Below, piece after piece: positions 1 through 64,000 of a DNA stretch of 64,000 nucleotides. The stretch's first letter is position 1; each line of letters begins with the position of its first letter. Source of the stretch: Phycisphaerae bacterium (lineage in GTDB: Bacteria; Planctomycetota; Phycisphaerae; Phycisphaerales; SM1A02); assembly GCA_002717655.1 (NCBI GenBank), contig PBAY01000051.1:124001-188000 (forward strand), read 5' to 3'. A program made the position numbers and the translations under genes. The notes beneath the pieces are model-generated. The model did no database searches, was not told the DNA's origin, and saw nothing but the letters and a program-made list of their open reading frames with translations.

Positions 1-1
1 C

Positions 2-2023
2 GATGGCACCTGGTTCGTCACCGCTGATGATGAACAAGGTGAAGAACAAAGCGGAAGAGTTCTGGTCGGCCAATTCACGATTATTGGTGATGCCAGCTCC
101 TCCATGTCCTTCGAAGCACTCTTTCAAGGCCGACTGGCTGATGGCACGACAAGTTGGCAGGAATCTGCCTCAATCACGATCCCTGCACCTGCAGGCCCTG
201 TGGACTGCAACGACAACGGTGTCGAAGATGCCGATGACATCGCCAATGGCACCAGCCAGGACTGCAATGGCAACGGTGTTCCCGATGAATGCGATCTCGA
301 TGACGGCAACAGCCAGGACTGCGACAACAACGGCACGCCTGATGAATGTCAGGGTGACGATTGTGATGGCAATGGCGTTCCCGACTCCTGCGATCTCGCT
401 GGTGGCGCCGCTGACTGCAACAACAATGGCGTGATCGACAGCTGTGACATCAATGATGGAACCTCTAATGACTGCGACAACAACGGTACTCCGGATGAAT
501 GCCAGAACGACGATTGCGATGGCAATGGCGTACCTGACTCATGCGATCTTGCTGGCGGCGCTGGTGACTGCAACAACAATGGTGTGATCGACAGCTGCGA
601 TATCGCCGACGAATCCTCCGAGGACTGCGATGGCGACGGCACCCCTGACGAGTGCGAGACCGACTCCGACGGTGACGGCACCATCGATGACTGCGAGTAC
701 ACCGCATACCTGAATGTCGAAACCGGCGTCACCTATGACACCTTCGACGATGCAGCTGCGGATGCTGGAAACACAGACCGCATCGACGCGGACTTCGAAG
801 CAATCAATGCCGAGACCCATGTCGACTTCCGTGGCAAGGCCCTCGAAGTAACCGTCATCAACGGTGAACTGGCGATGGCTATCGGTACCTCCATGAACCT
901 TGGCAATGGAAGTCGCCTCGAAGCTGGTGCTGATGCATCCTTCGCAGGCAGTGTCCGAACCAATGGAACGCATGCCGAGATTCTGGCAAGTGGTTCCATT
1001 ACGGTTGCTGACGCAGGCTCCATGACGGTCCGGGAGAACATGGCACTTGAGCTCATGACTCCAGCCATGACCAACGAAGGCGAAATGACCGTTCGTGATG
1101 GTGGCGATCTGGACATGAACATGACCGGCAGCTTCGTCAACAATGGAACGCTCCATTGCTACGGCGCCTGTGCCGTCTATGTCGATGCATTCGAGAATGC
1201 CGGCGACATGACTGCATCCGGCCACTTCTATGGTGATCTGGCCAACAGCGCTGCTGCCTCACTGCAGATGACCGCCAACACGGTTCTCTCAGGCGATCTC
1301 AACAATGATGGCTATGTCAATGCCAATGTTGGTTCCCTTTATGTACTTGGGAACATCACCAACAACGGCACCATCGTCGGCGACGTGTCTTCCGGTTTGA
1401 CTGACGTACTGGGCAACCTCCGTGTTGCTGGTGACTATGTCTCTGGTGCTGATTCCAGCCTCATCCTGCCTAGCAACTGGCAGCTGACGGTTGGTGGCGA
1501 CTTCGATATCGCGATCAATGACAGCAGTCGACTGCTGATCATCGATGCAGCCGTTCGTATGGCAGCAGGCCTCCCCGGCATCGATACCGTTGAAGCCATG
1601 AGTGCCGATCTGGGTGAAACCCTGGATGGCATCGACGCCTCCAACTTCGCCTATGGCGATCTGGTCATCGGCATGGGCAACTCCGTCCAGGTCGTTGACA
1701 ACCATGTCAATGGTGCCGGCAATGAGATCATGTATGTCCGAACCCTGACCATCGAGCCCGGCGCCACCTTCGACGCCAACGGCAAGACCGTCTGGTGCGA
1801 GGAACTCATCAATGAGGGAACCTACCTCGGCGATGTCAATGTGATCGACCCTGTCATCCCATGTGATGGCAACCTGAATGGTGATGATTTCGTCAACATC
1901 GACGACCTGCTCATCATTCTTGGAGACTGGGGCGGCACTGGCGGCGATGCCAACGGTGATGGTGCAACCAACATCGATGACATCCTTGTCGTCCTCAGCA
2001 ACTGGGGCCCATGCGGCGAGTGA
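2..2023 (+). CDS. Secreted Asp/Cys-rich repeat protein with C-terminal dockerin-like domain (5' end outside window)
   Basis: The frame is open from base 2, so the N-terminus and any signal peptide lie outside the window. About nine units of the form DCxxNGxPDxCD follow a short proline/alanine linker. They resemble thrombospondin type 3 / EF-hand-like calcium loops, and the paired cysteines suggest an extracytoplasmic location. A long region of about 400 residues then has spaced glycine and asparagine turns (for example NNGTLHCYG, NNGTIVGDV), as in beta-helical or adhesin-like surface proteins. The C-terminus carries two dockerin-type loops (NGDDFVNIDDLL and NGDGATNIDDIL), each followed by a W-G, and ends WGPCGE. 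The protein is probably exported and surface-attached; its substrate or partner cannot be told. A terminator follows the stop codon. Confidence 0.85.
   Translation, partial: DGTWFVTADDEQGEEQSGRVLVGQFTIIGDASSSMSFEALFQGRLADGTTSWQESASITIPAPAGPVDCNDNGVEDADDIANGTSQDCNGNGVPDECDLDDGNSQDCDNNGTPDECQGDDCDGNGVPDSCDLAGGAADCNNNGVIDSCDINDGTSNDCDNNGTPDECQNDDCDGNGVPDSCDLAGGAGDCNNNGVIDSCDIADESSEDCDGDGTPDECETDSDGDGTIDDCEYTAYLNVETGVTYDTFDDAAADAGNTDRIDADFEAINAETHVDFRGKALEVTVINGELAMAIGTSMNLGNGSRLEAGADASFAGSVRTNGTHAEILASGSITVADAGSMTVRENMALELMTPAMTNEGEMTVRDGGDLDMNMTGSFVNNGTLHCYGACAVYVDAFENAGDMTASGHFYGDLANSAAASLQMTANTVLSGDLNNDGYVNANVGSLYVLGNITNNGTIVGDVSSGLTDVLGNLRVAGDYVSGADSSLILPSNWQLTVGGDFDIAINDSSRLLIIDAAVRMAAGLPGIDTVEAMSADLGETLDGIDASNFAYGDLVIGMGNSVQVVDNHVNGAGNEIMYVRTLTIEPGATFDANGKTVWCEELINEGTYLGDVNVIDPVIPCDGNLNGDDFVNIDDLLIILGDWGGTGGDANGDGATNIDDILVVLSNWGPCGE
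317..622 (+). repeat. 153-bp tandem duplication inside the calcium-repeat region
   Basis: The segment at 317-469 is repeated in frame at 470-622, a period of 153 bases or 51 codons, with roughly four fifths of bases identical by eye. Many differences are at third codon positions. Each copy encodes three Cys-Asp repeat units. The pattern indicates growth of the repeat domain by unequal crossover or slippage followed by drift. Confidence 0.8.
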
Positions 2024-2082
2024 TTCTCGTCAAAGGGTCATCATCTTCCGAATCATCGGTTGATGACGAATCTTGATTCAAG

Positions 2083-2123
2083 CAGGGCGTGCAGCCAGCA
2101 GGTTGCACGCCCTGTTTCTTTTT
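2083..2123 (+). terminator. Rho-independent terminator
   Basis: An 11-bp perfect stem (2083-2093 with 2104-2114; arms CAGGGCGTGCA / TGCACGCCCTG) with a 10-base loop is followed by TTTCTTTTT at 2115-2123. It lies 60 bases downstream of the repeat-protein stop codon and points rightwards. Confidence 0.9.
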
Positions 2124-2133
2124 GAACGGGCAT

Positions 2134-2766
2134 TCAGGCGTTACGTTCGATCCAATCGACAACCAGTTGAATCACTTCCTGATTGCTCATGATCGTCGAA
2201 TGGCCCGCATGGACCTGTCGAAGCTCATCAACATCCTGATAGGTGGTCTCGGTCACTGAGACCGTTCCATCATGCGCCTCGCCGGAGTTGAAAATACGGG
2301 CCAAGGCAAAACACCATGATGGCGGGCTCGACCAGGAGAGCCCGCGTGTACCTGCAATGACCAGATTCGGCGAAGGCAGAGATGGCCACGCTTCAGGATC
2401 TGCCAGTTGACCCAGTGCCGGCCCGAAGAACCAGCGGAGCAAGGGGGTGCGACTTGCCCATCTGGCAGCCTTGGACCCGCTGTTGGGAGGCGCAAGCAAC
2501 ACACTCCCCTGCCAATCATGCCGCTTAGCCAGATGGCGAAGAATGATGCCGCCCATGGAGTGCGTGACAGCGATCAAGGGTCGATCACCAAGATCCCGAT
2601 CAATTCGTTCTGAAATCCGATCTGAAATCGATGACATGGTTCCGCGTCTTGAGGGGTATGTCATCGACCAGGTTTCATGCCCCTCGGCCTCAAGACGACG
2701 CCGAAGACTGCCCATGGAACGATGGGTGCGACCAAGACCATGCAATAACACGATGACGGACGACAT
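2134..2766 (-). CDS. Alpha/beta-hydrolase, lipase/PGAP1-like
   Basis: A 210-residue alpha/beta-hydrolase. The N-terminus has the family's beta-strand and oxyanion motif VIVLLHGLG. The nucleophile elbow is THSMGG with Ser near residue 70; a later HDGTVS and a C-terminal VHAGHS supply plausible acid and catalytic histidine. The order resembles small triacylglycerol lipase / PGAP1-like esterases, with no lid domain visible. No signal peptide is obvious. ATG at 2766 is preferred because the upstream in-frame alternative at 2805 is a TTG with no ribosome site. It is transcribed divergently from hisS with about 70 bp between them. The substrate is unknown. Confidence 0.8.
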   Translation of the reverse strand: MSSVIVLLHGLGRTHRSMGSLRRRLEAEGHETWSMTYPSRRGTMSSISDRISERIDRDLGDRPLIAVTHSMGGIILRHLAKRHDWQGSVLLAPPNSGSKAARWASRTPLLRWFFGPALGQLADPEAWPSLPSPNLVIAGTRGLSWSSPPSWCFALARIFNSGEAHDGTVSVTETTYQDVDELRQVHAGHSTIMSNQEVIQLVVDWIERNA

Positions 2767-2834
2767 GATTCGCCGAGTCTGACCGCCAGCACCCGAATAC
2801 GTCAAGCCCGCCAGCGGCTAAACTCTCCACTGCC

Positions 2835-4157
2835 ATGGGCAAACCACGTCAGACATTCCAGACCCCAAGAGGAACACGGGACTTCTTCCCGGCGGACATG
2901 GCTGCCAGACGCCATATCGAATCCTGCTGGCGATCGACCTCGACCGCCTGGGGATTTGATGAGATCGAAGGACCAACCTTCGAACATCTCGATCTCTATA
3001 CCGTCAAGTCCGGCCCTGGAATCGTCAACGAACTGTTCAGTTTCCAACGAAGTGGTGGTGATACCAATTACGCCCTTCGCCCTGAGTTCACACCGACGCT
3101 GGCTCGCATGGCCGTCTCCCAGGGAAAGGCGTTGCCCATACCAACCAAATGGTTTTCGATTCCATGCCTGTTCCGAGCCGAGCGGCCGCAACGTGGACGT
3201 CTTCGAGAGCATGTGCAATGGAATGTCGATGTTCTTGGTCTGGCCGAAGCTCCTGCGGATGCAGAATTGATCTCGGTTGCCATTGCTGCACTTGATCGCC
3301 TTGGTCTTGATCCCTCAATGGTGCAGGTCAAATTCAGTCATCGTGATGTAGTCGCCAATCTCCTGAAGGGACTTGGTGTACCTGACGATCAACTGCCTGC
3401 AGCGTTTGACCTGCTGGACCGCCGCGACAAGATGCCCGCTGAAGTCTTCGTCGACAAAGCAAGTTCACTGGGTCTGAATGAAGAAGCTGTTGGCCGCTTT
3501 GACGAACTGGCACATACCACCACGGAGCCCGGGTCCGATCCAACCGCCATCAAAGGGCTTGCCGCTGAAGATGCCGGGCATCTGGGCGAACTCCATCGCT
3601 GTCTGAAGGATCATGGAATAGCAGACTGGTGCCATGTGGATCTCGGGATCGTCCGAGGTCTGGCCTATTACACCGGGACCGTCTTCGAGATTCATGAGAC
3701 ATCGGGAGCTGAGCGAGCCATCGCCGGTGGTGGTCGCTATGACCATCTCGTCGAATTGTTCGGCGGACCGTCCACTCCTGCCTGTGGATTTGGAATGGGT
3801 GACGTCGTGCTCTCGCTTGTACTGGCTGATCGAGGCCTCCTGGATGTCGAGGCAATGCTGCCTCGACCGGATGCATTCGTGGTCTGCATTGATGATGACA
3901 TGAGTTCACACCTGGTTCCGGTGACCAGCCGACTTCGTCATGCCGGCTATCACGCTCGAAGTTCCTACAAACAGACTCGCAATCCCGGCAAGCTTCTCAA
4001 GGAAGCCAATGCCAATCGTGCGCGTCTGGCCATCATGCTCGGTCGGGAACTCAATGATGGAGTAGTCGTGATCAAGGATCTCGAAGCAGGTGAGCAACAC
4101 GAGATCCAACTTGCAGAACTGGAACAGGCCGTCGCACGACTCCTGGACAGGTCATGA
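2835..4157 (+). CDS. hisS: Histidine--tRNA ligase
   Basis: A class II aminoacyl-tRNA synthetase of 440 residues, normal for HisRS. Motif 1 region TPRGTRDFFP is at the N-terminus. Motif 2 is in the FRAERPQRGRLREH segment (shorter notation: FRAERPQRGR). The histidine-specific signatures RGLAYYTGTVFE and GGGRYD are intact, followed by the glycine-rich motif 3 CGFGMG and a C-terminal anticodon-binding domain. It charges tRNA-His in the cytoplasm. Its stop codon overlaps the start of mqnB by 4 bases (ATGA), so the two are probably translated from one message. Confidence 0.97.
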   Translation: MGKPRQTFQTPRGTRDFFPADMAARRHIESCWRSTSTAWGFDEIEGPTFEHLDLYTVKSGPGIVNELFSFQRSGGDTNYALRPEFTPTLARMAVSQGKALPIPTKWFSIPCLFRAERPQRGRLREHVQWNVDVLGLAEAPADAELISVAIAALDRLGLDPSMVQVKFSHRDVVANLLKGLGVPDDQLPAAFDLLDRRDKMPAEVFVDKASSLGLNEEAVGRFDELAHTTTEPGSDPTAIKGLAAEDAGHLGELHRCLKDHGIADWCHVDLGIVRGLAYYTGTVFEIHETSGAERAIAGGGRYDHLVELFGGPSTPACGFGMGDVVLSLVLADRGLLDVEAMLPRPDAFVVCIDDDMSSHLVPVTSRLRHAGYHARSSYKQTRNPGKLLKEANANRARLAIMLGRELNDGVVVIKDLEAGEQHEIQLAELEQAVARLLDRS

Positions 4158-4783
4158 CCACCCTGATTGTGACGGCTGTGGAAGCAGAATCGCAGGCCAT
4201 CGGCGACCTGGATGATTGTCTGGTCATCGCAGCAGGCATCGGACGCACCAATGCCGCCGCAGCGACCACTCAGCACTGTCTTGAACACGGAAACATCTCC
4301 GCCGTCATCAGTGCCGGCATTGCTGGAGCACTCCCTGACAGCGGACTCGGTGTCGGCGATGTTCTGCTGGCTGATCGGTGCATCTACGTCGAAGAAGGCC
4401 TGGCGTCCCCGGATGGATTTCAGGACATGGAGACCATGGGCTTCCCTCTGGGTGACTTCACGGGTAACCAGGTTCCGGTTGACTCAAGCCTGCTGGCACA
4501 GGTTCAGGAGCACTTTCCCACTGGCGCGATTGCAACGGTCGCAACCTGTTCCGGAACCGATGAACAGGCTCGACTGGTCGTTGAACGAACCGGCGCCAAA
4601 GCCGAAGCAATGGAAGGGGCCGCAGTCGTCCATGCGGCTCGAAGACTTGGGCTCCCTGCACTGGAGATCAGGGGTATCAGCAATACCACTGGCGACCGCA
4701 ATCTACAGCAATGGGATCTTCAGGCCGGACTAGAGGCCATTGGAACCGCTGTTGAATCATTGATCTCCAGACTACGTCCGTAG
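4154..4783 (+). CDS. mqnB: Futalosine hydrolase (MqnB-like nucleosidase)
   Basis: A 209-residue purine-nucleoside-phosphorylase-type nucleosidase. Visible features are the N-terminal strand with VTAVEAE (the catalytic Glu position), the glycine loop SAGIAGAL, the EMEGAAV-type segment here as AEAMEGAAVVHAA, and a late RGISNTTGD with the catalytic Asp. The length and motif set fit futalosine hydrolase, which splits futalosine to dehypoxanthine futalosine in menaquinone synthesis, better than MTA/SAH nucleosidase. The call is supported by an MqnE gene at 57.6 kb in the same window. It overlaps hisS by 4 bases. A generic 5'-methylthioadenosine nucleosidase is the alternative. Confidence 0.8.
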   Translation: MTTLIVTAVEAESQAIGDLDDCLVIAAGIGRTNAAAATTQHCLEHGNISAVISAGIAGALPDSGLGVGDVLLADRCIYVEEGLASPDGFQDMETMGFPLGDFTGNQVPVDSSLLAQVQEHFPTGAIATVATCSGTDEQARLVVERTGAKAEAMEGAAVVHAARRLGLPALEIRGISNTTGDRNLQQWDLQAGLEAIGTAVESLISRLRP

Positions 4784-4938
4784 AACACACAGAATCCGAA
4801 TGATCCGATTACGCCATGCAGATGTCGTGACTGTCATCGCATGTCCGTTCTGCTGAAAGACCTCGCTTGAGAAGTGAGTTGTCATGGTCGACCCCCATGT
4901 AATCGTCGATATCTGTCCCGTCACCGGAGGGAGGGCCA

Positions 4939-6141
4939 ATGCGGCTCACGTTCGGCCGATCATCAGGCCGCCCCATTGCGATTGATCTTGGACTGTCCGC
5001 CGCCAGGCTTCTCCAGCGTGGCGGGGCTGATGGCCGCCACATCATCGCTGCAGACGAGATACCAATCCCGGATGAATACGGAGATGACGCGGCAAGGCGA
5101 CTGGGATTTCTCGCAGATGAAATACCGAGGGTCTTGAAGGAAGGACGATTCCGAGGCAATCAGGTCATGCTGGCCATGCCTGGATACGCAACCACCGTGC
5201 AACACATGCAATTGGACAGTTCAGAGGTCCGTGAGCCGGAACTGGCCATGCATACCAAGTTGCAGGGATGTGAAGGCGAGCAGATGGTCCGGAAGATCGA
5301 TGTGGCGGAAATCCATCGTCATGGCAAGCCAATGTCAGAGATCATCTGTCTTGCACTGCCTCGTGATCTGGTCATGCAGCATGTCGAAATGCTTCATGGA
5401 TTGAAACTCGACATCGCAGGTGTACATACCCAACCCGTCATGCTGGCAGCTGCGTTCAATCATCTGAATCGAAGAACAGCAGACAGTTCTCTGGCAACCT
5501 GCTACATCGACCTTGGCTACGGGGGAACAACGATCAGCATCACGCATGGTCAGAAGATCGTCTTTGCACGACGAATACCCGTAGGCGGATGGCATTTTGA
5601 TCGCTCCATCTCCAGAACCATGAACTGTGATCTGGCCGCTACGAGAGCTCATCGACTGGCAATCACCGCACCAGATGCCACCTCAGCTCAAGCTCCTGCG
5701 AAGGCTCAGAGCGGGATGGCCATGCTTGATGCCGCCATGGCTCAGGCAACTGGTCTTGATCGACGTATTGGTCAGCCAGATCCCGGTCTGGCTGGCGAAG
5801 TCTCGCCTGGCAAACCTCCGATGGCTGCGATCGATCTATCTGAACTGCTGGAGACGCTTGTAGACGAAATCGCATTATGCCTGCGTTACCACAAGAGCCT
5901 CTTCCCACAACGATCCATCAGTCGCGCCATCTTCGTCGGAGGAGAGTCTCGCGAAAGCTGGCTCTGTCGCCACATTGTCCAGGCCGTGCGACTCCCCGGG
6001 CAGGCCGGTGACCCACTTGCCCGTCTTGATACGAATGATGACGCCACCGGCTTGCTTGGCTGGTCGAATCGAAGTCGACCGGAATGGGCCATTGCGGCTG
6101 GGCTGCTGGAATACAGAGTCGACCGGAGAACCAAGGTATGA
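4939..6141 (+). CDS. pilM: Type IV pilus assembly protein PilM (actin-like ATPase)
   Basis: A 400-residue protein with the actin/FtsA-like fold expected of PilM. It has IAIDLGLSAARL at the start (phosphate 1 region), YIDLGYGGTTISI near the middle (phosphate 2), and FVGGESR (adenosine-binding loop) toward the C-terminus. A strong purine ribosome site, GGAGGGAGGG at 4926-4935, precedes ATG 4939. PilM sits on the cytoplasmic face and binds the PilN N-terminus; here it opens an operon with PilN, PilO and a PilP-like gene, each overlapping the next. The long Ala/Pro insertion around residues 240-290 is not typical. Confidence 0.88.
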   Translation: MRLTFGRSSGRPIAIDLGLSAARLLQRGGADGRHIIAADEIPIPDEYGDDAARRLGFLADEIPRVLKEGRFRGNQVMLAMPGYATTVQHMQLDSSEVREPELAMHTKLQGCEGEQMVRKIDVAEIHRHGKPMSEIICLALPRDLVMQHVEMLHGLKLDIAGVHTQPVMLAAAFNHLNRRTADSSLATCYIDLGYGGTTISITHGQKIVFARRIPVGGWHFDRSISRTMNCDLAATRAHRLAITAPDATSAQAPAKAQSGMAMLDAAMAQATGLDRRIGQPDPGLAGEVSPGKPPMAAIDLSELLETLVDEIALCLRYHKSLFPQRSISRAIFVGGESRESWLCRHIVQAVRLPGQAGDPLARLDTNDDATGLLGWSNRSRPEWAIAAGLLEYRVDRRTKV

Positions 6142-6860
6142 ATGACAGCTTCCTGCCTGTTGAATACACCGAACAACGACGTGACAGACGAACTCACATT
6201 CTGGCGATGCTGCTGTTCATCACTGTGATGACTGGTGTCGTGTCCGCCTTTCTTTGGAAGAGAACCGAATGGCGAAAAGTAGAAGAGGTCAGGAAGCAGG
6301 TTGAAATTCGGTATGAGCAGGCTGGCATTGAAGTTGGCCAGTTGATGCTGCTCCAACAGGCTCAACAAGCCACGATTGAAAAGGCGGAACTTGCCGCCGC
6401 ATTGGTCGAAAAGGTGCCTCGATCGATTCTGCTGGCGGAACTCATCAACCATATGCCCCCGGGGCTCGGACTTGATGAACTCAAGCTCGAGTCCACCAGA
6501 ATCATCATCAAGCCTGACCCAAAGGACACCAAGGGTCATAAGGGTCGTTCGGCGGTTCGATCGACTGAGGACAAGGGACCGCCTGCGGCTCCAGTCTATG
6601 ACACGAGACTGTCACTCACTGGCTTTGCTGCAACAGATGTACATGTCTCTGAATTTCTGGCCGCACTCAATGATCATGTTCTCTTTCAGGATGTCAATCT
6701 CGTTTCCTCACGAGAAAACATCTCGGACAATCAAGTGTCACGTGAATTCCGGATCAAGATGAAACTCCGGAGGGAAGCTGATTCTCGCGCATTGCGTGAT
6801 CCATCAGATGCATCTGATCACACACCAGCGGCAATCGTGGAGGCTGGAACCCATGAATAG
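6138..6860 (+). CDS. pilN: PilN-like inner-membrane pilus assembly protein
   Basis: A 240-residue single-pass membrane protein. A short cytoplasmic N-terminus (MNDSFLPVEYTEQRR) of the kind that docks into PilM is followed by one membrane helix at about residues 21-40, a coiled-coil stretch, and a ferredoxin-like periplasmic domain. ATG 6138 overlaps the pilM stop (ATGA) and has GGAG about 9 bases upstream; an in-frame ATG further upstream lies inside pilM and is rejected. With PilO it should form the inner-membrane alignment ring. Sequence similarity is at the level of topology and gene order, as usual for this family. Confidence 0.8.
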   Translation: MNDSFLPVEYTEQRRDRRTHILAMLLFITVMTGVVSAFLWKRTEWRKVEEVRKQVEIRYEQAGIEVGQLMLLQQAQQATIEKAELAAALVEKVPRSILLAELINHMPPGLGLDELKLESTRIIIKPDPKDTKGHKGRSAVRSTEDKGPPAAPVYDTRLSLTGFAATDVHVSEFLAALNDHVLFQDVNLVSSRENISDNQVSREFRIKMKLRREADSRALRDPSDASDHTPAAIVEAGTHE

Positions 6861-7440
6861 TCATACACGTCAGATCATCTATGTCCTTGTTCTGCTTACC
6901 GTCCCTCTGGCCGCCTGGTACTTCGTCTTTGTTCCTCGCAATTCGGAGATCGACCGTACCAATCAGGCCATTGAGGAACGAGAGTCGCAGTTGAAGAAGA
7001 TCAACGAGGTGATTGCAACACTCGGAGATCTGGAAAAAGCAGTTCAAGAAGGCGAGGCAGCCATCAAGCGAGTGGAAGCCAAACTTCCATCTCGTCGTGA
7101 TGTGGAGAGCATGCTTGAACAACTCTGGCAGGTGGCACGTCGCAATGATCTGACGGTGAAATCCGTCAAGACGTTGCCTGCAGTCTCGTCGACCGTCTAT
7201 CGAGAGCTCCCCCTTCAGGTACAGCTCATCGGGCCGTTTGAAGGCTATTACCGATTTCTACTGGAACTCGAGACGCTCCCACGCATCACACGCATCTTCA
7301 ACATGCAGCTGAAGAGAACCCAGTCGGAGGGGTCGAGGTCGGAAGAAGAGCCCGGCCACATCATCGCCGACTTTGAACTGAGCATCTATTTCGCAGATGA
7401 AGCAACCGCACTGGCCTGGAATCAGGAGAGCGCTCGATGA
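6853..7440 (+). CDS. pilO: PilO-like inner-membrane pilus assembly protein
   Basis: A 195-residue bitopic protein: membrane helix at about residues 8-27 (IIYVLVLLTVPLAAWYFVF), then a coiled coil of about 60 residues, then a globular domain with GPFEGYYRFLLELETLPRI, a segment typical of PilO. The start overlaps the pilN stop by 8 bases and is preceded by GGAGG at 6839-6843. It should pair with PilN in the periplasm. Its stop overlaps the next gene by 4 bases, so translation is coupled along the whole operon. Confidence 0.83.
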   Translation: MNSHTRQIIYVLVLLTVPLAAWYFVFVPRNSEIDRTNQAIEERESQLKKINEVIATLGDLEKAVQEGEAAIKRVEAKLPSRRDVESMLEQLWQVARRNDLTVKSVKTLPAVSSTVYRELPLQVQLIGPFEGYYRFLLELETLPRITRIFNMQLKRTQSEGSRSEEEPGHIIADFELSIYFADEATALAWNQESAR

Positions 7441-8135
7441 ATGATTCATGGGAACCAATGGAAACCGGGTTCGAGCAGAACCCTGCCGACGACACCTTGA
7501 TGGATGAATTTCATGAGGAACTTCCTACTTTCACAAGACAGGGAAAGCGCCGGCCAGCCATACTGCTTTCTACTGTGACCGCCTGCAGCCTGGTCGCCAT
7601 TCTGGCGATGAGAACCCTGACCGGTGGCATTGGTCAGGTGATGGCCGATACGGGTGTGGAAGAAGCTGTTTCAGGATTTCTTGACTTCGTCCGCAAGGGA
7701 GAAGTAAAGCAGGAGCAGAAACCAGAACGATCGGGTGATCCCTTCGCGGATCTGGTCACCGACCAGTATGCCTCGCTTCAGATTCCTGCTGACCAATTGC
7801 GCAGCAACCCGTTCGTCACTCCATGGACGACAACACGCAATGCGTCGTTCACGGCTCCCAGAACACGACTCACCTTGAGTGAACGGCGAGCTGCTCGTCG
7901 TGATGAACTTGCCTCATGCGGCCAAAGTCTGATCGTCGACTCAGTCATGACCGGCCATACACCTCTGGCGACAATCAACGATCGAATACTGCGTATTGGA
8001 GAACATATTGAGGTCGAAGATCAAAAGGCGACATGCATACTTCAATCCGTGCATGCGGATGGTGTCGTAATGATCGCTCGTGATGAAGAAATGGATCTGG
8101 AAACAACAATCAGGATCCATCTCCGACGTGAATAG
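7437..8135 (+). CDS. PilP/GspC-like bitopic periplasmic protein
   Basis: A 232-residue protein with a cytoplasmic acidic N-terminus, one membrane helix at about residues 42-60, a low-complexity linker, and a C-terminal domain of about 70 residues. That domain (LIVDSVMTGHTPLATINDRI, then IGEHIE and IHLRRE) has the strand pattern of the homology-region domain shared by GspC and PilP, which links the inner-membrane ring to the secretin. No secretin gene lies in the window. Assignment rests on the fourth position in the pilM-N-O operon plus this domain pattern; it begins in the ATGA overlap with pilO. Confidence 0.6.
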   Translation: MNDSWEPMETGFEQNPADDTLMDEFHEELPTFTRQGKRRPAILLSTVTACSLVAILAMRTLTGGIGQVMADTGVEEAVSGFLDFVRKGEVKQEQKPERSGDPFADLVTDQYASLQIPADQLRSNPFVTPWTTTRNASFTAPRTRLTLSERRAARRDELASCGQSLIVDSVMTGHTPLATINDRILRIGEHIEVEDQKATCILQSVHADGVVMIARDEEMDLETTIRIHLRRE

Positions 8136-8155
8136 ACAGGAAAACGAAGACGACC

Positions 8156-10135
8156 ATGAACAAGCCGAAGATGAATCTTGATGATCTGATGCAGGAACTG
8201 GGTGTCGAAGCACCTCGGACCACGGATAACTCGACGGAAAATGAATCCATCAATGGTTTCACCGGCGAGATCCCTGCCATGTTCCGGCGTCGTGACCCTG
8301 AGTTGAGTCCAACTCCTCCTGACATGGCGGGTGAAGGTCTTGGGCAGTCGATCTCAAACACGCCCATGGATGATGTCGCTGATGAGACTCGAATCCGGCC
8401 TGACGATGCCGTTGAGGAATTCTGGCGACCAGATCCAATCGATGAACCCAGATCAGCCGATCTTGCAGACCGACTTGTCGCCGACGGTTCAATCGCACCC
8501 GACATCGTTGAAACCGCTCGGCGAGTGCTCTCACAATCGCCTGGTCGAGTTCTTGCAGAAGTACTGATGGAAATGGGAGCTGATCAGCAGGTCATCCAGC
8601 GCATAGTTGCCGAAGAGTCGAATCTGGCCTTCGAGGATGTCACCAGTGAAAACATCGATCACAGACTGTTTGATCGAATCGGCGCGGAATTCTGCCTCAA
8701 GAATCGCAGCCTGCCGCTGAGACAGGAATCAAATCGAGTCGTCGTGGGAACCACCCGACCGGATGATGTCTTTGTTCTGGATCATGTGAAATCAGTTCTT
8801 GGTGTCGCAGCGGTGAAACATGTCCTGATTACTCCTCAGGCTGTCGAATTGATCATCGAGGAACTTGGGGCAGGCGGGCATGAGGAATATGACGTCGAGG
8901 CCATTCTTGCAGATGTCGAGGATGATGATGTCGAGGTCATCGAGCAAGCAGAAGATGAGGAAGAAGAGGATGCACAGTCATCTCCAGTCGTTCGCTATGT
9001 CAATCATCTGATCCAGACTGCTGTCAAGGAAGGCGCTTCCGACATCCACATCGAACCTGCGGATAAGGCTGTGAAGATCCGCATGCGTGTGGATGGAATT
9101 CTCTATGAGATGATGAACCCGCCACGGAAGATGCTGGCCTCGATCACTTCGCGACTCAAGATCATGGCCCAGCTTGATATTGCTGAACGCCGCCTTCCTC
9201 AGGATGGACGCATACGCGTGACCGTCATGGGTCGACAACTTGATCTGCGTGTCTCGACCATTCCAACCCCTCATGGGGAAAAGACAGTGATGCGTGTACT
9301 GGACAATCGATCCATTCGTGTCGCGCTGAATGAACTGGGATTCGATCCCGTGACCCTGAAATCCTGGGAAAGCCAGATCTCGAGACCACACGGAGTGATT
9401 CTGGTCACCGGCCCCACCGGCTCAGGCAAGACCACGACACTCTATGCCTCGCTGCAGCAGATGGACACGACACGGCTGAATGTCTCAACCGTCGAGGATC
9501 CTGTTGAATACCAGCTTCAGGGGATTACCCAGATCCAGACTCATGAACGCATCGGGCTGACCTTCGCAGCATCACTCCGTGCGCTGCTCCGACAGGATCC
9601 TGACATCGTCATGGTGGGTGAGATCCGCGATCATGAAACAGCGACCATCGCCATCCAGGCCGCACTGACCGGGCATCTGGTTCTGTCCACACTGCATACG
9701 AATGATGCGCCATCCTCAATTACTAGACTCTTCAACATCGGCATCGAACCATTTCTGGTTTCCGGTGCGGTCAATGGTGTCCTTGCACAACGCCTTGTCA
9801 GGCGAATCTGTCCCGATTGCCGGGAGCAGATTGAAATCAGTGGACAAACCCGATCAATGATGGATCAATACGGCATCAGCTGCAATGAGCTGCATCATGG
9901 TGCTGGATGCGCCAATTGCAGAGCATCAGGTTATTCCGGTCGGCTCGGCATCTATGAAATGCTGGAGATGAGCGACTCACTTCGTGATTCAGTAGCAAGC
10001 AGCCCGTCCGTCACGGAATTCCGTCAACAGTGCCTCAAGGAAGGAATGCGATCACTTCGCGCCGATGCCTTGCACAAGATGGCTGATGGACACACCACGA
10101 TGCAGGAAGTACTACGGGTCACCGACGAAGGCTGA
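8156..10135 (+). CDS. gspE: GspE/PilB-family secretion/pilus assembly ATPase
   Basis: A 659-residue hexameric ATPase. The N-terminal 100 residues are acidic and unconserved; a GspE N-terminal (MshEN-type) domain follows. The catalytic domain has Walker A GPTGSGKTTTLYA near residue 420, the Asp box, Walker B RQDPDIVMVGEIRD, and the His box TGHLVLSTLHTNDA. The tetracysteine zinc motif CPDC...CANC is present, as in PilB and GspE but not PilT. It powers polymerisation of pilins or pseudopilins. It is the last gene of the pilM-N-O-P operon and converges on the DUF456 gene 10 bases away. Whether the machine is a type IV pilus or type II secretion system cannot be settled here. Confidence 0.95.
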   Translation: MNKPKMNLDDLMQELGVEAPRTTDNSTENESINGFTGEIPAMFRRRDPELSPTPPDMAGEGLGQSISNTPMDDVADETRIRPDDAVEEFWRPDPIDEPRSADLADRLVADGSIAPDIVETARRVLSQSPGRVLAEVLMEMGADQQVIQRIVAEESNLAFEDVTSENIDHRLFDRIGAEFCLKNRSLPLRQESNRVVVGTTRPDDVFVLDHVKSVLGVAAVKHVLITPQAVELIIEELGAGGHEEYDVEAILADVEDDDVEVIEQAEDEEEEDAQSSPVVRYVNHLIQTAVKEGASDIHIEPADKAVKIRMRVDGILYEMMNPPRKMLASITSRLKIMAQLDIAERRLPQDGRIRVTVMGRQLDLRVSTIPTPHGEKTVMRVLDNRSIRVALNELGFDPVTLKSWESQISRPHGVILVTGPTGSGKTTTLYASLQQMDTTRLNVSTVEDPVEYQLQGITQIQTHERIGLTFAASLRALLRQDPDIVMVGEIRDHETATIAIQAALTGHLVLSTLHTNDAPSSITRLFNIGIEPFLVSGAVNGVLAQRLVRRICPDCREQIEISGQTRSMMDQYGISCNELHHGAGCANCRASGYSGRLGIYEMLEMSDSLRDSVASSPSVTEFRQQCLKEGMRSLRADALHKMADGHTTMQEVLRVTDEG

Positions 10136-10145
10136 GCCGGGGGCA

Positions 10146-10694
10146 TCAATTGAGAATCAAGCCAGCGGAAATCACCGCCCAGATGACAATCGCACAGAGC
10201 ATCTTGATGGTGGTCCCCATGATTCGACCCAGAGACGCCCCCATCGCCGGCTTGACCGAATCGCCGACCGCCATCGGCTTCTGCCCCGAGGTCTCTCCAA
10301 GGACGGCACCGATGAACGTGCCCAGAACGGCACCGATCAAGGTACCGATCACAAGTATCGGGATCAGTACAGAGCCGGCGATCGCACCGACAATACCCCC
10401 GATGAAGGCGCCGATCATGCCACGTTTGGTTCCCCCGCCTGCCTTAGTGCCCGCTACTCCGGCAAATGATTCCGCAATTTCACCAGAGATGGCAAGAATC
10501 AGACCAATGCCCAGACTCCACCAACCGGCATTCGTATGCTCATCCGGGATCAAGACGTAGACATCAAGAAGTTGAGCGCCAAGGCCAAGAATCAGCATGA
10601 TCCAGGTACCAGGCAGTTGCATCACTACCAAAAGCAGACATCCCATCCCCATGATGATGAACATGACAATCAGAAGTATGTGCAACCAAGTCAT
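10146..10694 (-). CDS. DUF456 family membrane protein
   Basis: A 182-residue hydrophobic protein with four to five membrane helices. Small-residue motifs (GGTKRGMIGAFIGGIVGA, GTLIGAVLGTFIGAVLGE) make a glycine-zipper pattern characteristic of DUF456. The function of the family is not established. A clear ribosome site AAGGAG lies 7 bases before the ATG. It overlaps the stop of the upstream deiodinase-like gene by 4 bases (ATGA), so the two are co-translated. Confidence 0.85.
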   Translation of the reverse strand: MTWLHILLIVMFIIMGMGCLLLVVMQLPGTWIMLILGLGAQLLDVYVLIPDEHTNAGWWSLGIGLILAISGEIAESFAGVAGTKAGGGTKRGMIGAFIGGIVGAIAGSVLIPILVIGTLIGAVLGTFIGAVLGETSGQKPMAVGDSVKPAMGASLGRIMGTTIKMLCAIVIWAVISAGLILN

Positions 10695-11371
10695 TGTTCC
10701 GCTCCTTGGTTGTACACCATGATTTCACTCAACTTCTTTCTTTGAATGTTCGGGACAGTCGCCGAATCAGCTGGCCAACCAATGGGGATCAGCATGTAGG
10801 GGCGCTCATAATCAGGTCGATTAAGAATCGAGCCGAGGAACTGCATCGGGCTGGGCGTGTGCGTAAGCGTTGCCAGTCCGGCCTGTTGAGCCGCTGCCAG
10901 AAGAAATCCCACCGCAATGCCGACTGACTCATTCACGTAATACACACGATCCGATATCGCCTCTTCCCGATCATCCTTCATCACCTTGAAGACCACCACC
11001 AGCCATGGCGCTTCTTCAAGAAATGGCTTGTTTTGATCTGTTCCGATGATTTCAAGGTCCCGCAACCAATCCTCACTGGCTCTGGTGCCATAGAAGAGAC
11101 GCTCTTCTTCTTCAGCACCCTCCCGAATCTGACGTTTCAACTCAGGATCATCGACCACCACGAATCGCCACGGTTGTTTGTTCGCACCGCTGGGAGCCGT
11201 GCCGGCCGTAGCGACAATCGACTCGATCAAGGATCGATCGACCGCTGCAGAAGAAAACATTCGAATGGATCGACGCTTCTTCATGATCTCATGAAACTGA
11301 TCTGCAGCCTTATCGGGATCTTTCGGGGCCCATGGTTCGAAAGACAGGTTGGGTGATGAGTCCTGTGACAT
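10691..11371 (-). CDS. Nitroreductase-fold flavoprotein, iodotyrosine-deiodinase-like
   Basis: A 226-residue FMN enzyme of the nitroreductase fold. The FMN-phosphate motif RRSIR is at residues 33-37 and TAGTAPSGANKQPWRFVVV at 55-73. The C-terminal half has VNESVGIAVG and TLTHTPSPMQFL...LNRP, then IPIGWPADSATVP, all close to iodotyrosine deiodinase (IYD). The three IYD substrate-lid residues are conserved with exact spacing: Glu90, Tyr94 and Lys115 (human Glu157, Tyr161, Lys182). This favours reductive dehalogenation of halotyrosines over a generic nitroreductase. It lacks the membrane anchor of animal IYD. It is followed by the DUF456 gene in the same transcript. Confidence 0.82.
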   Translation of the reverse strand: MSQDSSPNLSFEPWAPKDPDKAADQFHEIMKKRRSIRMFSSAAVDRSLIESIVATAGTAPSGANKQPWRFVVVDDPELKRQIREGAEEEERLFYGTRASEDWLRDLEIIGTDQNKPFLEEAPWLVVVFKVMKDDREEAISDRVYYVNESVGIAVGFLLAAAQQAGLATLTHTPSPMQFLGSILNRPDYERPYMLIPIGWPADSATVPNIQRKKLSEIMVYNQGAEQ

Positions 11372-11446
11372 GGTTCTCAGGATACGGGCACTTCGCCTGC
11401 TATGCTCTTGCCGAGGCCCACGTAAGATCAGAAGGGAACTGCTCTG

Positions 11447-13381
11447 ATGATGTATTTCATGGACATCGCCCGAATTTCATTCGTATTGCTCTTCCTTTCC
11501 GGGACTTGTCTGGCGGACCGGACTGCCGATCAGTATCGAAAGGCTTTCGAAAGCATCGACGACGATTGGATGGATCAGATCAGCGACCATACTGAAGTCC
11601 TGACACACTCCCTTCGCCAGCCGCCATGTCTTGAAGTCTGGTTCGCCAAGGCTGGGTCACTCCTCGACAAGATTGCCGGACCTGCTGCAGCCGAGAACTG
11701 TGACTGGGAAGTGGACCTGTCAGAAGGACTCGAGGTCGAACTTCCTCATCTCGGTTCATTGCGAGATATCACACGTGTGATTCGTGCGGATGCTGAACGC
11801 AACATGATTCTGGGAAACAGTGACCTTGTCGCTGATCGAATCGAGATGCTCTACCGCATCTCTGCACATGTAGGACCACCAACACTCATCAGCAGCCTTC
11901 TTGCTTCAGCCATCCTCATGGAAGCAAACGTGCTGCTCGATGATGCCATCTCAAAGGGAATGATCCAGCCGGCTCACGCACAACAGATCCTTCGTTCAAT
12001 GAAAGGGCTGGATCCTGAAGATCCCCTCGGAATGACCGCGGGGCTCGAATCAGAACAGATGTTCGCGATGATCGTCATCGATGACTTCTATGAGGAAATT
12101 GGATCAGATGGACCAATCGTAGAGGAAGCGGATCGTGAGGCCATGGTACGAACCGCAACTGAGATGCATCTTCCTCCTGGAGATTACGAATGGCTGTTCG
12201 CCGGCAAAGCTGCGGTCAAATCGCTATTCGAAAGGTATTACACCGAACTTCTGACTATCTGGAAGAACCGTTCGACGAATGATGTTGAAGCCGAGTCGCT
12301 GAAACTGGAACAGCGAGTGATGGCTGGAGAGTTCTCCCAACTGGCCATGTTACTGGCCGTCAATCTGAGCAAAGCCATGCAGAGAGTGATGGAAGTCGAA
12401 GAACAGATTCAGGAACTACTCCCTCGACTCCAGATGCTTTCCGACGGGCAGACAACAGCCGGAGTCCCTGAAAATGCTGCATCGATCTACGCAAGAGCCA
12501 TTGAACTCGCACAGAGCAGTAAAGATGACTGGAGACGGAACGCCATCGTTCGGGATCAGGTCATCAATGAACTTTATCTTGCTCAACTTGCGAAGACCTG
12601 TTCCTTCCCTGAGCCGGAGGATGTGCCAAGGGCGATTGACGAAGACAAACTTCTGTGGACCGCCCCAGTAATTCCATGGTGGCTTCCATCGATGGATCAA
12701 TTCATCACCGAGTTCGTCTCGATTTCGGATCAAGAGAGAGAATCAGACCGACTCGAAAACGCTCTTGCCAATCTGATCTCAGCCATCAACATCATCCAAC
12801 ATCTGATCCAGTGTTCAAATCTGTCTGCTGCTGTTGTCGCCGCCAATCGGATCTCCTTGATACTTGACCGGATCAGGTCGATGGAGCAAGCCGGACTGTC
12901 TCCTGATGATGCAGCCCGCCTCCTGGCAGCACTTCAAGACATCCCGACCGCGGACCCCTTTGGCATCCAGGCCGCTTCAAGACGATCGTTCCAGAGACTT
13001 GACCATCACCTTGCGGATCTTGCAGCACGGGATCTACTGCCATCGCATGAACTCAAGTCTAACCCGGAACATCTGCTCTATCTGACCGCATGGTTGCGTG
13101 ACCTGCCAGCAGCAACTTCGCTTGACGAGACCTACTTTGGTGTTGAATGCGACTGGCCTGATGGTGAATCCGCGATGGCCTGTCCGCCATTCAATCAGGG
13201 CGCCATTGATGCCGCTGCAACCGATGGCACCCAGGCTACCGAGGCATGGACCTTCAAGGTGAACATGCCGATTGAATCGGCAAGCGACATCTGTTCAACC
13301 AATCCTCAACAACTCGTTGATGAGGCGAGGAAGCAGTTGATTGAAATGCGCCGATCACTCCGCCAGCTGGCGAGCGGATGA
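11447..13381 (+). CDS. Secreted protein of unknown function
   Basis: A 644-residue protein with a signal peptide (residues 1-23; hydrophobic core ISFVLLFLSGTCLA, cleavage likely after CLA). The rest is acidic, largely helical by eye, with no membrane segment and scattered cysteines (near residues 61, 84 and in the last 100). I recognise no domain. GAAGGGA lies about 10 bases before the first of two adjacent ATG codons. It is transcribed divergently from the deiodinase-like gene and converges on lepB 4 bases away. A periplasmic role is inferred only from the signal peptide. Confidence 0.75.
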   Translation: MMYFMDIARISFVLLFLSGTCLADRTADQYRKAFESIDDDWMDQISDHTEVLTHSLRQPPCLEVWFAKAGSLLDKIAGPAAAENCDWEVDLSEGLEVELPHLGSLRDITRVIRADAERNMILGNSDLVADRIEMLYRISAHVGPPTLISSLLASAILMEANVLLDDAISKGMIQPAHAQQILRSMKGLDPEDPLGMTAGLESEQMFAMIVIDDFYEEIGSDGPIVEEADREAMVRTATEMHLPPGDYEWLFAGKAAVKSLFERYYTELLTIWKNRSTNDVEAESLKLEQRVMAGEFSQLAMLLAVNLSKAMQRVMEVEEQIQELLPRLQMLSDGQTTAGVPENAASIYARAIELAQSSKDDWRRNAIVRDQVINELYLAQLAKTCSFPEPEDVPRAIDEDKLLWTAPVIPWWLPSMDQFITEFVSISDQERESDRLENALANLISAINIIQHLIQCSNLSAAVVAANRISLILDRIRSMEQAGLSPDDAARLLAALQDIPTADPFGIQAASRRSFQRLDHHLADLAARDLLPSHELKSNPEHLLYLTAWLRDLPAATSLDETYFGVECDWPDGESAMACPPFNQGAIDAAATDGTQATEAWTFKVNMPIESASDICSTNPQQLVDEARKQLIEMRRSLRQLASG

Positions 13382-13385
13382 GTGT

Positions 13386-14978
13386 CTATCGGATGAATCG
13401 AATACGGCCGAAATCAGGGATCAAGCCAGAGCCCCCGTCAGTCACGGAATAGGGCGCTGGATAGTAGACCATCCAGGCTTTCCCGATCATCAGATCCCCG
13501 GGAACGATGAATGGAGTGTCATCCAATTGTTCCGCAACCAGAGGATGGGGTGCGCCCCAGAGCCTGCTGTCCAGAGATCGGCCCGAGTTGTCACCCAGTA
13601 CGAAGTACTGATCTTCCCCCAGTGTGACGATTGAATCCGGATGAGTAGCAGCAGCGGGACGGTTGATCCTCACCTTGTCACGATGTTCGTCAGCCGGCTC
13701 ATTCCAGTTGCGCGAGAATTTCTGAAGGATGCTCGGTCGATAGTAAAGATCCCGATCCATCGCGATTCTGTTGATGGAGAAAGGTGATGCTTCGAATGAC
13801 CACCAGATCCTCGGAGGTGTTGGATACCGGTGTGCCAGCGCTGACGCTGCAACACCTCTGCCTCGCTGGGAGGTATCCACCATGGAATACTCCAATCGCT
13901 GCTGTGGCGTCCAGTCATACTCAAGCGAAGCGACAAGCTGGTCATTGACTCGCAGTTCCATGGCCTGATCGACATGAATGCACTCCATGATGATTGGAAT
14001 GCCAGCTTTCATCGGCGGCATCTCGCCGCTGATTTGTGAAACCTGCAGTGGATCGGATTCAGGCCACATGGAAACAGTCGCCATCGAGCCATTGAGCTCG
14101 AACTTGAAGAGATGCTGCCGTGTTGCAATATTCAATGCTGCATCCAAGCTCGACTCATCTGGAATGATGGTTGCCGTAATACGCAGGTCGCTCACCTTGT
14201 ACAGGCCGCGAACCGGCGAAAGCATGTTGTAGGCCGTCCAGTCATCAGGTGCTGGATTGGCTCGATCCCAATCCAAAGTCGTTGGCTCAGAGGTATCACA
14301 ACGGAATCCTCCACGGCCTTCACGAGACCAGGCGGATTCAGGCGATCCAATCCAAGGCGAGCCTTTCCAGGAACGCACCAGCTTGTCGGGTTCAACCGGC
14401 TCTGCATGGGTGTCATGAACACGCTGCCAGACACCACTCTGGACATGAGCCGGCTTGCGTGCGACGTGGTAACGATCCTCATCCTCTTTCTGGACAAACA
14501 CATCGCCATCAGCAATCCAGATCGACTCCCCGGGCTTTCCCACGAGTCGCTTGATGTAGTTGGCGGATTCACCGTATGGAATCGTGGGGTTCTTGAAGAC
14601 CACGACATCAAATCGATCCGGCTTCAGGAAGGGATACAAGGTCTTGGTGACGATGATGCGGTCACCCATGCGCGTTCTGAATCGAGACTGATCCGTGATC
14701 CCGTGATCACGTGAGATCTGCCAGTCTCGAAGCCGAGTGGCATCGATCCGTGAATCACCTACGCCAACAGGAGTTGCTGTTCCGGTCTGACTGGATTCAA
14801 CCAACCAATGCTGGCCAAGTAGCGTTGGCGCCATTGAACCGGTGGGAATGACAAAGCTTTCAACCACGAAGCCACGGAAGATCAAGGCAAAAGTGAAGGC
14901 GACCAGCAAGGATTGAAATGTATCAATCACCTTCACTGCAGTAGTTTGATTTTGTTCCTGCTTGCTTGCGATACTCAT
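13386..14978 (-). CDS. lepB: Signal peptidase I with large inserted domain
   Basis: A 530-residue type I signal peptidase. A membrane anchor lies at about residues 20-37. Box B IPTGSMAPTL carries the catalytic Ser48; box D YIKRLVGKPGE carries the general base Lys143; box E GDNSGRSLDSR lies near 462-472. The distance between box D and box E is about 320 residues, against roughly 130 in E. coli LepB. An inserted region (about 185-430) containing FKFELNGS and FEASPFSINR resembles a lectin-like beta-sandwich. ATG 14978 is chosen; a TTG four codons earlier is possible, and neither has a good ribosome site. It removes signal peptides of exported proteins such as those in this window. Confidence 0.93.
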   Translation of the reverse strand: MSIASKQEQNQTTAVKVIDTFQSLLVAFTFALIFRGFVVESFVIPTGSMAPTLLGQHWLVESSQTGTATPVGVGDSRIDATRLRDWQISRDHGITDQSRFRTRMGDRIIVTKTLYPFLKPDRFDVVVFKNPTIPYGESANYIKRLVGKPGESIWIADGDVFVQKEDEDRYHVARKPAHVQSGVWQRVHDTHAEPVEPDKLVRSWKGSPWIGSPESAWSREGRGGFRCDTSEPTTLDWDRANPAPDDWTAYNMLSPVRGLYKVSDLRITATIIPDESSLDAALNIATRQHLFKFELNGSMATVSMWPESDPLQVSQISGEMPPMKAGIPIIMECIHVDQAMELRVNDQLVASLEYDWTPQQRLEYSMVDTSQRGRGVAASALAHRYPTPPRIWWSFEASPFSINRIAMDRDLYYRPSILQKFSRNWNEPADEHRDKVRINRPAAATHPDSIVTLGEDQYFVLGDNSGRSLDSRLWGAPHPLVAEQLDDTPFIVPGDLMIGKAWMVYYPAPYSVTDGGSGLIPDFGRIRFIR

Positions 14979-15050
14979 CACCTTGATCAACAGAGCCTGT
15001 GCCGCCCTGTAAATATACCCCTGTCGAGCAGGGAAGGTCTCAACTGACGA

Positions 15051-16409
15051 TCAAGAGCTGGATTCGCCTCCGGAAGACTCAGGCGAACCGCCCCCGCCTC
15101 CACGACGGCGACGGCGACGGCGACGCTTCTTCTTGGCCTTGCCCTGACCATCTGAAGCAGAGGCCTCACCTGAAGAGCCACCTTCGCTGGAAACCTGCGG
15201 TTGATTCACCTGCGAATCTCCAGAACTGCTTTTCTTCTTGCGACGACGGCGACGACGTTTCTTCTTACCAGCCTGATCGGCCTGGTCATCGGAGTCTGAT
15301 GAACTGGGCGATCCACCCTTGCCCTTGCCCTGACCCTTGCTCTTCTTCTTCTTCGCAGCCCTTGACCTGGCAACGGATTCATCGAGAAGACGCTGCGCGG
15401 CTTCTTCCTTCGCTCGGGCTTTTGCTTCGATTTCAGCTGGGCTGGGACAGGTGTCTGGATCCATCAACTCTTCAAGAGGAATGGCGATCTGCTCATTATT
15501 GTGTTCAAGCTTGACGAGAACCAACTGCGTCAGGATCTTGCTGTCGATCACGATTCCAGGGCCCAATTCGGTCCCAACGCGGGTCTTTCGATGAGGGAGA
15601 TTGGCTTTCAATTCCTTGTAGGTCTGATCTTCATAACGAAGACAGCACATCAGCCGACCACATCGACCTGAAATCTTCAATGGATCCAGCGTCGCCTTCT
15701 GTACCTTGGCCGACCTCATGGACACCGGCTTGAGGACCTTCAGGAAATTCTTGCAACAGCAGTGCTGGCCACATCGCTCGTAATCCGCGACCAGCCGGGC
15801 TTCATCACGAGCCCCGACCTGCCGCATCTCGATTCGAGACCGAAACTCCGCGGCAAGATCCCGCACCAGTTCACGAAAATCAATCCGATCTTCAGACATG
15901 TAATAGAAGGTGAGAACTTCACCGCCGAGAATCGGATCGGCGGCAACCATCTTCATGTCGAGGTTGTAGAACTTGACCAGCTCTCGAGCCTTGACCAGCA
16001 TCTGATCCTTGCCCGCATCGATCTCCGCCTGATTGGCAAGATCCTCAGCAGTCGCAAGACGAGTGATCTTGCCCCGGGTAAAGAATGGAAACTCCTTCCC
16101 TCCGGAGTTGTCGATGTAGTCAAGCATTTCCTGTCGAGTGACCGACTTGCCACAGCCTGCATTCGTGCAGGTTGTGGTCAGCATCTCCGCGAGTTCCATG
16201 CCTCGATGGGTTCTGACGACAAGCTTGCTTCCGCAACCAGGTTTGATCCCCGAATTCTGGGGGTACTCACCCACCATGCCCATCACGCCAAAGCGCACCA
16301 CGATGGTCTTGGGAGGCTCGAGGGCGGCATACTGCTCTTCCAACGTCATGGCATCACGACGAGATGGATCTGAATCCTGTTCAAATACAGGCAGTGGAAG
16401 AATTGACAT
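15051..16409 (-). CDS. ricT: PSP1-domain protein RicT (YaaT family) with basic tail
   Basis: A 452-residue protein. Residues 35-270 are a PSP1/YaaT domain: TTTCTNAGCGKSVTR, FYYMSEDRIDFRELVRDLA, RCGQHCCCKNFLK and SGRCGRLMCCLRYED carry the cysteines that bind an Fe-S cluster with RicF and RicA in Bacillus. In that organism the complex acts with RNase Y in mRNA maturation. The C-terminal 130 residues are low complexity, with two runs of Lys/Arg (KKKRRRRRRKKK and KKKRRRRRRRR) separated by Ser/Gly-rich acidic stretches, suggesting RNA or ribosome binding. ATG 16409 has no clear ribosome site; Met21 is an alternative. It lies upstream of lepB on the same strand. Confidence 0.88.
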   Translation of the reverse strand: MSILPLPVFEQDSDPSRRDAMTLEEQYAALEPPKTIVVRFGVMGMVGEYPQNSGIKPGCGSKLVVRTHRGMELAEMLTTTCTNAGCGKSVTRQEMLDYIDNSGGKEFPFFTRGKITRLATAEDLANQAEIDAGKDQMLVKARELVKFYNLDMKMVAADPILGGEVLTFYYMSEDRIDFRELVRDLAAEFRSRIEMRQVGARDEARLVADYERCGQHCCCKNFLKVLKPVSMRSAKVQKATLDPLKISGRCGRLMCCLRYEDQTYKELKANLPHRKTRVGTELGPGIVIDSKILTQLVLVKLEHNNEQIAIPLEELMDPDTCPSPAEIEAKARAKEEAAQRLLDESVARSRAAKKKKSKGQGKGKGGSPSSSDSDDQADQAGKKKRRRRRRKKKSSSGDSQVNQPQVSSEGGSSGEASASDGQGKAKKKRRRRRRRRGGGGGSPESSGGESSS

Positions 16410-16788
16410 GGGTCATCCGAAAGGCGTCATTCAACGCAGGGTGCCACTCGCTCGCCCTGAACCAGTGCTGGTGAGTCGTCATCCTGCATTGAACTGTCTC
16501 CAGGAGGGTTTTCAGAGACCATCGCCTGCCTGGCCAGATGATGGCTGTGACGCAAATCGGAAGCTCAAGTGTACCAGTTCAGCGGTCAAGCACTAAGCCG
16601 AAAACCATGACCAGAGATCTCCCTGAGGTTGCCCAGAAGCCCTTCCAAGGGTCCTCGAATCTGATGACTCCCACACTTGACTCCAGGATCTGAAAGTCCC
16701 TCTGTCGCCTCGTCGCCGGCCAGAGCGTGCCCCTGTACCTGGCTGATGATCCCCTGCCCGCCTCCCTGAGGCCGCTAGACTGGCCGCC
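16410..16788. other. 379-bp divergent intergenic region
   Basis: This lies between ricT (leftward) and the HD-domain gene (rightward). The only frame across it is a 62-codon one opposite the ricT start, without a ribosome site or recognisable product. I see no convincing promoter box, hairpin terminator or RNA gene. It presumably holds both promoters. Confidence 0.5.
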
Positions 16789-17343
16789 ATGGATATCGAA
16801 ACTGCACGAAGTTTGATGCATGAATGGGTTGAGAGCGAGGCCCTGAGGCACCATATGGAATGCGTCGCCGCCTGCATGAAAGCAGCAGCGATTGCAGTGG
16901 AACCAGATCAAGTTGATCGATGGGTTGTCTGCGGTCTTCTTCATGATTTCGACTATGAGCGACATCCCACCGAAGAGGAACATCCATTCGTCGGTCTGGC
17001 CTATCTGAAGGAACGTGGTGATGTGGATGATGAAATCCTGAATGCCATTCTGGGACATGCCACCTATTCCGGAACACCTCGGGATACCCCCATGGCTCGT
17101 CATCTCTTCGCAGTCGATGAACTGGCTGGTTTCATCGTCGCCTGTTGCAAAGTTCGTCCTGGCGGAATATCCGATCTGGCCCCCAAGAGTGTCAAGAAGA
17201 AGCTCAAGACGGCTAATTTCGCGGCCGCAGTGAATCGTGATGACATTGCACTCGGGACAGAGGAACTGGGATGCGACCTCACGGAACACATCCAGTTCTG
17301 CATCGATGCGCTTCGTGCCGATCAGGAACGCCTCTCGCTCTGA
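16789..17343 (+). CDS. HD-domain phosphohydrolase
   Basis: A 184-residue single HD domain. The metal ligands are visible as H (RHHMECVAAC), the paired HD in GLLHDFDYERHP, and a downstream H and D in ILGHATYSG and AVDELAGF. This is the compact HDIG-type arrangement of small nucleotide or phosphoester hydrolases, with no fused domain. The substrate cannot be predicted. It stands alone between ricT and the secreted metalloprotease. No ribosome site is evident before the ATG. Confidence 0.82.
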   Translation: MDIETARSLMHEWVESEALRHHMECVAACMKAAAIAVEPDQVDRWVVCGLLHDFDYERHPTEEEHPFVGLAYLKERGDVDDEILNAILGHATYSGTPRDTPMARHLFAVDELAGFIVACCKVRPGGISDLAPKSVKKKLKTANFAAAVNRDDIALGTEELGCDLTEHIQFCIDALRADQERLSL

Positions 17344-17370
17344 TTCAATCAAAGACCCCCCCTGTTTGCA

Positions 17371-17389
17371 TGAATCTCGAAGAGATTCA
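17371..17389. repeat. 8-bp inverted repeat after the HD gene
   Basis: TGAATCTC and GAGATTCA are separated by three bases (GAA), forming a compact hairpin 28 bases downstream of the HD-domain stop. No T-run follows on either strand, so it is not a typical intrinsic terminator; it could be a transcript 3'-end or a protein site upstream of the metalloprotease. Confidence 0.5.
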
Positions 17390-17486
17390 ACTCTCACCCG
17401 TGATTCCGGGTTCATCCTTGTCTGGTGCTCCGGCATCTGCTTCAATGGACTGTCCCTCTGAAACTGCCTGATCTGGAGTCCCCAGC

Positions 17487-20150
17487 ATGATCATTGCCTC
17501 ACTCGCCATCCTCTCGCTTGGCCTGACCAGTACGACGGCCTCACCGGTAATCGATGGCAAGGATGGCCTGATGATGAACCGCCAGATCATCTCTGATCTT
17601 CGCGAAATGAATGGAACGATCCTCATCAAGGACATGCCACTGGCTGATGAGGGATTGGTTGAACTTGAAGTCACACGGTTCACGGTCACCTCTCCCGACA
17701 CACGATTCGTCATCGGGAAGGATTCAGAGTCATTTGAACCCAAGGAGATGCCATCACTTTATCGCGGCACCATTGCGGGCCAACCGGAGTCAATGGTCTA
17801 TCTGGCGTTCTGTGAATCTCAGGCATGGGGCCTGATTGATCGTCGCAATGGAGATGGACAGCTCGTACTGGGAAGATCAGGCGATGGCAGTGACCGAGAT
17901 GAACCCATCTTGAAGTGGCAGCGCATCTCCGGTGATGTCCAGCCACCACTTGGTGTTCCGGTCTGTGGCCTGAAGGAACTCCCCCGCGAGGTTCCCCCGC
18001 GTGGCGATCTATCCACCCCTCGACTCTTACTTGATCTGGCCATTGAAACAGACTGGGAATACACCGAGCTGTTCCAGGGTGATCTTGATGCCGGCGCCGC
18101 CTATGTCGTTGCGCTCTATGGCGCCATCGCCACGATCTATGATCGAGACGTCAACCTTGATCTGAACGTCACCTGGGTGCGCCTCTGGGATACACCTGAT
18201 GACCTCTTCAATGATGACGACCCCCTGCAGCCGTTCCGTGTCTACTGGAACGAGAACATGAATGCAGTCAATCGTGATCTCGCCCAGTTCCTGACCGGCC
18301 GAACCAACCTTCCGTATGGCGGCGTGGCATGGCTCAGCGCGACCTGTGGAGACTACGCCTATTCCGTGGCCGGATACATCATGGGGAGTTTCACAAGTTC
18401 GACCGACCCCGCCTTCGGCAACTGGGATATCACAGTGTCAGCGCATGAACTCGGACACAACTGTGGAACAGCTCATACACACGACTATGACCTGGACAGC
18501 TGCGCGTTCGGTACGACGCAACGCGGATCGATCATGAGCTACTGCCATACCACTACCGGTGGTGGATCGAACATCGACCTCCGGTTTCATCGCGTGACCA
18601 CTGACTACATGCGTTCCCATCTTGCCGATGCTCCATGCCTGATCAATGACTGCAACGACAATGATGTCGATGATCAAATCGACATCGCCTTTGGAACAAG
18701 TCTTGATGCCAATATGGACGGCATTCCTGACGATTGTCAGGACTGCAATGGGAATGGCATCATCGATGAGATCGACATCGCACTGGGTGCCAGCAATGAT
18801 GCCGACGCGGATGGTGTGCCTGATGAATGCGAAGCGGATTGCAATGGAAACGGTCTTCCTGATGATCTGGATATCGCCGCCGGTACCAGCACCGATCTGC
18901 ATGGCAATTCAGTGCCAGACGAATGTGAAACGGATTGTGACAACAATGGAGAATCCGATTACAACCAGATTCAGGAAGACATGTCTCTGGATATCAACCG
19001 CAATGTGATCCTCGACTCCTGTGAAGATTGTGATGGCAACGGCACTCCTGATCTTGAACAACTTGAAGGTGGTTCCCTGCTCTGGATCGCAGGCAACACC
19101 GAAGGGCTCGCGAAATCCTTTCATCCCTACAGTGGCGTTCCAATGGCCAGCAGTCCGGCAGGCTCGTTATCGAGTTCGTCTGATCTTGTGATTTCACCTG
19201 ATGGACGGATCATGGCCGGTGACCGTGATGGCGATCGTGTCATCGAACTGGATCCTGTGACTGGGGCCAACCTGGGCCCATTCATCACTACTGGAGATGG
19301 TGGACTCAGTGCACCACAAGGCATGGATTTTGGACCGGACGGCAGGCTCTTCATCGCCACCGGCAATGGTGTTCTGGCCTTTGACGGTGAGACCGGCGCG
19401 TTTGATGAAAACTTCGTGATTCCAGGAAGTGGTGGCCTTTCGCAGGCGACGGGGATTCTGTTTCTTCCCCAAGGGAACCTTCTGGTTGGAACACAAGACG
19501 GAAGAGTTCTTGAATTCAACGGCGAGAATGGAAACCATATCCGGACGGTTGTCGATGATCCCGGTCGACTAGGTGGAACCCATGGCCTGCTGCTTCGACC
19601 AGGTGGAACGCTGCTGGTCACGAGTACCGCTTCGGACACGATTGAGGAATATGACCCCATCACTGGATCGCATCTTGGCCGATGGGACCGTGGTGGACTG
19701 TTGAGTGGTTATTGGGGCCTGCAGGAACCACGCACCCTCCGATTGGGCCCGGATGGGAATGTCTATGTTGCAACTGCTGGAGGCAATACCTCCGTGCAGC
19801 TTTACGAGGAGGCAACTGGTCTCTTCAAACGCAGGTTCTACGTACTCGATCAACTCATCGAAGAAGCCACGGGATTCGATTTCATGCCGGCTGCAGCGAT
19901 TGACTGCAATGGCAACATGATTCCGGATACATGCGACATCGCCAATGGTGATGCTACCGATCTTGATGGGAATGGAATTCCGGACAGCTGTGTGTGTCCA
20001 GGCGATATCGATGGTGATGGATCTATCAATGTGAACGATATTCTGATCATTCTCGCTGGCTGGGGAACCACTGAAGGAGACATCACCGGCGATCAGACCA
20101 CCGATGTCAATGACATTCTGCTGGCGCTCTCTCTCTGGGGTGGCTGCTGA
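17487..20150 (+). CDS. Secreted reprolysin-like (M12B) metalloprotease with calcium repeats, propeller and dockerin
   Basis: An 887-residue multidomain exoprotein. In order: signal peptide (1-19), an M12B-type propeptide (FRGTIAG-like LYRGTIAGQPESMVYLA near 92), a zinc protease domain with HELGHNCGTAHTHD near residue 320 and Met-turn SIMSYCH. About six DCNGNG-type calcium repeats follow (390-520), then a region with repeated SPDGRI/GPDGRLFIATG motifs (540-795) that looks like an NHL/SMP-30-type beta-propeller, then two more calcium loops. The last 55 residues are a dockerin-like domain ending LWGGC. GGAG sits 8 bases before the ATG. It likely degrades extracellular protein. The repeats and terminus match the protein at the left edge of the window. 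Confidence 0.9.
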   Translation: MIIASLAILSLGLTSTTASPVIDGKDGLMMNRQIISDLREMNGTILIKDMPLADEGLVELEVTRFTVTSPDTRFVIGKDSESFEPKEMPSLYRGTIAGQPESMVYLAFCESQAWGLIDRRNGDGQLVLGRSGDGSDRDEPILKWQRISGDVQPPLGVPVCGLKELPREVPPRGDLSTPRLLLDLAIETDWEYTELFQGDLDAGAAYVVALYGAIATIYDRDVNLDLNVTWVRLWDTPDDLFNDDDPLQPFRVYWNENMNAVNRDLAQFLTGRTNLPYGGVAWLSATCGDYAYSVAGYIMGSFTSSTDPAFGNWDITVSAHELGHNCGTAHTHDYDLDSCAFGTTQRGSIMSYCHTTTGGGSNIDLRFHRVTTDYMRSHLADAPCLINDCNDNDVDDQIDIAFGTSLDANMDGIPDDCQDCNGNGIIDEIDIALGASNDADADGVPDECEADCNGNGLPDDLDIAAGTSTDLHGNSVPDECETDCDNNGESDYNQIQEDMSLDINRNVILDSCEDCDGNGTPDLEQLEGGSLLWIAGNTEGLAKSFHPYSGVPMASSPAGSLSSSSDLVISPDGRIMAGDRDGDRVIELDPVTGANLGPFITTGDGGLSAPQGMDFGPDGRLFIATGNGVLAFDGETGAFDENFVIPGSGGLSQATGILFLPQGNLLVGTQDGRVLEFNGENGNHIRTVVDDPGRLGGTHGLLLRPGGTLLVTSTASDTIEEYDPITGSHLGRWDRGGLLSGYWGLQEPRTLRLGPDGNVYVATAGGNTSVQLYEEATGLFKRRFYVLDQLIEEATGFDFMPAAAIDCNGNMIPDTCDIANGDATDLDGNGIPDSCVCPGDIDGDGSINVNDILIILAGWGTTEGDITGDQTTDVNDILLALSLWGGC

Positions 20151-20885
20151 TCAATCATCCTTCAATCGAGCAGCCATCCATCTGGCCTGCTGCACGATGT
20201 CACGACCAAACTGTTCCCAATCCACCTTTGGCTCCGCCACCCGGGCTCGCGCCTGCAATCCGACCTGACGGCCCCATTGCCTCCACTGTGTCGATGTGCC
20301 CGACTGCAGTGAAGTTCCAACATCCTCTCCAAATTCAGCCCACTTGCGATCCTGGCCTTCACGGACCAAGGCAACGGCCTGATCCGCCAGAACCTGTCCC
20401 ATGTGTGGCCAGTTGTCTTCGCCATCAATGATTCGCTGAATCATTTGACTACAAGCTGATTGCGAGAAGAACGCCCAATCCGCACTTGAATCCAGACCAT
20501 TGGCAACAGTCATCTTGCTCAATTCAGCAGTCAATTTATCTGCATGCAATCCGGCGAATTCACCCGCAACCTTGAAGGCATCTTCATCCGAAACAGATTC
20601 CCGGATCTTTTCGATCTGCCCGTTCATCTCGATGGCCGTATCGGTCATCAGCATGATGGCGCCGAATCGGAATCGAGGCCAATAGCAGTAGTATTCAGCC
20701 AGCCCGAGCGTAGAGGCAACTTTGAATATTGGTGTGTCGATCTCATCCAGATCCAATGCCGTGGGTGTTGGAGCATCCATGACCACCGTCGGTTGCACTG
20801 AATCCGGTTCTTCACCCAGGTGAATGGCGAGCGTGATTCCGGATGTGATGAAAATGAATTTGAAGATCAAGGCAAGATTCATCAT
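20151..20885 (-). CDS. Hypothetical exported protein
   Basis: A 244-residue protein with an N-terminal hydrophobic segment (IFKFIFITSGITLAIHL) that is a signal peptide or anchor. The remainder is soluble, helical by eye and rich in tryptophan toward the end (QWRQWGRQVG, DWEQFGRDIV). No known domain is recognised. GGGAG is a few bases upstream of a pair of adjacent ATG codons. Its stop codon abuts the stop of the metalloprotease with no spacer. Confidence 0.65.
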   Translation of the reverse strand: MMNLALIFKFIFITSGITLAIHLGEEPDSVQPTVVMDAPTPTALDLDEIDTPIFKVASTLGLAEYYCYWPRFRFGAIMLMTDTAIEMNGQIEKIRESVSDEDAFKVAGEFAGLHADKLTAELSKMTVANGLDSSADWAFFSQSACSQMIQRIIDGEDNWPHMGQVLADQAVALVREGQDRKWAEFGEDVGTSLQSGTSTQWRQWGRQVGLQARARVAEPKVDWEQFGRDIVQQARWMAARLKDD

Positions 20886-20950
20886 TTATCTCCCAGGCTA
20901 TGAGCCTGATCACCTGAATCAGCACGCAGGAAATTCAATCAATGCCAGAT

Positions 20951-22483
20951 TCACGATTCCATGTCATTCGATTGATCTGGACCTGAAAGGTCCATCCCTT
21001 CTTCCTGCCAGATCGCATCATCAATACCTTCGACTCCATCAGGCCTGCTTCGGGCGGCGGATCGACCGGCATCCCGCATGGACTGAAGTGACTTTCGACT
21101 CTTGCGTGAAAAGAGAAGGCGGATGGGGACTTCGGAAAAAGGAAGTTCTTCTCGAAGACGATTCATCAGATAACGCTCGTAGCGGCCTTCGAACATCTTG
21201 GGCTGATTGACGACCAGAGCAAGCGTCGGCGGCTGGACCGCTACCTGCGAAGCGTAATACAGCTTGGCCTGCGTACCCAGACGGGAACTGGGGCCACGCT
21301 GGGAGAGAATGCTCTTGACCACGGAGTTGATCTGGGCCGTTGGTTCACGATGATTGGCCTGAGCATGGAGGTTGAAGGCCATGGAAACCAGATCCTGCAG
21401 CCCTTCACCCTCTGCTGCACTGATGAGACAGATCGGGGCATAGCTCAACCCACGCAGTGTCTTGGTCAGGTAGTCCGCGAATTCCTCCGGTTCCGCCTCC
21501 TCGTCCGCCAGATCCCATTTGTTGACCACAAGCACCACCGGCTTGAACTGCCGTTGGAGTTCCTGGCTCAGCTTCTCATCAACCTTCGAGACAGGCTGTG
21601 TTGCATCCACCATGAAGAGCACCACATCAGCTCGACGGATGGAGTTCAGCATTCTTCGATAGGCGTAGAACTCGATGTCGTCGGCAAAGCTCTTCTTGCG
21701 ACGAAGTCCTGCCGTATCGATGGCGAGGAACTGATGGCCTTCCATCTCAAATCTGACATCTACTGCATCGCGGGTTGTTCCTGCGATTTCAGACACAATG
21801 ACTCGTTCTTCGCCAGCCAATGCGTTGATCAGCGTGGATTTGCCTGCGTTTCGACGTCCAACGATTGCCAGTCGCATTTCACTTTCAGGAACCGGGTCAT
21901 CGTCGGTTGCTTCGACACGACGCCACAGCTCTTCCGTGAGGAGCCGCATGCAGTACCCACTGGTCGCCGAAACACAGAGCGGCTCGCCAAGACCAAGACT
22001 CGCCATTTCCATGGCATGAGCCTCCCACGACTCTCCGTCGGTCTTGTTGGCAACCAGCATGACACGATCCGCCTGTCCTTTGCGACGCAGAATTTCAGCC
22101 ACGGCATGATCAAGCGGAAGAAGTCCGGATTGTGCGTCACACACCATCATGATCAACGATGACCGCTCCATCGCAACGGCAATCTGACCCTCGATGTCCT
22201 CTGTCAGACGTGAGAGATCCTCTCCGGCATCATCGATGACCCCGTCATCGGCGGTATAGATGCCATAACCCCCGGTATCCGTGACTTCCACAAGCCGTGA
22301 TGGCACACCCTTGGGAGACTCCGTAGGAGCATCAAGTTCCAGAATGGCACTGACCCGATCACGCGTCACGCCCGGCGTTGGATCGACAATGGAAACACGC
22401 CGCCTGGCGAGGCGGTTCAACAGGCTCGACTTGCCCACGTTCGGGCGGCCTACGATGCTGACGGTAGGAATCGTGATAGACAC
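20951..22483 (-). CDS. der: Ribosome-assembly GTPase Der (EngA)
   Basis: Two tandem GTPase domains followed by a KH-like C-terminal domain, the diagnostic Der layout. Domain 1 has GRPNVGKSS and DTGGYG; domain 2 has GRRNAGKST, DTAGLRRKKS and NKWD. It acts in 50S subunit maturation. The chosen start is GTG 22483 (VSITIPTVSIVGRPN...), because the frame continues upstream into the divergent gmk gene, where the residues are not conserved. The resulting 510 residues match the family, with an acidic tail of about 30 residues. The ribosome site is poor. Confidence 0.93.
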   Translation of the reverse strand: MSITIPTVSIVGRPNVGKSSLLNRLARRRVSIVDPTPGVTRDRVSAILELDAPTESPKGVPSRLVEVTDTGGYGIYTADDGVIDDAGEDLSRLTEDIEGQIAVAMERSSLIMMVCDAQSGLLPLDHAVAEILRRKGQADRVMLVANKTDGESWEAHAMEMASLGLGEPLCVSATSGYCMRLLTEELWRRVEATDDDPVPESEMRLAIVGRRNAGKSTLINALAGEERVIVSEIAGTTRDAVDVRFEMEGHQFLAIDTAGLRRKKSFADDIEFYAYRRMLNSIRRADVVLFMVDATQPVSKVDEKLSQELQRQFKPVVLVVNKWDLADEEAEPEEFADYLTKTLRGLSYAPICLISAAEGEGLQDLVSMAFNLHAQANHREPTAQINSVVKSILSQRGPSSRLGTQAKLYYASQVAVQPPTLALVVNQPKMFEGRYERYLMNRLREELPFSEVPIRLLFSRKSRKSLQSMRDAGRSAARSRPDGVEGIDDAIWQEEGMDLSGPDQSNDMES

Positions 22484-22541
22484 ACGGATAGTGTAGATCC
22501 TCAGGACGATACGCACCGCCTTTACCCTACAATCCCCCACA

Positions 22542-23171
22542 ATGACAGCGGACCATACATCCGGGCTTCTTCTGGTTGTCTCAGGCCCCTCCGGGGTGGG
22601 GAAGACCACCATCGTCCACCAGATGCAACAGAAGCTTGGCGGCCGATTCAGTGTCTCCGCGACCACGCGACCTCGCTCGAGCGATGAAGTCGACGGCAAG
22701 GATTACTACTTTGTCTCCTCATCCGAATTCGAACGAATGAGAAATGGCGGAGAATTTCTGGAATCCGCCGAGGTCTTTGGTCGTCACGCCTATGGCACAC
22801 CCAGAAGACCCGTCGAGTCTGCATTGGCCAACGGCGAGTTGATCATTCTCGATATCGATGTCCAGGGTGCCAGGCAGGTCCGTCAGACCATGCCGGATGC
22901 CTACATGGTCTTCATTCTTCCCCCGGATGAAGATGAACTTCTCCGCAGACTTCAGAGTCGTGGCCGAGATGATCAGGATGCCATCGACCGGAGGTTCGCC
23001 GAAGCCAAGCATGAAATCAATCAGGCTACTGAGGTGAAACTCTACGACGCCTTCGTCATCAATGATGATCTTGAACGTGCGGTCGAAGAAGTCTGCGCAC
23101 TGGTGAGTGCACGTCGTGGATTGCCTTCGCCTTCCAATCGAAGTACTGAGCCGACTCCCCCATCATCATGA
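22542..23171 (+). CDS. gmk: Guanylate kinase
   Basis: A 209-residue nucleotide kinase converting GMP to GDP. P-loop SGPSGVGKTT is at residues 14-23. The GMP-binding residues follow in TTRPRSSDEVDGKDYYF, then YGTPRRPVE and ILDIDVQGARQV, and the LID segment RLQSRGRDDQDAIDRR. It is transcribed divergently from der with 58 bases between, and its stop overlaps the start of the next gene (ATGA). Confidence 0.96.
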   Translation: MTADHTSGLLLVVSGPSGVGKTTIVHQMQQKLGGRFSVSATTRPRSSDEVDGKDYYFVSSSEFERMRNGGEFLESAEVFGRHAYGTPRRPVESALANGELIILDIDVQGARQVRQTMPDAYMVFILPPDEDELLRRLQSRGRDDQDAIDRRFAEAKHEINQATEVKLYDAFVINDDLERAVEEVCALVSARRGLPSPSNRSTEPTPPSS

Positions 23172-24898
23172 TCACGCTTTCACTGCTCATGCTGGCCACC
23201 TCACTTGGCGAGGTCGGCGCCGAGGACATGCAGGTTCGATCTCGCATGCTGCTGGCACCACGCGGTGGTGTCCTCATGGCAAGACTTTCGACTGAACTTG
23301 CTTCAAGTGCATGGCCGGATCAAGTGATGCTCCAACTCGTTGAAGACTCCGGCAATACGGTGGAACTGGTCGGTCATATCGCCTGGATGGAAATCGGAAC
23401 GCCTCCTGGTCGCGCCAGTTGGACCGCTGACCGCATGGGCCTGCAGATTCGTCCCGTAGAACCGGCGGACAGGTTTGATCCTCAACAGATGCGCAATGTC
23501 GTCGAAGGGCCTCGTCTACTGGTCGCCTTGCCTGATGATGCCAGCGGTTCGCTTGTGCTTGGCGAATCCACGCTGAACCTCCAATGGATTGACGCACCGA
23601 AATCCATGCCCCCCATCAGAGTTGGCGGAGGATCTCGTGAGGGAGTCCTGACCGCGGTGCCGATGCTTGATCGGCCTGATCCAGACAATCCTTTGGATTG
23701 GTGGCGATGGGAACTGCTTGCAGAACGCAGGGGCATGGAACCTCCACCACCTGACTTTGAATCGATTGTCGCTCGACTTGCCGCACGACATGTGACTGGA
23801 CTCTGGCGACTGGCCATGACCAGACTTCATGATGCCAGTCGTGGCGTGGCCGCACGATGTCGTGATCTTCTTACGGAAACCTGCATGGCTGACGGGAATT
23901 CAATTGCGGCGTGGATCACTGAAGCAAATAGAATCGATGAACTGCTTCGATCCCTGTTGGATTTCAATCTCGATGATGACGCAAGAATCGAAGCAGCATT
24001 GTCATGGGCCGATTCGCAGATCTCCCAGTTCGTCTGGACAAACCAGTCCTTTGGTCCAGTGGTTCAAATTTCAATTGCCAATCCAGATCCCCGCAAGGTA
24101 CTGGCGGAATTCATCTGGATGAATGGAGATGATGTGCCTCTGGGCGTTCCCCTTGCCCCAGACGATGTCACCACCAACAATCTCCGTCGGCATGCCGCAG
24201 CCGTCGCTCGCTCCGGCTACAGGATGGACATCCTGAATCTGGTCATTGAAAATCAAGTGCAACGAATTCCCTTTGGTGATGCCGTGGCCCTCGTGAAACC
24301 ACCCGGCCCGGTCTTGGGACCATTCAAGCCCGCACTGAGTCTGGCTGATGTTCGTGCAGGAAATTCTTCGGAATCGGCGATTGAGAACCAGAGCTGGATT
24401 CAGATTCGACGACATGATGGCAAATGGGAGCTCTATGTCGAATGTCTACGAGAACCATCCGCTGCTGGCACAACACATGATCAGAAGCCATTGCCGGAGA
24501 ACATCGATTCACTGGATGAACTTCTTGGGATCGAAGCCATGGCCATTCAGATCGGCCATTCGGCCCCGGATCAGATCTGGCCTGCACAATGCGTGGTGAT
24601 CTCACCTCATGATGGCTGGCGGCGATACACCGGCAATACACCTGAAATCCCAGAGATCAATGTCCGGGTACAGGAGGATCGCTGGCTGGCAACCATGTCA
24701 CTCCCTGACTCATGGCTGCCCGCCAATGGCGACGAACTGTTGCTTTCTGCAACGAGGCTGCATGCCGAGAACAATCGATTTGAAACGATTCCATCAGCCT
24801 GCCCACCATGGAATCCTGATCCTCTACCGATCTATCTCGACCTGAGTATCTGGGACAAGGACGAGCCGACCCTGCGCACCGCAGGATCGCGCCGATGA
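23168..24898 (+). CDS. Secreted protein of unknown function, coupled to gmk
   Basis: A 576-residue protein with a short signal peptide (MITLSLLMLATSLGEVGAED, cleavage after VGA). It begins in a 4-base overlap with gmk, so its translation is coupled to that gene. No known domain is seen. There are no repeats or membrane segments after the signal. Mixed alpha/beta composition and several tryptophans suggest a folded periplasmic protein. It converges with the MoxR gene without a spacer. Coupling to gmk probably reflects genome compaction rather than function. Confidence 0.7.
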   Translation: MITLSLLMLATSLGEVGAEDMQVRSRMLLAPRGGVLMARLSTELASSAWPDQVMLQLVEDSGNTVELVGHIAWMEIGTPPGRASWTADRMGLQIRPVEPADRFDPQQMRNVVEGPRLLVALPDDASGSLVLGESTLNLQWIDAPKSMPPIRVGGGSREGVLTAVPMLDRPDPDNPLDWWRWELLAERRGMEPPPPDFESIVARLAARHVTGLWRLAMTRLHDASRGVAARCRDLLTETCMADGNSIAAWITEANRIDELLRSLLDFNLDDDARIEAALSWADSQISQFVWTNQSFGPVVQISIANPDPRKVLAEFIWMNGDDVPLGVPLAPDDVTTNNLRRHAAAVARSGYRMDILNLVIENQVQRIPFGDAVALVKPPGPVLGPFKPALSLADVRAGNSSESAIENQSWIQIRRHDGKWELYVECLREPSAAGTTHDQKPLPENIDSLDELLGIEAMAIQIGHSAPDQIWPAQCVVISPHDGWRRYTGNTPEIPEINVRVQEDRWLATMSLPDSWLPANGDELLLSATRLHAENNRFETIPSACPPWNPDPLPIYLDLSIWDKDEPTLRTAGSRR

Positions 24899-25873
24899 TC
24901 AACCTGGAAGCATCGCTTCGGCGGGAAGCGTATCCAGAATGTTCTGAAGAACCTGATCAGTCGTCATGCCTTCTGCTTCAGCCTCAAAGTTGAGAATGCA
25001 TCGATGACGCATGGCTGGGAGCAGGGCTTTTTTGATATCCGATACTTCCACTGAATCACGGCCCTCTCGCAAGGCATTCACCTTGCCCGCGAGTACCAGT
25101 GTCTGTGCGGCTCGAGGGGATGCACCCATTCTGAAGAATCGCTCCACCTGAGGTGTTGCAAGATCCCCACCGGGATGCGTGGCCAGTACACATCGAACCG
25201 CATAATCCTGAACGGACTCGGAAACCACTACCTGTCGGACTGATTGCTGATGCTTGACGATTGTCTGGGCGTCGACAACTCGTTCAACCTTGATCTCAGC
25301 ATTGCTTGTTGTCCGATTGAGGATCTCACTCATCTCCTCACGAGTGGAATAACCAACGACCAGCTTGAAGAAGAAACGATCCAGCTGAGCCTCGGGGAGG
25401 GGGTAGGTTCCTTCCTGCTCCACTGGATTCTGAGTCGCCATCACGAAGAATGGCTTTTCAAGAACATGAGTCTCACCTCCAACCGTCACAGAACGTTCCT
25501 GCATTGCTTCCAGCAGGGAGGACTGTGTCTTGGGAGTAGCTCGGTTGATTTCATCTGCAAGCACGATCTGTGCAAAGATCGGTCCCTTGCGGAACTTGAA
25601 CTCACGACCTCCCGGACCTTCCACGACGATGGTCGTTCCGGTGACATCCGCCGGCATGAGATCCGGAGTGAATTGAATTCGTGAGAAGTCGAGATGCATG
25701 GCTTCGGACAAGGTTCGGATCAACAATGTCTTTCCCAGTCCCGGCACACCTTCCAACAACGCGTGGCCACCTGCGAAAAGACAGGTCAAGACACCTTCGA
25801 CGATGTCGTCATGTCCGACGACCGCCTTGCCGATCTCCGATCGAAGTCGATTCCAGTCATCTGCAAAGGTCAT
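24899..25873 (-). CDS. MoxR-family AAA+ ATPase
   Basis: A 324-residue AAA+ ATPase of the MoxR group. Walker A is GVPGLGKT, Walker B is VLADEINRATPKTQ, sensor 1 is FVMATQNPVEQEGTYPLPEAQ (abbreviated: ATQNPVEQEG), and the arginine-finger segment is LDRFFFKL. MoxR proteins work as chaperones activating partner proteins, often with a DUF58 and von Willebrand A-domain protein encoded next to them. No such partner is adjacent here. ATG 25873 is chosen because AAGGAG lies 10 bases upstream; a TTG three codons earlier sits too close to that site. Confidence 0.92.
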   Translation of the reverse strand: MTFADDWNRLRSEIGKAVVGHDDIVEGVLTCLFAGGHALLEGVPGLGKTLLIRTLSEAMHLDFSRIQFTPDLMPADVTGTTIVVEGPGGREFKFRKGPIFAQIVLADEINRATPKTQSSLLEAMQERSVTVGGETHVLEKPFFVMATQNPVEQEGTYPLPEAQLDRFFFKLVVGYSTREEMSEILNRTTSNAEIKVERVVDAQTIVKHQQSVRQVVVSESVQDYAVRCVLATHPGGDLATPQVERFFRMGASPRAAQTLVLAGKVNALREGRDSVEVSDIKKALLPAMRHRCILNFEAEAEGMTTDQVLQNILDTLPAEAMLPG

Positions 25874-25903
25874 GGAACTCAAGCTCCTTCATGGCGAAGA
25901 AAT

Positions 25904-26872
25904 TCAGAACCGGACTGATCCCTGAATACCGATCACAGGAGTCGGGTCATAGGTGCTGGCATAGACGTCCTGTGAGGCCGCATTGGTCGCCTTGATGCGC
26001 CCATAGACGGTCGCACCGATATAGCCGGTGATCGAAGTATCAGGCATCGGTTCCCAGGTCAGATAGAACATCAAGGGAAGGGTCTCCGTCGTGCCTACGC
26101 CACCTGGAACCGGGCCGGAATCCTCCAGTCGGAACCGCTCGTAATCGAAGACTACTGCAAATCCAACATCGAATTCATCAGTCAATTGATACACCAGTTC
26201 AGCACCACTCTGATTGGCCCAACCTGTTTCAAGCCGAGTATCAAGACTCAGTCGATCAGTGATCTGCCAGTCAAGCACGATGATGGGATAGAACAAGGCG
26301 TCATCTTCAAGTTGGGACCGAATACCCAGGCCTGCACCGATGATCAGATCTCTTGAAAAGGCATAGCTGAAACCAGCAGCACCACCACCGATGACACCAT
26401 CACTCCAGCTGCCTCCGTTCTCAACGGACCACATCACCTGACCACCGCCGAAGATCATCCAATTGTCATCGACTCGCCAACGCATGCCAAGATTGAACTG
26501 AAGCGTGTTCACGTCACGCCACCAGTCAACCGTGTCCTTGAAGTTCCAATGGTCGTACTGGTACCTCCAACCCATGGTGAGGTCGAGCGTATCGGTCAGC
26601 CCAAGCCTGAACTTGCCATCAGTATGTGCGCGACCATGAGCAACAGAGCCCTGATTCTGATTCTTGAGATTCGACTCGAACTGCCAGGTGAAGGCTGCAT
26701 CGAATGACAATGAGGTATCAAATCCAGCAGCGGGATCCTGACCCAGTCCTGCTGGTGCCACATCCACTGGCCTGGTTTCTGGTGCGGACTGATCCTGCAG
26801 GGTGAACGCCGGAAGCGTGAATGAAGCTGGGGTTGAACCCAACACGGTCGTCGCAAGGGCAAGTGCAAGCAT
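25904..26872 (-). CDS. Predicted outer-membrane beta-barrel protein
   Basis: A 322-residue protein with signal peptide (MLALALATTVLGSTPASF) and, after residue 55, alternating strands rich in Trp/Tyr/Gly turns (for example LDLTMGWRYQY, FGGGQVMWSV, LFYPIIVLDWQI). The last residue is Phe (GIQGSVRF), the usual barrel-assembly C-terminal signal. I count roughly 12-14 strands by eye. AGGAG lies 8 bases before ATG 26872. Ligand or transport role unknown. It lies between nusG and the MoxR gene on the same strand. Confidence 0.75.
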   Translation of the reverse strand: MLALALATTVLGSTPASFTLPAFTLQDQSAPETRPVDVAPAGLGQDPAAGFDTSLSFDAAFTWQFESNLKNQNQGSVAHGRAHTDGKFRLGLTDTLDLTMGWRYQYDHWNFKDTVDWWRDVNTLQFNLGMRWRVDDNWMIFGGGQVMWSVENGGSWSDGVIGGGAAGFSYAFSRDLIIGAGLGIRSQLEDDALFYPIIVLDWQITDRLSLDTRLETGWANQSGAELVYQLTDEFDVGFAVVFDYERFRLEDSGPVPGGVGTTETLPLMFYLTWEPMPDTSITGYIGATVYGRIKATNAASQDVYASTYDPTPVIGIQGSVRF

Positions 26873-26988
26873 GTGAAATACTCCTGTCAATCGTGGACGA
26901 TAGCCGCTCTGGACCTCAACGCACAACCGCCACCCGAGAGTTCGTCCCGGGTCAGGGTTCGCTCAAGACGCTGATTCTGTGAATCGGC

Positions 26989-27717
26989 CTATTCCTCGGC
27001 CTTCTGAATCTGCCAGTATTCCAGCTCAACTGGAGCCTGACGTCCGAAGATCGTCACGAGAACACGAACGAGACCACGCTCAGGCAACACGGTGTCCACC
27101 GTACCGTCGTAGTTCTCGAAAGGTCCTTCCTTGATCGTGACATTGTCGCCAGGAGCGAACTCCATGCGGACCGTGGGTTCTTCTTCGGGCATCTTGGAGT
27201 CGTGGAGCATCTTCTCCACTTCAGCAGGTGACATGGGGGTCGGACGGCCAGCCGTACCGACGAAGTCACCGACACCGGTGGTTTCCTTGATCAGGAAGAA
27301 GACATCCTGAGGAATACGACCATCCGGTTCCAACCGCATCTCAACGAAGATGTACCCGGGGTAGAGCTTGGTCTCCGTGATCCGCTGCTTGCCGCCCTTG
27401 AGTGTACGGGTCTTTTCCGTAGGAACCATGATTCGGCCCACACGTTGCTCAAGACCTTCGATCTGAACCTTGCGCTGAAGGGTGTCACGAACGAAGTTTT
27501 CCTTGTTGGATGCAACTCGAAGCACGAACCAGTCCATGCCCTCGCGGTACATGGGCATGTCAACAGCTGGATCAAATGCCTCTTCAGCAACTGCTTCCGT
27601 AGTGTCGGGAGCAACAGGGGCTGTTGAATCAGTTGTTGTCTGAGCCTGGTCAAGCATCTCGCCGGCATCACCAGGAGCCTGCTCACCATTGGTCATCATC
27701 TGGTTCTGTTCGGACAT
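26989..27717 (-). CDS. nusG: Transcription antitermination factor NusG with N-terminal extension
   Basis: A 242-residue NusG; E. coli NusG has 181. The first 55 residues are an acidic, disordered-looking extension. The NGN domain follows (WFVLRVASNKE, LYPGYIFVEM, GVGDFVGT) and the KOW domain has FAPGDNVTIKEGPFENYDG. NusG binds RNA polymerase clamp helices, supports processivity, and couples to Rho or ribosomes. AGGAGG lies 5 bases before the ATG. It follows secE by 51 bases. The usual downstream rplK is absent; a beta-barrel gene comes next. Confidence 0.96.
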   Translation of the reverse strand: MSEQNQMMTNGEQAPGDAGEMLDQAQTTTDSTAPVAPDTTEAVAEEAFDPAVDMPMYREGMDWFVLRVASNKENFVRDTLQRKVQIEGLEQRVGRIMVPTEKTRTLKGGKQRITETKLYPGYIFVEMRLEPDGRIPQDVFFLIKETTGVGDFVGTAGRPTPMSPAEVEKMLHDSKMPEEEPTVRMEFAPGDNVTIKEGPFENYDGTVDTVLPERGLVRVLVTIFGRQAPVELEYWQIQKAEE

Positions 27718-27768
27718 CCGAACCTCCTGTATCAGCAGGCAGTCACCTGCAGCTGATCGTAATCGTCA

Positions 27769-28173
27769 TCAGTTTTCAAGAACACCGACCGAGCGGAACA
27801 GCATCGCGAAGATGACATCCACACCCCAACAGAAGATGGCGACGAAGATCGTCAGGCCGATGACTGCGATCGTGGATCGAGTCAGTTCCGCCTTGGTAGA
27901 CCAGTTCACCTTCTTCATCTCACCCTCAGTGGCAATCATGAAGTCAACCGAGCCAGGCTTGGAACCAATCAGCCAGTAACCGAGCAGGCCGAAGATGCCT
28001 GCACAGATCAGAATCGCGATCACCTGGGCATAGGTCGTCTCGATACCGAAATCAACGGTTTCCATCTGCTTCCAGAGCCAGATCAGACCCAGAGCTACCA
28101 CAACGCCGTAGCCAATGGCCGACATCAATCGGACCCAATAGCCTTGACCACTCTTGTAGATGCCTGTGCCCAT
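27769..28173 (-). CDS. secE: Preprotein translocase subunit SecE
   Basis: A 134-residue protein with three membrane helices: about residues 16-33 and 47-69, then the conserved SecE core EMKKVNWSTKAELTRST and a final helix. The core amphipathic segment and last helix brace SecY in the translocon. The start is ambiguous: ATG 28173 (MGTGIYKSGQGYW) is preferred on similarity to other N-termini of this type. ATG 28182 is possible. Longer starts would run into tRNA-Trp and are excluded. Confidence 0.9.
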   Translation of the reverse strand: MGTGIYKSGQGYWVRLMSAIGYGVVVALGLIWLWKQMETVDFGIETTYAQVIAILICAGIFGLLGYWLIGSKPGSVDFMIATEGEMKKVNWSTKAELTRSTIAVIGLTIFVAIFCWGVDVIFAMLFRSVGVLEN

Positions 28174-28243
28174 GATCCACATTCCATTCCAGCCGTAATT
28201 CGGCTCATGAGCTCTTGAATAGAGCCCCTGGGTTCCAATCCAA

Positions 28244-28316
<73 letters not shown>

Positions 28317-28325
28317 TTCGCCGAT

Positions 28326-28357
28326 GGTGTCGCCCCGGCTCATGCCGGGACGACACC
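28326..28357 (-). other. Strong hairpin between rpmG and tRNA-Trp
   Basis: GGTGTCG (28326-28332) pairs with CGACACC (28351-28357) and CCCGGC (28334-28339) with GCCGGG (28344-28349), a 13-bp stem interrupted by one C/A mismatch and closed by a four-base loop. There is no U-tract after it on either strand. It sits 13 bases after the rpmG stop and 9 bases before the tRNA, so it could be a processing signal separating mRNA from tRNA, or a non-canonical terminator. Confidence 0.8.
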
Positions 28358-28370
28358 TGATCGACAGATA

Positions 28371-28550
28371 TCACTTCCTCTTGATCTTGTGAAGCGTGTG
28401 CTTCCGAAGCCGAGGGCTGTACTTCTTGAAACCGGCTTTCACCTTCTCGTCAATACCGCCCTTGACGCGAATGCTGGTGCGGTAATTCAAGTCACCACAT
28501 TCAGTGCATTCAAGCCAGACGTATTCTCGATCTGCCGCTTTCTTGGCCAT
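28371..28550 (-). CDS. rpmG: 50S ribosomal protein L33
   Basis: A 59-residue protein, usual L33 length. It has the characteristic LECTECGDLNYRT and a C-terminal FKKYSPRLRKHTLHK. The first zinc pair (CTEC) is present, but the second pair normally in YCPRCKKHT is replaced by Ser and Leu, so it is a half-lost zinc form. GGAG lies about 10 bases before the ATG. It lies between tuf and tRNA-Trp on the same strand, where rpmG often sits. Confidence 0.95.
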   Translation of the reverse strand: MAKKAADREYVWLECTECGDLNYRTSIRVKGGIDEKVKAGFKKYSPRLRKHTLHKIKRK

Positions 28551-28584
28551 GGCCCATGGTCTCCGTCAATCAAGCAGGAAAAAA

Positions 28585-29781
<1,197 letters not shown>

Positions 29782-29968
29782 CGGTTTGGTCTCCGTCTAT
29801 CGCCAATTGCGTCTGTCGCAATCCCGAGTTCAGAACGTCCGAACCCAGTAATCATCTCGAAACTGAACGACGACCCTCTCGAGGCGCCGAACCTGCAGGT
29901 CAAGTCCCATCTCTGGAACATCAACCTTGGACACCGACACGGACCTTCCGTGCCATACCGTCCAATCA

Positions 29969-30040
29969 AGCCACCGACGGGACTTGAACCCGTGACCTCA
30001 CCCTTACCAAGGGTGTGCTCTACCACTGAGCTACGGTGGC
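29969..30040 (-). tRNA. tRNA-Thr (anticodon GGT)
   Basis: A 72-base cloverleaf on the minus strand. Acceptor GCCACCG pairs with CGGTGGC, discriminator T. The anticodon stem CACCC/GGGTG encloses TTGGTAA (anticodon GGT) and the T stem ACGGG/CCCGT encloses TTCAAGT. CCA is not encoded. It is the first gene of the tuf cluster. Confidence 0.97.
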
Positions 30041-30054
30041 AAATCGATTCCCTC

Positions 30055-30087
30055 ATTCAGTCAACTTGTAGCTCGTGCTGACTGAAT
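30055..30087. repeat. 9-bp inverted repeat upstream of tRNA-Thr
   Basis: ATTCAGTCA (30055-30063) and TGACTGAAT (30079-30087) are a perfect inverted repeat with a 15-base spacer. It lies in the tRNA-Thr promoter region, directly beyond the T-run of the pilin terminator. It may be an operator or an RNA stem; no factor can be named. Confidence 0.6.
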
Positions 30088-30112
30088 AAAAACCGCCTCG
30101 TGATTGAGGCGG
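30088..30112 (-). terminator. Rho-independent terminator of the pseudopilin gene
   Basis: Read on the minus strand, CCGCCTC-AATCAC-GAGGCGG forms a perfect 7-bp stem with a 6-base loop and is followed by TTTTT (30092-30088). It lies 124 bases downstream of the pseudopilin stop and insulates it from the tRNA-Thr/tuf unit. Confidence 0.9.
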
Positions 30113-30235
30113 AAAGGAGATTGTACCGCTACCGGCATCCCTTTCAACCCACTTAAGCAAGGAGTTCCCCTTGGCGGGCTGGACAGGCTGCTGGGGGGCC
30201 TTAAATCAGGCCTCAGAGGGCCATCACAGCCGGGA

Positions 30236-31420
30236 CTATGGGCTTACTTCACTCTTGCGTTTATCAAGATCAGTGACACGGATTCCACGGCCCGGATTGC
30301 CTCCGATGCCCTGCAGCTCTGCCAGGGATCCAAATCGGGATACCAGCTCTACATGACCATCCAGGAAAAGCATCAGACAGGCTTTGCCGCCGGAGTAACG
30401 GAAATCGACTTCCTGAGTGGCATCCGCTGAATTATCAATGCTATCGGACCCTCCGCTGATGATGCCGATGTCATTGACATCCTGTGTCAGGAATGCATCA
30501 ACCGTGGCCTGCTCATTGGTTGGATCACCGCCAATGGTCAATCCAGCAAATGAATCCACCAGATACATGGACTGCGCTGGTCCCTTGAGTTGACCCGTCG
30601 TCACATATCGATCAATTCCAGAACCATTGCTTCCTGGATCGAGATCCAGCTCCGATTGAGCACTGAAGAAATTGTTGGCCGCAAAGAAGCCAGGAAGACC
30701 TTTTTCCCAGGCGCCTGCACCGAATGGCTTGGGCAGACCCAAAGGCTGGCCGCCGCTGTTCTGACCAATCTGCGCAGGATCAACGACGACATTGCCTCCC
30801 CCGGCTACAAAGCGAGGGAAATCAAAGGTATTGACACCCAAGGAACGAAGTGGATTTCGTTTGAAGTTCTCGTTGTAGTCATACACATGGCGATCCGGGG
30901 CACGGTAGCGATACGAGACGTTGACCGCATTACCACCTGAATTCAGGCCGCCATTGGGTCGAACCAGTGGAAAGTCCGCCAGACCCACATCACTCCCCAG
31001 ATTGCTTTCAACCCAGAGGATGTCTGCAAAGGTGCCTTGGGATACAAAATCAGTTCGAGGATCGCCCGAGGCATTCAGCAGGTTGTTGGAGACGACCCAT
31101 TCCAGATCATTGCTTCCGGCACCGGTATAACCAGATCGAGAAGCAACCCCTCCTATTTCATCACCGTTCTCGTCAAAGTAGTCAAACTGACTTGGAACGA
31201 TTCGATCCCGATGATTCGATGAATACGCTTCCATCCAGGTGTGAATCTGACGCAGGTTGTTTCGCGATCGAAGATTGACATCCGTTGCATTGGCGCCCGA
31301 CAAGGCCGTCATCGTCAAAGCCACGAGGAGTCCGATGATGGAAATGACAACCAGCACTTCTACGAGGCTGAAGGCCGGGCGAGGTCGAGTGGACTTTGCT
31401 TGAAGTTGCTGAACAGACAT
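30236..31420 (-). CDS. Type II pseudopilin / planctomycete prepilin-like protein
   Basis: A 394-residue protein with a class III prepilin leader: after a basic N-terminus comes FSLVEVLVVISIIGLLVAL, with Glu at position 5 of the mature helix. The prepilin peptidase would cut before Phe, although the usual Gly at -1 is replaced by Ala (RPRPA-FSLVE). The large C-terminal domain ends with FLDGHVELV, the DG motif seen in planctomycete single-pilin families (DUF1559 and relatives). GGAG lies 10 bases before ATG 31420; an upstream frame extension is rejected. It is a plausible substrate of the PilMNO/GspE machine at 5-10 kb. Confidence 0.87.
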   Translation of the reverse strand: MSVQQLQAKSTRPRPAFSLVEVLVVISIIGLLVALTMTALSGANATDVNLRSRNNLRQIHTWMEAYSSNHRDRIVPSQFDYFDENGDEIGGVASRSGYTGAGSNDLEWVVSNNLLNASGDPRTDFVSQGTFADILWVESNLGSDVGLADFPLVRPNGGLNSGGNAVNVSYRYRAPDRHVYDYNENFKRNPLRSLGVNTFDFPRFVAGGGNVVVDPAQIGQNSGGQPLGLPKPFGAGAWEKGLPGFFAANNFFSAQSELDLDPGSNGSGIDRYVTTGQLKGPAQSMYLVDSFAGLTIGGDPTNEQATVDAFLTQDVNDIGIISGGSDSIDNSADATQEVDFRYSGGKACLMLFLDGHVELVSRFGSLAELQGIGGNPGRGIRVTDLDKRKSEVSP

Positions 31421-31636
31421 CAACTTTCGTCTCCATTCACTGAATGGTGCTTGCTTGCCGTTACTTCGCTTGAAGCATGGCTCCTCAAGACACCTCTGAG
31501 GGTCTCCATCAGGATACCCCCGGTACATGTTCGAACTGAACATTGCTGCGGATCCTCGCTGACTTGGGGAAACAAACCCCTTTGAGGACCCAAAAGAATG
31601 CCTGACCGCGATGTGTCTGGGCGGTGAGGCTGTCCG

Positions 31637-33073
31637 TCAGCCCAGATTCATCGTCATCAGGAACTCCGCATTCGAATTGGCCTTGACCATTCTTGTGCGG
31701 AGCATTTCCATGGCTTCCACGACACTCATGTCCGAAACCACCTTGCGCAGCCTGACAACCAGGTCCAGTTCCTTTGGATCCAGCAACAGCTCCTCTCGAC
31801 GTGTACCGGATGCGGCAATGTCGATAGCAGGCCAGATCCGCTTCTCCACCAGCTTTCTGGTGAGATGCAGTTCGGAGTTACCCGTTCCCTTGAATTCCTC
31901 GAAGATGACTTCATCGGCCTTCGAACCGGTATCAACCAACGCCGTGGCGATGATGGTCAAGGACCCTCCGTCTTCGATGTTTCGAGCGGAACCGAAGAAC
32001 TTCTTGGGCTTGATCAACGCAGCGTTGTCGACACCGCCGGAACCGATCTTGCCTGAGTTGGGCGCCGCATTGTTGTAGCCACGAGCCAGCCTGGTGATCG
32101 AGTCCATCAACACGACGACATCCTGGCCGACTTCGACCATGCGACGTGCTTTTTCCATGACCATCTCGGCCACCTGAATATGTCGCGTTGCGTGTTCGTC
32201 GAAGGTACTGGCGACGACTTCAACGGATTCATTGGTGTTGCGCCGGAAATCCGTTACTTCCTCAGGTCGCTCGTCGACCAGAAGCACGATGACATGGGCT
32301 TCCGGATGATTCGTTGAAATGGCATTCGTGATCTTCTGCAGCATCACGGTCTTGCCGGTTCGAGGTGGTGCGACGATCAGGGCACGCTGGCCGAAACCAA
32401 GCGGGGCAACCAGATCGATGACTCTTGTTTCAACCGGCTCCTGACCTGTTTCAAGAATGATGCGCTGGTTCGGATGAAGCGGTGTCAGATTCTCGAATGC
32501 AGCAAGATTGTGAAGTTCCTTGGGACTTCGACCATTGATTTCTTCGACGCGAAGCATCGCGAAATAGGTTTCTGTTTCCTTCGGGGGTCGAATGAGACCC
32601 TTGATCACCTGCCCACGGCGCAGACCGAATCGACGTACCTGGGAAGGGCTGACATAGACATCATCAGGCGACGCCATGTAGGAATACTGCGCACTCCGCA
32701 GGAAACCAAAACCATCAGGAAGCAGTTCAAGCGTGCCTTCCCCCATCATGAGGCCCTGCTTGGCAGCACGACTCTTCAGAATCTCGAAGACCAGCTTCTG
32801 CTTGGAAAGGTTGGCCGGATCCTCGATCTTCTGCTTCTCAGCAACCTTGATCAAATCCTGGCCGGACATCTTCTGCAGCGAAGCCAGATCAAGACCGTCT
32901 TTCTTGGCCTTGTCGAATTTGGCCTGGGTCTTGGCATCCAGTTCCTTGTCAAGCTTCGACGCTTCCGCCTCAAGCTCCTCGTCTGTTGGAACTTCACCCG
33001 GCTGAAGGGTCATGGTGGCAATTGCTGAATTGCCGCCGGAAGACTTTTTTCGTCGTCGTCTCTTCTTGGCCAT
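31637..33073 (-). CDS. rho: Transcription termination factor Rho
   Basis: A 478-residue Rho. A basic N-terminal extension (MAKKRRRRKKSSGG) and an acidic insert precede the Rho N-terminal helix bundle and RNA-binding domain (GTLELLPDGFGFLRS). The ATPase has Walker A APPRTGKT, VLLVDERPEEVTDF, Walker B DVVVLMDSITRLARGYN and the Q/R-loop region with GSLTIIATALVDTGSK. It unwinds RNA to end transcripts. ATG 33073 is preferred over an upstream in-frame GTG at 33121. The ribosome site is weak. Confidence 0.97.
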   Translation of the reverse strand: MAKKRRRRKKSSGGNSAIATMTLQPGEVPTDEELEAEASKLDKELDAKTQAKFDKAKKDGLDLASLQKMSGQDLIKVAEKQKIEDPANLSKQKLVFEILKSRAAKQGLMMGEGTLELLPDGFGFLRSAQYSYMASPDDVYVSPSQVRRFGLRRGQVIKGLIRPPKETETYFAMLRVEEINGRSPKELHNLAAFENLTPLHPNQRIILETGQEPVETRVIDLVAPLGFGQRALIVAPPRTGKTVMLQKITNAISTNHPEAHVIVLLVDERPEEVTDFRRNTNESVEVVASTFDEHATRHIQVAEMVMEKARRMVEVGQDVVVLMDSITRLARGYNNAAPNSGKIGSGGVDNAALIKPKKFFGSARNIEDGGSLTIIATALVDTGSKADEVIFEEFKGTGNSELHLTRKLVEKRIWPAIDIAASGTRREELLLDPKELDLVVRLRKVVSDMSVVEAMEMLRTRMVKANSNAEFLMTMNLG

Positions 33074-33247
33074 TTGCTTTCTCGAACCTTGCTTACGTTG
33101 GGTAGTGCCCGTAGCTGTCACGGCATGGTCTGCCTGTTATCAAGGGTTTCAATCTGGGCAATGCTGAACAATCGTGCGCCCTGTATTGGGAGAGAAACAC
33201 GCCAGCCTTGAGTTTCCATGCATGAAATGATGCGGGGAAGCCCTGCC

Positions 33248-33285
33248 TTTCCCGTCTCCACGGGAAACCGGATCAACTATCCGGT
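33248..33285 (-). other. Two tandem hairpins at the coaE 3' end
   Basis: On the minus strand, ACCGGAT/ATCCGGT (7 bp, five-base loop; spanning the coaE stop) is followed directly by TTTCCCGT/ACGGGAAA (8 bp, four-base loop). Neither is followed by a T-run. They could be a rho-linked 3' end or stabilise the message between coaE and rho. Confidence 0.6.
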
Positions 33286-33899
33286 CGGCTGGAAAAATCG
33301 CTGATGAGGGTTTCGAGGTAAGCCTCGACTGAACGGGCGAGGTCTTCAACCTCACCGTCGTTACCAAGAACATGATGGGCCATGGACCGCTTCTCGTCAA
33401 GCGGTAACTGGGCTGCCTCACGCCGGGCCAATTCCGTCGGTTCCCAGCCCCGATGCTGTTGCAGGCGTTTCTGGCGAATTTCCTCTGGCGTATCAATGAA
33501 GAGAATTGCATCGCAATCGCTGTCCAGACCCGCTTCAAGCAGCAATGGTGCATCGATCACCAGGGCAACCGCATCTGCCGATGCTGAGGCAAACAGTGCT
33601 TCTCGTTGCTCATGCACGATTGGATGCAGTATCGATTCCAGCCATCTTCGCTCGGATTCATCATGAAAGACGATCGAGGCCACCTTGGTTCGATCAATCC
33701 CACTCTGGCTGGCAAGCACATGATCACCCCAGCGATCCTGAAGCTGCTGGATGACCTCCGGCATCTCAAGTGCCTTCTTGGCCATCGCATCAGCATCCGC
33801 CACGACACAGCCCAGATCCTTGAGCATCATGGCCACCTGCGACTTGCCGGAACCAATTCCACCGGTGAGACCGATCACTGGAATTCGATGCCTGCCCAT
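33273..33899 (-). CDS. coaE: Dephospho-CoA kinase
   Basis: A 208-residue P-loop kinase that makes the last step of coenzyme A synthesis. GLTGGIGSGKSQVA holds the P-loop at residues 10-20, followed by VVADADAMAKKAL and VIDAPLLLEAGLDSDCD, all CoaE signatures. ATG 33899 is chosen because it gives the normal N-terminus; the longer frame lies inside cysS. It begins 16 bases after the cysS stop and shares its strand, so it is probably co-transcribed with it. Confidence 0.94.
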   Translation of the reverse strand: MGRHRIPVIGLTGGIGSGKSQVAMMLKDLGCVVADADAMAKKALEMPEVIQQLQDRWGDHVLASQSGIDRTKVASIVFHDESERRWLESILHPIVHEQREALFASASADAVALVIDAPLLLEAGLDSDCDAILFIDTPEEIRQKRLQQHRGWEPTELARREAAQLPLDEKRSMAHHVLGNDGEVEDLARSVEAYLETLISDFSSRPDS

Positions 33900-33915
33900 G
33901 GTCTGCCCTTGCTGT

Positions 33916-35451
33916 TCAGTTGACGATCTGTTTCCAGGTGGTGCCTTCCGGCCCATCCTTGATTTCGATGCCTGCTTCGAGAAGTTCATCTCGAATTCGA
34001 TCTGCTTCCGCCCAGTCCTTGTCCGCCCTCGCCTGATTACGTGCCGCAATCCTGTCGTCAATCCAATTGACATCCAGATCACTCTGAGCGGTATCCGCTT
34101 CGATCGAAAGTTGCAGAACACCCAGAACATGATCCATGGCATTCAAGGCCTCAAGATCTTCGGCCCACGTGCCATCGCCATCATCCTTGACTTCCGATTC
34201 AACCGGAATCCTGCCAGCAGCTTCACTGAGCACGCCAATGGCTCCCGCGATGTTCAGATCATTGCCGATGGCTTCCTTGAAACGTGGCAACGCTTCGACC
34301 AGAGGACCTGGTGAAGGTCGATGGCAATCGGCGTTGCTTTCAAGCCAGATCTGCAGTCGTTTCCAGCGTTCAACCTGACGCTGCGCATCCTTCAGTCCCT
34401 GGAAGGTGAAATTGGAGTTGATGCGGTAATGCGTTCGTATGAGTTCCAGACGAATGGCCGCTGGCGATGCGCCTTTCTGCAGCAGATCACGGATCGTGAA
34501 GAACGTGCCGGCTGATTTGCTCATCTTCTTGCCATCAACCATCAGATGACGGGTATGGAACCAGTATCTGGCAAATGAATCTCCACCCGTAGCACCACAG
34601 GACTGTGCAATTTCACATTCATGATGAGGGAAGATGTTGTCTTCACCACCACTGTGTAGATCAATCACATCTCCAAGTAGATCACGCGCCATCACTGAGC
34701 ATTCAAGATGCCAGCCTGGATACCCTTCACCCCAGGGGCTTGGCCAACGCATCAGGTGCTTGTCATCCGGCTTCCACAACATGAAGTCCGCAGGATGACG
34801 CTTGACTGCCTGCGTCTCCATGTCCACACGACCACCCTCGCCACTGCGGATGGATTCAATGGTGTTGCCTGAAAGTGCGCCGTATTCAGGGAAGGACTGA
34901 ACATCGAAATAGACGACGCCATCAGAGGCCACATAGGCATGACCTTTTTCAAGCAGCGTTTCGACCAGTTCAATCATCTCCGGTACCAACCGCGATGGCC
35001 TCGGCATCAATTCCGGCTGATCCACGACCTCATCGGCAACCTTCAGGCCAAGGAGACGAGCATCCGCAAGAAAGGCCTCTGCATAGAAGTCTGCAATTCC
35101 CATTGGATCATCAGGATCGATATCAACGCCTTCAGGCAGGGAACCGGACTTCTTGGCTTCCAGCATCCGACGGGATGCCACTTCCATCTTGTCCTCGCCA
35201 CCACCATCCGGGTCGGCATCCTCGGTCATGTGACCGACATCCGTGATGTTCATCACGTGCTTGACGTCATGCCCCAGAAGCTCGATCGCACGCCTCAGTA
35301 CATCCGCGTTGAGGAAGGAGCGGAAGTTTCCGATGTGGGCGTAGTCATAGACCGTTGGTCCACAGGAATAGAACGTGACCGGGCCATCAGGCGACAGTGG
35401 CTCGAAACGTTCAACCGAATTGGTAAGCGTGTTGTAGAGATCCAAAGGCAT
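33916..35451 (-). CDS. cysS: Cysteine--tRNA ligase
   Basis: A class I synthetase of 511 residues. HIGH appears as HIGNFR, the zinc-ligand region begins FYSCGPTVYDYAHIGN, the WHLECS and GGEDNIFPHHECEIAQS segments are intact, and KMSKS is present. A C-terminal helical anticodon domain follows with RNQARADKDWAEADRIR. ATG 35451 is preferred on family N-terminus; GTG 35487, 6 bases after the upstream stop and 10 bases from AAGGG, is an alternative. The insert between HIGN and the zinc site contains an acidic GGGEDK loop. Confidence 0.95.
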   Translation of the reverse strand: MPLDLYNTLTNSVERFEPLSPDGPVTFYSCGPTVYDYAHIGNFRSFLNADVLRRAIELLGHDVKHVMNITDVGHMTEDADPDGGGEDKMEVASRRMLEAKKSGSLPEGVDIDPDDPMGIADFYAEAFLADARLLGLKVADEVVDQPELMPRPSRLVPEMIELVETLLEKGHAYVASDGVVYFDVQSFPEYGALSGNTIESIRSGEGGRVDMETQAVKRHPADFMLWKPDDKHLMRWPSPWGEGYPGWHLECSVMARDLLGDVIDLHSGGEDNIFPHHECEIAQSCGATGGDSFARYWFHTRHLMVDGKKMSKSAGTFFTIRDLLQKGASPAAIRLELIRTHYRINSNFTFQGLKDAQRQVERWKRLQIWLESNADCHRPSPGPLVEALPRFKEAIGNDLNIAGAIGVLSEAAGRIPVESEVKDDGDGTWAEDLEALNAMDHVLGVLQLSIEADTAQSDLDVNWIDDRIAARNQARADKDWAEADRIRDELLEAGIEIKDGPEGTTWKQIVN

Positions 35452-35493
35452 GTCATGGGAATAGTACTCCCCCACGCCATCATTCACGAGATC

Positions 35494-36453
35494 TCAACCC
35501 TTGGAGGACTCGAACCAATCCACGGTGGCTCGCAGCCCCTCGATCAGGGATGTTGGTGGACTCCAGTTCAACTGCTTCTGAAGTTGAGTGATATCCATGC
35601 AGACCCGAGGTGCACCCTCAGGCCGATCCGTATCCCAGAGGATCTGACCCTTGAATCCAACAACCTCGGCGACCGACTCCACCAATTGCGAGATGGTGGT
35701 TTCCACTCCAGTTCCGAGATTGACCGGTTGAGGCTCCTCCAGACAAGATGCAGCTCGAATGACACCTTCAGCCGCATCCATTACATACAAAAACTCCCGT
35801 ATCGCCCGACCACTGCCCCAGCAGGTGATGCTGTCTTGGCCCTGATCCCTGGCTTCCACACAACGTCTGATCGTCGCAGCAACCACATTGCTGCGATCAG
35901 GTTCAAATCTTGCACGTGGCCCATACATGTTGGCTGGCATCACAACCGATGCACCGAGTCCATGTTGCTGATGAGCCGACTGAAGCAGGGCAATGCCTCC
36001 ACGCTTGGCATGGGCATAACCCCAATGAGCAGGTTCAGGAGGACCGTCCCACAACGCTGCTTCCTGGTAAGGGATGTTCGCTTTGGCTGGATAGCAGATG
36101 CTTGAAGCCGTAAAGACGAACCGGATGACATTTTTTTCTATCGATGCCGCAACCAATGCTTCCATCATGGCTGCGTTATCAAGAAACGCGGTGCATTGAT
36201 TCGCCTGCTGCCAAGCAACACCGCCCTGTGCCGCCGCAATGTGAATCACGACTTCCGGATCGAAGGCCTCGAAGAGTTCCCGTACAGCCGAGGTGTCACG
36301 CAGATCGCACTGTGATCTCATGACACCATGGACCTTCTTGACACCTTGTTGTTCAAGAAGATCCACCACATGGCTGCCGAGGAAGCCGCCTGCACCAGTC
36401 ACGAGTACACGGCGGCCGATCAGATTCGAATTGTCATTGATGCAGTTGTTCAT
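35494..36453 (-). CDS. NAD-dependent epimerase, GDP-L-fucose synthase-like
   Basis: A 319-residue short-chain-type sugar nucleotide enzyme. The Rossmann motif is TGAGGFLGSH (GxxGxxG). The catalytic Ser lies in FTASSICYP and the Tyr/Lys pair in YAHAKR. The spacing and the flanking PEPAHWGYAHAK and NMYGPRARFEPDRSNVVAA closely follow GDP-L-fucose synthase (WcaG/Fcl). It would finish GDP-fucose from the 4-keto-6-deoxymannose form, for glycans. No GDP-mannose dehydratase is next to it, so another epimerase substrate remains possible. It lies between fliS and cysS. Confidence 0.82.
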   Translation of the reverse strand: MNNCINDNSNLIGRRVLVTGAGGFLGSHVVDLLEQQGVKKVHGVMRSQCDLRDTSAVRELFEAFDPEVVIHIAAAQGGVAWQQANQCTAFLDNAAMMEALVAASIEKNVIRFVFTASSICYPAKANIPYQEAALWDGPPEPAHWGYAHAKRGGIALLQSAHQQHGLGASVVMPANMYGPRARFEPDRSNVVAATIRRCVEARDQGQDSITCWGSGRAIREFLYVMDAAEGVIRAASCLEEPQPVNLGTGVETTISQLVESVAEVVGFKGQILWDTDRPEGAPRVCMDITQLQKQLNWSPPTSLIEGLRATVDWFESSKG

Positions 36454-36479
36454 GCCGATCGAAATCGTGTCAGCATGGG

Positions 36480-36887
36480 TCAGCCGGCAAGATTCGTCTG
36501 CCCTGGAGATGCGCCATCATCCTGTCCCAGAAGACGAGCAGTGGCCTGATCCCATGTCTCTTTTTCAAACTCCAGCAAGGCGACGACTTCATTCGCTGCC
36601 TCGTCATCACGCTGGCCACTGGCTTCACCTATTTTCCGGTAGAGATAGACCGTGATGCCCTGCAGGTGTTGCAACAATTCAAGATCGACATCCTCTGCGA
36701 CTCCGGACATCAACTCCAGAACCATCCGACGGAGCAGGTTTCCATGAGCCAGAATCTGTTCTCCATCACCAGACTCGACTGCCTGCCTTAGACCGTGGGC
36801 CTCTTGAACAGCACGTTGCAGCAGAAGCCCTCGCAGCTTGGCCGGAGAGGATGTGAGAATCTGTGTACGGGTATAGGAAGATTTCAT
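36480..36887 (-). CDS. fliS: Flagellin chaperone FliS
   Basis: A 135-residue helical protein. YTRTQILTSSPAKLRGLLL matches the FliS N-terminus (Y..tqv.tasp.kLi..Ly), followed by HGLRQAVESGD and the four-helix body. FliS binds the flagellin C-terminus and holds it export-ready. It sits 91 bases downstream of fliD, the usual partner. ATG 36887 is chosen; an ATG 75 bases earlier would add a non-conserved stretch. Low sequence identity is normal for the family. Confidence 0.85.
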   Translation of the reverse strand: MKSSYTRTQILTSSPAKLRGLLLQRAVQEAHGLRQAVESGDGEQILAHGNLLRRMVLELMSGVAEDVDLELLQHLQGITVYLYRKIGEASGQRDDEAANEVVALLEFEKETWDQATARLLGQDDGASPGQTNLAG

Positions 36888-36978
36888 GACCTGCGCATCG
36901 GCTGATTCAGCCGTTGAACACGCAACTTCTCCGCCAAAGTATTCAGTTGCATCCGATAACACGAATACAGGCGATCCC

Positions 36979-39900
36979 TCATCTGAAGAGTGATGAAAGT
37001 CCTGTAGTACCTGAACTGATCGACATCAGTGCCATGTACTGGTTCTGCATGGAAGCCAGGGCTTCTTCCATCGCCATGAATTCGGAAAGCAGTTGTGAAC
37101 GTCGCGCTTCCAATCTGGCATCAAGACGTTCAAGCCGGGACATGGCAAGACCAATTCGACCTTCCCAGGCTCGGTCAGCAGTCACCAGCGTGCCGCTGTC
37201 AACTCGCGTCAGCCGGTCAGCAAGTTCATCCAGAGTGGTACCGAATCCATTACCAGCTACATCATCCGTTGCTGAAGTAAAGAACGCCTCGACAGAATCC
37301 CTGTCATTCGACCAAGCTTCTGCAAAGACCTCTTCATCGAACTCGACCCGGCCGCCAGCACCCATACGAATACCTACTGCCCAAGGGCCTTCCAGACTGA
37401 ATTCCTCTGACAAGCCACGTCCCTGAATCGCCGAAAGCAGTGCGCTGCGAATTCGTGAAGTCGTGGAGTCGCCATGAAGAACTCCCCTGACCTGGGTCTC
37501 AGGGTCATATCCACTGTAATTGTCGAGCCGTTCAAGCACGGCATTGATGCTGTCCACGAATGATCGAATGGAATCAATGGGTGCGGTGTCGTCACGTTCA
37601 ACCGTAATGGTTACCAGATCTTCCGAGGCCTGAAGCAGATCAATCGTCAAACCTTGAATGACACCCTCGATGCGGTTGGAACTGCTTGTGATCAGAACCC
37701 CGGTTGCGACATCGTCCCCAAGAACGACCTTGGCATCGCGACCCGCAACAACTTCTTCAAATTCCGCTTCAAGGCCATCCAATGTGAGCACCATCTTTCC
37801 AGGTGTACCACTCACGCCGCTCGTCAGATTCAATCTCCATGGATCAACCGGATCACCTGTATTGACAAGTGAAGCCGTGACTTCTGCGCCGGATGCGTTG
37901 ATGAGTTCAACCAATTCCTGCAAAGTCGTCTGTCCATCTACCTCCAATGTGGTTTCCCAGCTCCCATCAATGATGGCGTTGGACTCTCCCACCAGATTGA
38001 GATCAGATGCCGCTGTACCGCTGGTTGTCTCGACTTTCATCGGAACAATGGCCTCTTCGGATGCCACCGTGGAAACCAACGCCAGACCATCGCCCTGATC
38101 GTTGACTCTGGCTTGAACTGCCAGTCCTCTTGAATTGATGAGATCAATCACATCCTGAAGATTGTGGTGGCCTGACGTAATCGTCACGGTTGCCGTCGCA
38201 CCGAGTTCATCACGTATGCGGAACGTACCCGTTCCGATGCCTCTACCCTGATTCATATCCGCCAGTTCCATCGATTCAGAGACCCAGCGATGCTGAAGAT
38301 TGCCGCTGCGGATGGAGTCCATCGATCCTGAAGCATCAAGTCCGAGCTGTTGTGCCAGATCGCCAGCAACCGTGAAGGTGCCATTGCCGCCAAGACTGGT
38401 CAACTCCAGACCGGTACCGGAAGCATCCAATGCAAGATTGATTCGCAACCCTTGATCACTTGCCCATGTATTGATCGCCTCGACAAGTGCATCAACGGTT
38501 TCATACTGTGCAAATCCACTTGTTGAAGCTGTCGTCCCGAAACGATCCGTGATCGTCAATGAATCAGCACCCGCCAGACCATCGCCACCGTGAAGCTCAT
38601 GTACCAAGACGGTCCCTGGACCACCGATGATCCGGTTCCCTGTCATGACATTACCCATCACCGGCGTACCATCGAATCCAAGATCACGGTAGGCAGATGT
38701 ATTTGCTGCTGTTGCCTGCACGGTCATCGTGCCTGTGCCGCCAGTGGAATCGATCAATTCAAGTCTTTGCGCATCAGCTGAAAGCTGTGCGACGATCGCA
38801 CCGCTGTTGGACTGGCCATCAAGATCCAATGCCGAGTTGATTGCATCAAGTACCGCCTGAATAGAAGGAGCGCCTCCAGTTCCCACCGGGGCAATATCAC
38901 TGCCATCAAACCCACCCAGTGATCCACTCTCATTCAGAATCCCCAGTCCACTCGCCGTGGTCGTGCCTGATGTGCCCGCACCCTCGACAATGACCAGATC
39001 AGCACCATCATTCGCCGTCAATGACAGGCCTCGACCATCACTGCGCATATCGAGACTCACATTTCCGGAAGTAGCCGAGTCGATTCGGTCACGAACATCT
39101 CCAACCGTGACACATCCAGTCAGATCAATCTCCCAGGAAGCTGTTGATCCACTCCCATTGTCAACAACACTGATTGCAAGATCCGGATCTTCACTATCCT
39201 GATCGATGAAGACACCGGATCCACCATTGAGCGCCGACAACAGCGTGTCGTCGCTCAGATCCACCAGCGTTCCCTGAGAAAGATCAATATCGAAGATCCT
39301 TCCGTCAGATGAAGTAATCCGGATATCCGCCAGCCCTTCACGTACCAACACACCATTGCCATCATTCAACGCAGCAAGTGAGAGACTGTCGCCGAGTCTG
39401 GCGAGAGAATCACCATCGAAAGCACCGTTGAGTGATGTTCCGCTGATACCAAGATCCTGAGCAGTGGTGCTCCCCCCGACACTGGCAATCGAAAATTCGA
39501 ATCCTGTTTCACTATCCAGACGAATTCCACCGCCCGCAAGAGAAGCTGTGAGGCCAAGATTGTTGTCGTTGATTCGACCAATGACTTCATCAAGTGTTGC
39601 CACATCGCGAAGATCAACGACCATTGAATCTCCGGTTTGTTCATTAGTGATTTCGATCTCACCTCTGGACACACCTTCACCACCATTGAGCCATGACAAG
39701 GGCATGTCTACTGACAGACCACCCTCACCAAGTTCAATGCTTCCACTCATGAGACCCAATGCACTTGCCTGTGATGCAAACCCACTGCTGAGCAGCTGAT
39801 GATTACTCGCGAGACCAGCAACCGTGAATTGATACAGTCCGGCGGCAGCATCAGCAGAAGCTGTTACGCCAAGAAGCGATGGGTGACTGGATGAAGCGGC

Positions 39901-40122
39901 AAGCGTCTGAAACAGATCGGAAGAACTGATACTTGAAGTTGTTCCCGCCATGGCCAGAAGGCCGGCATTGATGTCCAGCATGGCAGAGCGTCGCGCTTGC
40001 AGCAGCCCGATTCTTGCTTCCACCCTGGCGCGACCTCGAGCCTGATACGCAAGCATCTGTTCAATGAGAGTGGCCGTATCGAATCCACTGATGATTCCGA
40101 AACCCGATGGAATTGAACCCAT
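36979..40122 (-). CDS. fliD: Giant flagellar cap protein FliD (hook-associated protein 2)
   Basis: A 1047-residue FliD, about twice the usual length. The N-terminal FliD domain is clear (GIISGFDTATLIEQMLAYQ), as is the C-terminal coiled-coil (LERLDARLEARRSQLLSEF). Between them I count about six flagellin hook-IN-type motifs (for example TLDEVIGRINDNN, VDALVEAINTWA, LQDVIDLINSRG, LQELVELINASG). These give extra outer domains on the cap. FliD caps the filament and promotes flagellin folding. AAGGA lies 7 bases before the ATG. It leads a transcript toward fliS. No flagellin or other flagellar gene is in the window. Confidence 0.93.
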   Translation of the reverse strand: MGSIPSGFGIISGFDTATLIEQMLAYQARGRARVEARIGLLQARRSAMLDINAGLLAMAGTTSSISSSDLFQTLAASSSHPSLLGVTASADAAAGLYQFTVAGLASNHQLLSSGFASQASALGLMSGSIELGEGGLSVDMPLSWLNGGEGVSRGEIEITNEQTGDSMVVDLRDVATLDEVIGRINDNNLGLTASLAGGGIRLDSETGFEFSIASVGGSTTAQDLGISGTSLNGAFDGDSLARLGDSLSLAALNDGNGVLVREGLADIRITSSDGRIFDIDLSQGTLVDLSDDTLLSALNGGSGVFIDQDSEDPDLAISVVDNGSGSTASWEIDLTGCVTVGDVRDRIDSATSGNVSLDMRSDGRGLSLTANDGADLVIVEGAGTSGTTTASGLGILNESGSLGGFDGSDIAPVGTGGAPSIQAVLDAINSALDLDGQSNSGAIVAQLSADAQRLELIDSTGGTGTMTVQATAANTSAYRDLGFDGTPVMGNVMTGNRIIGGPGTVLVHELHGGDGLAGADSLTITDRFGTTASTSGFAQYETVDALVEAINTWASDQGLRINLALDASGTGLELTSLGGNGTFTVAGDLAQQLGLDASGSMDSIRSGNLQHRWVSESMELADMNQGRGIGTGTFRIRDELGATATVTITSGHHNLQDVIDLINSRGLAVQARVNDQGDGLALVSTVASEEAIVPMKVETTSGTAASDLNLVGESNAIIDGSWETTLEVDGQTTLQELVELINASGAEVTASLVNTGDPVDPWRLNLTSGVSGTPGKMVLTLDGLEAEFEEVVAGRDAKVVLGDDVATGVLITSSSNRIEGVIQGLTIDLLQASEDLVTITVERDDTAPIDSIRSFVDSINAVLERLDNYSGYDPETQVRGVLHGDSTTSRIRSALLSAIQGRGLSEEFSLEGPWAVGIRMGAGGRVEFDEEVFAEAWSNDRDSVEAFFTSATDDVAGNGFGTTLDELADRLTRVDSGTLVTADRAWEGRIGLAMSRLERLDARLEARRSQLLSEFMAMEEALASMQNQYMALMSISSGTTGLSSLFR

Positions 40123-40145
40123 GCCGAAGTCCTTTCCGATTCATC

Positions 40146-40160
40146 GCGCCATCATGGCGC
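40146..40160. repeat. 15-bp palindrome upstream of fliD
   Basis: GCGCCAT-C-ATGGCGC is a perfect inverted repeat with a one-base centre, 24 bases before the fliD start. A second short palindrome, GCAAATTGC, lies nearby (about 40183). Either may be a regulator site. I found no sigma-28 or sigma-54 type promoter. Confidence 0.5.
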
Positions 40161-40285
40161 AACGATTCCGGAAGAAGACCTGCAAATTGCGGGCCGTATC
40201 TCTCAGCCGCTTGGAATGACTCGATAGCGTGACTGACAAGGGACGCAGCGCAAGTTATGCGCCTTGATACATCCTCATTGGCGCA

Positions 40286-41233
40286 TCAGCCTTCCTGTTT
40301 GAAATCAAGTCGACTCATCAAACCATCGAACTGATCCAGGCTGTAGAACTCGATGACCAGATGGCCACTTCCCTTCTTACGACCTTCACGAATTCGAACT
40401 CGAGTGCCAAGATGTTCACCCAGTTGACGAGCCAGTTCTTCATGCTGCGTTGCCACACCGGATTTGGATGCTGACGAAGGCTTTGACTCAGGGCTGCCCG
40501 TCGACTCCTGAACCCGTGCTTCCAACGCTCTGACCGACCACTCCCCTCGCATCGCATCCCGTGCAAGCTGCAACCGCTTCTTTAAGTTAGCGACTGCTAA
40601 CAATGCTCGCCCGTGCCCGGCCGAGATTGAGCCAGTCCGCACCAATTCGCGAGTCCCATCATCAAGATCATTCAGGCGGATCTGATTGGTCACTGCCGAA
40701 CGAGTCAGTCCCACCTGGTCGGCGATTTCCTGATGAGTCAAACCGAACTCATCCTGCAAACCAACAAAGGCTTCGGCTCGCTCAATCGGATTGAGATCTT
40801 CACGCTGGAGGTTTTCAACCAATGCCCATTCTGCAGAGGTGCGATCATCCAAATCTCGTACAACAGCTGGAATTTCAGTTAAACCAGCCATCTGAGCAGC
40901 TCTCCACCTCCGCTCTCCGACAACCAATTCAAATGCAGAACCATCTGCACGAACAACAACAGGCTGCATCAATCCAGAGGTCTTGATCGATTCTGAGAGC
41001 GTCTCCAGAGCTGCCTGATCAAAATCCTGTCGAGGCTGATGACGGTTTGGGCGAATGTCGCCAACGGGCAGAACGCGGAGACCAGGGCCGCCTGAGGATG
41101 GCTCTTGAATAGCCGTATCGACCGTAGAGGCCGACTTGCTGCCTGCAACTGCAACAGCCACAGGCTTTGCAATCATGCTGCTGAGCCCCTTGCCGAGCCG
41201 CTTCTTCTTTGTTGTCTTCTTTCCAGTAGGCAT
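40286..41233 (-). CDS. parB: Chromosome partitioning protein ParB
   Basis: A 315-residue ParB. After a basic N-terminus (KKKRLGKGLSSM) come the CTPase core motifs: the C-motif-like DIRPNRHQPRQDF, ELVVGERRWRAA and the ENLQREDLNPIE box. The helix-turn-helix DNA-binding region is LTHQEIADQVGLTRSAVTN. It ends with a dimerisation domain. It binds parS, slides as a clamp, and directs origin segregation with ParA. A GGAGGAG site at 41240-41246, 6 bases away, fixes ATG 41233. A perfect parS lies about 50 bases upstream. ParA itself is 12.7 kb away, not adjacent. Confidence 0.96.
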   Translation of the reverse strand: MPTGKKTTKKKRLGKGLSSMIAKPVAVAVAGSKSASTVDTAIQEPSSGGPGLRVLPVGDIRPNRHQPRQDFDQAALETLSESIKTSGLMQPVVVRADGSAFELVVGERRWRAAQMAGLTEIPAVVRDLDDRTSAEWALVENLQREDLNPIERAEAFVGLQDEFGLTHQEIADQVGLTRSAVTNQIRLNDLDDGTRELVRTGSISAGHGRALLAVANLKKRLQLARDAMRGEWSVRALEARVQESTGSPESKPSSASKSGVATQHEELARQLGEHLGTRVRIREGRKKGSGHLVIEFYSLDQFDGLMSRLDFKQEG

Positions 41234-41280
41234 TCCCTGCTCCTCCATATGGCAAACATCCTTGCACCAATCACCCCGAA

Positions 41281-41296
41281 TGTTTCACGTGAAACA
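41281..41296. other. parS centromere site
   Basis: TGTTTCACGTGAAACA is an exact 16-bp match to the bacterial parS consensus bound by ParB, palindromic about CACGTG. It lies 47 bases before the parB start. I found no other copy in the window; nearby CACGTG sites differ at several flanking positions. It could also serve in parB autoregulation. Confidence 0.95.
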
Positions 41297-41540
41297 TCTC
41301 GGCAACTCCAGCATCAACTACATGACACATCGGAATTGACACGCGACTTATCCCACGAATCACAAGAATCGTCAACTCCCACAAAGCAGCAGGGGAGGGG
41401 ACCGGAACGACAGATAAATAGTGACCACTAACATACAGCCGTGACCTGACTGGCCCAACTCACCCCTCAAGAGAAAGGAGAACAAATACTTGATACAGGA
41501 GTACGAACCACCTGAAAGACAATTCGCCTGGGCAAGAGAA

Positions 41541-41660
41541 TGGGCAAAATTGTCCAATATGATATATTTCGCTACACTTAGCGATTTTAGACGTGTTTTA
41601 TCACTATTTAGCGTTTTTTACGCTATAATAATGAATATTAGTCGATATCAACCTTCTAAT
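41541..41660. other. AT-rich structured spacer next to parS (candidate origin or unwinding element)
   Basis: I count 36 G/C in these 120 bases (30%), far below the flanking genes. The core has four copies of one pentamer in alternating orientation: CGCTA 41570, TAGCG 41579, TAGCG 41609 and CGCTA 41621. They form the hairpins CGCTA-CACT-TAGCG and TAGCG-TTTTTTA-CGCTA. The larger 41234-41655 interval holds parS, a TTATCCCAC sequence near 41348 that resembles a DnaA box, and a purine-rich AAGGAG at 41475. It lies between the ABC ATPase 3' end and parB. No perfect DnaA box is inside, so an origin role is only inferred. Confidence 0.5.
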
Positions 41661-42717
41661 CGCTCAAGATCACGATGTCTTGAGGGTCGACATGAAGTCG
41701 AGTCTGGTCGCCCGGGCTCGGTCGCTGGCCTTGGTTCAATGAAACCGTTCGGACAGTGTGCCCGCCACTGAAGCCAACTACCGCCTGCGTTGAATCACCA
41801 AGGAAGACAATATCCTTCACCTCGCCACTGACCACAGAGGCCTCCGGCGTTGGATCAAGCCGGAAGGACTCAGGGCGAATGGAGCAGGTCACATTCCCGC
41901 CTTCAGGCACATCGCCCCCAGGCAGCTTGGCAGATACCTCGCCAACAGCTGTCTCCAGACGAACTTGATCCCCATCACGCCCTGAAATCGTCGCTGGAAT
42001 CAAGTTGGTCTCACCCAGGAATTCTGCCACAAACCTCGTGCGAGGCTGGTTATAGAGCTCTTGGGGTGGACCTAACTGCTGCAATTTCCCTGACTTGAGA
42101 ACAGCCATCCGGTCAGCCATCGAAAGGGCTTCTTCCTGATCATGGGTGACATAAACCGTGGTAATGCCCGTGGATTTGCAAAGGCGACGAATCTCCTGCC
42201 GCATCTCAAGCCTCAATTTCGCATCCAGATTGCTCAAAGGCTCATCCAGCAGAAGAACCTGGGGCTCGACAACCAGAGCCCGAGCAAGGGCGACACGCTG
42301 CTGCTGCCCTCCTGAGAGCTGATTTGGCTTCCTTTGGGCGTATTCGCCCATCTGGACACTTTCCAATGCCGCAGCCACACGCTGCTTGCGGGTGGCTGCA
42401 TCAACCTTTCTCACACGAAGTCCGTAGGCCACATTCTCAGCAACCGTCATGTGTGGCCAGAGGGCATAACTCTGGAAAACCATGCCCGTATTTCTCTTGT
42501 TGGGGGGAAGGACGGTGACATCCGCGTCATCAAAGCTGATCCGACCAGCCGAAGGCTCGATGAATCCAGCAATCATCCTGAGCAGGGTTGTCTTGCCACA
42601 GCCAGAGGGGCCGAGCAGGAAAAACAGCTCTCCAGCGTGGATTTCGATGTCCACCCCATCTACCGCGGCCGTTGAACCGAACCGCTTTGCAATTCCTTCG
42701 ATCCTGATGCACGTCAT
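41656..42717 (-). CDS. ABC transporter ATP-binding protein (PotA/FbpC-like) with TOBE domain
   Basis: A 353-residue importer ATPase. Walker A GPSGCGKTT, Q-loop VFQSYALWPH, signature LSGGQQQRVALARAL, Walker B LLLDEPLSNLDA and H-loop VYVTHDQEEAL are complete. The C-terminal third is a TOBE regulatory domain. The group imports polyamines, ferric iron, thiosulfate or sugars; the substrate cannot be decided without permease and binding-protein genes, which are absent nearby. ATG 42717 gives the normal N-terminus. Confidence 0.93.
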   Translation of the reverse strand: MTCIRIEGIAKRFGSTAAVDGVDIEIHAGELFFLLGPSGCGKTTLLRMIAGFIEPSAGRISFDDADVTVLPPNKRNTGMVFQSYALWPHMTVAENVAYGLRVRKVDAATRKQRVAAALESVQMGEYAQRKPNQLSGGQQQRVALARALVVEPQVLLLDEPLSNLDAKLRLEMRQEIRRLCKSTGITTVYVTHDQEEALSMADRMAVLKSGKLQQLGPPQELYNQPRTRFVAEFLGETNLIPATISGRDGDQVRLETAVGEVSAKLPGGDVPEGGNVTCSIRPESFRLDPTPEASVVSGEVKDIVFLGDSTQAVVGFSGGHTVRTVSLNQGQRPSPGDQTRLHVDPQDIVILSD

Positions 42718-42783
42718 ATCCACATGACGATAGCAGGGAGAGAGCAGTTGCACATGACCTGCTTTCTAGATGATGATGGGGAC

Positions 42784-43155
42784 ATGACCGCAATGGACAC
42801 CGCCAACAGGATTGAACGGCTTCAGGCATGGCGCCATCGCCCGATCAGGGCTCAGGCCATCGGTGCCGGCATTGCCGCTGTTGATCGACGAGCCCGTCAA
42901 CTTCAGCGGCGTATCGGCGGCTTCGTCGAAGCCTGGGAACAGGCTGTCCCCGAATCCCTGCACGAGCGGACCTGCGTGCGTGGAATCCGTGGAGGCATCG
43001 CAGAGGTCGTCGTCGACTCCAGCGCTGTTTCCTATGAACTGGATCGCCGTCTTCGGGAAGGCCTGCTCGACACCTTGCGCAGCAACTGTGGAAGCACCCT
43101 CGTGCGAGTGCGGTTGCGAGTCGGGCTGCTCAAGGGCGAACTTTCCGACGACTAG
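42784..43155 (+). CDS. dciA: DciA-like (DUF721) replicative helicase loader
   Basis: A protein of about 124 residues. After a basic N-terminal stretch (RARQLQRRIGGF) comes the DUF721 core: WEQAVPESLHERTCVRGI, then AEVVVDSSAVSYELDRRL and LVRVRLRVG. DUF721 proteins are DciA, which loads replicative helicase DnaB in bacteria lacking DnaC. That suits a gene near parB/parS. It is the only plus-strand gene between 24.9 and 48.2 kb. The start among several ATG codons is uncertain. Its stop interlocks with that of the thioesterase (shared CTAG). Confidence 0.75.
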   Translation: MTAMDTANRIERLQAWRHRPIRAQAIGAGIAAVDRRARQLQRRIGGFVEAWEQAVPESLHERTCVRGIRGGIAEVVVDSSAVSYELDRRLREGLLDTLRSNCGSTLVRVRLRVGLLKGELSDD

Positions 43156-43562
43156 TTCTCGTCAGTGTTTCCAATCATCAATGACTCGGGCAAAGGCCGT
43201 ATGCCGCCTTCTTTGTCGAGGCACGCAAGCGTTGTCCTGCCGGTTGCCAGACATTCGCCATGACGAAGCAGCTCATAGTCATGTGTAATTTTCACACGTC
43301 CTGAATCATTCCAGGTTGTCTTCAGAGTGAGCAGGTCGTCGTAGCGAGCTGGTCGCCTGTATTTGACGGAAAGATCAACGACTGCCAGATACACGCCGGC
43401 CTCTTCAAGCTCACGATAGGTGAGTCCGGTTTCACGAAGAAGTTCAGTTCGCCCGATTTCAAACCAGATTGGATACACAGCATGATGCACAACCCCCATG
43501 GGGTCACACTCTGCATATCGAACGCGTATCGTCGTTGTTCCCTGCTGGCTGTCGCTGCTCAT
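43152..43562 (-). CDS. YbgC-like acyl-CoA thioesterase
   Basis: A hotdog-fold thioesterase of about 136 residues. The active-site segment is RYAECDPMGVVHHAVYPIWFE, in which Asp of AECD-PMG and the following His match 4-hydroxybenzoyl-CoA/YbgC family enzymes. YbgC hydrolyses short acyl-CoAs, and in proteobacteria goes with the Tol-Pal system, which is not seen here. ATG 43562 is chosen among three close Met codons. The mnmE stop lies 30 bases upstream, so the two probably share a transcript. Confidence 0.87.
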   Translation of the reverse strand: MSSDSQQGTTTIRVRYAECDPMGVVHHAVYPIWFEIGRTELLRETGLTYRELEEAGVYLAVVDLSVKYRRPARYDDLLTLKTTWNDSGRVKITHDYELLRHGECLATGRTTLACLDKEGGIRPLPESLMIGNTDEN

Positions 43563-43591
43563 GACTGGAATCATACCGACTGAACTGAAGA

Positions 43592-44944
43592 TCACTTCCC
43601 GATGCAGAAAGACGAAAAGACACGATCAAGAATTTCATCAGGAGAAATCACTCCGGTAATCTCTCCCAGCTGATCAAGCGCATCACGCATCAGCCCGGCA
43701 ACAAGTTCAGGATCGTCAATCGCTTCCTTGGAAAGGGACAATCTCTTTCTTGCTTCTTCAAGTCGATCCAATGCCAGTTTCATCGCGACTTCCTGACGAG
43801 GCGCAAGCACCATGGCATCCGCTGCCAGACATGATCCGGCTTCGGCAAGACGAGCTCTGATGAGAACACGCAGCTTGTCGAGTCCAGTTCCATCCATCGC
43901 GCAGACCACGACATCAGCCCAATCGCTCTCGTTTCCTGCAAGATCTGCCTTGGTCGCTACCCGTATCATCTCCGGCGCATCCTCAACTGAATCAAACTGT
44001 TCATTCAGCGGGGCACAGAGCAAGCGGACCTCTGCTCGATCACGAGCCTCGTTTGCCGCTCTTTGCATGGCCTCATCCATCGGTGTCCTGGCTTTCTCAT
44101 CACCAGCCACATCCACCAGAAGAATTTCAGGCTCATCTTGTTCGCCCAACCTCAATGGTTCGGCAAGCACATCTCTGGTGGTCCCACGTACGCTGGACAC
44201 CAAGGCACGTGACTTACCAAGCAATGCATTGAACAGTGTCGATTTACCGGCGTTTGGCGGACCCTCCAGAACCACCCATGGCAGAGACTGCAGCGACTCA
44301 AGACCGATGCTGCGGTCAAGATAATGCTTCAATGGTGCTGCACTTTCATCAAGTTGTTCTGCAAGAGCCGCAGAACCAATGGCCACGACATCTTCTTCTT
44401 CCGTGAAGTCGATACCTGCTTCAACCAGTGCAAGGGCCGCTGCAATTCGTTCTGACACCTGCTCGACCAGATCACCCAGTCGACCATCTCGCATCAGACC
44501 GGCAGCCTTGATTTCATCATCAGACCTCGCGCTGATGACCGCCGCAACACTCTCCGCTTCCACGAGATCCATCTTGCCGGACAGGAATGCTCTTGCAGTG
44601 AATTCCCCAGGGCCTGCCAAACGAACATTCAAACCGGTGATCTGACCATCATTCAACAGCGAATTGACCATGGCACCCAGCAAGGCGGGATGACCCGGGA
44701 CCTGCAACTCAATGGTGTCTTCGCCACTGTAGGACTGATTTCCAGTAGTCAACAAAGCCAGCGCGGGAACAGCGATGTCATCCAGACGAAAGCGCACAGC
44801 ATGCACGCCTCGATTATCCGGACAAGGTGATTCCAGACGACGATTCACCAGCGCTCTTGCCGAGGGGCCGCTGATACGAATGATTCCGCGAGCTGAATGA
44901 CCAGGAGGAGAGGAAACGGCCAGAATCGTGGAGCCCAGGTCCAC
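43592..44944 (-). CDS. mnmE: tRNA modification GTPase MnmE
   Basis: A 450-residue MnmE. The N-terminal folate-binding domain begins STILAVSSPPGHSARGIIRISGP and includes the GPGEFTARAFLSGKMDL segment. A G domain is inserted in a helical domain: G1 GPPNAGKST, G2 RGTTRD, G3 DVAGDE and G4 TKAD. The last residues are CIGK, the invariant catalytic C-terminus. With MnmG it forms the cmnm5 group at U34 of some tRNAs. It starts with GTG 44944, three bases after the yidC stop, with GGAAGGG inside the yidC end. Confidence 0.96.
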   Translation of the reverse strand: MDLGSTILAVSSPPGHSARGIIRISGPSARALVNRRLESPCPDNRGVHAVRFRLDDIAVPALALLTTGNQSYSGEDTIELQVPGHPALLGAMVNSLLNDGQITGLNVRLAGPGEFTARAFLSGKMDLVEAESVAAVISARSDDEIKAAGLMRDGRLGDLVEQVSERIAAALALVEAGIDFTEEEDVVAIGSAALAEQLDESAAPLKHYLDRSIGLESLQSLPWVVLEGPPNAGKSTLFNALLGKSRALVSSVRGTTRDVLAEPLRLGEQDEPEILLVDVAGDEKARTPMDEAMQRAANEARDRAEVRLLCAPLNEQFDSVEDAPEMIRVATKADLAGNESDWADVVVCAMDGTGLDKLRVLIRARLAEAGSCLAADAMVLAPRQEVAMKLALDRLEEARKRLSLSKEAIDDPELVAGLMRDALDQLGEITGVISPDEILDRVFSSFCIGK

Positions 44945-44947
44945 GGA

Positions 44948-47404
44948 TCAACCCTTCCTCTTGCCACCACGGTTTCTGCCGCCCTTGCCACCCTTGCGAC
45001 GATCAGCCATTCGGGCATAGGCGCGTGACTGGGGATCACGACCTACCTTGGGACCAGCCGTGGCCGCACGACTTGCAATCGTGGATGCATTGGCCCGCTT
45101 GGGCTTGGCATCAAGATCCATCTGATCGACCTGCTTGCGAATGTGACGACCTTCCAGTGTTCCAATGATGCTGGAAGTCATGATGTAGAGCGTCAAGCCG
45201 GATGGGGCGGTGTACAGGAACAGCGGGAACATGATGACCGTCATGACACGCATGATCTTCTGCTGCGTCTGCTGCTCGGGCGTCAATGCCGCGCCTTGTG
45301 GGGTCAGATACTTCTGCTGAATGAAGAAGAAGACACCAAGAAGAATGGGCAGAAGATTGATGCCCGACATGTGCCAGAACAGGAACTCATGCGGCTCCTG
45401 GAACGTGTAGAAGAAATGGTCCGGCGCCGCGAGATCCGCGAGAAATGGCCAACCATCGAAGAGCTGGAAGAAACCCCAGAACGCTGGTTGCTGCCGGAGT
45501 GAATAGCTGAAGTACAACCCTGCATACAAGGCGATCCAGATCGGCATCTGCAGCAGCATCGGTGCACAACCCAGCATCTGGAAGGGATTGACCCCATGTT
45601 CCCGCATCAGCTTCATCTGTTCCTGCTGGAACTTCTTCTTGTCATCCCCACAACGTTCCTTCAGTCGCTCCATCTCGGGCTTCAGCTTCTGCATCTGCTT
45701 GCTGAACTTCTGCATGTTGACCTGCGACATGCGGGTGATGGGATGCAGCAGGATGCGCACGATCACCACCAGAATGATGATGGCCATGCCCCAGTCGAAG
45801 ACGACGTGATCCGCAAGGAAACTCAGAACATTCAGCAGGAACTCGGCCAACCACTGGAACGTGCAGAACGCACAGCAGGAAAACCCGGAAATCTGATAGA
45901 GCAGCAGACCACCCATGTTCAGAGACACATAAGGCTCATCGACATCCAGAACCTTCGACGAAAGCGGGCCTGCATAGACACCCATGCTGAAGTTCTGATA
46001 CCCAGCAGCAGGAATATTGACCACCGGGCTGAACAGGCCCGTCTCGATCAGAACCTCTTCTTGAAGGGTGTAGATCGAACGCTCGATTTTTTCAACAACT
46101 GGTTCAAGTGATCGCTGATTTCCTTCGGCAGTCTGCAGTGGGAAGATGGCCATCGCGAAGTAGCGACTGGTAGAAGCAAACCATGACAGGGTGTAGCCTT
46201 CTGTCAGGCTCTGTTCATTGGGCCAGAGCATGGGCTCCTCACTCTTGGCCACATCGGCATACTCAAGAAGCATGCCACCATCCGCGATGACATCCGCCAT
46301 CCGGTTGGGATCGACGGACTCACTGAATTCATAACCAAAGCGGAATCGTCGACGATCCAGATATCGCGTTCGTTCCGGCAGCAGGTTGGGAGGACCATAC
46401 TGCTGCCACTGAACGGCTACTCGACGGCCGGTATGGTTGACCACCCGCTGGTGCATCTGAATTTCATAATCATTCGCCAGTTCAAACTGACGGAGAACCT
46501 CGAGCGCAAGCTTGCCTTCTCCATTCACGACCTGAGCTCGTGCACCACCAGGCTTGGTGGGGATCCAGTGATTCGCTGCCAGCAATGGAATGGATTGACG
46601 TCGAAGCTCAATGGCCCTGCCTGTTGCATCAATGACAGCTGCCTTGGCCAAACCCGGAACGCCTTCAACCGTCGTCCAGGCCTCAACTCCGACTTTCTTC
46701 AAGGCCTCGAGTGGATCTTCATTCGCAGCTTCCGCATCACCTTCCAACCAGAAGAGGTTGACCATGTTGGCTGCAAGAAGTGGCACTTCGTAGGAATAGC
46801 CGCCATAGGGAACCACGTGCTCCCGCTGCAAGACGTACCGCATATCTTCCGGCGGCAACTCAAGACCATCCGTGTTGCCAGCCGCCTTGGCCGCGAAATA
46901 CGCCTTGGCCTGTTGATTGGATGCAGCAGTCAACCAGATGTCTGAGAAGATGATGCTGGAGATACCGCCACCGGCACGCGTGAAGGTCACCTCCATCTTG
47001 GCCTTGGCAGGATCATCAAGACCACCAAGTGATGGAAGTACTTCATCCTCAGGCACCTCATGCAGTACCAGCTTCAGATCGGAAAGATCAAGAACCTCTC
47101 CTGCAGACACAGGGGCCGTCTCGGCAAGCGTCTCCTCGGAAGCAGCAGCCTGAGCCGGTGTGGAGGATTCAGTCGAAGACTTGGCTGTGGATTCAGCAGG
47201 CGTTGACTCGGATTCGACTTCCTTGGTGTCAGCAGTGGATGCATTGGCCTGCGCAGACACGACTGGTGCAGCAGCGGTCGCATTGCTTTGAGCCTGCTTG
47301 GTCATCCGTGGCGAGAAAATCACCATGAGGACAATGGCAGCAGCAATCAACAATACGAATACAGGAACCAACAGCCGCAGCCGACGGTTCACACGTGGAC
47401 TCAT
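44948..47404 (-). CDS. yidC: Membrane protein insertase YidC
   Basis: An 818-residue YidC, longer than the E. coli 548. An N-terminal membrane anchor (LLVPVFVLLIAAAIVLMVIF) is followed by an Ala/Thr/Ser/Glu-rich linker of about 100 residues, then a large periplasmic beta-supersandwich domain (to about 500). The conserved insertase core follows: WGMAIIILVVIVRILLHPIT, MSQVNMQKFSKQMQKLKPEM, and YTAPSGLTLYIMTSS, with five helices. The C-terminal tail is very basic (KGGKGGRNRGGKRKG), as in YidC forms that bind ribosomes. It precedes mnmE in the same transcript. Confidence 0.96.
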   Translation of the reverse strand: MSPRVNRRLRLLVPVFVLLIAAAIVLMVIFSPRMTKQAQSNATAAAPVVSAQANASTADTKEVESESTPAESTAKSSTESSTPAQAAASEETLAETAPVSAGEVLDLSDLKLVLHEVPEDEVLPSLGGLDDPAKAKMEVTFTRAGGGISSIIFSDIWLTAASNQQAKAYFAAKAAGNTDGLELPPEDMRYVLQREHVVPYGGYSYEVPLLAANMVNLFWLEGDAEAANEDPLEALKKVGVEAWTTVEGVPGLAKAAVIDATGRAIELRRQSIPLLAANHWIPTKPGGARAQVVNGEGKLALEVLRQFELANDYEIQMHQRVVNHTGRRVAVQWQQYGPPNLLPERTRYLDRRRFRFGYEFSESVDPNRMADVIADGGMLLEYADVAKSEEPMLWPNEQSLTEGYTLSWFASTSRYFAMAIFPLQTAEGNQRSLEPVVEKIERSIYTLQEEVLIETGLFSPVVNIPAAGYQNFSMGVYAGPLSSKVLDVDEPYVSLNMGGLLLYQISGFSCCAFCTFQWLAEFLLNVLSFLADHVVFDWGMAIIILVVIVRILLHPITRMSQVNMQKFSKQMQKLKPEMERLKERCGDDKKKFQQEQMKLMREHGVNPFQMLGCAPMLLQMPIWIALYAGLYFSYSLRQQPAFWGFFQLFDGWPFLADLAAPDHFFYTFQEPHEFLFWHMSGINLLPILLGVFFFIQQKYLTPQGAALTPEQQTQQKIMRVMTVIMFPLFLYTAPSGLTLYIMTSSIIGTLEGRHIRKQVDQMDLDAKPKRANASTIASRAATAGPKVGRDPQSRAYARMADRRKGGKGGRNRGGKRKG

Positions 47405-47435
47405 GTCATGACGAGTGGGTGCTGGCACAGGCGAA

Positions 47436-48197
47436 TCACCGACCTTCCAGAAGGCGGTCACCAAGCCAGTTGTTCAACTCCGGAATAGCGTGGATCTTCT
47501 TCGCGACAGTTTCCACGTCGTATTCCAATCTGTTGAATTCAACCAGCCCTTCATCTTCATCAAGAATCGCGTAGCTGGCTCGTGGATCCTGATCACGTGG
47601 TTGACCCACCGATCCAGGATTGATGATGACCCGTTCTTCTTCATTGAACCGATACACGCCGCCGAGATCGGCGGGCGGATAGAACTCTGGCTCATTGGTA
47701 AAGACACCCGGGACATGCGTATGTCCCACGAAGCAATGCTTGTCGACCAGATCGAAGATCTGACCCATTTTCACCGGAGAGTTGATGGCGTCTTCGGGAA
47801 AGATGTATTCATTGATCGGCCTTCTTGGAGAGCCGTGCACGCAGAGGAAATTGCCCAACGCACTACGCACACGAAGCTTTCCGAGAAACTCCCATCGTCG
47901 GACTGCGTCCTCATCGTTTGTTTCTCGATTGAACTGCGCACGTGTCCAGTACGCAGCCTGCTCAGCTGCTGCATTGAAATTGGTCGGCTCATACAAGGCG
48001 CCATAGTCATGGTTTCCCAGAAGGGACCACTCACAACGTGCCGCAATGAGTTCGACGCATTCCACCGGATCCGGCCCATAGCCAAGAATGTCACCCAGAC
48101 AGATCACGCGATCAACATTACGGTTGTCGATGTCAGCCAGAACCGTCGTCAACGCTTCAAGGTTGCCATGGATGTCACTGATGATGGCGGTGCGCAC
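47436..48197 (-). CDS. Metallophosphoesterase (YfcE/calcineurin-like)
   Basis: A 253-residue binuclear phosphoesterase. The five motifs are ISDIHGN, GDILGYGP, GNHD, VHGSP and GHTH. This is the small YfcE/MJ0936-type group acting on phosphodiesters; the physiological substrate is unknown. GTG 48197 has AGGAG 7 bases upstream and gives the expected N-terminus; the longer frame is rejected. It is upstream of yidC on the same strand with about 30 bases between, and its promoter must lie in the 48.2-48.7 kb spacer. Confidence 0.9.
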   Translation of the reverse strand: MRTAIISDIHGNLEALTTVLADIDNRNVDRVICLGDILGYGPDPVECVELIAARCEWSLLGNHDYGALYEPTNFNAAAEQAAYWTRAQFNRETNDEDAVRRWEFLGKLRVRSALGNFLCVHGSPRRPINEYIFPEDAINSPVKMGQIFDLVDKHCFVGHTHVPGVFTNEPEFYPPADLGGVYRFNEEERVIINPGSVGQPRDQDPRASYAILDEDEGLVEFNRLEYDVETVAKKIHAIPELNNWLGDRLLEGR

Positions 48198-48676
48198 GGG
48201 GCACTCCTGGAAGCTGTTGTGGGGGGACGAACCATTGACCAAGCGAGGATGCTACGGCGACTGCCAGAGCAGCGTCAATGAGTCAGAGGGTGTTCTTTAT
48301 GGCAGAATTGACCCCTCTGGATCCCACCGTGGTCACAATCGAGCCTCCCGACTGTTCTTCAGGTCATCTCGGCAAGATTTCAGGGCTGACGTGGACCTCA
48401 TCATGAGAAAACAGAATCCCACATCTGCTCCAATAACCCCTTGAATGGCGCAAGTCCATATTTTGCAAGTGATTAGACTTTCTCGGTTGGCCCCAAATGT
48501 GCATTTACCCCCGGCTTATCCACAGGGCGTAAATCGCAGCTAAACACCTGAGATGCAAGGAACTAACCATTCCAGAGGGCATTCAGCCTGCCCCAAACAC
48601 CTCGAATCCGACACTACAATGCCCCCCCTTAAGGGCCACTGCGGCCAATTCACCACCTGCCAGAGGAGCCTCAAGC
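48198..48676. other. 479-bp divergent spacer with a perfect DnaA box
   Basis: The spacer separates the leftward yidC/mnmE side from rightward lpd. It holds an exact DnaA box TTATCCACA at 48516-48524, and a weaker opposite-strand box-like sequence (TGTGCATTT, 48498-48506) 9 bases away. The near-palindrome AAATG-TG-CATTT and the palindrome CCCTTAAGGG (near 48626) are also present. No gene or terminator was recognised. Several perfect boxes would be expected of a strong origin; there is one. Confidence 0.55.
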
Positions 48677-50152
48677 GTGGGCAATGTTGAGCATTATGAC
48701 CTTGTTGTGATCGGTTCAGGACCTGGCGGCTACGTCGGGGCCATTCGGGCTGCCCAGTTGGGCATGAAGACCGCCATCATCGAACGAAACCGCCTTGGTG
48801 GCGTCTGCCTCAACTGGGGCTGCATCCCCAGCAAGGCATTGCTGCATGTTGCAGAGGCTTATTCGGAATCAGTAACGCATGGCAACGAGTGGGGGCTTTC
48901 GTTCGACAACGCAAGTGTCGACTGGTCCAAGGTAATCGGCGCCAGCCGTGGTGCAGCGGACAAGTTGAACAATGGTGTCGGTTTCTTGATGAAGAAGAAC
49001 AAGATCGACACCATCGAAGGACATGCACGTATCACTTCAGGACGCAATGGTGATTCACCATGTTCCATTGAAATCCTGAAAGCTGACGATGACTACTACC
49101 ACGGTACAGGTGGAGAAGTCATCAGCAACATCACATGCAACAACATCATGATCGCAACCGGCGCAGCGCCGCGAGGACTTCCATTTGCATCATTCGATGG
49201 AAAGACCATCCTGTCTTCTCAGGATGCGATGGTCCTGCCGGAGCAACCTGAATCGATGATCGTCGTCGGAAGCGGCGCCATCGGAATGGAGTTCGCCTAC
49301 TTCTACAACGCCATGGGAACCAAGGTGACGGTCATCGAGATGATGGACCGCATCTTCCCCAATGAAGATGCCGAAGTTTCCAAGGAAGCGATGAAGGCCT
49401 TCAAGAAGCAGGGCATCCAGTTCCATGTCGGGGCCATGACGACGGCCATCGAAACCAATGCTGACGGTGCCACCGTCACCATCGCTGATGCAAAGGATGA
49501 AACCAAGACACAGCAGCTGTCGGCGGAGAAAGTCCTGGTTGGCATCGGAGTTCAGGGTCGATGTGACGGTCTCCTTGCCGATGGGCTTTCACTGGAAATG
49601 GAAAAGGGCTACATCAAGACCGACTATCGTGATGTTGATGAACCCACCTATCAGACGAGTGTCCCGGGCATCTACGCCATCGGAGACATCATCGGGCCAC
49701 CTTGGCTTGCACATGTCTCAGCAGAAGAAGCCGTCACGTGTGCCGAACGACTGGCCGGGCATCACACGCTTGGCGTCGACTATGACGCGATTCCAGGTTG
49801 CACCTATACATCACCACAGGTTGCCTGCATCGGCATGACTGAAGAAGCCGCGAAGGCTGCAGGCATTGAATATGAAACAGGCAAGTTCTCGTTCCAGGCT
49901 CTGGGCAAGGCCGTCGCAACCAGCTCGACCACGGGATTCGTCAAGATTCTGGTTTCCAAACCCTATGGGGAGATCCTTGGAGCCCACATCATCGGCAAGG
50001 ATGCGTCCGAACTTATCCATGAGTTCTGCCTCGCGATTCGTCTGGAAGCAACTGCCGAGGACATCATCTCGACGATGCACGCGCACCCGACGATGGCGGA
50101 GTCGATTCATGAAGCTGCTCTGGATACCGAGAACCGCGTCATCAACAGCTGA
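48677..50152 (+). CDS. lpdA: Dihydrolipoyl dehydrogenase
   Basis: A 491-residue pyridine nucleotide-disulfide oxidoreductase. FAD motif VIGSGPGGYVGA, redox-active disulfide GGVCLNWGCIPSKAL, NAD motif VVGSGAIGMEFAY, the second FAD motif YAIGDIIG, and the C-terminal His-Glu pair HAHPTMAESIHE are present. It is the E3 of 2-oxoacid dehydrogenase and glycine cleavage complexes. It starts with GTG 48677, with GAGGAG 9 bases upstream. The complex partners E1 and E2 are not in the window. Confidence 0.96.
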   Translation: MGNVEHYDLVVIGSGPGGYVGAIRAAQLGMKTAIIERNRLGGVCLNWGCIPSKALLHVAEAYSESVTHGNEWGLSFDNASVDWSKVIGASRGAADKLNNGVGFLMKKNKIDTIEGHARITSGRNGDSPCSIEILKADDDYYHGTGGEVISNITCNNIMIATGAAPRGLPFASFDGKTILSSQDAMVLPEQPESMIVVGSGAIGMEFAYFYNAMGTKVTVIEMMDRIFPNEDAEVSKEAMKAFKKQGIQFHVGAMTTAIETNADGATVTIADAKDETKTQQLSAEKVLVGIGVQGRCDGLLADGLSLEMEKGYIKTDYRDVDEPTYQTSVPGIYAIGDIIGPPWLAHVSAEEAVTCAERLAGHHTLGVDYDAIPGCTYTSPQVACIGMTEEAAKAAGIEYETGKFSFQALGKAVATSSTTGFVKILVSKPYGEILGAHIIGKDASELIHEFCLAIRLEATAEDIISTMHAHPTMAESIHEAALDTENRVINS

Positions 50153-50229
50153 TTCGGAGAACCGAAACGTCGATCCAAGTTCCCGACCGAACCGCAACTG
50201 AACGTTGCATCTGAGAATGCGTTGCTCCC

Positions 50230-51453
50230 ATGGCCATCACCTTTCACGATCATGTTCTTCCCAACGGACTGCGGATTGCAGCCGAAGTGGATCCTGAGGC
50301 GCATTCTGCCGCCATGGGCTTCTTCGTACGCACAGGCGCCCGTGATGAGGAGACGCAGGACATGGGCGTCAGCCATTTCCTGGAGCACATGATGTTCAAG
50401 GGAACCGAGTCGCGAAGCGGGGAACAGGTTGACCGTGATTTCGATGATCTTGGCGGCCGACACAACGCCTACACCTCGGGTGAGATGACTGCTTTCCATG
50501 TCCATTGCCTGCCGGAACATCTGGCGCCGGCTTCGGACATCCTCGCGGACATCATGCGTCCATCATTGAGAGAATCAGACTTTGATGATGAGAAGAATGT
50601 GATTCTCGAAGAGATCGCGATGTACGAGGATCAACCGTTCTGGCGACTGTATGAACGAGCCAGCGAAATCTACTACGGCAATCATCCACTCAGCCATCGT
50701 GTCCTTGGAACCGCTGATTCGATCAAGAATCTGAAGTGTGATCGAATGAAGTCCTACTTCAATCAGCGATACAGCGCCGACAACACGGTGGTATCAATGG
50801 CCGGAAAACTCGACTTCGATGCCATGGTGAAGCAGCTCGAGGACGCCTGTGGACATTGGCCTCGCACCGATGCCCAGCGTGCCTATCAGGACATGGTCCA
50901 TCAGGAACAATCATTCACGGAAACCTGTGACCGAATCAATCGGGACTACATGCTGATGCTCGCCCCCGCGCCTCCAGTTCAGGATGAACGGCGACATGCT
51001 GCCGCATTGATGGCGTGGATTCTCGGCAGTGCTGATGGATCAAGACTCTATTGGTCATTGATCGATACTGGACAAGCTGAAGCCGCTCAGGCCCAGTATG
51101 AAGGACGCGATCGAACCGGCCAGTTCCTCATCTGGTGCATCTGTGATCCAGCCAGGGCCAATGAAGTCGAAGCGACCATCCGCGGGGAGATCGACAATCT
51201 GGTTTCTTCCATCAATGAAGAGGACCTCGAACGAGTCAGGGCCAAGGCTGCAACTGCCATCACACTTCATGGCGAACTCCCAGCTGGTCGCATGCAGCGA
51301 CTTGGCCGACTCCTGCTCACGCAGGACAACTGGATCCCGTTGGAAGAAGAGCTTGATCGCATCTGTCGCGTGACAACGGCTGATATTGCCGATGTTGCCG
51401 AAGAATATCCAATGACACCTGTCGTCACGGGACATCTCTGCGGCAACTGCTGA
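50230..51453 (+). CDS. M16-family zinc peptidase
   Basis: A 407-residue pitrilysin-type peptidase. The inverted zinc motif HFLEH lies at residues 49-53, preceded by TGARDE and followed by the glycine/Asn signature GGRHNAYTSGE. The third ligand Glu is in ILEEIAMYED. M16 enzymes of this size degrade short peptides or process precursors, resembling mitochondrial processing peptidase beta. A second M16 subunit is often encoded nearby but is absent here. No signal peptide is seen, suggesting the cytoplasm. It follows lpd with a 77-base spacer and converges with the GGDEF gene. Confidence 0.92.
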   Translation: MAITFHDHVLPNGLRIAAEVDPEAHSAAMGFFVRTGARDEETQDMGVSHFLEHMMFKGTESRSGEQVDRDFDDLGGRHNAYTSGEMTAFHVHCLPEHLAPASDILADIMRPSLRESDFDDEKNVILEEIAMYEDQPFWRLYERASEIYYGNHPLSHRVLGTADSIKNLKCDRMKSYFNQRYSADNTVVSMAGKLDFDAMVKQLEDACGHWPRTDAQRAYQDMVHQEQSFTETCDRINRDYMLMLAPAPPVQDERRHAAALMAWILGSADGSRLYWSLIDTGQAEAAQAQYEGRDRTGQFLIWCICDPARANEVEATIRGEIDNLVSSINEEDLERVRAKAATAITLHGELPAGRMQRLGRLLLTQDNWIPLEEELDRICRVTTADIADVAEEYPMTPVVTGHLCGNC

Positions 51454-51477
51454 TCTGCATTCAATGAATATCAGGCT

Positions 51478-53007
51478 CTAGGCTGCGGCTCGCCAGGTCG
51501 CGACACCATTGCCGCCTCGACGTTTGGCGATGTACATCGCCTGATCCGCACAGGTCACGAGCATCTCAGGCGAGTCGATCGTGTTGTCCGAGCTCGGGTC
51601 AAAGGTCGCAAGGCCCATGCTTGATGTAAGCGTCATATCACCATCCAACTCATGTGAAAGTTCGGCTGCGGCCTGCAATGGTGAAGAAGCCAGAGAAGTG
51701 AGGATGTCCTCTGCAACACGGCGGGCATCGTCTTCACTGCAGCCAGGCAGCAGGAGTACGAACTCATCTCCACCAAATCGACAGACGATGTCCTCGCGGC
51801 GTGCGCGTTCTTCCATGACCTTGGCAAGATGCTTGAGTACCGCATCTCCGACCGCGTGACCGTATCGATCATTGATCGGTTTGAAGCGATCTGCATCACA
51901 GAACAGCAAGGACAGACAACGGCCGGTTTCAGCCGTCTCACTGAACATGCGAGACAGCTGTGCGTCGAATCCTGAACGATCAAGAACGCCAGTCAAGCCA
52001 TCACGATTGATCTTTTCCGAGAGATCATGGTTCTTCTGCTGGAGATCACGGGCATGACGGCCCATGTCGATCTGATGTTGAAAGAGCTGCGCTTCGGCTC
52101 TGGCGAGAAGTTGTTCAACCTGGATGCCGTCTCCAGTATCAACTCGGAAGAAGGAAGACACCTCCTTGGCTGCTTCCTGAGTCGAAACAACAACCTTCTC
52201 GCTGCTTCTCGCATCCAATCCGAACCACTCACGTGCATGCCTTCGATAGGCATTCATCGCACGCTGGTTGGGGGTCATCATGAGACTGGCCGCCATGGCT
52301 CCGGCGAGATCGATGATTCGCACCTGATCCAGCCATTGTGGATCCGCTGATTGTGAATCGTGATGCCAGCGAATGGCCGCTACCTGCGAGGAGGGCAGCT
52401 TCCATTTTTCAGCTACTGATGCGCCGATTTCCGGATGAGTCACCTCAAAGAGATCTCGTTCGAGTCGCACAAGTTCATGGTGATCACCACGTACCGCTTC
52501 TACCGCTTCAACATATTGACGGCCAAATCGGTGATACATCGCAATCATCCCGAAGTCCTGCATCAAGCCTGCAAAGAATGCCTCTTCAGGATCCCATGTG
52601 CCAAGTAGTCGAGCCAGTTCACGGGCGGCGACCGCCGTATGAATTGATCTTCGCCAGTATTCGGAATAATTGAAACCAAGGCGGTCACAGCCCTGACTAT
52701 CGATCGTGTCAACCAGGCTGAAACTCAGAACCAGTGTCTTGACCGTATTCAAACCGAGATAGACCATCGCTTGATGAACCGTTCCACATGGACGCGACAA
52801 GCCGTAGTAACTCGAGTTGACGGTGCGCAGAACCTTTGCGGCAAGCGCTTGATCCAGCTGAACGGTTTCTGCAATGCGGAGCACATCAAGATCGACGCCC
52901 GAGGTCATTTCAAGAACCTCGGCTGCAACAGCCGGCAGGGTCGGAAGTCGATGTCCGGCCAGTAATTCCTCAACCATTTCCAGAGTTGCCACGAATCCAT
53001 TCTCCAC
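51478..53007 (-). CDS. HDOD-GGDEF diguanylate cyclase
   Basis: A 509-residue signalling protein. Residues 10-220 form an HDOD domain (VLRTVNSSYYGL, LGLNTVKTLVLSFSL, LMQDFGMIAMY). A helical linker (260-340) leads to a GGDEF domain (345-505) with LTGVLDRSGF, the active site FGGDEF and DADRFKPIND. The RRED just before CRFGGDEF is an RxxD inhibitory site, so it may be product-inhibited. It makes c-di-GMP; the HDOD domain likely senses a partner. It starts with GTG 53007. It is downstream of recO on the same strand, 153 bases away. Confidence 0.93.
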   Translation of the reverse strand: MENGFVATLEMVEELLAGHRLPTLPAVAAEVLEMTSGVDLDVLRIAETVQLDQALAAKVLRTVNSSYYGLSRPCGTVHQAMVYLGLNTVKTLVLSFSLVDTIDSQGCDRLGFNYSEYWRRSIHTAVAARELARLLGTWDPEEAFFAGLMQDFGMIAMYHRFGRQYVEAVEAVRGDHHELVRLERDLFEVTHPEIGASVAEKWKLPSSQVAAIRWHHDSQSADPQWLDQVRIIDLAGAMAASLMMTPNQRAMNAYRRHAREWFGLDARSSEKVVVSTQEAAKEVSSFFRVDTGDGIQVEQLLARAEAQLFQHQIDMGRHARDLQQKNHDLSEKINRDGLTGVLDRSGFDAQLSRMFSETAETGRCLSLLFCDADRFKPINDRYGHAVGDAVLKHLAKVMEERARREDIVCRFGGDEFVLLLPGCSEDDARRVAEDILTSLASSPLQAAAELSHELDGDMTLTSSMGLATFDPSSDNTIDSPEMLVTCADQAMYIAKRRGGNGVATWRAAA

Positions 53008-53160
53008 ACGAATAATGACGGCCCGGTCTCCGTACCGGAGGCGACCTCAGGCCTATCGACCTGTTTCAGAGGCGAATTCACCATCATCAGGATTCCAAGG
53101 CAACCCAAGGTTCATGAGTTGGTGATGGCATACCTTCTCGGACGTCGTGACAAAATCACA

Positions 53161-53901
53161 TCAACCAAGATCGCCAAATGCCCATTCCATGGCCTCCGGC
53201 GCTTCTCCCAGTAATGAACGGAAGCAGACGGCCAGAAGACGATTGGCTCGAGGCACGCCTTCAATATCGGAAGCAGCCGCGACGAAGTCACCTTGAGCGA
53301 CCTGTCGAAGCAACTGAATGGTTGAATTGCGGACTCGAACAGCATCCCCTGATTGGCTGGTTTCGATGACACCACCAAGTATTGGACTGAACCGGATCAC
53401 ATCTGCTTCCACATCGATCGCTTCACCTGTTCCGCTGTCAACATCCAGTTCCGGTCGATAGCCACAGGCGTCAAGCAGCCGCCATTGGAAGATCAGGGTC
53501 TCGATGCCGATGCGATCACGATCTGTGCAGGCTCGCTGGGCTGATTCCAACGCCTGAAAGACCTCTGGATGAGGATCCTGCTCCCGCAACATGCGGCTGG
53601 TCAGATCAACCATGTAGATCCCTGCACGGTTGGCCACCAGATGCTGACGGGGCGCCCAATACACTTCCGCCAGATGCCACTCGGTAATCGTGGCCAGATC
53701 CCTGCCTGCCTTGGTAATCAAGGTGATCTGCCCTCTGGTGAGAGGATCAAATCCACCTGAAAAACGGCCGTCAGAACGCTTGGAACCCTTCGCAAGACCT
53801 CTCAGGAGGCCATGACGCTCCGTCAAGAGGCTCACCGTCTGGGACGTCTCGGAGAAATCCCATCGCCTCAGGCAGATCGCATTGTCGGTCAAGGTAGGCA
53901 C
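53161..53901 (-). CDS. recO: DNA repair protein RecO
   Basis: A 246-residue RecO. The N-terminal OB-fold shows AICLRRWDFSETSQTVSLLTERHG, and LRGLAKGSKR follows; the helical C-terminal part has the HPEVFQALESAQRA stretch. RecO anneals strands and loads RecA with RecR on SSB-coated DNA. The four-cysteine zinc site seen in many RecO proteins is absent (only one Cys in this segment, DACGYRP), as in E. coli. It starts with GTG 53901. Divergent from parA across 76 bases. Confidence 0.88.
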   Translation of the reverse strand: MPTLTDNAICLRRWDFSETSQTVSLLTERHGLLRGLAKGSKRSDGRFSGGFDPLTRGQITLITKAGRDLATITEWHLAEVYWAPRQHLVANRAGIYMVDLTSRMLREQDPHPEVFQALESAQRACTDRDRIGIETLIFQWRLLDACGYRPELDVDSGTGEAIDVEADVIRFSPILGGVIETSQSGDAVRVRNSTIQLLRQVAQGDFVAAASDIEGVPRANRLLAVCFRSLLGEAPEAMEWAFGDLG

Positions 53902-53926
53902 TGACAGGATGCTAACACCATGCAGG

Positions 53927-53971
53927 GGTTGTACGAAACAACCGCAATTCTGAGTTCAGGACCGATATAGT
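53927..53971 (+). promoter_or_regulatory. Candidate parA promoter with inverted repeat
   Basis: An imperfectly placed but plausible -10 box TATAGT lies at 53966-53971, only 6 bases before the parA ATG, so the message may be nearly leaderless. A perfect 6-bp inverted repeat GGTTGT-ACGAA-ACAACC (53927-53943) sits about 22 bases upstream, where the -35 would be. That is a plausible operator position, but no factor or convincing -35 box can be named. Confidence 0.35.
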
Positions 53972-53977
53972 GTCTAT

Positions 53978-54940
53978 ATGGTCAGTGACGCAGGGAGGCG
54001 CGGGCCGCGAATCATCGCGGTGATCAATCAGAAGGGCGGCGTAGGCAAGACGACCTCCGCCGTGAACCTGGGTGCCGCGCTGTCGGAAGCCGGGCAACGG
54101 GTCCTCATGATCGATCTCGACCCTCAGGCACATATGAGTCTCCACCTTGGTGTCGACGCTGCCAACGTCGAGCAGTCGGTCTATGACATTCTGGTGGACG
54201 AGAATTGCCTCGTGAATGATGCGGTTGTCAGAGTTGATGACAATCTGGACGCAATTCCCGCCGAGACGGATCTCGCCGCTGCTGAATCGGAACTGGCTTC
54301 CACTGCTGATCGCAACTCGATCCTGAGGACACGGCTTGCTGATCTTCTCAGTCGATATGACGTGGTCCTGATTGACTGTCCACCCAGTCTCGGGCTGCTG
54401 ACCCTCAATGCCTTGACCATGGCCACCGAGGTCTTTGTTCCCATGCAGGCACACTTCCTCGCCTTGCAGGGTGTCGGCAAACTGCTCGAAACCATCGGAA
54501 TGGTCTGCGGCTCAGTCAATCCTGAACTTCAGGTAACCGGCATCATTCTCTGCATGCATGAACGACAGACCATGCTTGCCAAGGAAGTGGTGTCGGATCT
54601 CGAGAGCTTCATTGAATCTTCTCGCGATCAGGATGTGCCATGGCGATCATGCCGGGTTCTGCAGCCACCAATACGTCGGAACATCAAGTTGGCTGAAGCT
54701 CCCAGCTTCGGGCAGACGATCTTCCAATACGAGCCGACCTGTCATGGTGCCAATGATTACCGTGCATTGGCCTCGGATGTGCTGGCCGCATGGAATCCTG
54801 AAATAACCGCCGAGGTCGACTGCATCGTGGAAACACCTCCCACGACGAGTGAGACAGTCAATGACGATCCGCCGCTTGATGTGAACAACGACCACGCCAA
54901 GGTTGCAGGCTCAGATCGTGACCACGTCGAATCAAGCTGA
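53978..54940 (+). CDS. parA: ParA-family partitioning ATPase (Soj)
   Basis: A 320-residue ParA. The deviant Walker A is KGGVGKTT at residues 19-26, with Walker A' DLDPQAHMSLHLG and Walker B VLIDCPPSLGLLTLNAL. The chromosomal Soj type is supported by the IKLAEAPSFGQTIFQY stretch. It works with ParB/parS to move the origin. parB is 12.7 kb away instead of adjacent. The last 50 residues are an acidic, non-conserved tail. The next gene begins inside its 3' end. Confidence 0.93.
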   Translation: MVSDAGRRGPRIIAVINQKGGVGKTTSAVNLGAALSEAGQRVLMIDLDPQAHMSLHLGVDAANVEQSVYDILVDENCLVNDAVVRVDDNLDAIPAETDLAAAESELASTADRNSILRTRLADLLSRYDVVLIDCPPSLGLLTLNALTMATEVFVPMQAHFLALQGVGKLLETIGMVCGSVNPELQVTGIILCMHERQTMLAKEVVSDLESFIESSRDQDVPWRSCRVLQPPIRRNIKLAEAPSFGQTIFQYEPTCHGANDYRALASDVLAAWNPEITAEVDCIVETPPTTSETVNDDPPLDVNNDHAKVAGSDRDHVESS

Positions 54941-57632
54941 ACCAATCACGCCGGATCTGCTCCAGGAAGCACGCCGGAATTGGCGGATGCTTTTTCTCGT
55001 CTTGTTCATCCTGCTGACGGTTGGAACACATCTTCCCAATGCGAATCTGGGTGGTGTCGGCGGGACCATGCCCGACAAACTGTTCCATTTCTTCGGGTTT
55101 GGACTTCTGACACTTTCACTTTGGCGAGCCAGACTTCTACCTCTGGCGTGGATGGCGCCGGTTACCGTAGCGATCTGGCTTCCAATCGATGAGTGGACGC
55201 AAGGGCTCGCTGGCCCGGGACGGACGGTTGCGACGAATGACATGGTTGCCGGATGGATGGGAGTCGGATCCGCCACATCGTTCATCCTGCTGCTTTCCGT
55301 ATGGGGCCCGGTACCGGTACAGGTCGCACGTCGGCGATTCCTGCTGATCCTTGATCTGATCAGCAGCAACGGAAGAAATGCAGTCGGTCTGATTCTGATG
55401 CCTTCGCTGACATGCATCGGACTGTTCCTGTTGTTGAATTTCGTTCTGAACAGCGATGCGTCGGATCCTCGTCAGCAATACTGGTGGTCCGAGATCCTGT
55501 TCGTCGTCAGTGCCGGGATTGGACTGACAGTGGGACTTGTGCAGTTGAACTCGAAGATACGCACAGCCACACTGCAAATCGAAGAACACCATCCTTGTCT
55601 CGACTGCGGACGGACACTGGATCCTTCGATGCTCAAGGAAACTGGACAGGCTTCATGTCCAGATTGCGGACAATCCGTTTTCGCTACTCAATGGGAGCAG
55701 CCCTGGGAACGGCTCATTCAGACCCGCCGGCGGTTCTCGGTATTTTCTGCGGCAACCGCGCTGGCTTGCTTTGCCTCCGCTTTCACAGTCACCTTGATCC
55801 TTCTGGACAAACTGAGTCAACTGGATTTCTTCTACCTTCAGAACACCACCATTCTGTTGAGCACCTCCATTGCCATCTGTGGAGGCGGATTCGCGTACTG
55901 GTCACTGGCAGGCAGAGAGGCCATCAACCATGGGTGGTCATGCCGAAGATGCAATCGTGATCTGAGTGATGATCCTGATCAAGCTGGATCAAGAAGATGT
56001 CCGGATTGTGACGCCTTGAACATCAACTGGCAGGATCATGCTGAATCCTCGCCCCGGAACTTCGAACGGCATGCACGCACCGTGATGTCGATGACAGCGA
56101 TCAGTCGACTGACTGGGCTGGTTCGCGAAGGCGTACTCAGTCGGATCTTCGGTACCGATGCGATGTTGAGTTCCTTCTTCTTCGCATTTCTGGTCCCGAA
56201 TCTCTTCCGCAGGCTTTTCGGAGAGGGCGCCTTGTCAGCCGCCTTCCTCCCCATCTATGAAAAACTGAATCGTGAAGATCCAGAGATTGCAAGGCGATTG
56301 GCCTCTGCAACGCTCGGCACCGTGCTCGCCATCGTAGGTTCCGTGGTGTTGATTGCAGAATTGGCGCTCTTCCTGATCAACATGACATTCGAGGAGTCCA
56401 ATACCGCCATCTGGCTCCTGATGCTCATGCTTCCGTATGCACCGCTGGTCTGCCTGGTCGCCATACTCGGCGCCATGCTGCAGGTTCATGGTCGTTTCGG
56501 ACCAACCGCAGCAGCTCCGATTGTGCTCAACATCTGCATCATCGGCGCCGCCACACTCGGGGTCTATCAGGTCGATGATTTCAACATGGCGTCCACCAGT
56601 ACGAAGACGGTCTTTCTGATGTCCATCTTCGTGGTTCTGGCTGGTCTGATTCAGGTGGTCTGGTCATGGATGGCCTTGTCTTCCTACCAGAAGCTTCCAA
56701 TTTCAATTCGAGGAGCCGGGTCGTCACTCAAAGAGGTCTTTCGCAAAGCCGGCCCCATGATTCTGGGCCTTGGTGTTCTTCAGGTGAATACCCTGATCGA
56801 TGGCCTGATCGCCAGCTACCGGAACTACACCGGTTGCAGCGACTTTCTGGGTACGACCTGGCCTCTGGATGAACAGGCCATGGCGGTACTGACCTTTGGG
56901 CAACGTCTGTATCAGTTCCCGCTTGGCGTCTTCGGAATTGCCGTTGCCACGGCGATCTACCCGCTGCTGTCACGTCTGGCTGACGATCGATCAGCCTTCA
57001 GCTCGACCGTTCATCGAGGCATACGGTTGGTTCTCTTCATCGGCATACCAGCCAGTCTGGGCCTGATGGTCGTCGCGAGTCCATTGACGGCAACCATCCT
57101 TCAGGGTGGCTTGTTCAACATGGACGATACGCAACGGGTTGCGTTCGTATTGCTCGGGTATGCCTCATGCGTCTGGGCCTACTCTCTGATTCAGGTGATG
57201 ACCCGAGCGTTCTATGCGGTCGGAGACACCATGACTCCGGTCAAGATCGCCGTTTCAGTTGTCGGACTCAATCTCGTCCTCAATCTGGTCCTCATCTGGA
57301 CGCCTCTGAAAGAAGCCGGACTGGCCTGGTCCACCGCGATCTGCGCCACCTTGCAAGCAGGCATCCTGCTGCGTCTTCTGCGAAGACATGTCGATGTGCC
57401 ACTGAACAAGGACACCATTCGTTCCATCATGCAGACCGTTCTGCTCACCATTCTCATGGTTGCCTTGTTGACCGCCCTCCAACTGGTTCTCCCTGAAGGG
57501 GAAGGTTGGTTCATACAGGTACGGAATCTTGCTGCACTGGTCGTAGCAGGAACACTGATTGTGGGTGGTGGATCCAGATTGCTTCGAATGCCCGAGCTTC
57601 GATGGGCCATGGGTGGCCGTGCATCATCCTGA
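54903..57632 (+). CDS. murJ: VanZ-like / zinc-ribbon / MurJ fusion protein
   Basis: A 909-residue single open frame. Residues 30-140 have three to four membrane helices with DKLFHFFGFGLLTLSLW and PIDEWTQGL, a VanZ-like pattern. A second membrane region (about 165-225) leads to a ribbon CLDCG...CPDCG at 231-257. More helices follow, then a second ribbon CRRCN...CPDCD at 345-370. From about residue 385 comes full-length MurJ (SRLTGLVREGVLSRIFG, then FLVPNLFRRLFGEGALSAAFLP) of about 520 residues, the lipid II flippase. The start is uncertain: TTG 54903 overlapping parA by 38 bases, GTG 54918, or ATG 54987. It converges with mqnE, overlapping 9 bases. Confidence 0.88.
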   Translation: MQAQIVTTSNQAEPITPDLLQEARRNWRMLFLVLFILLTVGTHLPNANLGGVGGTMPDKLFHFFGFGLLTLSLWRARLLPLAWMAPVTVAIWLPIDEWTQGLAGPGRTVATNDMVAGWMGVGSATSFILLLSVWGPVPVQVARRRFLLILDLISSNGRNAVGLILMPSLTCIGLFLLLNFVLNSDASDPRQQYWWSEILFVVSAGIGLTVGLVQLNSKIRTATLQIEEHHPCLDCGRTLDPSMLKETGQASCPDCGQSVFATQWEQPWERLIQTRRRFSVFSAATALACFASAFTVTLILLDKLSQLDFFYLQNTTILLSTSIAICGGGFAYWSLAGREAINHGWSCRRCNRDLSDDPDQAGSRRCPDCDALNINWQDHAESSPRNFERHARTVMSMTAISRLTGLVREGVLSRIFGTDAMLSSFFFAFLVPNLFRRLFGEGALSAAFLPIYEKLNREDPEIARRLASATLGTVLAIVGSVVLIAELALFLINMTFEESNTAIWLLMLMLPYAPLVCLVAILGAMLQVHGRFGPTAAAPIVLNICIIGAATLGVYQVDDFNMASTSTKTVFLMSIFVVLAGLIQVVWSWMALSSYQKLPISIRGAGSSLKEVFRKAGPMILGLGVLQVNTLIDGLIASYRNYTGCSDFLGTTWPLDEQAMAVLTFGQRLYQFPLGVFGIAVATAIYPLLSRLADDRSAFSSTVHRGIRLVLFIGIPASLGLMVVASPLTATILQGGLFNMDDTQRVAFVLLGYASCVWAYSLIQVMTRAFYAVGDTMTPVKIAVSVVGLNLVLNLVLIWTPLKEAGLAWSTAICATLQAGILLRLLRRHVDVPLNKDTIRSIMQTVLLTILMVALLTALQLVLPEGEGWFIQVRNLAALVVAGTLIVGGGSRLLRMPELRWAMGGRASS

Positions 57633-58943
57633 GGAATCAATCGTCCATGAACGGCCATCTCGGATGACCGGACGGTAGAGCGTATCACGCTCGGCAGGAA
57701 TGAAGCCTGCTTCACGAATCGCACGTTTCAGATCCTTGACGGAAGTCTCCTGATGCGTTCCTGCACCCTCTACCTTGGTGATGTCATACCAGACCACGGT
57801 GCCATCAATGTCATTGGCACCGTTCTGAAGCATGAATTGAGCCATGTCCAGCGTGTGCATGATCCAGAAGGCTTTCATGTGCGGGATGTTGTCGAGCATC
57901 AATCGCATGACAGCGATCATCCGCAGATTCTCCAGACCAATCGGACCCGGCAGGTGCTCCAGCTCGCTGTTGTCAGGGATGAAGGGCAACGGAACAATGG
58001 TCTGGAACCAGCCTTGTTCACCCACACCATCAGGCGACGTGACAGGGAGACGTGGACCGGAGTAGTTTTCTTCAGGGCCGGTCAGAACGATCGCATCAGC
58101 AGACTGTTCGTCTGGATCAAGGCTCGTGATGATTCCATTTGAATCCGCCCAGGAAGCCAACGCCAGATCCTGCTGCCGACGAAGCAGCAGCATGTGCCGA
58201 ACGCGCTCCTCGATTCTTTCAACATGCCCATACAACATGGTTGCATTGGAATTCAGACCGATGGCATGAGCGGCACGATGGACGTCGAGCCAGACATCCC
58301 CACGGATCTTGCCCTTGAACGCCTCATCATGAACACGATCATCGAAGACCTCCGCACCTCCACCCGGCAAGGATCCCAGACCTGCTTCCTTCAGATCTCT
58401 GAGAACGGAAAGAATGCCTTCATAGCCGTCTCGACCTCGTTTGGAAATTCTTGCCAGATGCACGATCTCGACTGCGGTGAACGCCTTGATGTGAAGGGTG
58501 GGAGCTATCTCCCGGATCATGCTCATCATGTCCGTGTAGTAATCGAACTTGAGCCATGGATGAAGGCCCCCGACGATATGAAGTTCGGTTGCACCTGCTT
58601 CGACTGCCGCCAAGGCTTCACGCCGAATATCCTCCATCGAATGTTCATACGCTCCATCCTGATCCTTCTTGCGATGAAACGCACAGAACGTGCAGGACAG
58701 TGCACAGATATTCGAGTAGTTGATGTGCTTGTTGACGTTGTACCAGGTCGTCAAGCCATGCATTCTTCGCCGAACCTGATCAGCCAAGCTGCAGACCGTC
58801 CAGACATCCTGAGTCTCAAGAAGCAGCATGCCATCAGCTGATGACAGACGCTCCCCGGACTCCACCTTTTGGATGATGGGCGTCAGTCGGGGATCGCAGC
58901 CCGCAACGGTACCGGCTTGAAGAAACTGTGTCGTCATGGCCAT
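57624..58943 (-). CDS. mqnE: Aminofutalosine synthase MqnE
   Basis: A 439-residue radical SAM enzyme. The cluster ligands are CALSCTFCAF. MqnE-specific signatures are HINYSNIC, HIVGGLHPWLKFDYY and IKAFTAVEIVHLARISKR. It joins SAM to the enolpyruvyl benzoate made by MqnA, forming 6-amino-6-deoxyfutalosine, an early step of menaquinone synthesis. Two close ATG codons (58943, 58937) could start it. MqnB is at 4.2 kb; mqnA, mqnC and mqnD are not in the window. The last 9 bases overlap murJ on the other strand. Confidence 0.93.
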   Translation of the reverse strand: MAMTTQFLQAGTVAGCDPRLTPIIQKVESGERLSSADGMLLLETQDVWTVCSLADQVRRRMHGLTTWYNVNKHINYSNICALSCTFCAFHRKKDQDGAYEHSMEDIRREALAAVEAGATELHIVGGLHPWLKFDYYTDMMSMIREIAPTLHIKAFTAVEIVHLARISKRGRDGYEGILSVLRDLKEAGLGSLPGGGAEVFDDRVHDEAFKGKIRGDVWLDVHRAAHAIGLNSNATMLYGHVERIEERVRHMLLLRRQQDLALASWADSNGIITSLDPDEQSADAIVLTGPEENYSGPRLPVTSPDGVGEQGWFQTIVPLPFIPDNSELEHLPGPIGLENLRMIAVMRLMLDNIPHMKAFWIMHTLDMAQFMLQNGANDIDGTVVWYDITKVEGAGTHQETSVKDLKRAIREAGFIPAERDTLYRPVIRDGRSWTIDSSG

Positions 58944-59128
58944 GGGGTATGGTACGCGATCCTTGCGCGTCAAAGACCATGTTTCCCCCCCTTCCGTGAC
59001 AGATCGGAGAATCACAACCAGAATATGACCGCTCAATCCTGTCACGCTTCAGACCGCTCTTCTGCAAGTCGATGACATCAAGCGAGAGAATCACCGTAAC
59101 CCTGCCTGGGAGAGGCAAGGGAGGATTG

Positions 59129-61096
59129 ATGGACAACCGCTCGACCCAGATTGGTGGGGGGGACGGCGGCAACCGGCAAGATGCCGCCGAGAAGACAACT
59201 CGTGAAACTCCCGAGAAAATCGGAAATACCGATGTTCTAGGAATACTTGATGGAATCGAATCCCAATTCGATCGACTCAGGACGATACGCCATGAACATG
59301 TCGATGCGCTTCGAACCCTGACTGAACGTTCGCAGAAGCTGCAGGAAGATGAAAAAGCTGCACAGGAACTCCACGATCAGCTTGCTGCTGATCAACAGGA
59401 GTGGACAGGCCTGCGGCAGAAACAGAAGCGAGAGATTGAAGAAATCCGCACCTGCCTCGAAGCGGATCGTTCTGCTCATGTTCGTCGAGTTGAAGAAGAC
59501 AAACAGACACTGGAACGTGATCGTTCCACGCTCGAATCCGATCAACAGCGGATACGAGGTGAGCTTGATGATCTGAAAAGACGTCATGACACTCGGTCAC
59601 TAGAGCTCGAAGAGCAGTCAAGGAAACTCACAGGGAAAGAACAGGAACTCGATGAGAAATCCTTGGAAATCGAGCAGAAAGAGCGTGAATTCCGAAGTCG
59701 TGAAACTGCTGTCGAACAAGCGCAGCAGGAATTCATCAACGCATTGAAGGCTGCGCATTTCACGATCGCCAGGCGTGGACATCAGATCAGCCGATTGGAA
59801 TCAACCGCGGTACGGCTTCGTCATGTCCGTAATCAACTGCGAAGGCGTTCACATGCACTGGCTTCTGCGAATCGATTTCATCTCAAGCAACTGGCAGATC
59901 TAAATGGTCGCATCGAAGAGCAGGATTCACGACTCGAGGAAGCTGGGCGTCGCATGCGGTCGTTCATGATTCATCTACGAGAACAGGCTGACCTGGTCCA
60001 GCAAGGACACGCCTCGCTTGCGCTTGCTGATGAACTCAAATCCAGAGTACAGGACCTTGAATTCGACAATATTCGTCTGAAGCAGGAGCTTGACCAGGCC
60101 CGTGAAGAGCTCGACAACAGTGACTGCGGCAGACAGGATGTGGACAATCGGAATGATGCGTCCATCGAAAGACAACGTCAGGAACTGGCCTGCATCGCTC
60201 GTCATCTGCACTCTCGCCGAGGCCGGTTGAAGCGAATCAAGAGAGCACTGCAGCAACGGCCAATCGGACCCACTGACAGCGTCGATGCTCCGGAATTGAT
60301 TGAACAGCGGATGCGACAATCCGAAATCATCGAACAGAGACAACGTGAACTGGATGATGTTCGCTGCATGCTTGCCTCTTCGGAAAAGAAGATGATCAAG
60401 CGATGGGCGGGCCCTCGAGCCATTGTGATTGCAGGCTGGAGCGTGGTCATGATGGCGATCATTGCTGTTGCAAGCTGGTTCGCCGCCGATCATCTGCGCC
60501 CACCCGTCAAGGTGGCTTCCGTTTCACTTGCGCCTCAGGTCATGAATGGACAGAGCTTCGATTCTCAGGCTGCTACCGCCTGGGTTGCCATGCATGAAAA
60601 ACAGCTTCAATCAGAACGGTTCATACGCGAGATTGCCCGCAGAGCCGCCGCAAGACATCTGGCTCCATGGGATTCCTATGCGGCAGTGCACGAATTGATC
60701 ACAAGCAGATTGGCTTTGGATGACGCCGTTCCAGGAACACTGATGCTGACACTCCCATCCGATGATGCGGAACGCGCTGCACGCTTCCTCGACATACTCG
60801 CCACCAGCATGGCAACCGATGCCCAACGATCGATTTCATCAAGACCTGGTGGCCATGCCTCACGAGTCATTGAGGTACGTGAGGAAAATGGAGTGACGCG
60901 ACATGCGGCACTGGAATCAGGCGTACTCCAAGACGACAGACTTGTTACGGCGAGTGTGATCTTTGGCGGAGCAAGTCTCGCGTGCTTCATGTTCGTCGCC
61001 ATCATCTACTCACGGCTGCTTCGCTCCAAACGCATCTTCGAGGAAACCCATTCCACTGCACCATCTGTTCCAGTCATGCAGGCTCGTCCGATATGA
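59129..61096 (+). CDS. Coiled-coil membrane protein with Wzz-like C-terminal part
   Basis: A 655-residue protein. Residues about 40-400 are long heptad-rich coiled coil (KLQEDEKAAQELHDQLAADQ, KTLERDRSTLESDQQRIRGE and similar). One membrane helix at about 425-447 (VIAGWSVVMMAIIAVASWF) is followed by a 155-residue external domain, then a second helix at 605-628 and a short tail. Two helices flanking an outer domain with STLMLTLPSDDAERAARFLD resemble Wzz/GumC polysaccharide co-polymerases, but a cytoplasmic coiled coil of 350 residues is unusual. AAGGGAGG sits 4 bases before ATG 59129; an upstream ATG at 59072 lacks one. Confidence 0.72.
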   Translation: MDNRSTQIGGGDGGNRQDAAEKTTRETPEKIGNTDVLGILDGIESQFDRLRTIRHEHVDALRTLTERSQKLQEDEKAAQELHDQLAADQQEWTGLRQKQKREIEEIRTCLEADRSAHVRRVEEDKQTLERDRSTLESDQQRIRGELDDLKRRHDTRSLELEEQSRKLTGKEQELDEKSLEIEQKEREFRSRETAVEQAQQEFINALKAAHFTIARRGHQISRLESTAVRLRHVRNQLRRRSHALASANRFHLKQLADLNGRIEEQDSRLEEAGRRMRSFMIHLREQADLVQQGHASLALADELKSRVQDLEFDNIRLKQELDQAREELDNSDCGRQDVDNRNDASIERQRQELACIARHLHSRRGRLKRIKRALQQRPIGPTDSVDAPELIEQRMRQSEIIEQRQRELDDVRCMLASSEKKMIKRWAGPRAIVIAGWSVVMMAIIAVASWFAADHLRPPVKVASVSLAPQVMNGQSFDSQAATAWVAMHEKQLQSERFIREIARRAAARHLAPWDSYAAVHELITSRLALDDAVPGTLMLTLPSDDAERAARFLDILATSMATDAQRSISSRPGGHASRVIEVREENGVTRHAALESGVLQDDRLVTASVIFGGASLACFMFVAIIYSRLLRSKRIFEETHSTAPSVPVMQARPI

Positions 61097-61207
61097 CATC
61101 CCCCGAAATCCGCTGAGACGAAACAACAAGAATGGAAGGTGCATGCGTTCCGGCAGATCGAACCAAAGTAGACCCTTGCATGATCCGATGATTCAAGAAG
61201 TCAGAGA

Positions 61208-61465
61208 ATGCTTGACGGCATCCCTGCAGACGAGTCATGCATCATGCCATACCCTTCACCATCACTGAATCACTTCCGTCACGTCGGCCCGATTCCATTT
61301 CCACGTGAAGCGGCTCAGGCAATGCCTGCAACACGATCCTGGAACATCGCACATGAGAACGCTTCGAGGCTAGCCTTGTCCGATCGAAGAATGCATGTGC
61401 TCGCTCAGGAACTGGCGTGTCTTGGTTACTTTGATCACGATCCAAACAGGCCGGATGCAGCCTGA
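61208..61465 (+). CDS. Possible small protein of unknown function
   Basis: An 85-codon frame in the gap between the Wzz-like gene and the next leftward gene, ending exactly next to the latter's stop codon. The second half (HVGPIPFPREAAQAMPATR, then LSDRRMHVLAQELACLGYFD) looks protein-like, with a plausible helix. The ribosome site is weak, and a later in-frame ATG at 61244 would do as well. No homologue is recognised. If it is not a gene, 61097-61465 holds nothing else that I can see. Confidence 0.3.
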   Translation: MLDGIPADESCIMPYPSPSLNHFRHVGPIPFPREAAQAMPATRSWNIAHENASRLALSDRRMHVLAQELACLGYFDHDPNRPDAA

Positions 61466-62263
61466 TCAAGGACTCGGTACGGTGGACTCATCGACAGCGA
61501 TATCAGAAGGTTGTTGCGTATCGATGATCTTCATGACCTGCTGCATCTGAATGGAAGACTGTTCCGGAACTGACTGCAGATCAGGGTGCCTCACTGACGG
61601 TGGAGACCCTGCTGCCTGCAACATGACTTTCATGATTGTCTGTCGCCTGTAGGCGTCATCATGCAGAAAACTGAAGGCAGGCATCACCTCCACCCAGTCC
61701 GCACGAATGCTGGATGAGGCTGGGGCTGATGTTGAAGCTGGCTCGACAGAAATATCAACCGGACCTCTTCCATTGCTCATTTCAGCCAGGATGCTCGATG
61801 CAGGAATCCGCTTGTCGATGAGTATTGCCTCGATACGGGATTCAATCACACGATTTGCAGGCATAGCGTCAGTGGATTGATACGGTCCTTGATTGCGCTG
61901 GATCTGAGGGAGAACATCTCTGGGGCCACCGATGTAAAACACCGTTCCCGCTGGCACTGCTGTGGAGATTCCTTCTTCGGTATTCAGATACATCGAATCA
62001 GGAAAGACAGCCCACAGTCCACTGTTGCGACGAACGTAGCTCTCCGTACCAACCGGCAACTTGTACAGGTCATTGAAATCATATGGCTGATTGAGCCCAT
62101 ACTGAACCCACCGCAGACTTGTTGACAAGGCACCTCGGTCCGCGACTCGCTGATCAACTGGCTGAAGACCGTCCAGCGGCTCCTGCTGGCCATAAGCCAC
62201 CGAACCTGCAGTCAGGAGGGTCACAAGGATGGTGGCGAGATGGATACGGATGATCAAGTTCAT
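61466..62263 (-). CDS. Secreted protein of unknown function
   Basis: A 265-residue protein with a good signal peptide (IIRIHLATILVTLLTAGSVAYG, cleavage before QQEP). No domain is recognised. A compact region of about residues 45-150 is Tyr/Leu/Gly-rich (YDFNDLYKLPVGTESYVRR) and includes VPAGTVFYIGG. The C-terminal half is Ser/Pro-rich and probably flexible. ATG 62263 is chosen; earlier in-frame codons lie before the signal peptide. It is divergent from mobA, with about 78 bases between. Confidence 0.65.
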   Translation of the reverse strand: MNLIIRIHLATILVTLLTAGSVAYGQQEPLDGLQPVDQRVADRGALSTSLRWVQYGLNQPYDFNDLYKLPVGTESYVRRNSGLWAVFPDSMYLNTEEGISTAVPAGTVFYIGGPRDVLPQIQRNQGPYQSTDAMPANRVIESRIEAILIDKRIPASSILAEMSNGRGPVDISVEPASTSAPASSSIRADWVEVMPAFSFLHDDAYRRQTIMKVMLQAAGSPPSVRHPDLQSVPEQSSIQMQQVMKIIDTQQPSDIAVDESTVPSP

Positions 62264-62341
62264 GGACAGGGAAAGCGTACACTCTGCATCGACCATAATC
62301 CTCCGATTCATATCGATTTCAGGGTTGATCACCAAGACACC

Positions 62342-62956
62342 ATGACCAGTTCCCCATTATGGCCCCATACGATCATCATTCTGGCTGGTGGCGAATCACG
62401 CCGCATGGGCCAGACCAAGCATGAACTGCAACTTCCTGATGGAAAGACCCTGATGGATGCGGCGGTTCAGTGTGCCACTGAGGTGGGAAGACAGGTGGTC
62501 ATCGCCGGGCCGGAACATGTACGACCTGAATTGAAGCATGTGGACGATGACGGCGGTGGACCACTGGCTGGAATCGTGGCGGCTCTGGAACATGGCTTCG
62601 ACGATCGTTACATCTTCATGCCTTGTGACATGCCAGCACTGACTCCAGAACTTCTGCTCCGACTTGGTCGAAATCTGGCCTCCCATGATGCGGCGATCTT
62701 CCAGAATTCCAATGGTCCGAAACAGGCCCTCCTGCCGCTGGCCCTTCAGGCCAGGACACTGGAACAGGCGAAATCAGCCATGGCAGGGACGCAGCGATCT
62801 ATTTACGCATTCTTGGCAAACATTGATTCCATTCATCTGGGAATAACCGATGATGAGCAATCCCAGTTGTTGAACATCAATACGCCGGATCAATGGAAAT
62901 GCTTTCTCGGCACGACAGGGAATCGAACAGAACCGCTGGACGATGCAACGAATTGA
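62342..62956 (+). CDS. mobA: Molybdenum cofactor guanylyltransferase MobA-like
   Basis: A 204-residue nucleotidyltransferase. The GTP loop is ILAGGESRRMGQTKHELQL, followed by VVIAGPEHVRPEL and the metal-binding FMPCDMPALT. LNINTPDQW is the usual C-terminal MobA motif. It transfers GMP to molybdopterin to form the bis-MGD precursor. No molybdoenzyme is in the window. ATG 62342 is chosen; an in-frame ATG 102 bases upstream overlaps the divergent gene and has no conserved residues. Confidence 0.87.
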   Translation: MTSSPLWPHTIIILAGGESRRMGQTKHELQLPDGKTLMDAAVQCATEVGRQVVIAGPEHVRPELKHVDDDGGGPLAGIVAALEHGFDDRYIFMPCDMPALTPELLLRLGRNLASHDAAIFQNSNGPKQALLPLALQARTLEQAKSAMAGTQRSIYAFLANIDSIHLGITDDEQSQLLNINTPDQWKCFLGTTGNRTEPLDDATN

Positions 62957-62989
62957 ACTGCAGACCAGCATGAATGAAGGAGCAATCAG

Positions 62990-64000
62990 GTGTCTGCCAT
63001 CCACTCTCTTGCCTTGACCGGATCACTTGTTGCCTGCAGCTGCATCTTCAATACCGGATGCGAGCAGACAAGATCATCCAACCACAGCACAGCCATGGAA
63101 CGACAGGTTCACCCCTTTGCCAACGGTGTGCCTACAGGCAGCACTCGAGGCACCATCGATCTTCCTGTCATCGAAGTCGAAGAGGGGCGTGTGGCGTGGA
63201 CATCCTTTGAACCGACCATCATCGATACGAATGCATTTCCGACCGATCTTGAACGAGGCGACCCCTGGACCGGTGAAACCAAGAGACCGGGAACGCTGCT
63301 GCCTCCACACAAACGCGACAAGACACTCAAGCAGGGACCTGTGAACAATCTTCAGGCTGGCGGGCTTCTCGAGGAAGCGCGTGTCGAGTCGCTGTCGCTC
63401 TTTCCTGCAATTCAGCAAGGACCGTGGAACCCGCCGGATCCCTCGCTGGCGATCGGTCCGAATCATGTCGTGGTCACGGTCAACATGGCGGTCGCCTTCT
63501 ACGACAAGGACGGCAACGAACAGTTCTTCGCCAATCTTGATGACACCGGGAATCCGGGTTTCTTCGAGGAGATCGGAGCAGGCGGATTCACCTTCGACCC
63601 GAAATGCTTCTATGACCCATCCATCGAACGGTTCATCATTCTGGCACTGGAGGTCTACAACGATCCTGACGAAGGCTGGATGACGATTGCCATTTCCGAT
63701 GACAATGATCCCAATGGCATCTGGTACAAGTACCGCACCTGGGCTGTCGTGACCAACAACAACAATGAATACTGGCCTGACTACCCCGGACTTGGATTCG
63801 ATGACAATGCCTTCTATGTGACGTCGAATCTCTTTGGGTTCGAAGGCGGCTTCCTTGGCGCGATCTACCGGATCTTCCCGAAGGAAGACATGCTTGATGG
63901 CGGCACGCTGACCGTTGCCGATGTGCTGGACAGCAGCAGTGCTTCCGTTCAGGTCGCCCAATGCATTGATCCACGAGACAGCACGCTGTTTGTCTCCAGA
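62990..64000 (+). CDS. Secreted or lipid-anchored planctomycete protein (3' end outside window)
   Basis: An open frame of at least 337 codons running off the right edge, started by GTG 62990 with AAGGAG at 62977-62982, 7 bases upstream. The N-terminus is hydrophobic and carries an LVAC lipobox-like motif (SLVACSC) about 15 residues in, so it may be a lipoprotein; basic residues before it are few. The body has PPDPSLAIGPNHVVVTVN and repeated FYDKDGNE and Asp/Asn-rich turns, as in beta-propeller surface proteins of this group. Calcium repeats or a dockerin tag may follow beyond the edge. Confidence 0.78.
   Translation, partial: MSAIHSLALTGSLVACSCIFNTGCEQTRSSNHSTAMERQVHPFANGVPTGSTRGTIDLPVIEVEEGRVAWTSFEPTIIDTNAFPTDLERGDPWTGETKRPGTLLPPHKRDKTLKQGPVNNLQAGGLLEEARVESLSLFPAIQQGPWNPPDPSLAIGPNHVVVTVNMAVAFYDKDGNEQFFANLDDTGNPGFFEEIGAGGFTFDPKCFYDPSIERFIILALEVYNDPDEGWMTIAISDDNDPNGIWYKYRTWAVVTNNNNEYWPDYPGLGFDDNAFYVTSNLFGFEGGFLGAIYRIFPKEDMLDGGTLTVADVLDSSSASVQVAQCIDPRDSTLFVSR

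Follow-up and report, generated by a model that had tools for sequence, protein, structure and literature searches.

Described deiodinases and the planctomycete homolog

Solved structures of iodotyrosine deiodinase (IYD), the enzyme that takes iodine off tyrosine in the thyroid of animals, include the bacterial enzyme of Haliscomenobacter hydrossis (HhIYD; 5ko7, 5ko8, 5krd), mouse and human IYD/DEHAL1 (3gb5, 3gh8, 4ttb, 4ttc), and a minimal IYD (6pz0, 6q1b, 6q1l, 6tyk) that is presumably from Thermotoga neapolitana. We take the Glu/Tyr/Lys triad positions of these enzymes to bind the substrate zwitterion, the region around residues ~86–120 to be the active-site lid, and the position of human Thr239 to lie near flavin N5. 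With regard to activity, human DEHAL1 is described as deiodinating and debrominating tyrosines in vitro (PMC4708624), and the IYD ortholog SUP-18 of C. elegans as evidence that such proteins can act outside thyroid iodine recycling (PMC3930498); the subgroup is described in PMC6017928.

The analyzed window is a stretch of 64,000 nucleotides from the genome of a Phycisphaerae bacterium (3.07 Mb, 55 contigs, 91% complete). It contains an open reading frame with an ATG start and a TGA stop in the window's ORF list, and the encoded protein of 226 amino acids is very probably a bacterial IYD, its mechanism and reaction being predicted from sequence, model, and analogy with the enzymes above. Residue counts given below refer to a 151-row alignment that consists of 143 IYD-like rows, classed by score (the window protein, 140 other loci, HhIYD, and mouse IYD), and eight contrast rows, which are weak nitroreductase-family matches that we picked ourselves and which do not include the 6pz0 IYD. 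The features discussed here are as follows (window coordinates).

10691..11371, minus strand: IYD-like FMN flavoprotein of the nitroreductase superfamily, 226 aa (intact ORF, PF00881, phmmer, Foldseek)
11102..11104, minus strand: codon GAG of Glu90, triad residue 1 (read from the sequence; Glu in 143/143 IYD-like rows)
11090..11092, minus strand: codon TAT of Tyr94, triad residue 2 (read from the sequence; Tyr in 143/143 IYD-like rows)
11027..11029, minus strand: codon AAG of Lys115, triad residue 3 (read from the sequence; Lys in 142/143 IYD-like rows, Ser in L151)
10856..10858, minus strand: codon of Thr172, which aligns with Thr239 of human IYD (changed to Ala in 5yak) (alignments to human u72223 and 5yak u93676; Thr in 143/143 IYD-like rows)
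10146..10694, minus strand: DUF456 membrane protein, 182 aa, whose start shares a 4-nt overlap with the IYD stop (PF04306, E 1.8e-19)
11447..13381, plus strand: divergent protein of 644 aa whose start looks by eye like a signal peptide and which matched nothing in Pfam or NCBIfam; a syntenic neighbor for which no functional link is claimed

Sequence similarity and predicted fold

Pfam placed the protein in the nitroreductase family (PF00881, E 2.7e-23), and a phmmer search of the PDB specified this further. HhIYD was the top match (5ko7, E 6.4e-69), followed by human and mouse IYD (4.6e-49 to 2.1e-48) and by the 6pz0 IYD (2.2e-27), whereas the best chain without an IYD name (4dn2) reached only 4.9e-15, a gap of ~54 orders of magnitude from HhIYD. 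Identity amounted to 108 of 205 aligned residues with HhIYD (53%) and to 88 of 199 with mouse IYD, which bears out the preliminary description in its claim that the whole protein, and not just its active site, follows IYD.

NfsA, NfsB, BluB, and other enzymes of the superfamily share the nitroreductase fold and PF00881 with the window protein, but it falls far under their curated cut-offs, and IYD outscored them by far in the PDB search. Nine NCBIfam models matched, none at its curated cut-off: BluB was the best (58.9 bits; cut-off 150), and the others included the FbiB C-terminal domain (48.7 bits; 249.55), malonic semialdehyde reductase PRK05365 (37.1 bits; 152), PRK11053 (26.7 bits; 227), and PRK10765 (24.1 bits; 223), the last two of which we take to be NfsB-type and NfsA-type, respectively. 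The genome carries two nitroreductase-family genes, namely the IYD gene and an NfsA-like gene (221.2 bits, slightly below the cut-off of 223); a tblastn search of this genome with the window protein left the NfsA-like gene unmatched at E 10.

An AlphaFold2 model, for which the window protein was aligned with the locus proteins, had a mean pLDDT of 90.5 and a pTM of 0.87. Among 335 Foldseek matches of this model in the PDB, ranks 1–23 were chains of HhIYD, mouse IYD, and human IYD, and ranks 24–25 were the 6pz0 IYD; the best match was monoiodotyrosine-bound HhIYD (5ko8, 51% identity). Helices are predicted at residues 76–96 and 100–107, and ligand-bound IYD forms fill the top Foldseek ranks of the predicted model.

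Active-site residues

Glu90, Tyr94, and Lys115 aligned without gaps with the Glu, Tyr, and Lys of H. hydrossis, mouse, and human IYD, at spacings of 4 (Glu90 to Tyr94) and 21 (Tyr94 to Lys115). These residues and spacings had been the core of the preliminary description, and they held up: the codons are present, and the full triad occurred in 142 of the 143 IYD-like rows but in none of the eight contrast rows, which is more than chance would give. Among the window protein and 28 close relatives, the triad was invariant (29/29). Arg33 and Arg37 were found in 143/143 IYD-like rows and Arg34 in 142/143; we take these three to belong to the Arg/Ser cluster that binds the FMN phosphate in the nitroreductase fold. 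Over the lid region (residues 86–120), the alignment with HhIYD had no gap, suggesting a full-length active-site lid.

Compared with HhIYD, the window protein is gap-free over 205 residues and shares the triad, the Thr, the PSGA motif, and the predicted fold. It differs in carrying Asn64 where HhIYD has His after the PSGA loop (position 64 is Asn in 99, His in 43, and Lys in one of the 143 IYD-like rows), in coming from another phylum, and in that its activity is predicted. Mouse and human IYD likewise share the triad, the Thr239 equivalent, and a lid region without gaps, but their Thr loop reads VTTTPLN in place of LTHTPSP. The minimal IYD is more distant: it belongs to the same superfamily, bears the deiodinase name, and has Glu, Tyr, and Lys, but it is only 192 aa long, has a Tyr-to-Lys spacing of 20 rather than 21, and falls outside the main clade (see below). 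Taken together, scores, residues, and predicted fold make the identification as IYD well supported.

One planctomycete protein, L151, is IYD-like except for a Ser at the position of Lys115.

Predicted reaction and cellular role

By analogy with the described enzymes, the likely reaction is a reductive, FMN-dependent dehalogenation of 3-halotyrosine, and our best prediction is that iodine or bromine is removed from halotyrosines. FMN would be bound at the dimer interface, Glu90, Tyr94, and Lys115 would hold the amino and carboxylate groups of 3-halotyrosine, and the lid would shut over the bound substrate. The halide (I-, Br- or Cl-) would be reduced off in single-electron steps, assisted by Thr172 near flavin N5, to leave tyrosine and halide as products. 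The dimer, FMN, turnover, and halide range in this scheme are carried over from mammalian and H. hydrossis IYD. A cytosolic location is probable, as by eye the protein lacks the N-terminal membrane segment that distinguishes mouse and human IYD, and its role in the cell is probably either the salvage of tyrosine carbon/nitrogen from environmental halotyrosines or their detoxification.

Genomic context was considered on both sides of this reaction. A homogentisate-dioxygenase-like match in the window's genome (33.6 bits; cut-off 21) gives a thin hint of tyrosine catabolism, which might allow breakdown of the released tyrosine; its frame is cut by a contig end, and the match is too thin to rely on. 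On the halogen side, we surveyed 531 neighboring ORFs around 140 loci, in which 11 clusters recurred in four or more loci (the commonest in 14). By eye, none of these 11 clusters was halogen-related (a family-library scan covered the window's own genes), and a halogen-rich gene context was dropped as a candidate. The tryptophan-halogenase family had no match in the window's genome, with the same search positive in 5/14 controls; an animal-peroxidase search matched nothing anywhere, controls included, and is uninformative.

It is possible, if unlikely, that the protein, as a tyrosine-binding flavoprotein of the IYD group, has some other tyrosine derivative as its substrate in the cell (e.g., 3-nitrotyrosine or another phenolic amino acid), with dehalogenation being incidental. 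The broad occurrence of the gene in bacteria with no halogen-related neighbors by eye offers no pointer to a halogen-specific role, and a single amino acid change is said, in work of Mukherjee and Rokita from 2015, to have turned a dehalogenase into a nitroreductase. Nonetheless, nearly all relatives retain the triad and Thr172 as the named deiodinases do, and no positive evidence favors a different substrate. Halotyrosine dehalogenation is the preferred reading.

The DUF456 neighbor and gene order

The ATG of the DUF456 gene lies within a 4-nt overlap with the IYD stop (ATGA). Given this overlap, with the divergent gene on one side (from 11447) and a convergent gspE-like gene on the other (ending at 10135), IYD and DUF456 can be regarded as a two-gene unit, and the overlap makes the co-translation put forward in the preliminary description plausible. 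As a general pairing, the arrangement failed. In a close set of 61 genomes (the window's own and 60 relatives), DUF456 was matched in 52 and both genes were present in 40, but the two lay within 500 bp of each other in only 10 of these 40: all six searched genomes of the window's genus and four further genomes of the family (G009, G012, G017, and G036). A genome with the genes ~4 kb apart (G029) was excluded from this count. In the other 30 genomes the genes did not lie within 500 bp and were mostly on separate contigs of draft assemblies, and two IYD-bearing genomes of the close set had no DUF456 match.

Flank comparisons across the 140 loci showed DUF456 homologs near IYD in 11, all from the window's phylum. 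The divergent gene of unknown function and the gspE-like gene each recurred beside IYD in 14 loci; two loci in each of these counts are copies of the window. The limited adjacency, the confinement of the DUF456 loci to one phylum, and the co-recurrence of the gspE-like and divergent genes point to an inherited, lineage-specific gene order rather than to a general partnership, and we rejected DUF456 as a conserved partner of IYD in the general case. That the two proteins nevertheless form a functional pair, with DUF456 as a membrane anchor or transporter, would suit the overlapping genes and their adjacency throughout the searched genus and in four more genomes of the family; it is improbable in view of the 30/40 genomes that separate them, the two that have IYD without DUF456, and the recurrence of the gspE-like and divergent genes in the same inherited block. 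Still more improbable is the specific proposal that, in the window's genus, the two proteins of the operon jointly constitute a halotyrosine dehalogenase attached to the membrane, where DUF456 would act as an anchor, or as a passage for halide or halotyrosine, in the manner of the N-terminal segment of animal IYD.

On the minus strand at 13386–14990, a signal peptidase I of 534 aa has its Peptidase_S26 match broken into three stretches, and it appears from the sequence to have long insertions in its catalytic domain.

Phylogenetic placement

All trees were anchored by three named deiodinases only. In a 70-row tree, the window protein fell into one large group with HhIYD and mouse IYD, where it was placed with its genus (support 97/97) inside a 24-row clade rich in Phycisphaerales (100/99). 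HhIYD lay inside a Bacteroidota clade, which mouse IYD joined on a long branch to form a wider group of 13 rows (95/91), and the 6pz0 IYD together with four planctomycete proteins was positioned outside the main group (98/92). The named loci nearest the window protein were metagenome-assembled genomes (MAGs) of Phycisphaerales and Phycisphaerae, and in one of these (L061) IYD is likewise accompanied by the gspE-like gene and the divergent gene. We accordingly regard the host as a planctomycete of the order Phycisphaerales; the marine label of the preliminary description found no support in these results.

The separation from more distant nitroreductases was less firm. When these were added, 25 IYD rows were split from 10 others with a support of 71/94 and very long outgroup branches, and an AU test did not reject a topology that forced four nitroreductases beside three rows of the window's genus, again with very long branches (p 0.179). 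The 151-row tree placed three of the eight contrast rows next to mouse IYD, with branch lengths of 8 to 10. The phylogeny of IYD against general nitroreductases that had been proposed as a check on the initial assignment agreed with it in the grouping with HhIYD and mouse IYD, but gave only a weak root against the wider set. Considering the long outgroup branches, the support of 71/94, and the AU result, we base the family assignment less on the root than on scores, residues, and fold. The least probable reading, which we disfavor, is that of a general nitroreductase or FMN reductase that resembles IYD only as any member of the superfamily would, since a superfamily-level Pfam match, a best NCBIfam match to BluB at 58.9 of the required 150 bits, and a weak root are set against the ~54 orders of magnitude between HhIYD and the best non-IYD-named chain, the missing full triad in all eight contrast rows, and the failure of the genome's own NfsA-like protein to match at E 10.

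Mouse IYD, on its long branch, joined the Bacteroidota IYDs in the 70-row and 151-row trees and the IYDs of Ignavibacteriota and Chloroflexota in the wider tree. This placement, obtained with one animal sequence, would fit an acquisition of the gene by animals from bacteria.

Distribution in bacteria

The IYD-like gene is common in bacteria, though patchy, as judged from sequence matches. In the close set, 42/61 genomes matched with an E-value of 4e-59 or lower (one of these matches being a fragment at a contig end), and 19/61 were without an IYD-class match; five of the 61 had weak matches only. In a broader sample of the phylum, 139/392 genomes matched a 29-row profile at E 1e-20, and 123/392 had IYD-type scores (four as fragments only), leaving 269/392 without. 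Scores in this sample fell into two classes separated by a wide gap: full-length matches of the upper class started at 249.4 bits, and the lower class reached 102.5 bits at most; residue checks covered the matches fetched as loci.

A pattern scan of named genomes returned at least 590 stretches, and 588 of those listed encode a relative. The best 80 of these 588 relatives bore the names of 12 phyla, including 35 from Bacteroidota and 19 from Planctomycetota, with four lacking a phylum. This sample is biased, as the patterns were derived from planctomycete and H. hydrossis sequences, and single odd phylum names may be binning errors given that most of the named records are MAGs. The solved bacterial structures agree with the earlier view that IYD activity has been established in a few bacterial species, but the gene itself is common in bacteria (42/61 and 123/392 genomes; at least 12 phyla).

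Among the papers listed in literature searches, none linked IYD to Planctomycetota, and a Phycisphaerae genome paper (PMC11266412) makes no mention of nitroreductase, iod-, halogen, dehalogen- or sulfatase. The single window protein, though well supported as an IYD, is an ordinary representative of a known family and adds little beyond the frequency of that family. This frequency in Planctomycetota and Bacteroidota makes the bacterial use of IYD testable in cultured members of both phyla.

The lower score class of the phylum sample comprised 16 of the 139 matching genomes (75.4 to 102.5 bits), 15 of them from one family, f30. Four proteins from planctomycete genomes of f30 (L143, L144, L146, and L147) represent a second, distant type, and the closest solved relative of L143 was the minimal 6pz0 IYD (E 2e-28) rather than HhIYD. 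In the eight contrast rows, among which these four are included, the triad Glu was replaced by Asp in five and the Tyr by His in four. The type formed by these four proteins is possibly a related enzyme with an altered substrate.
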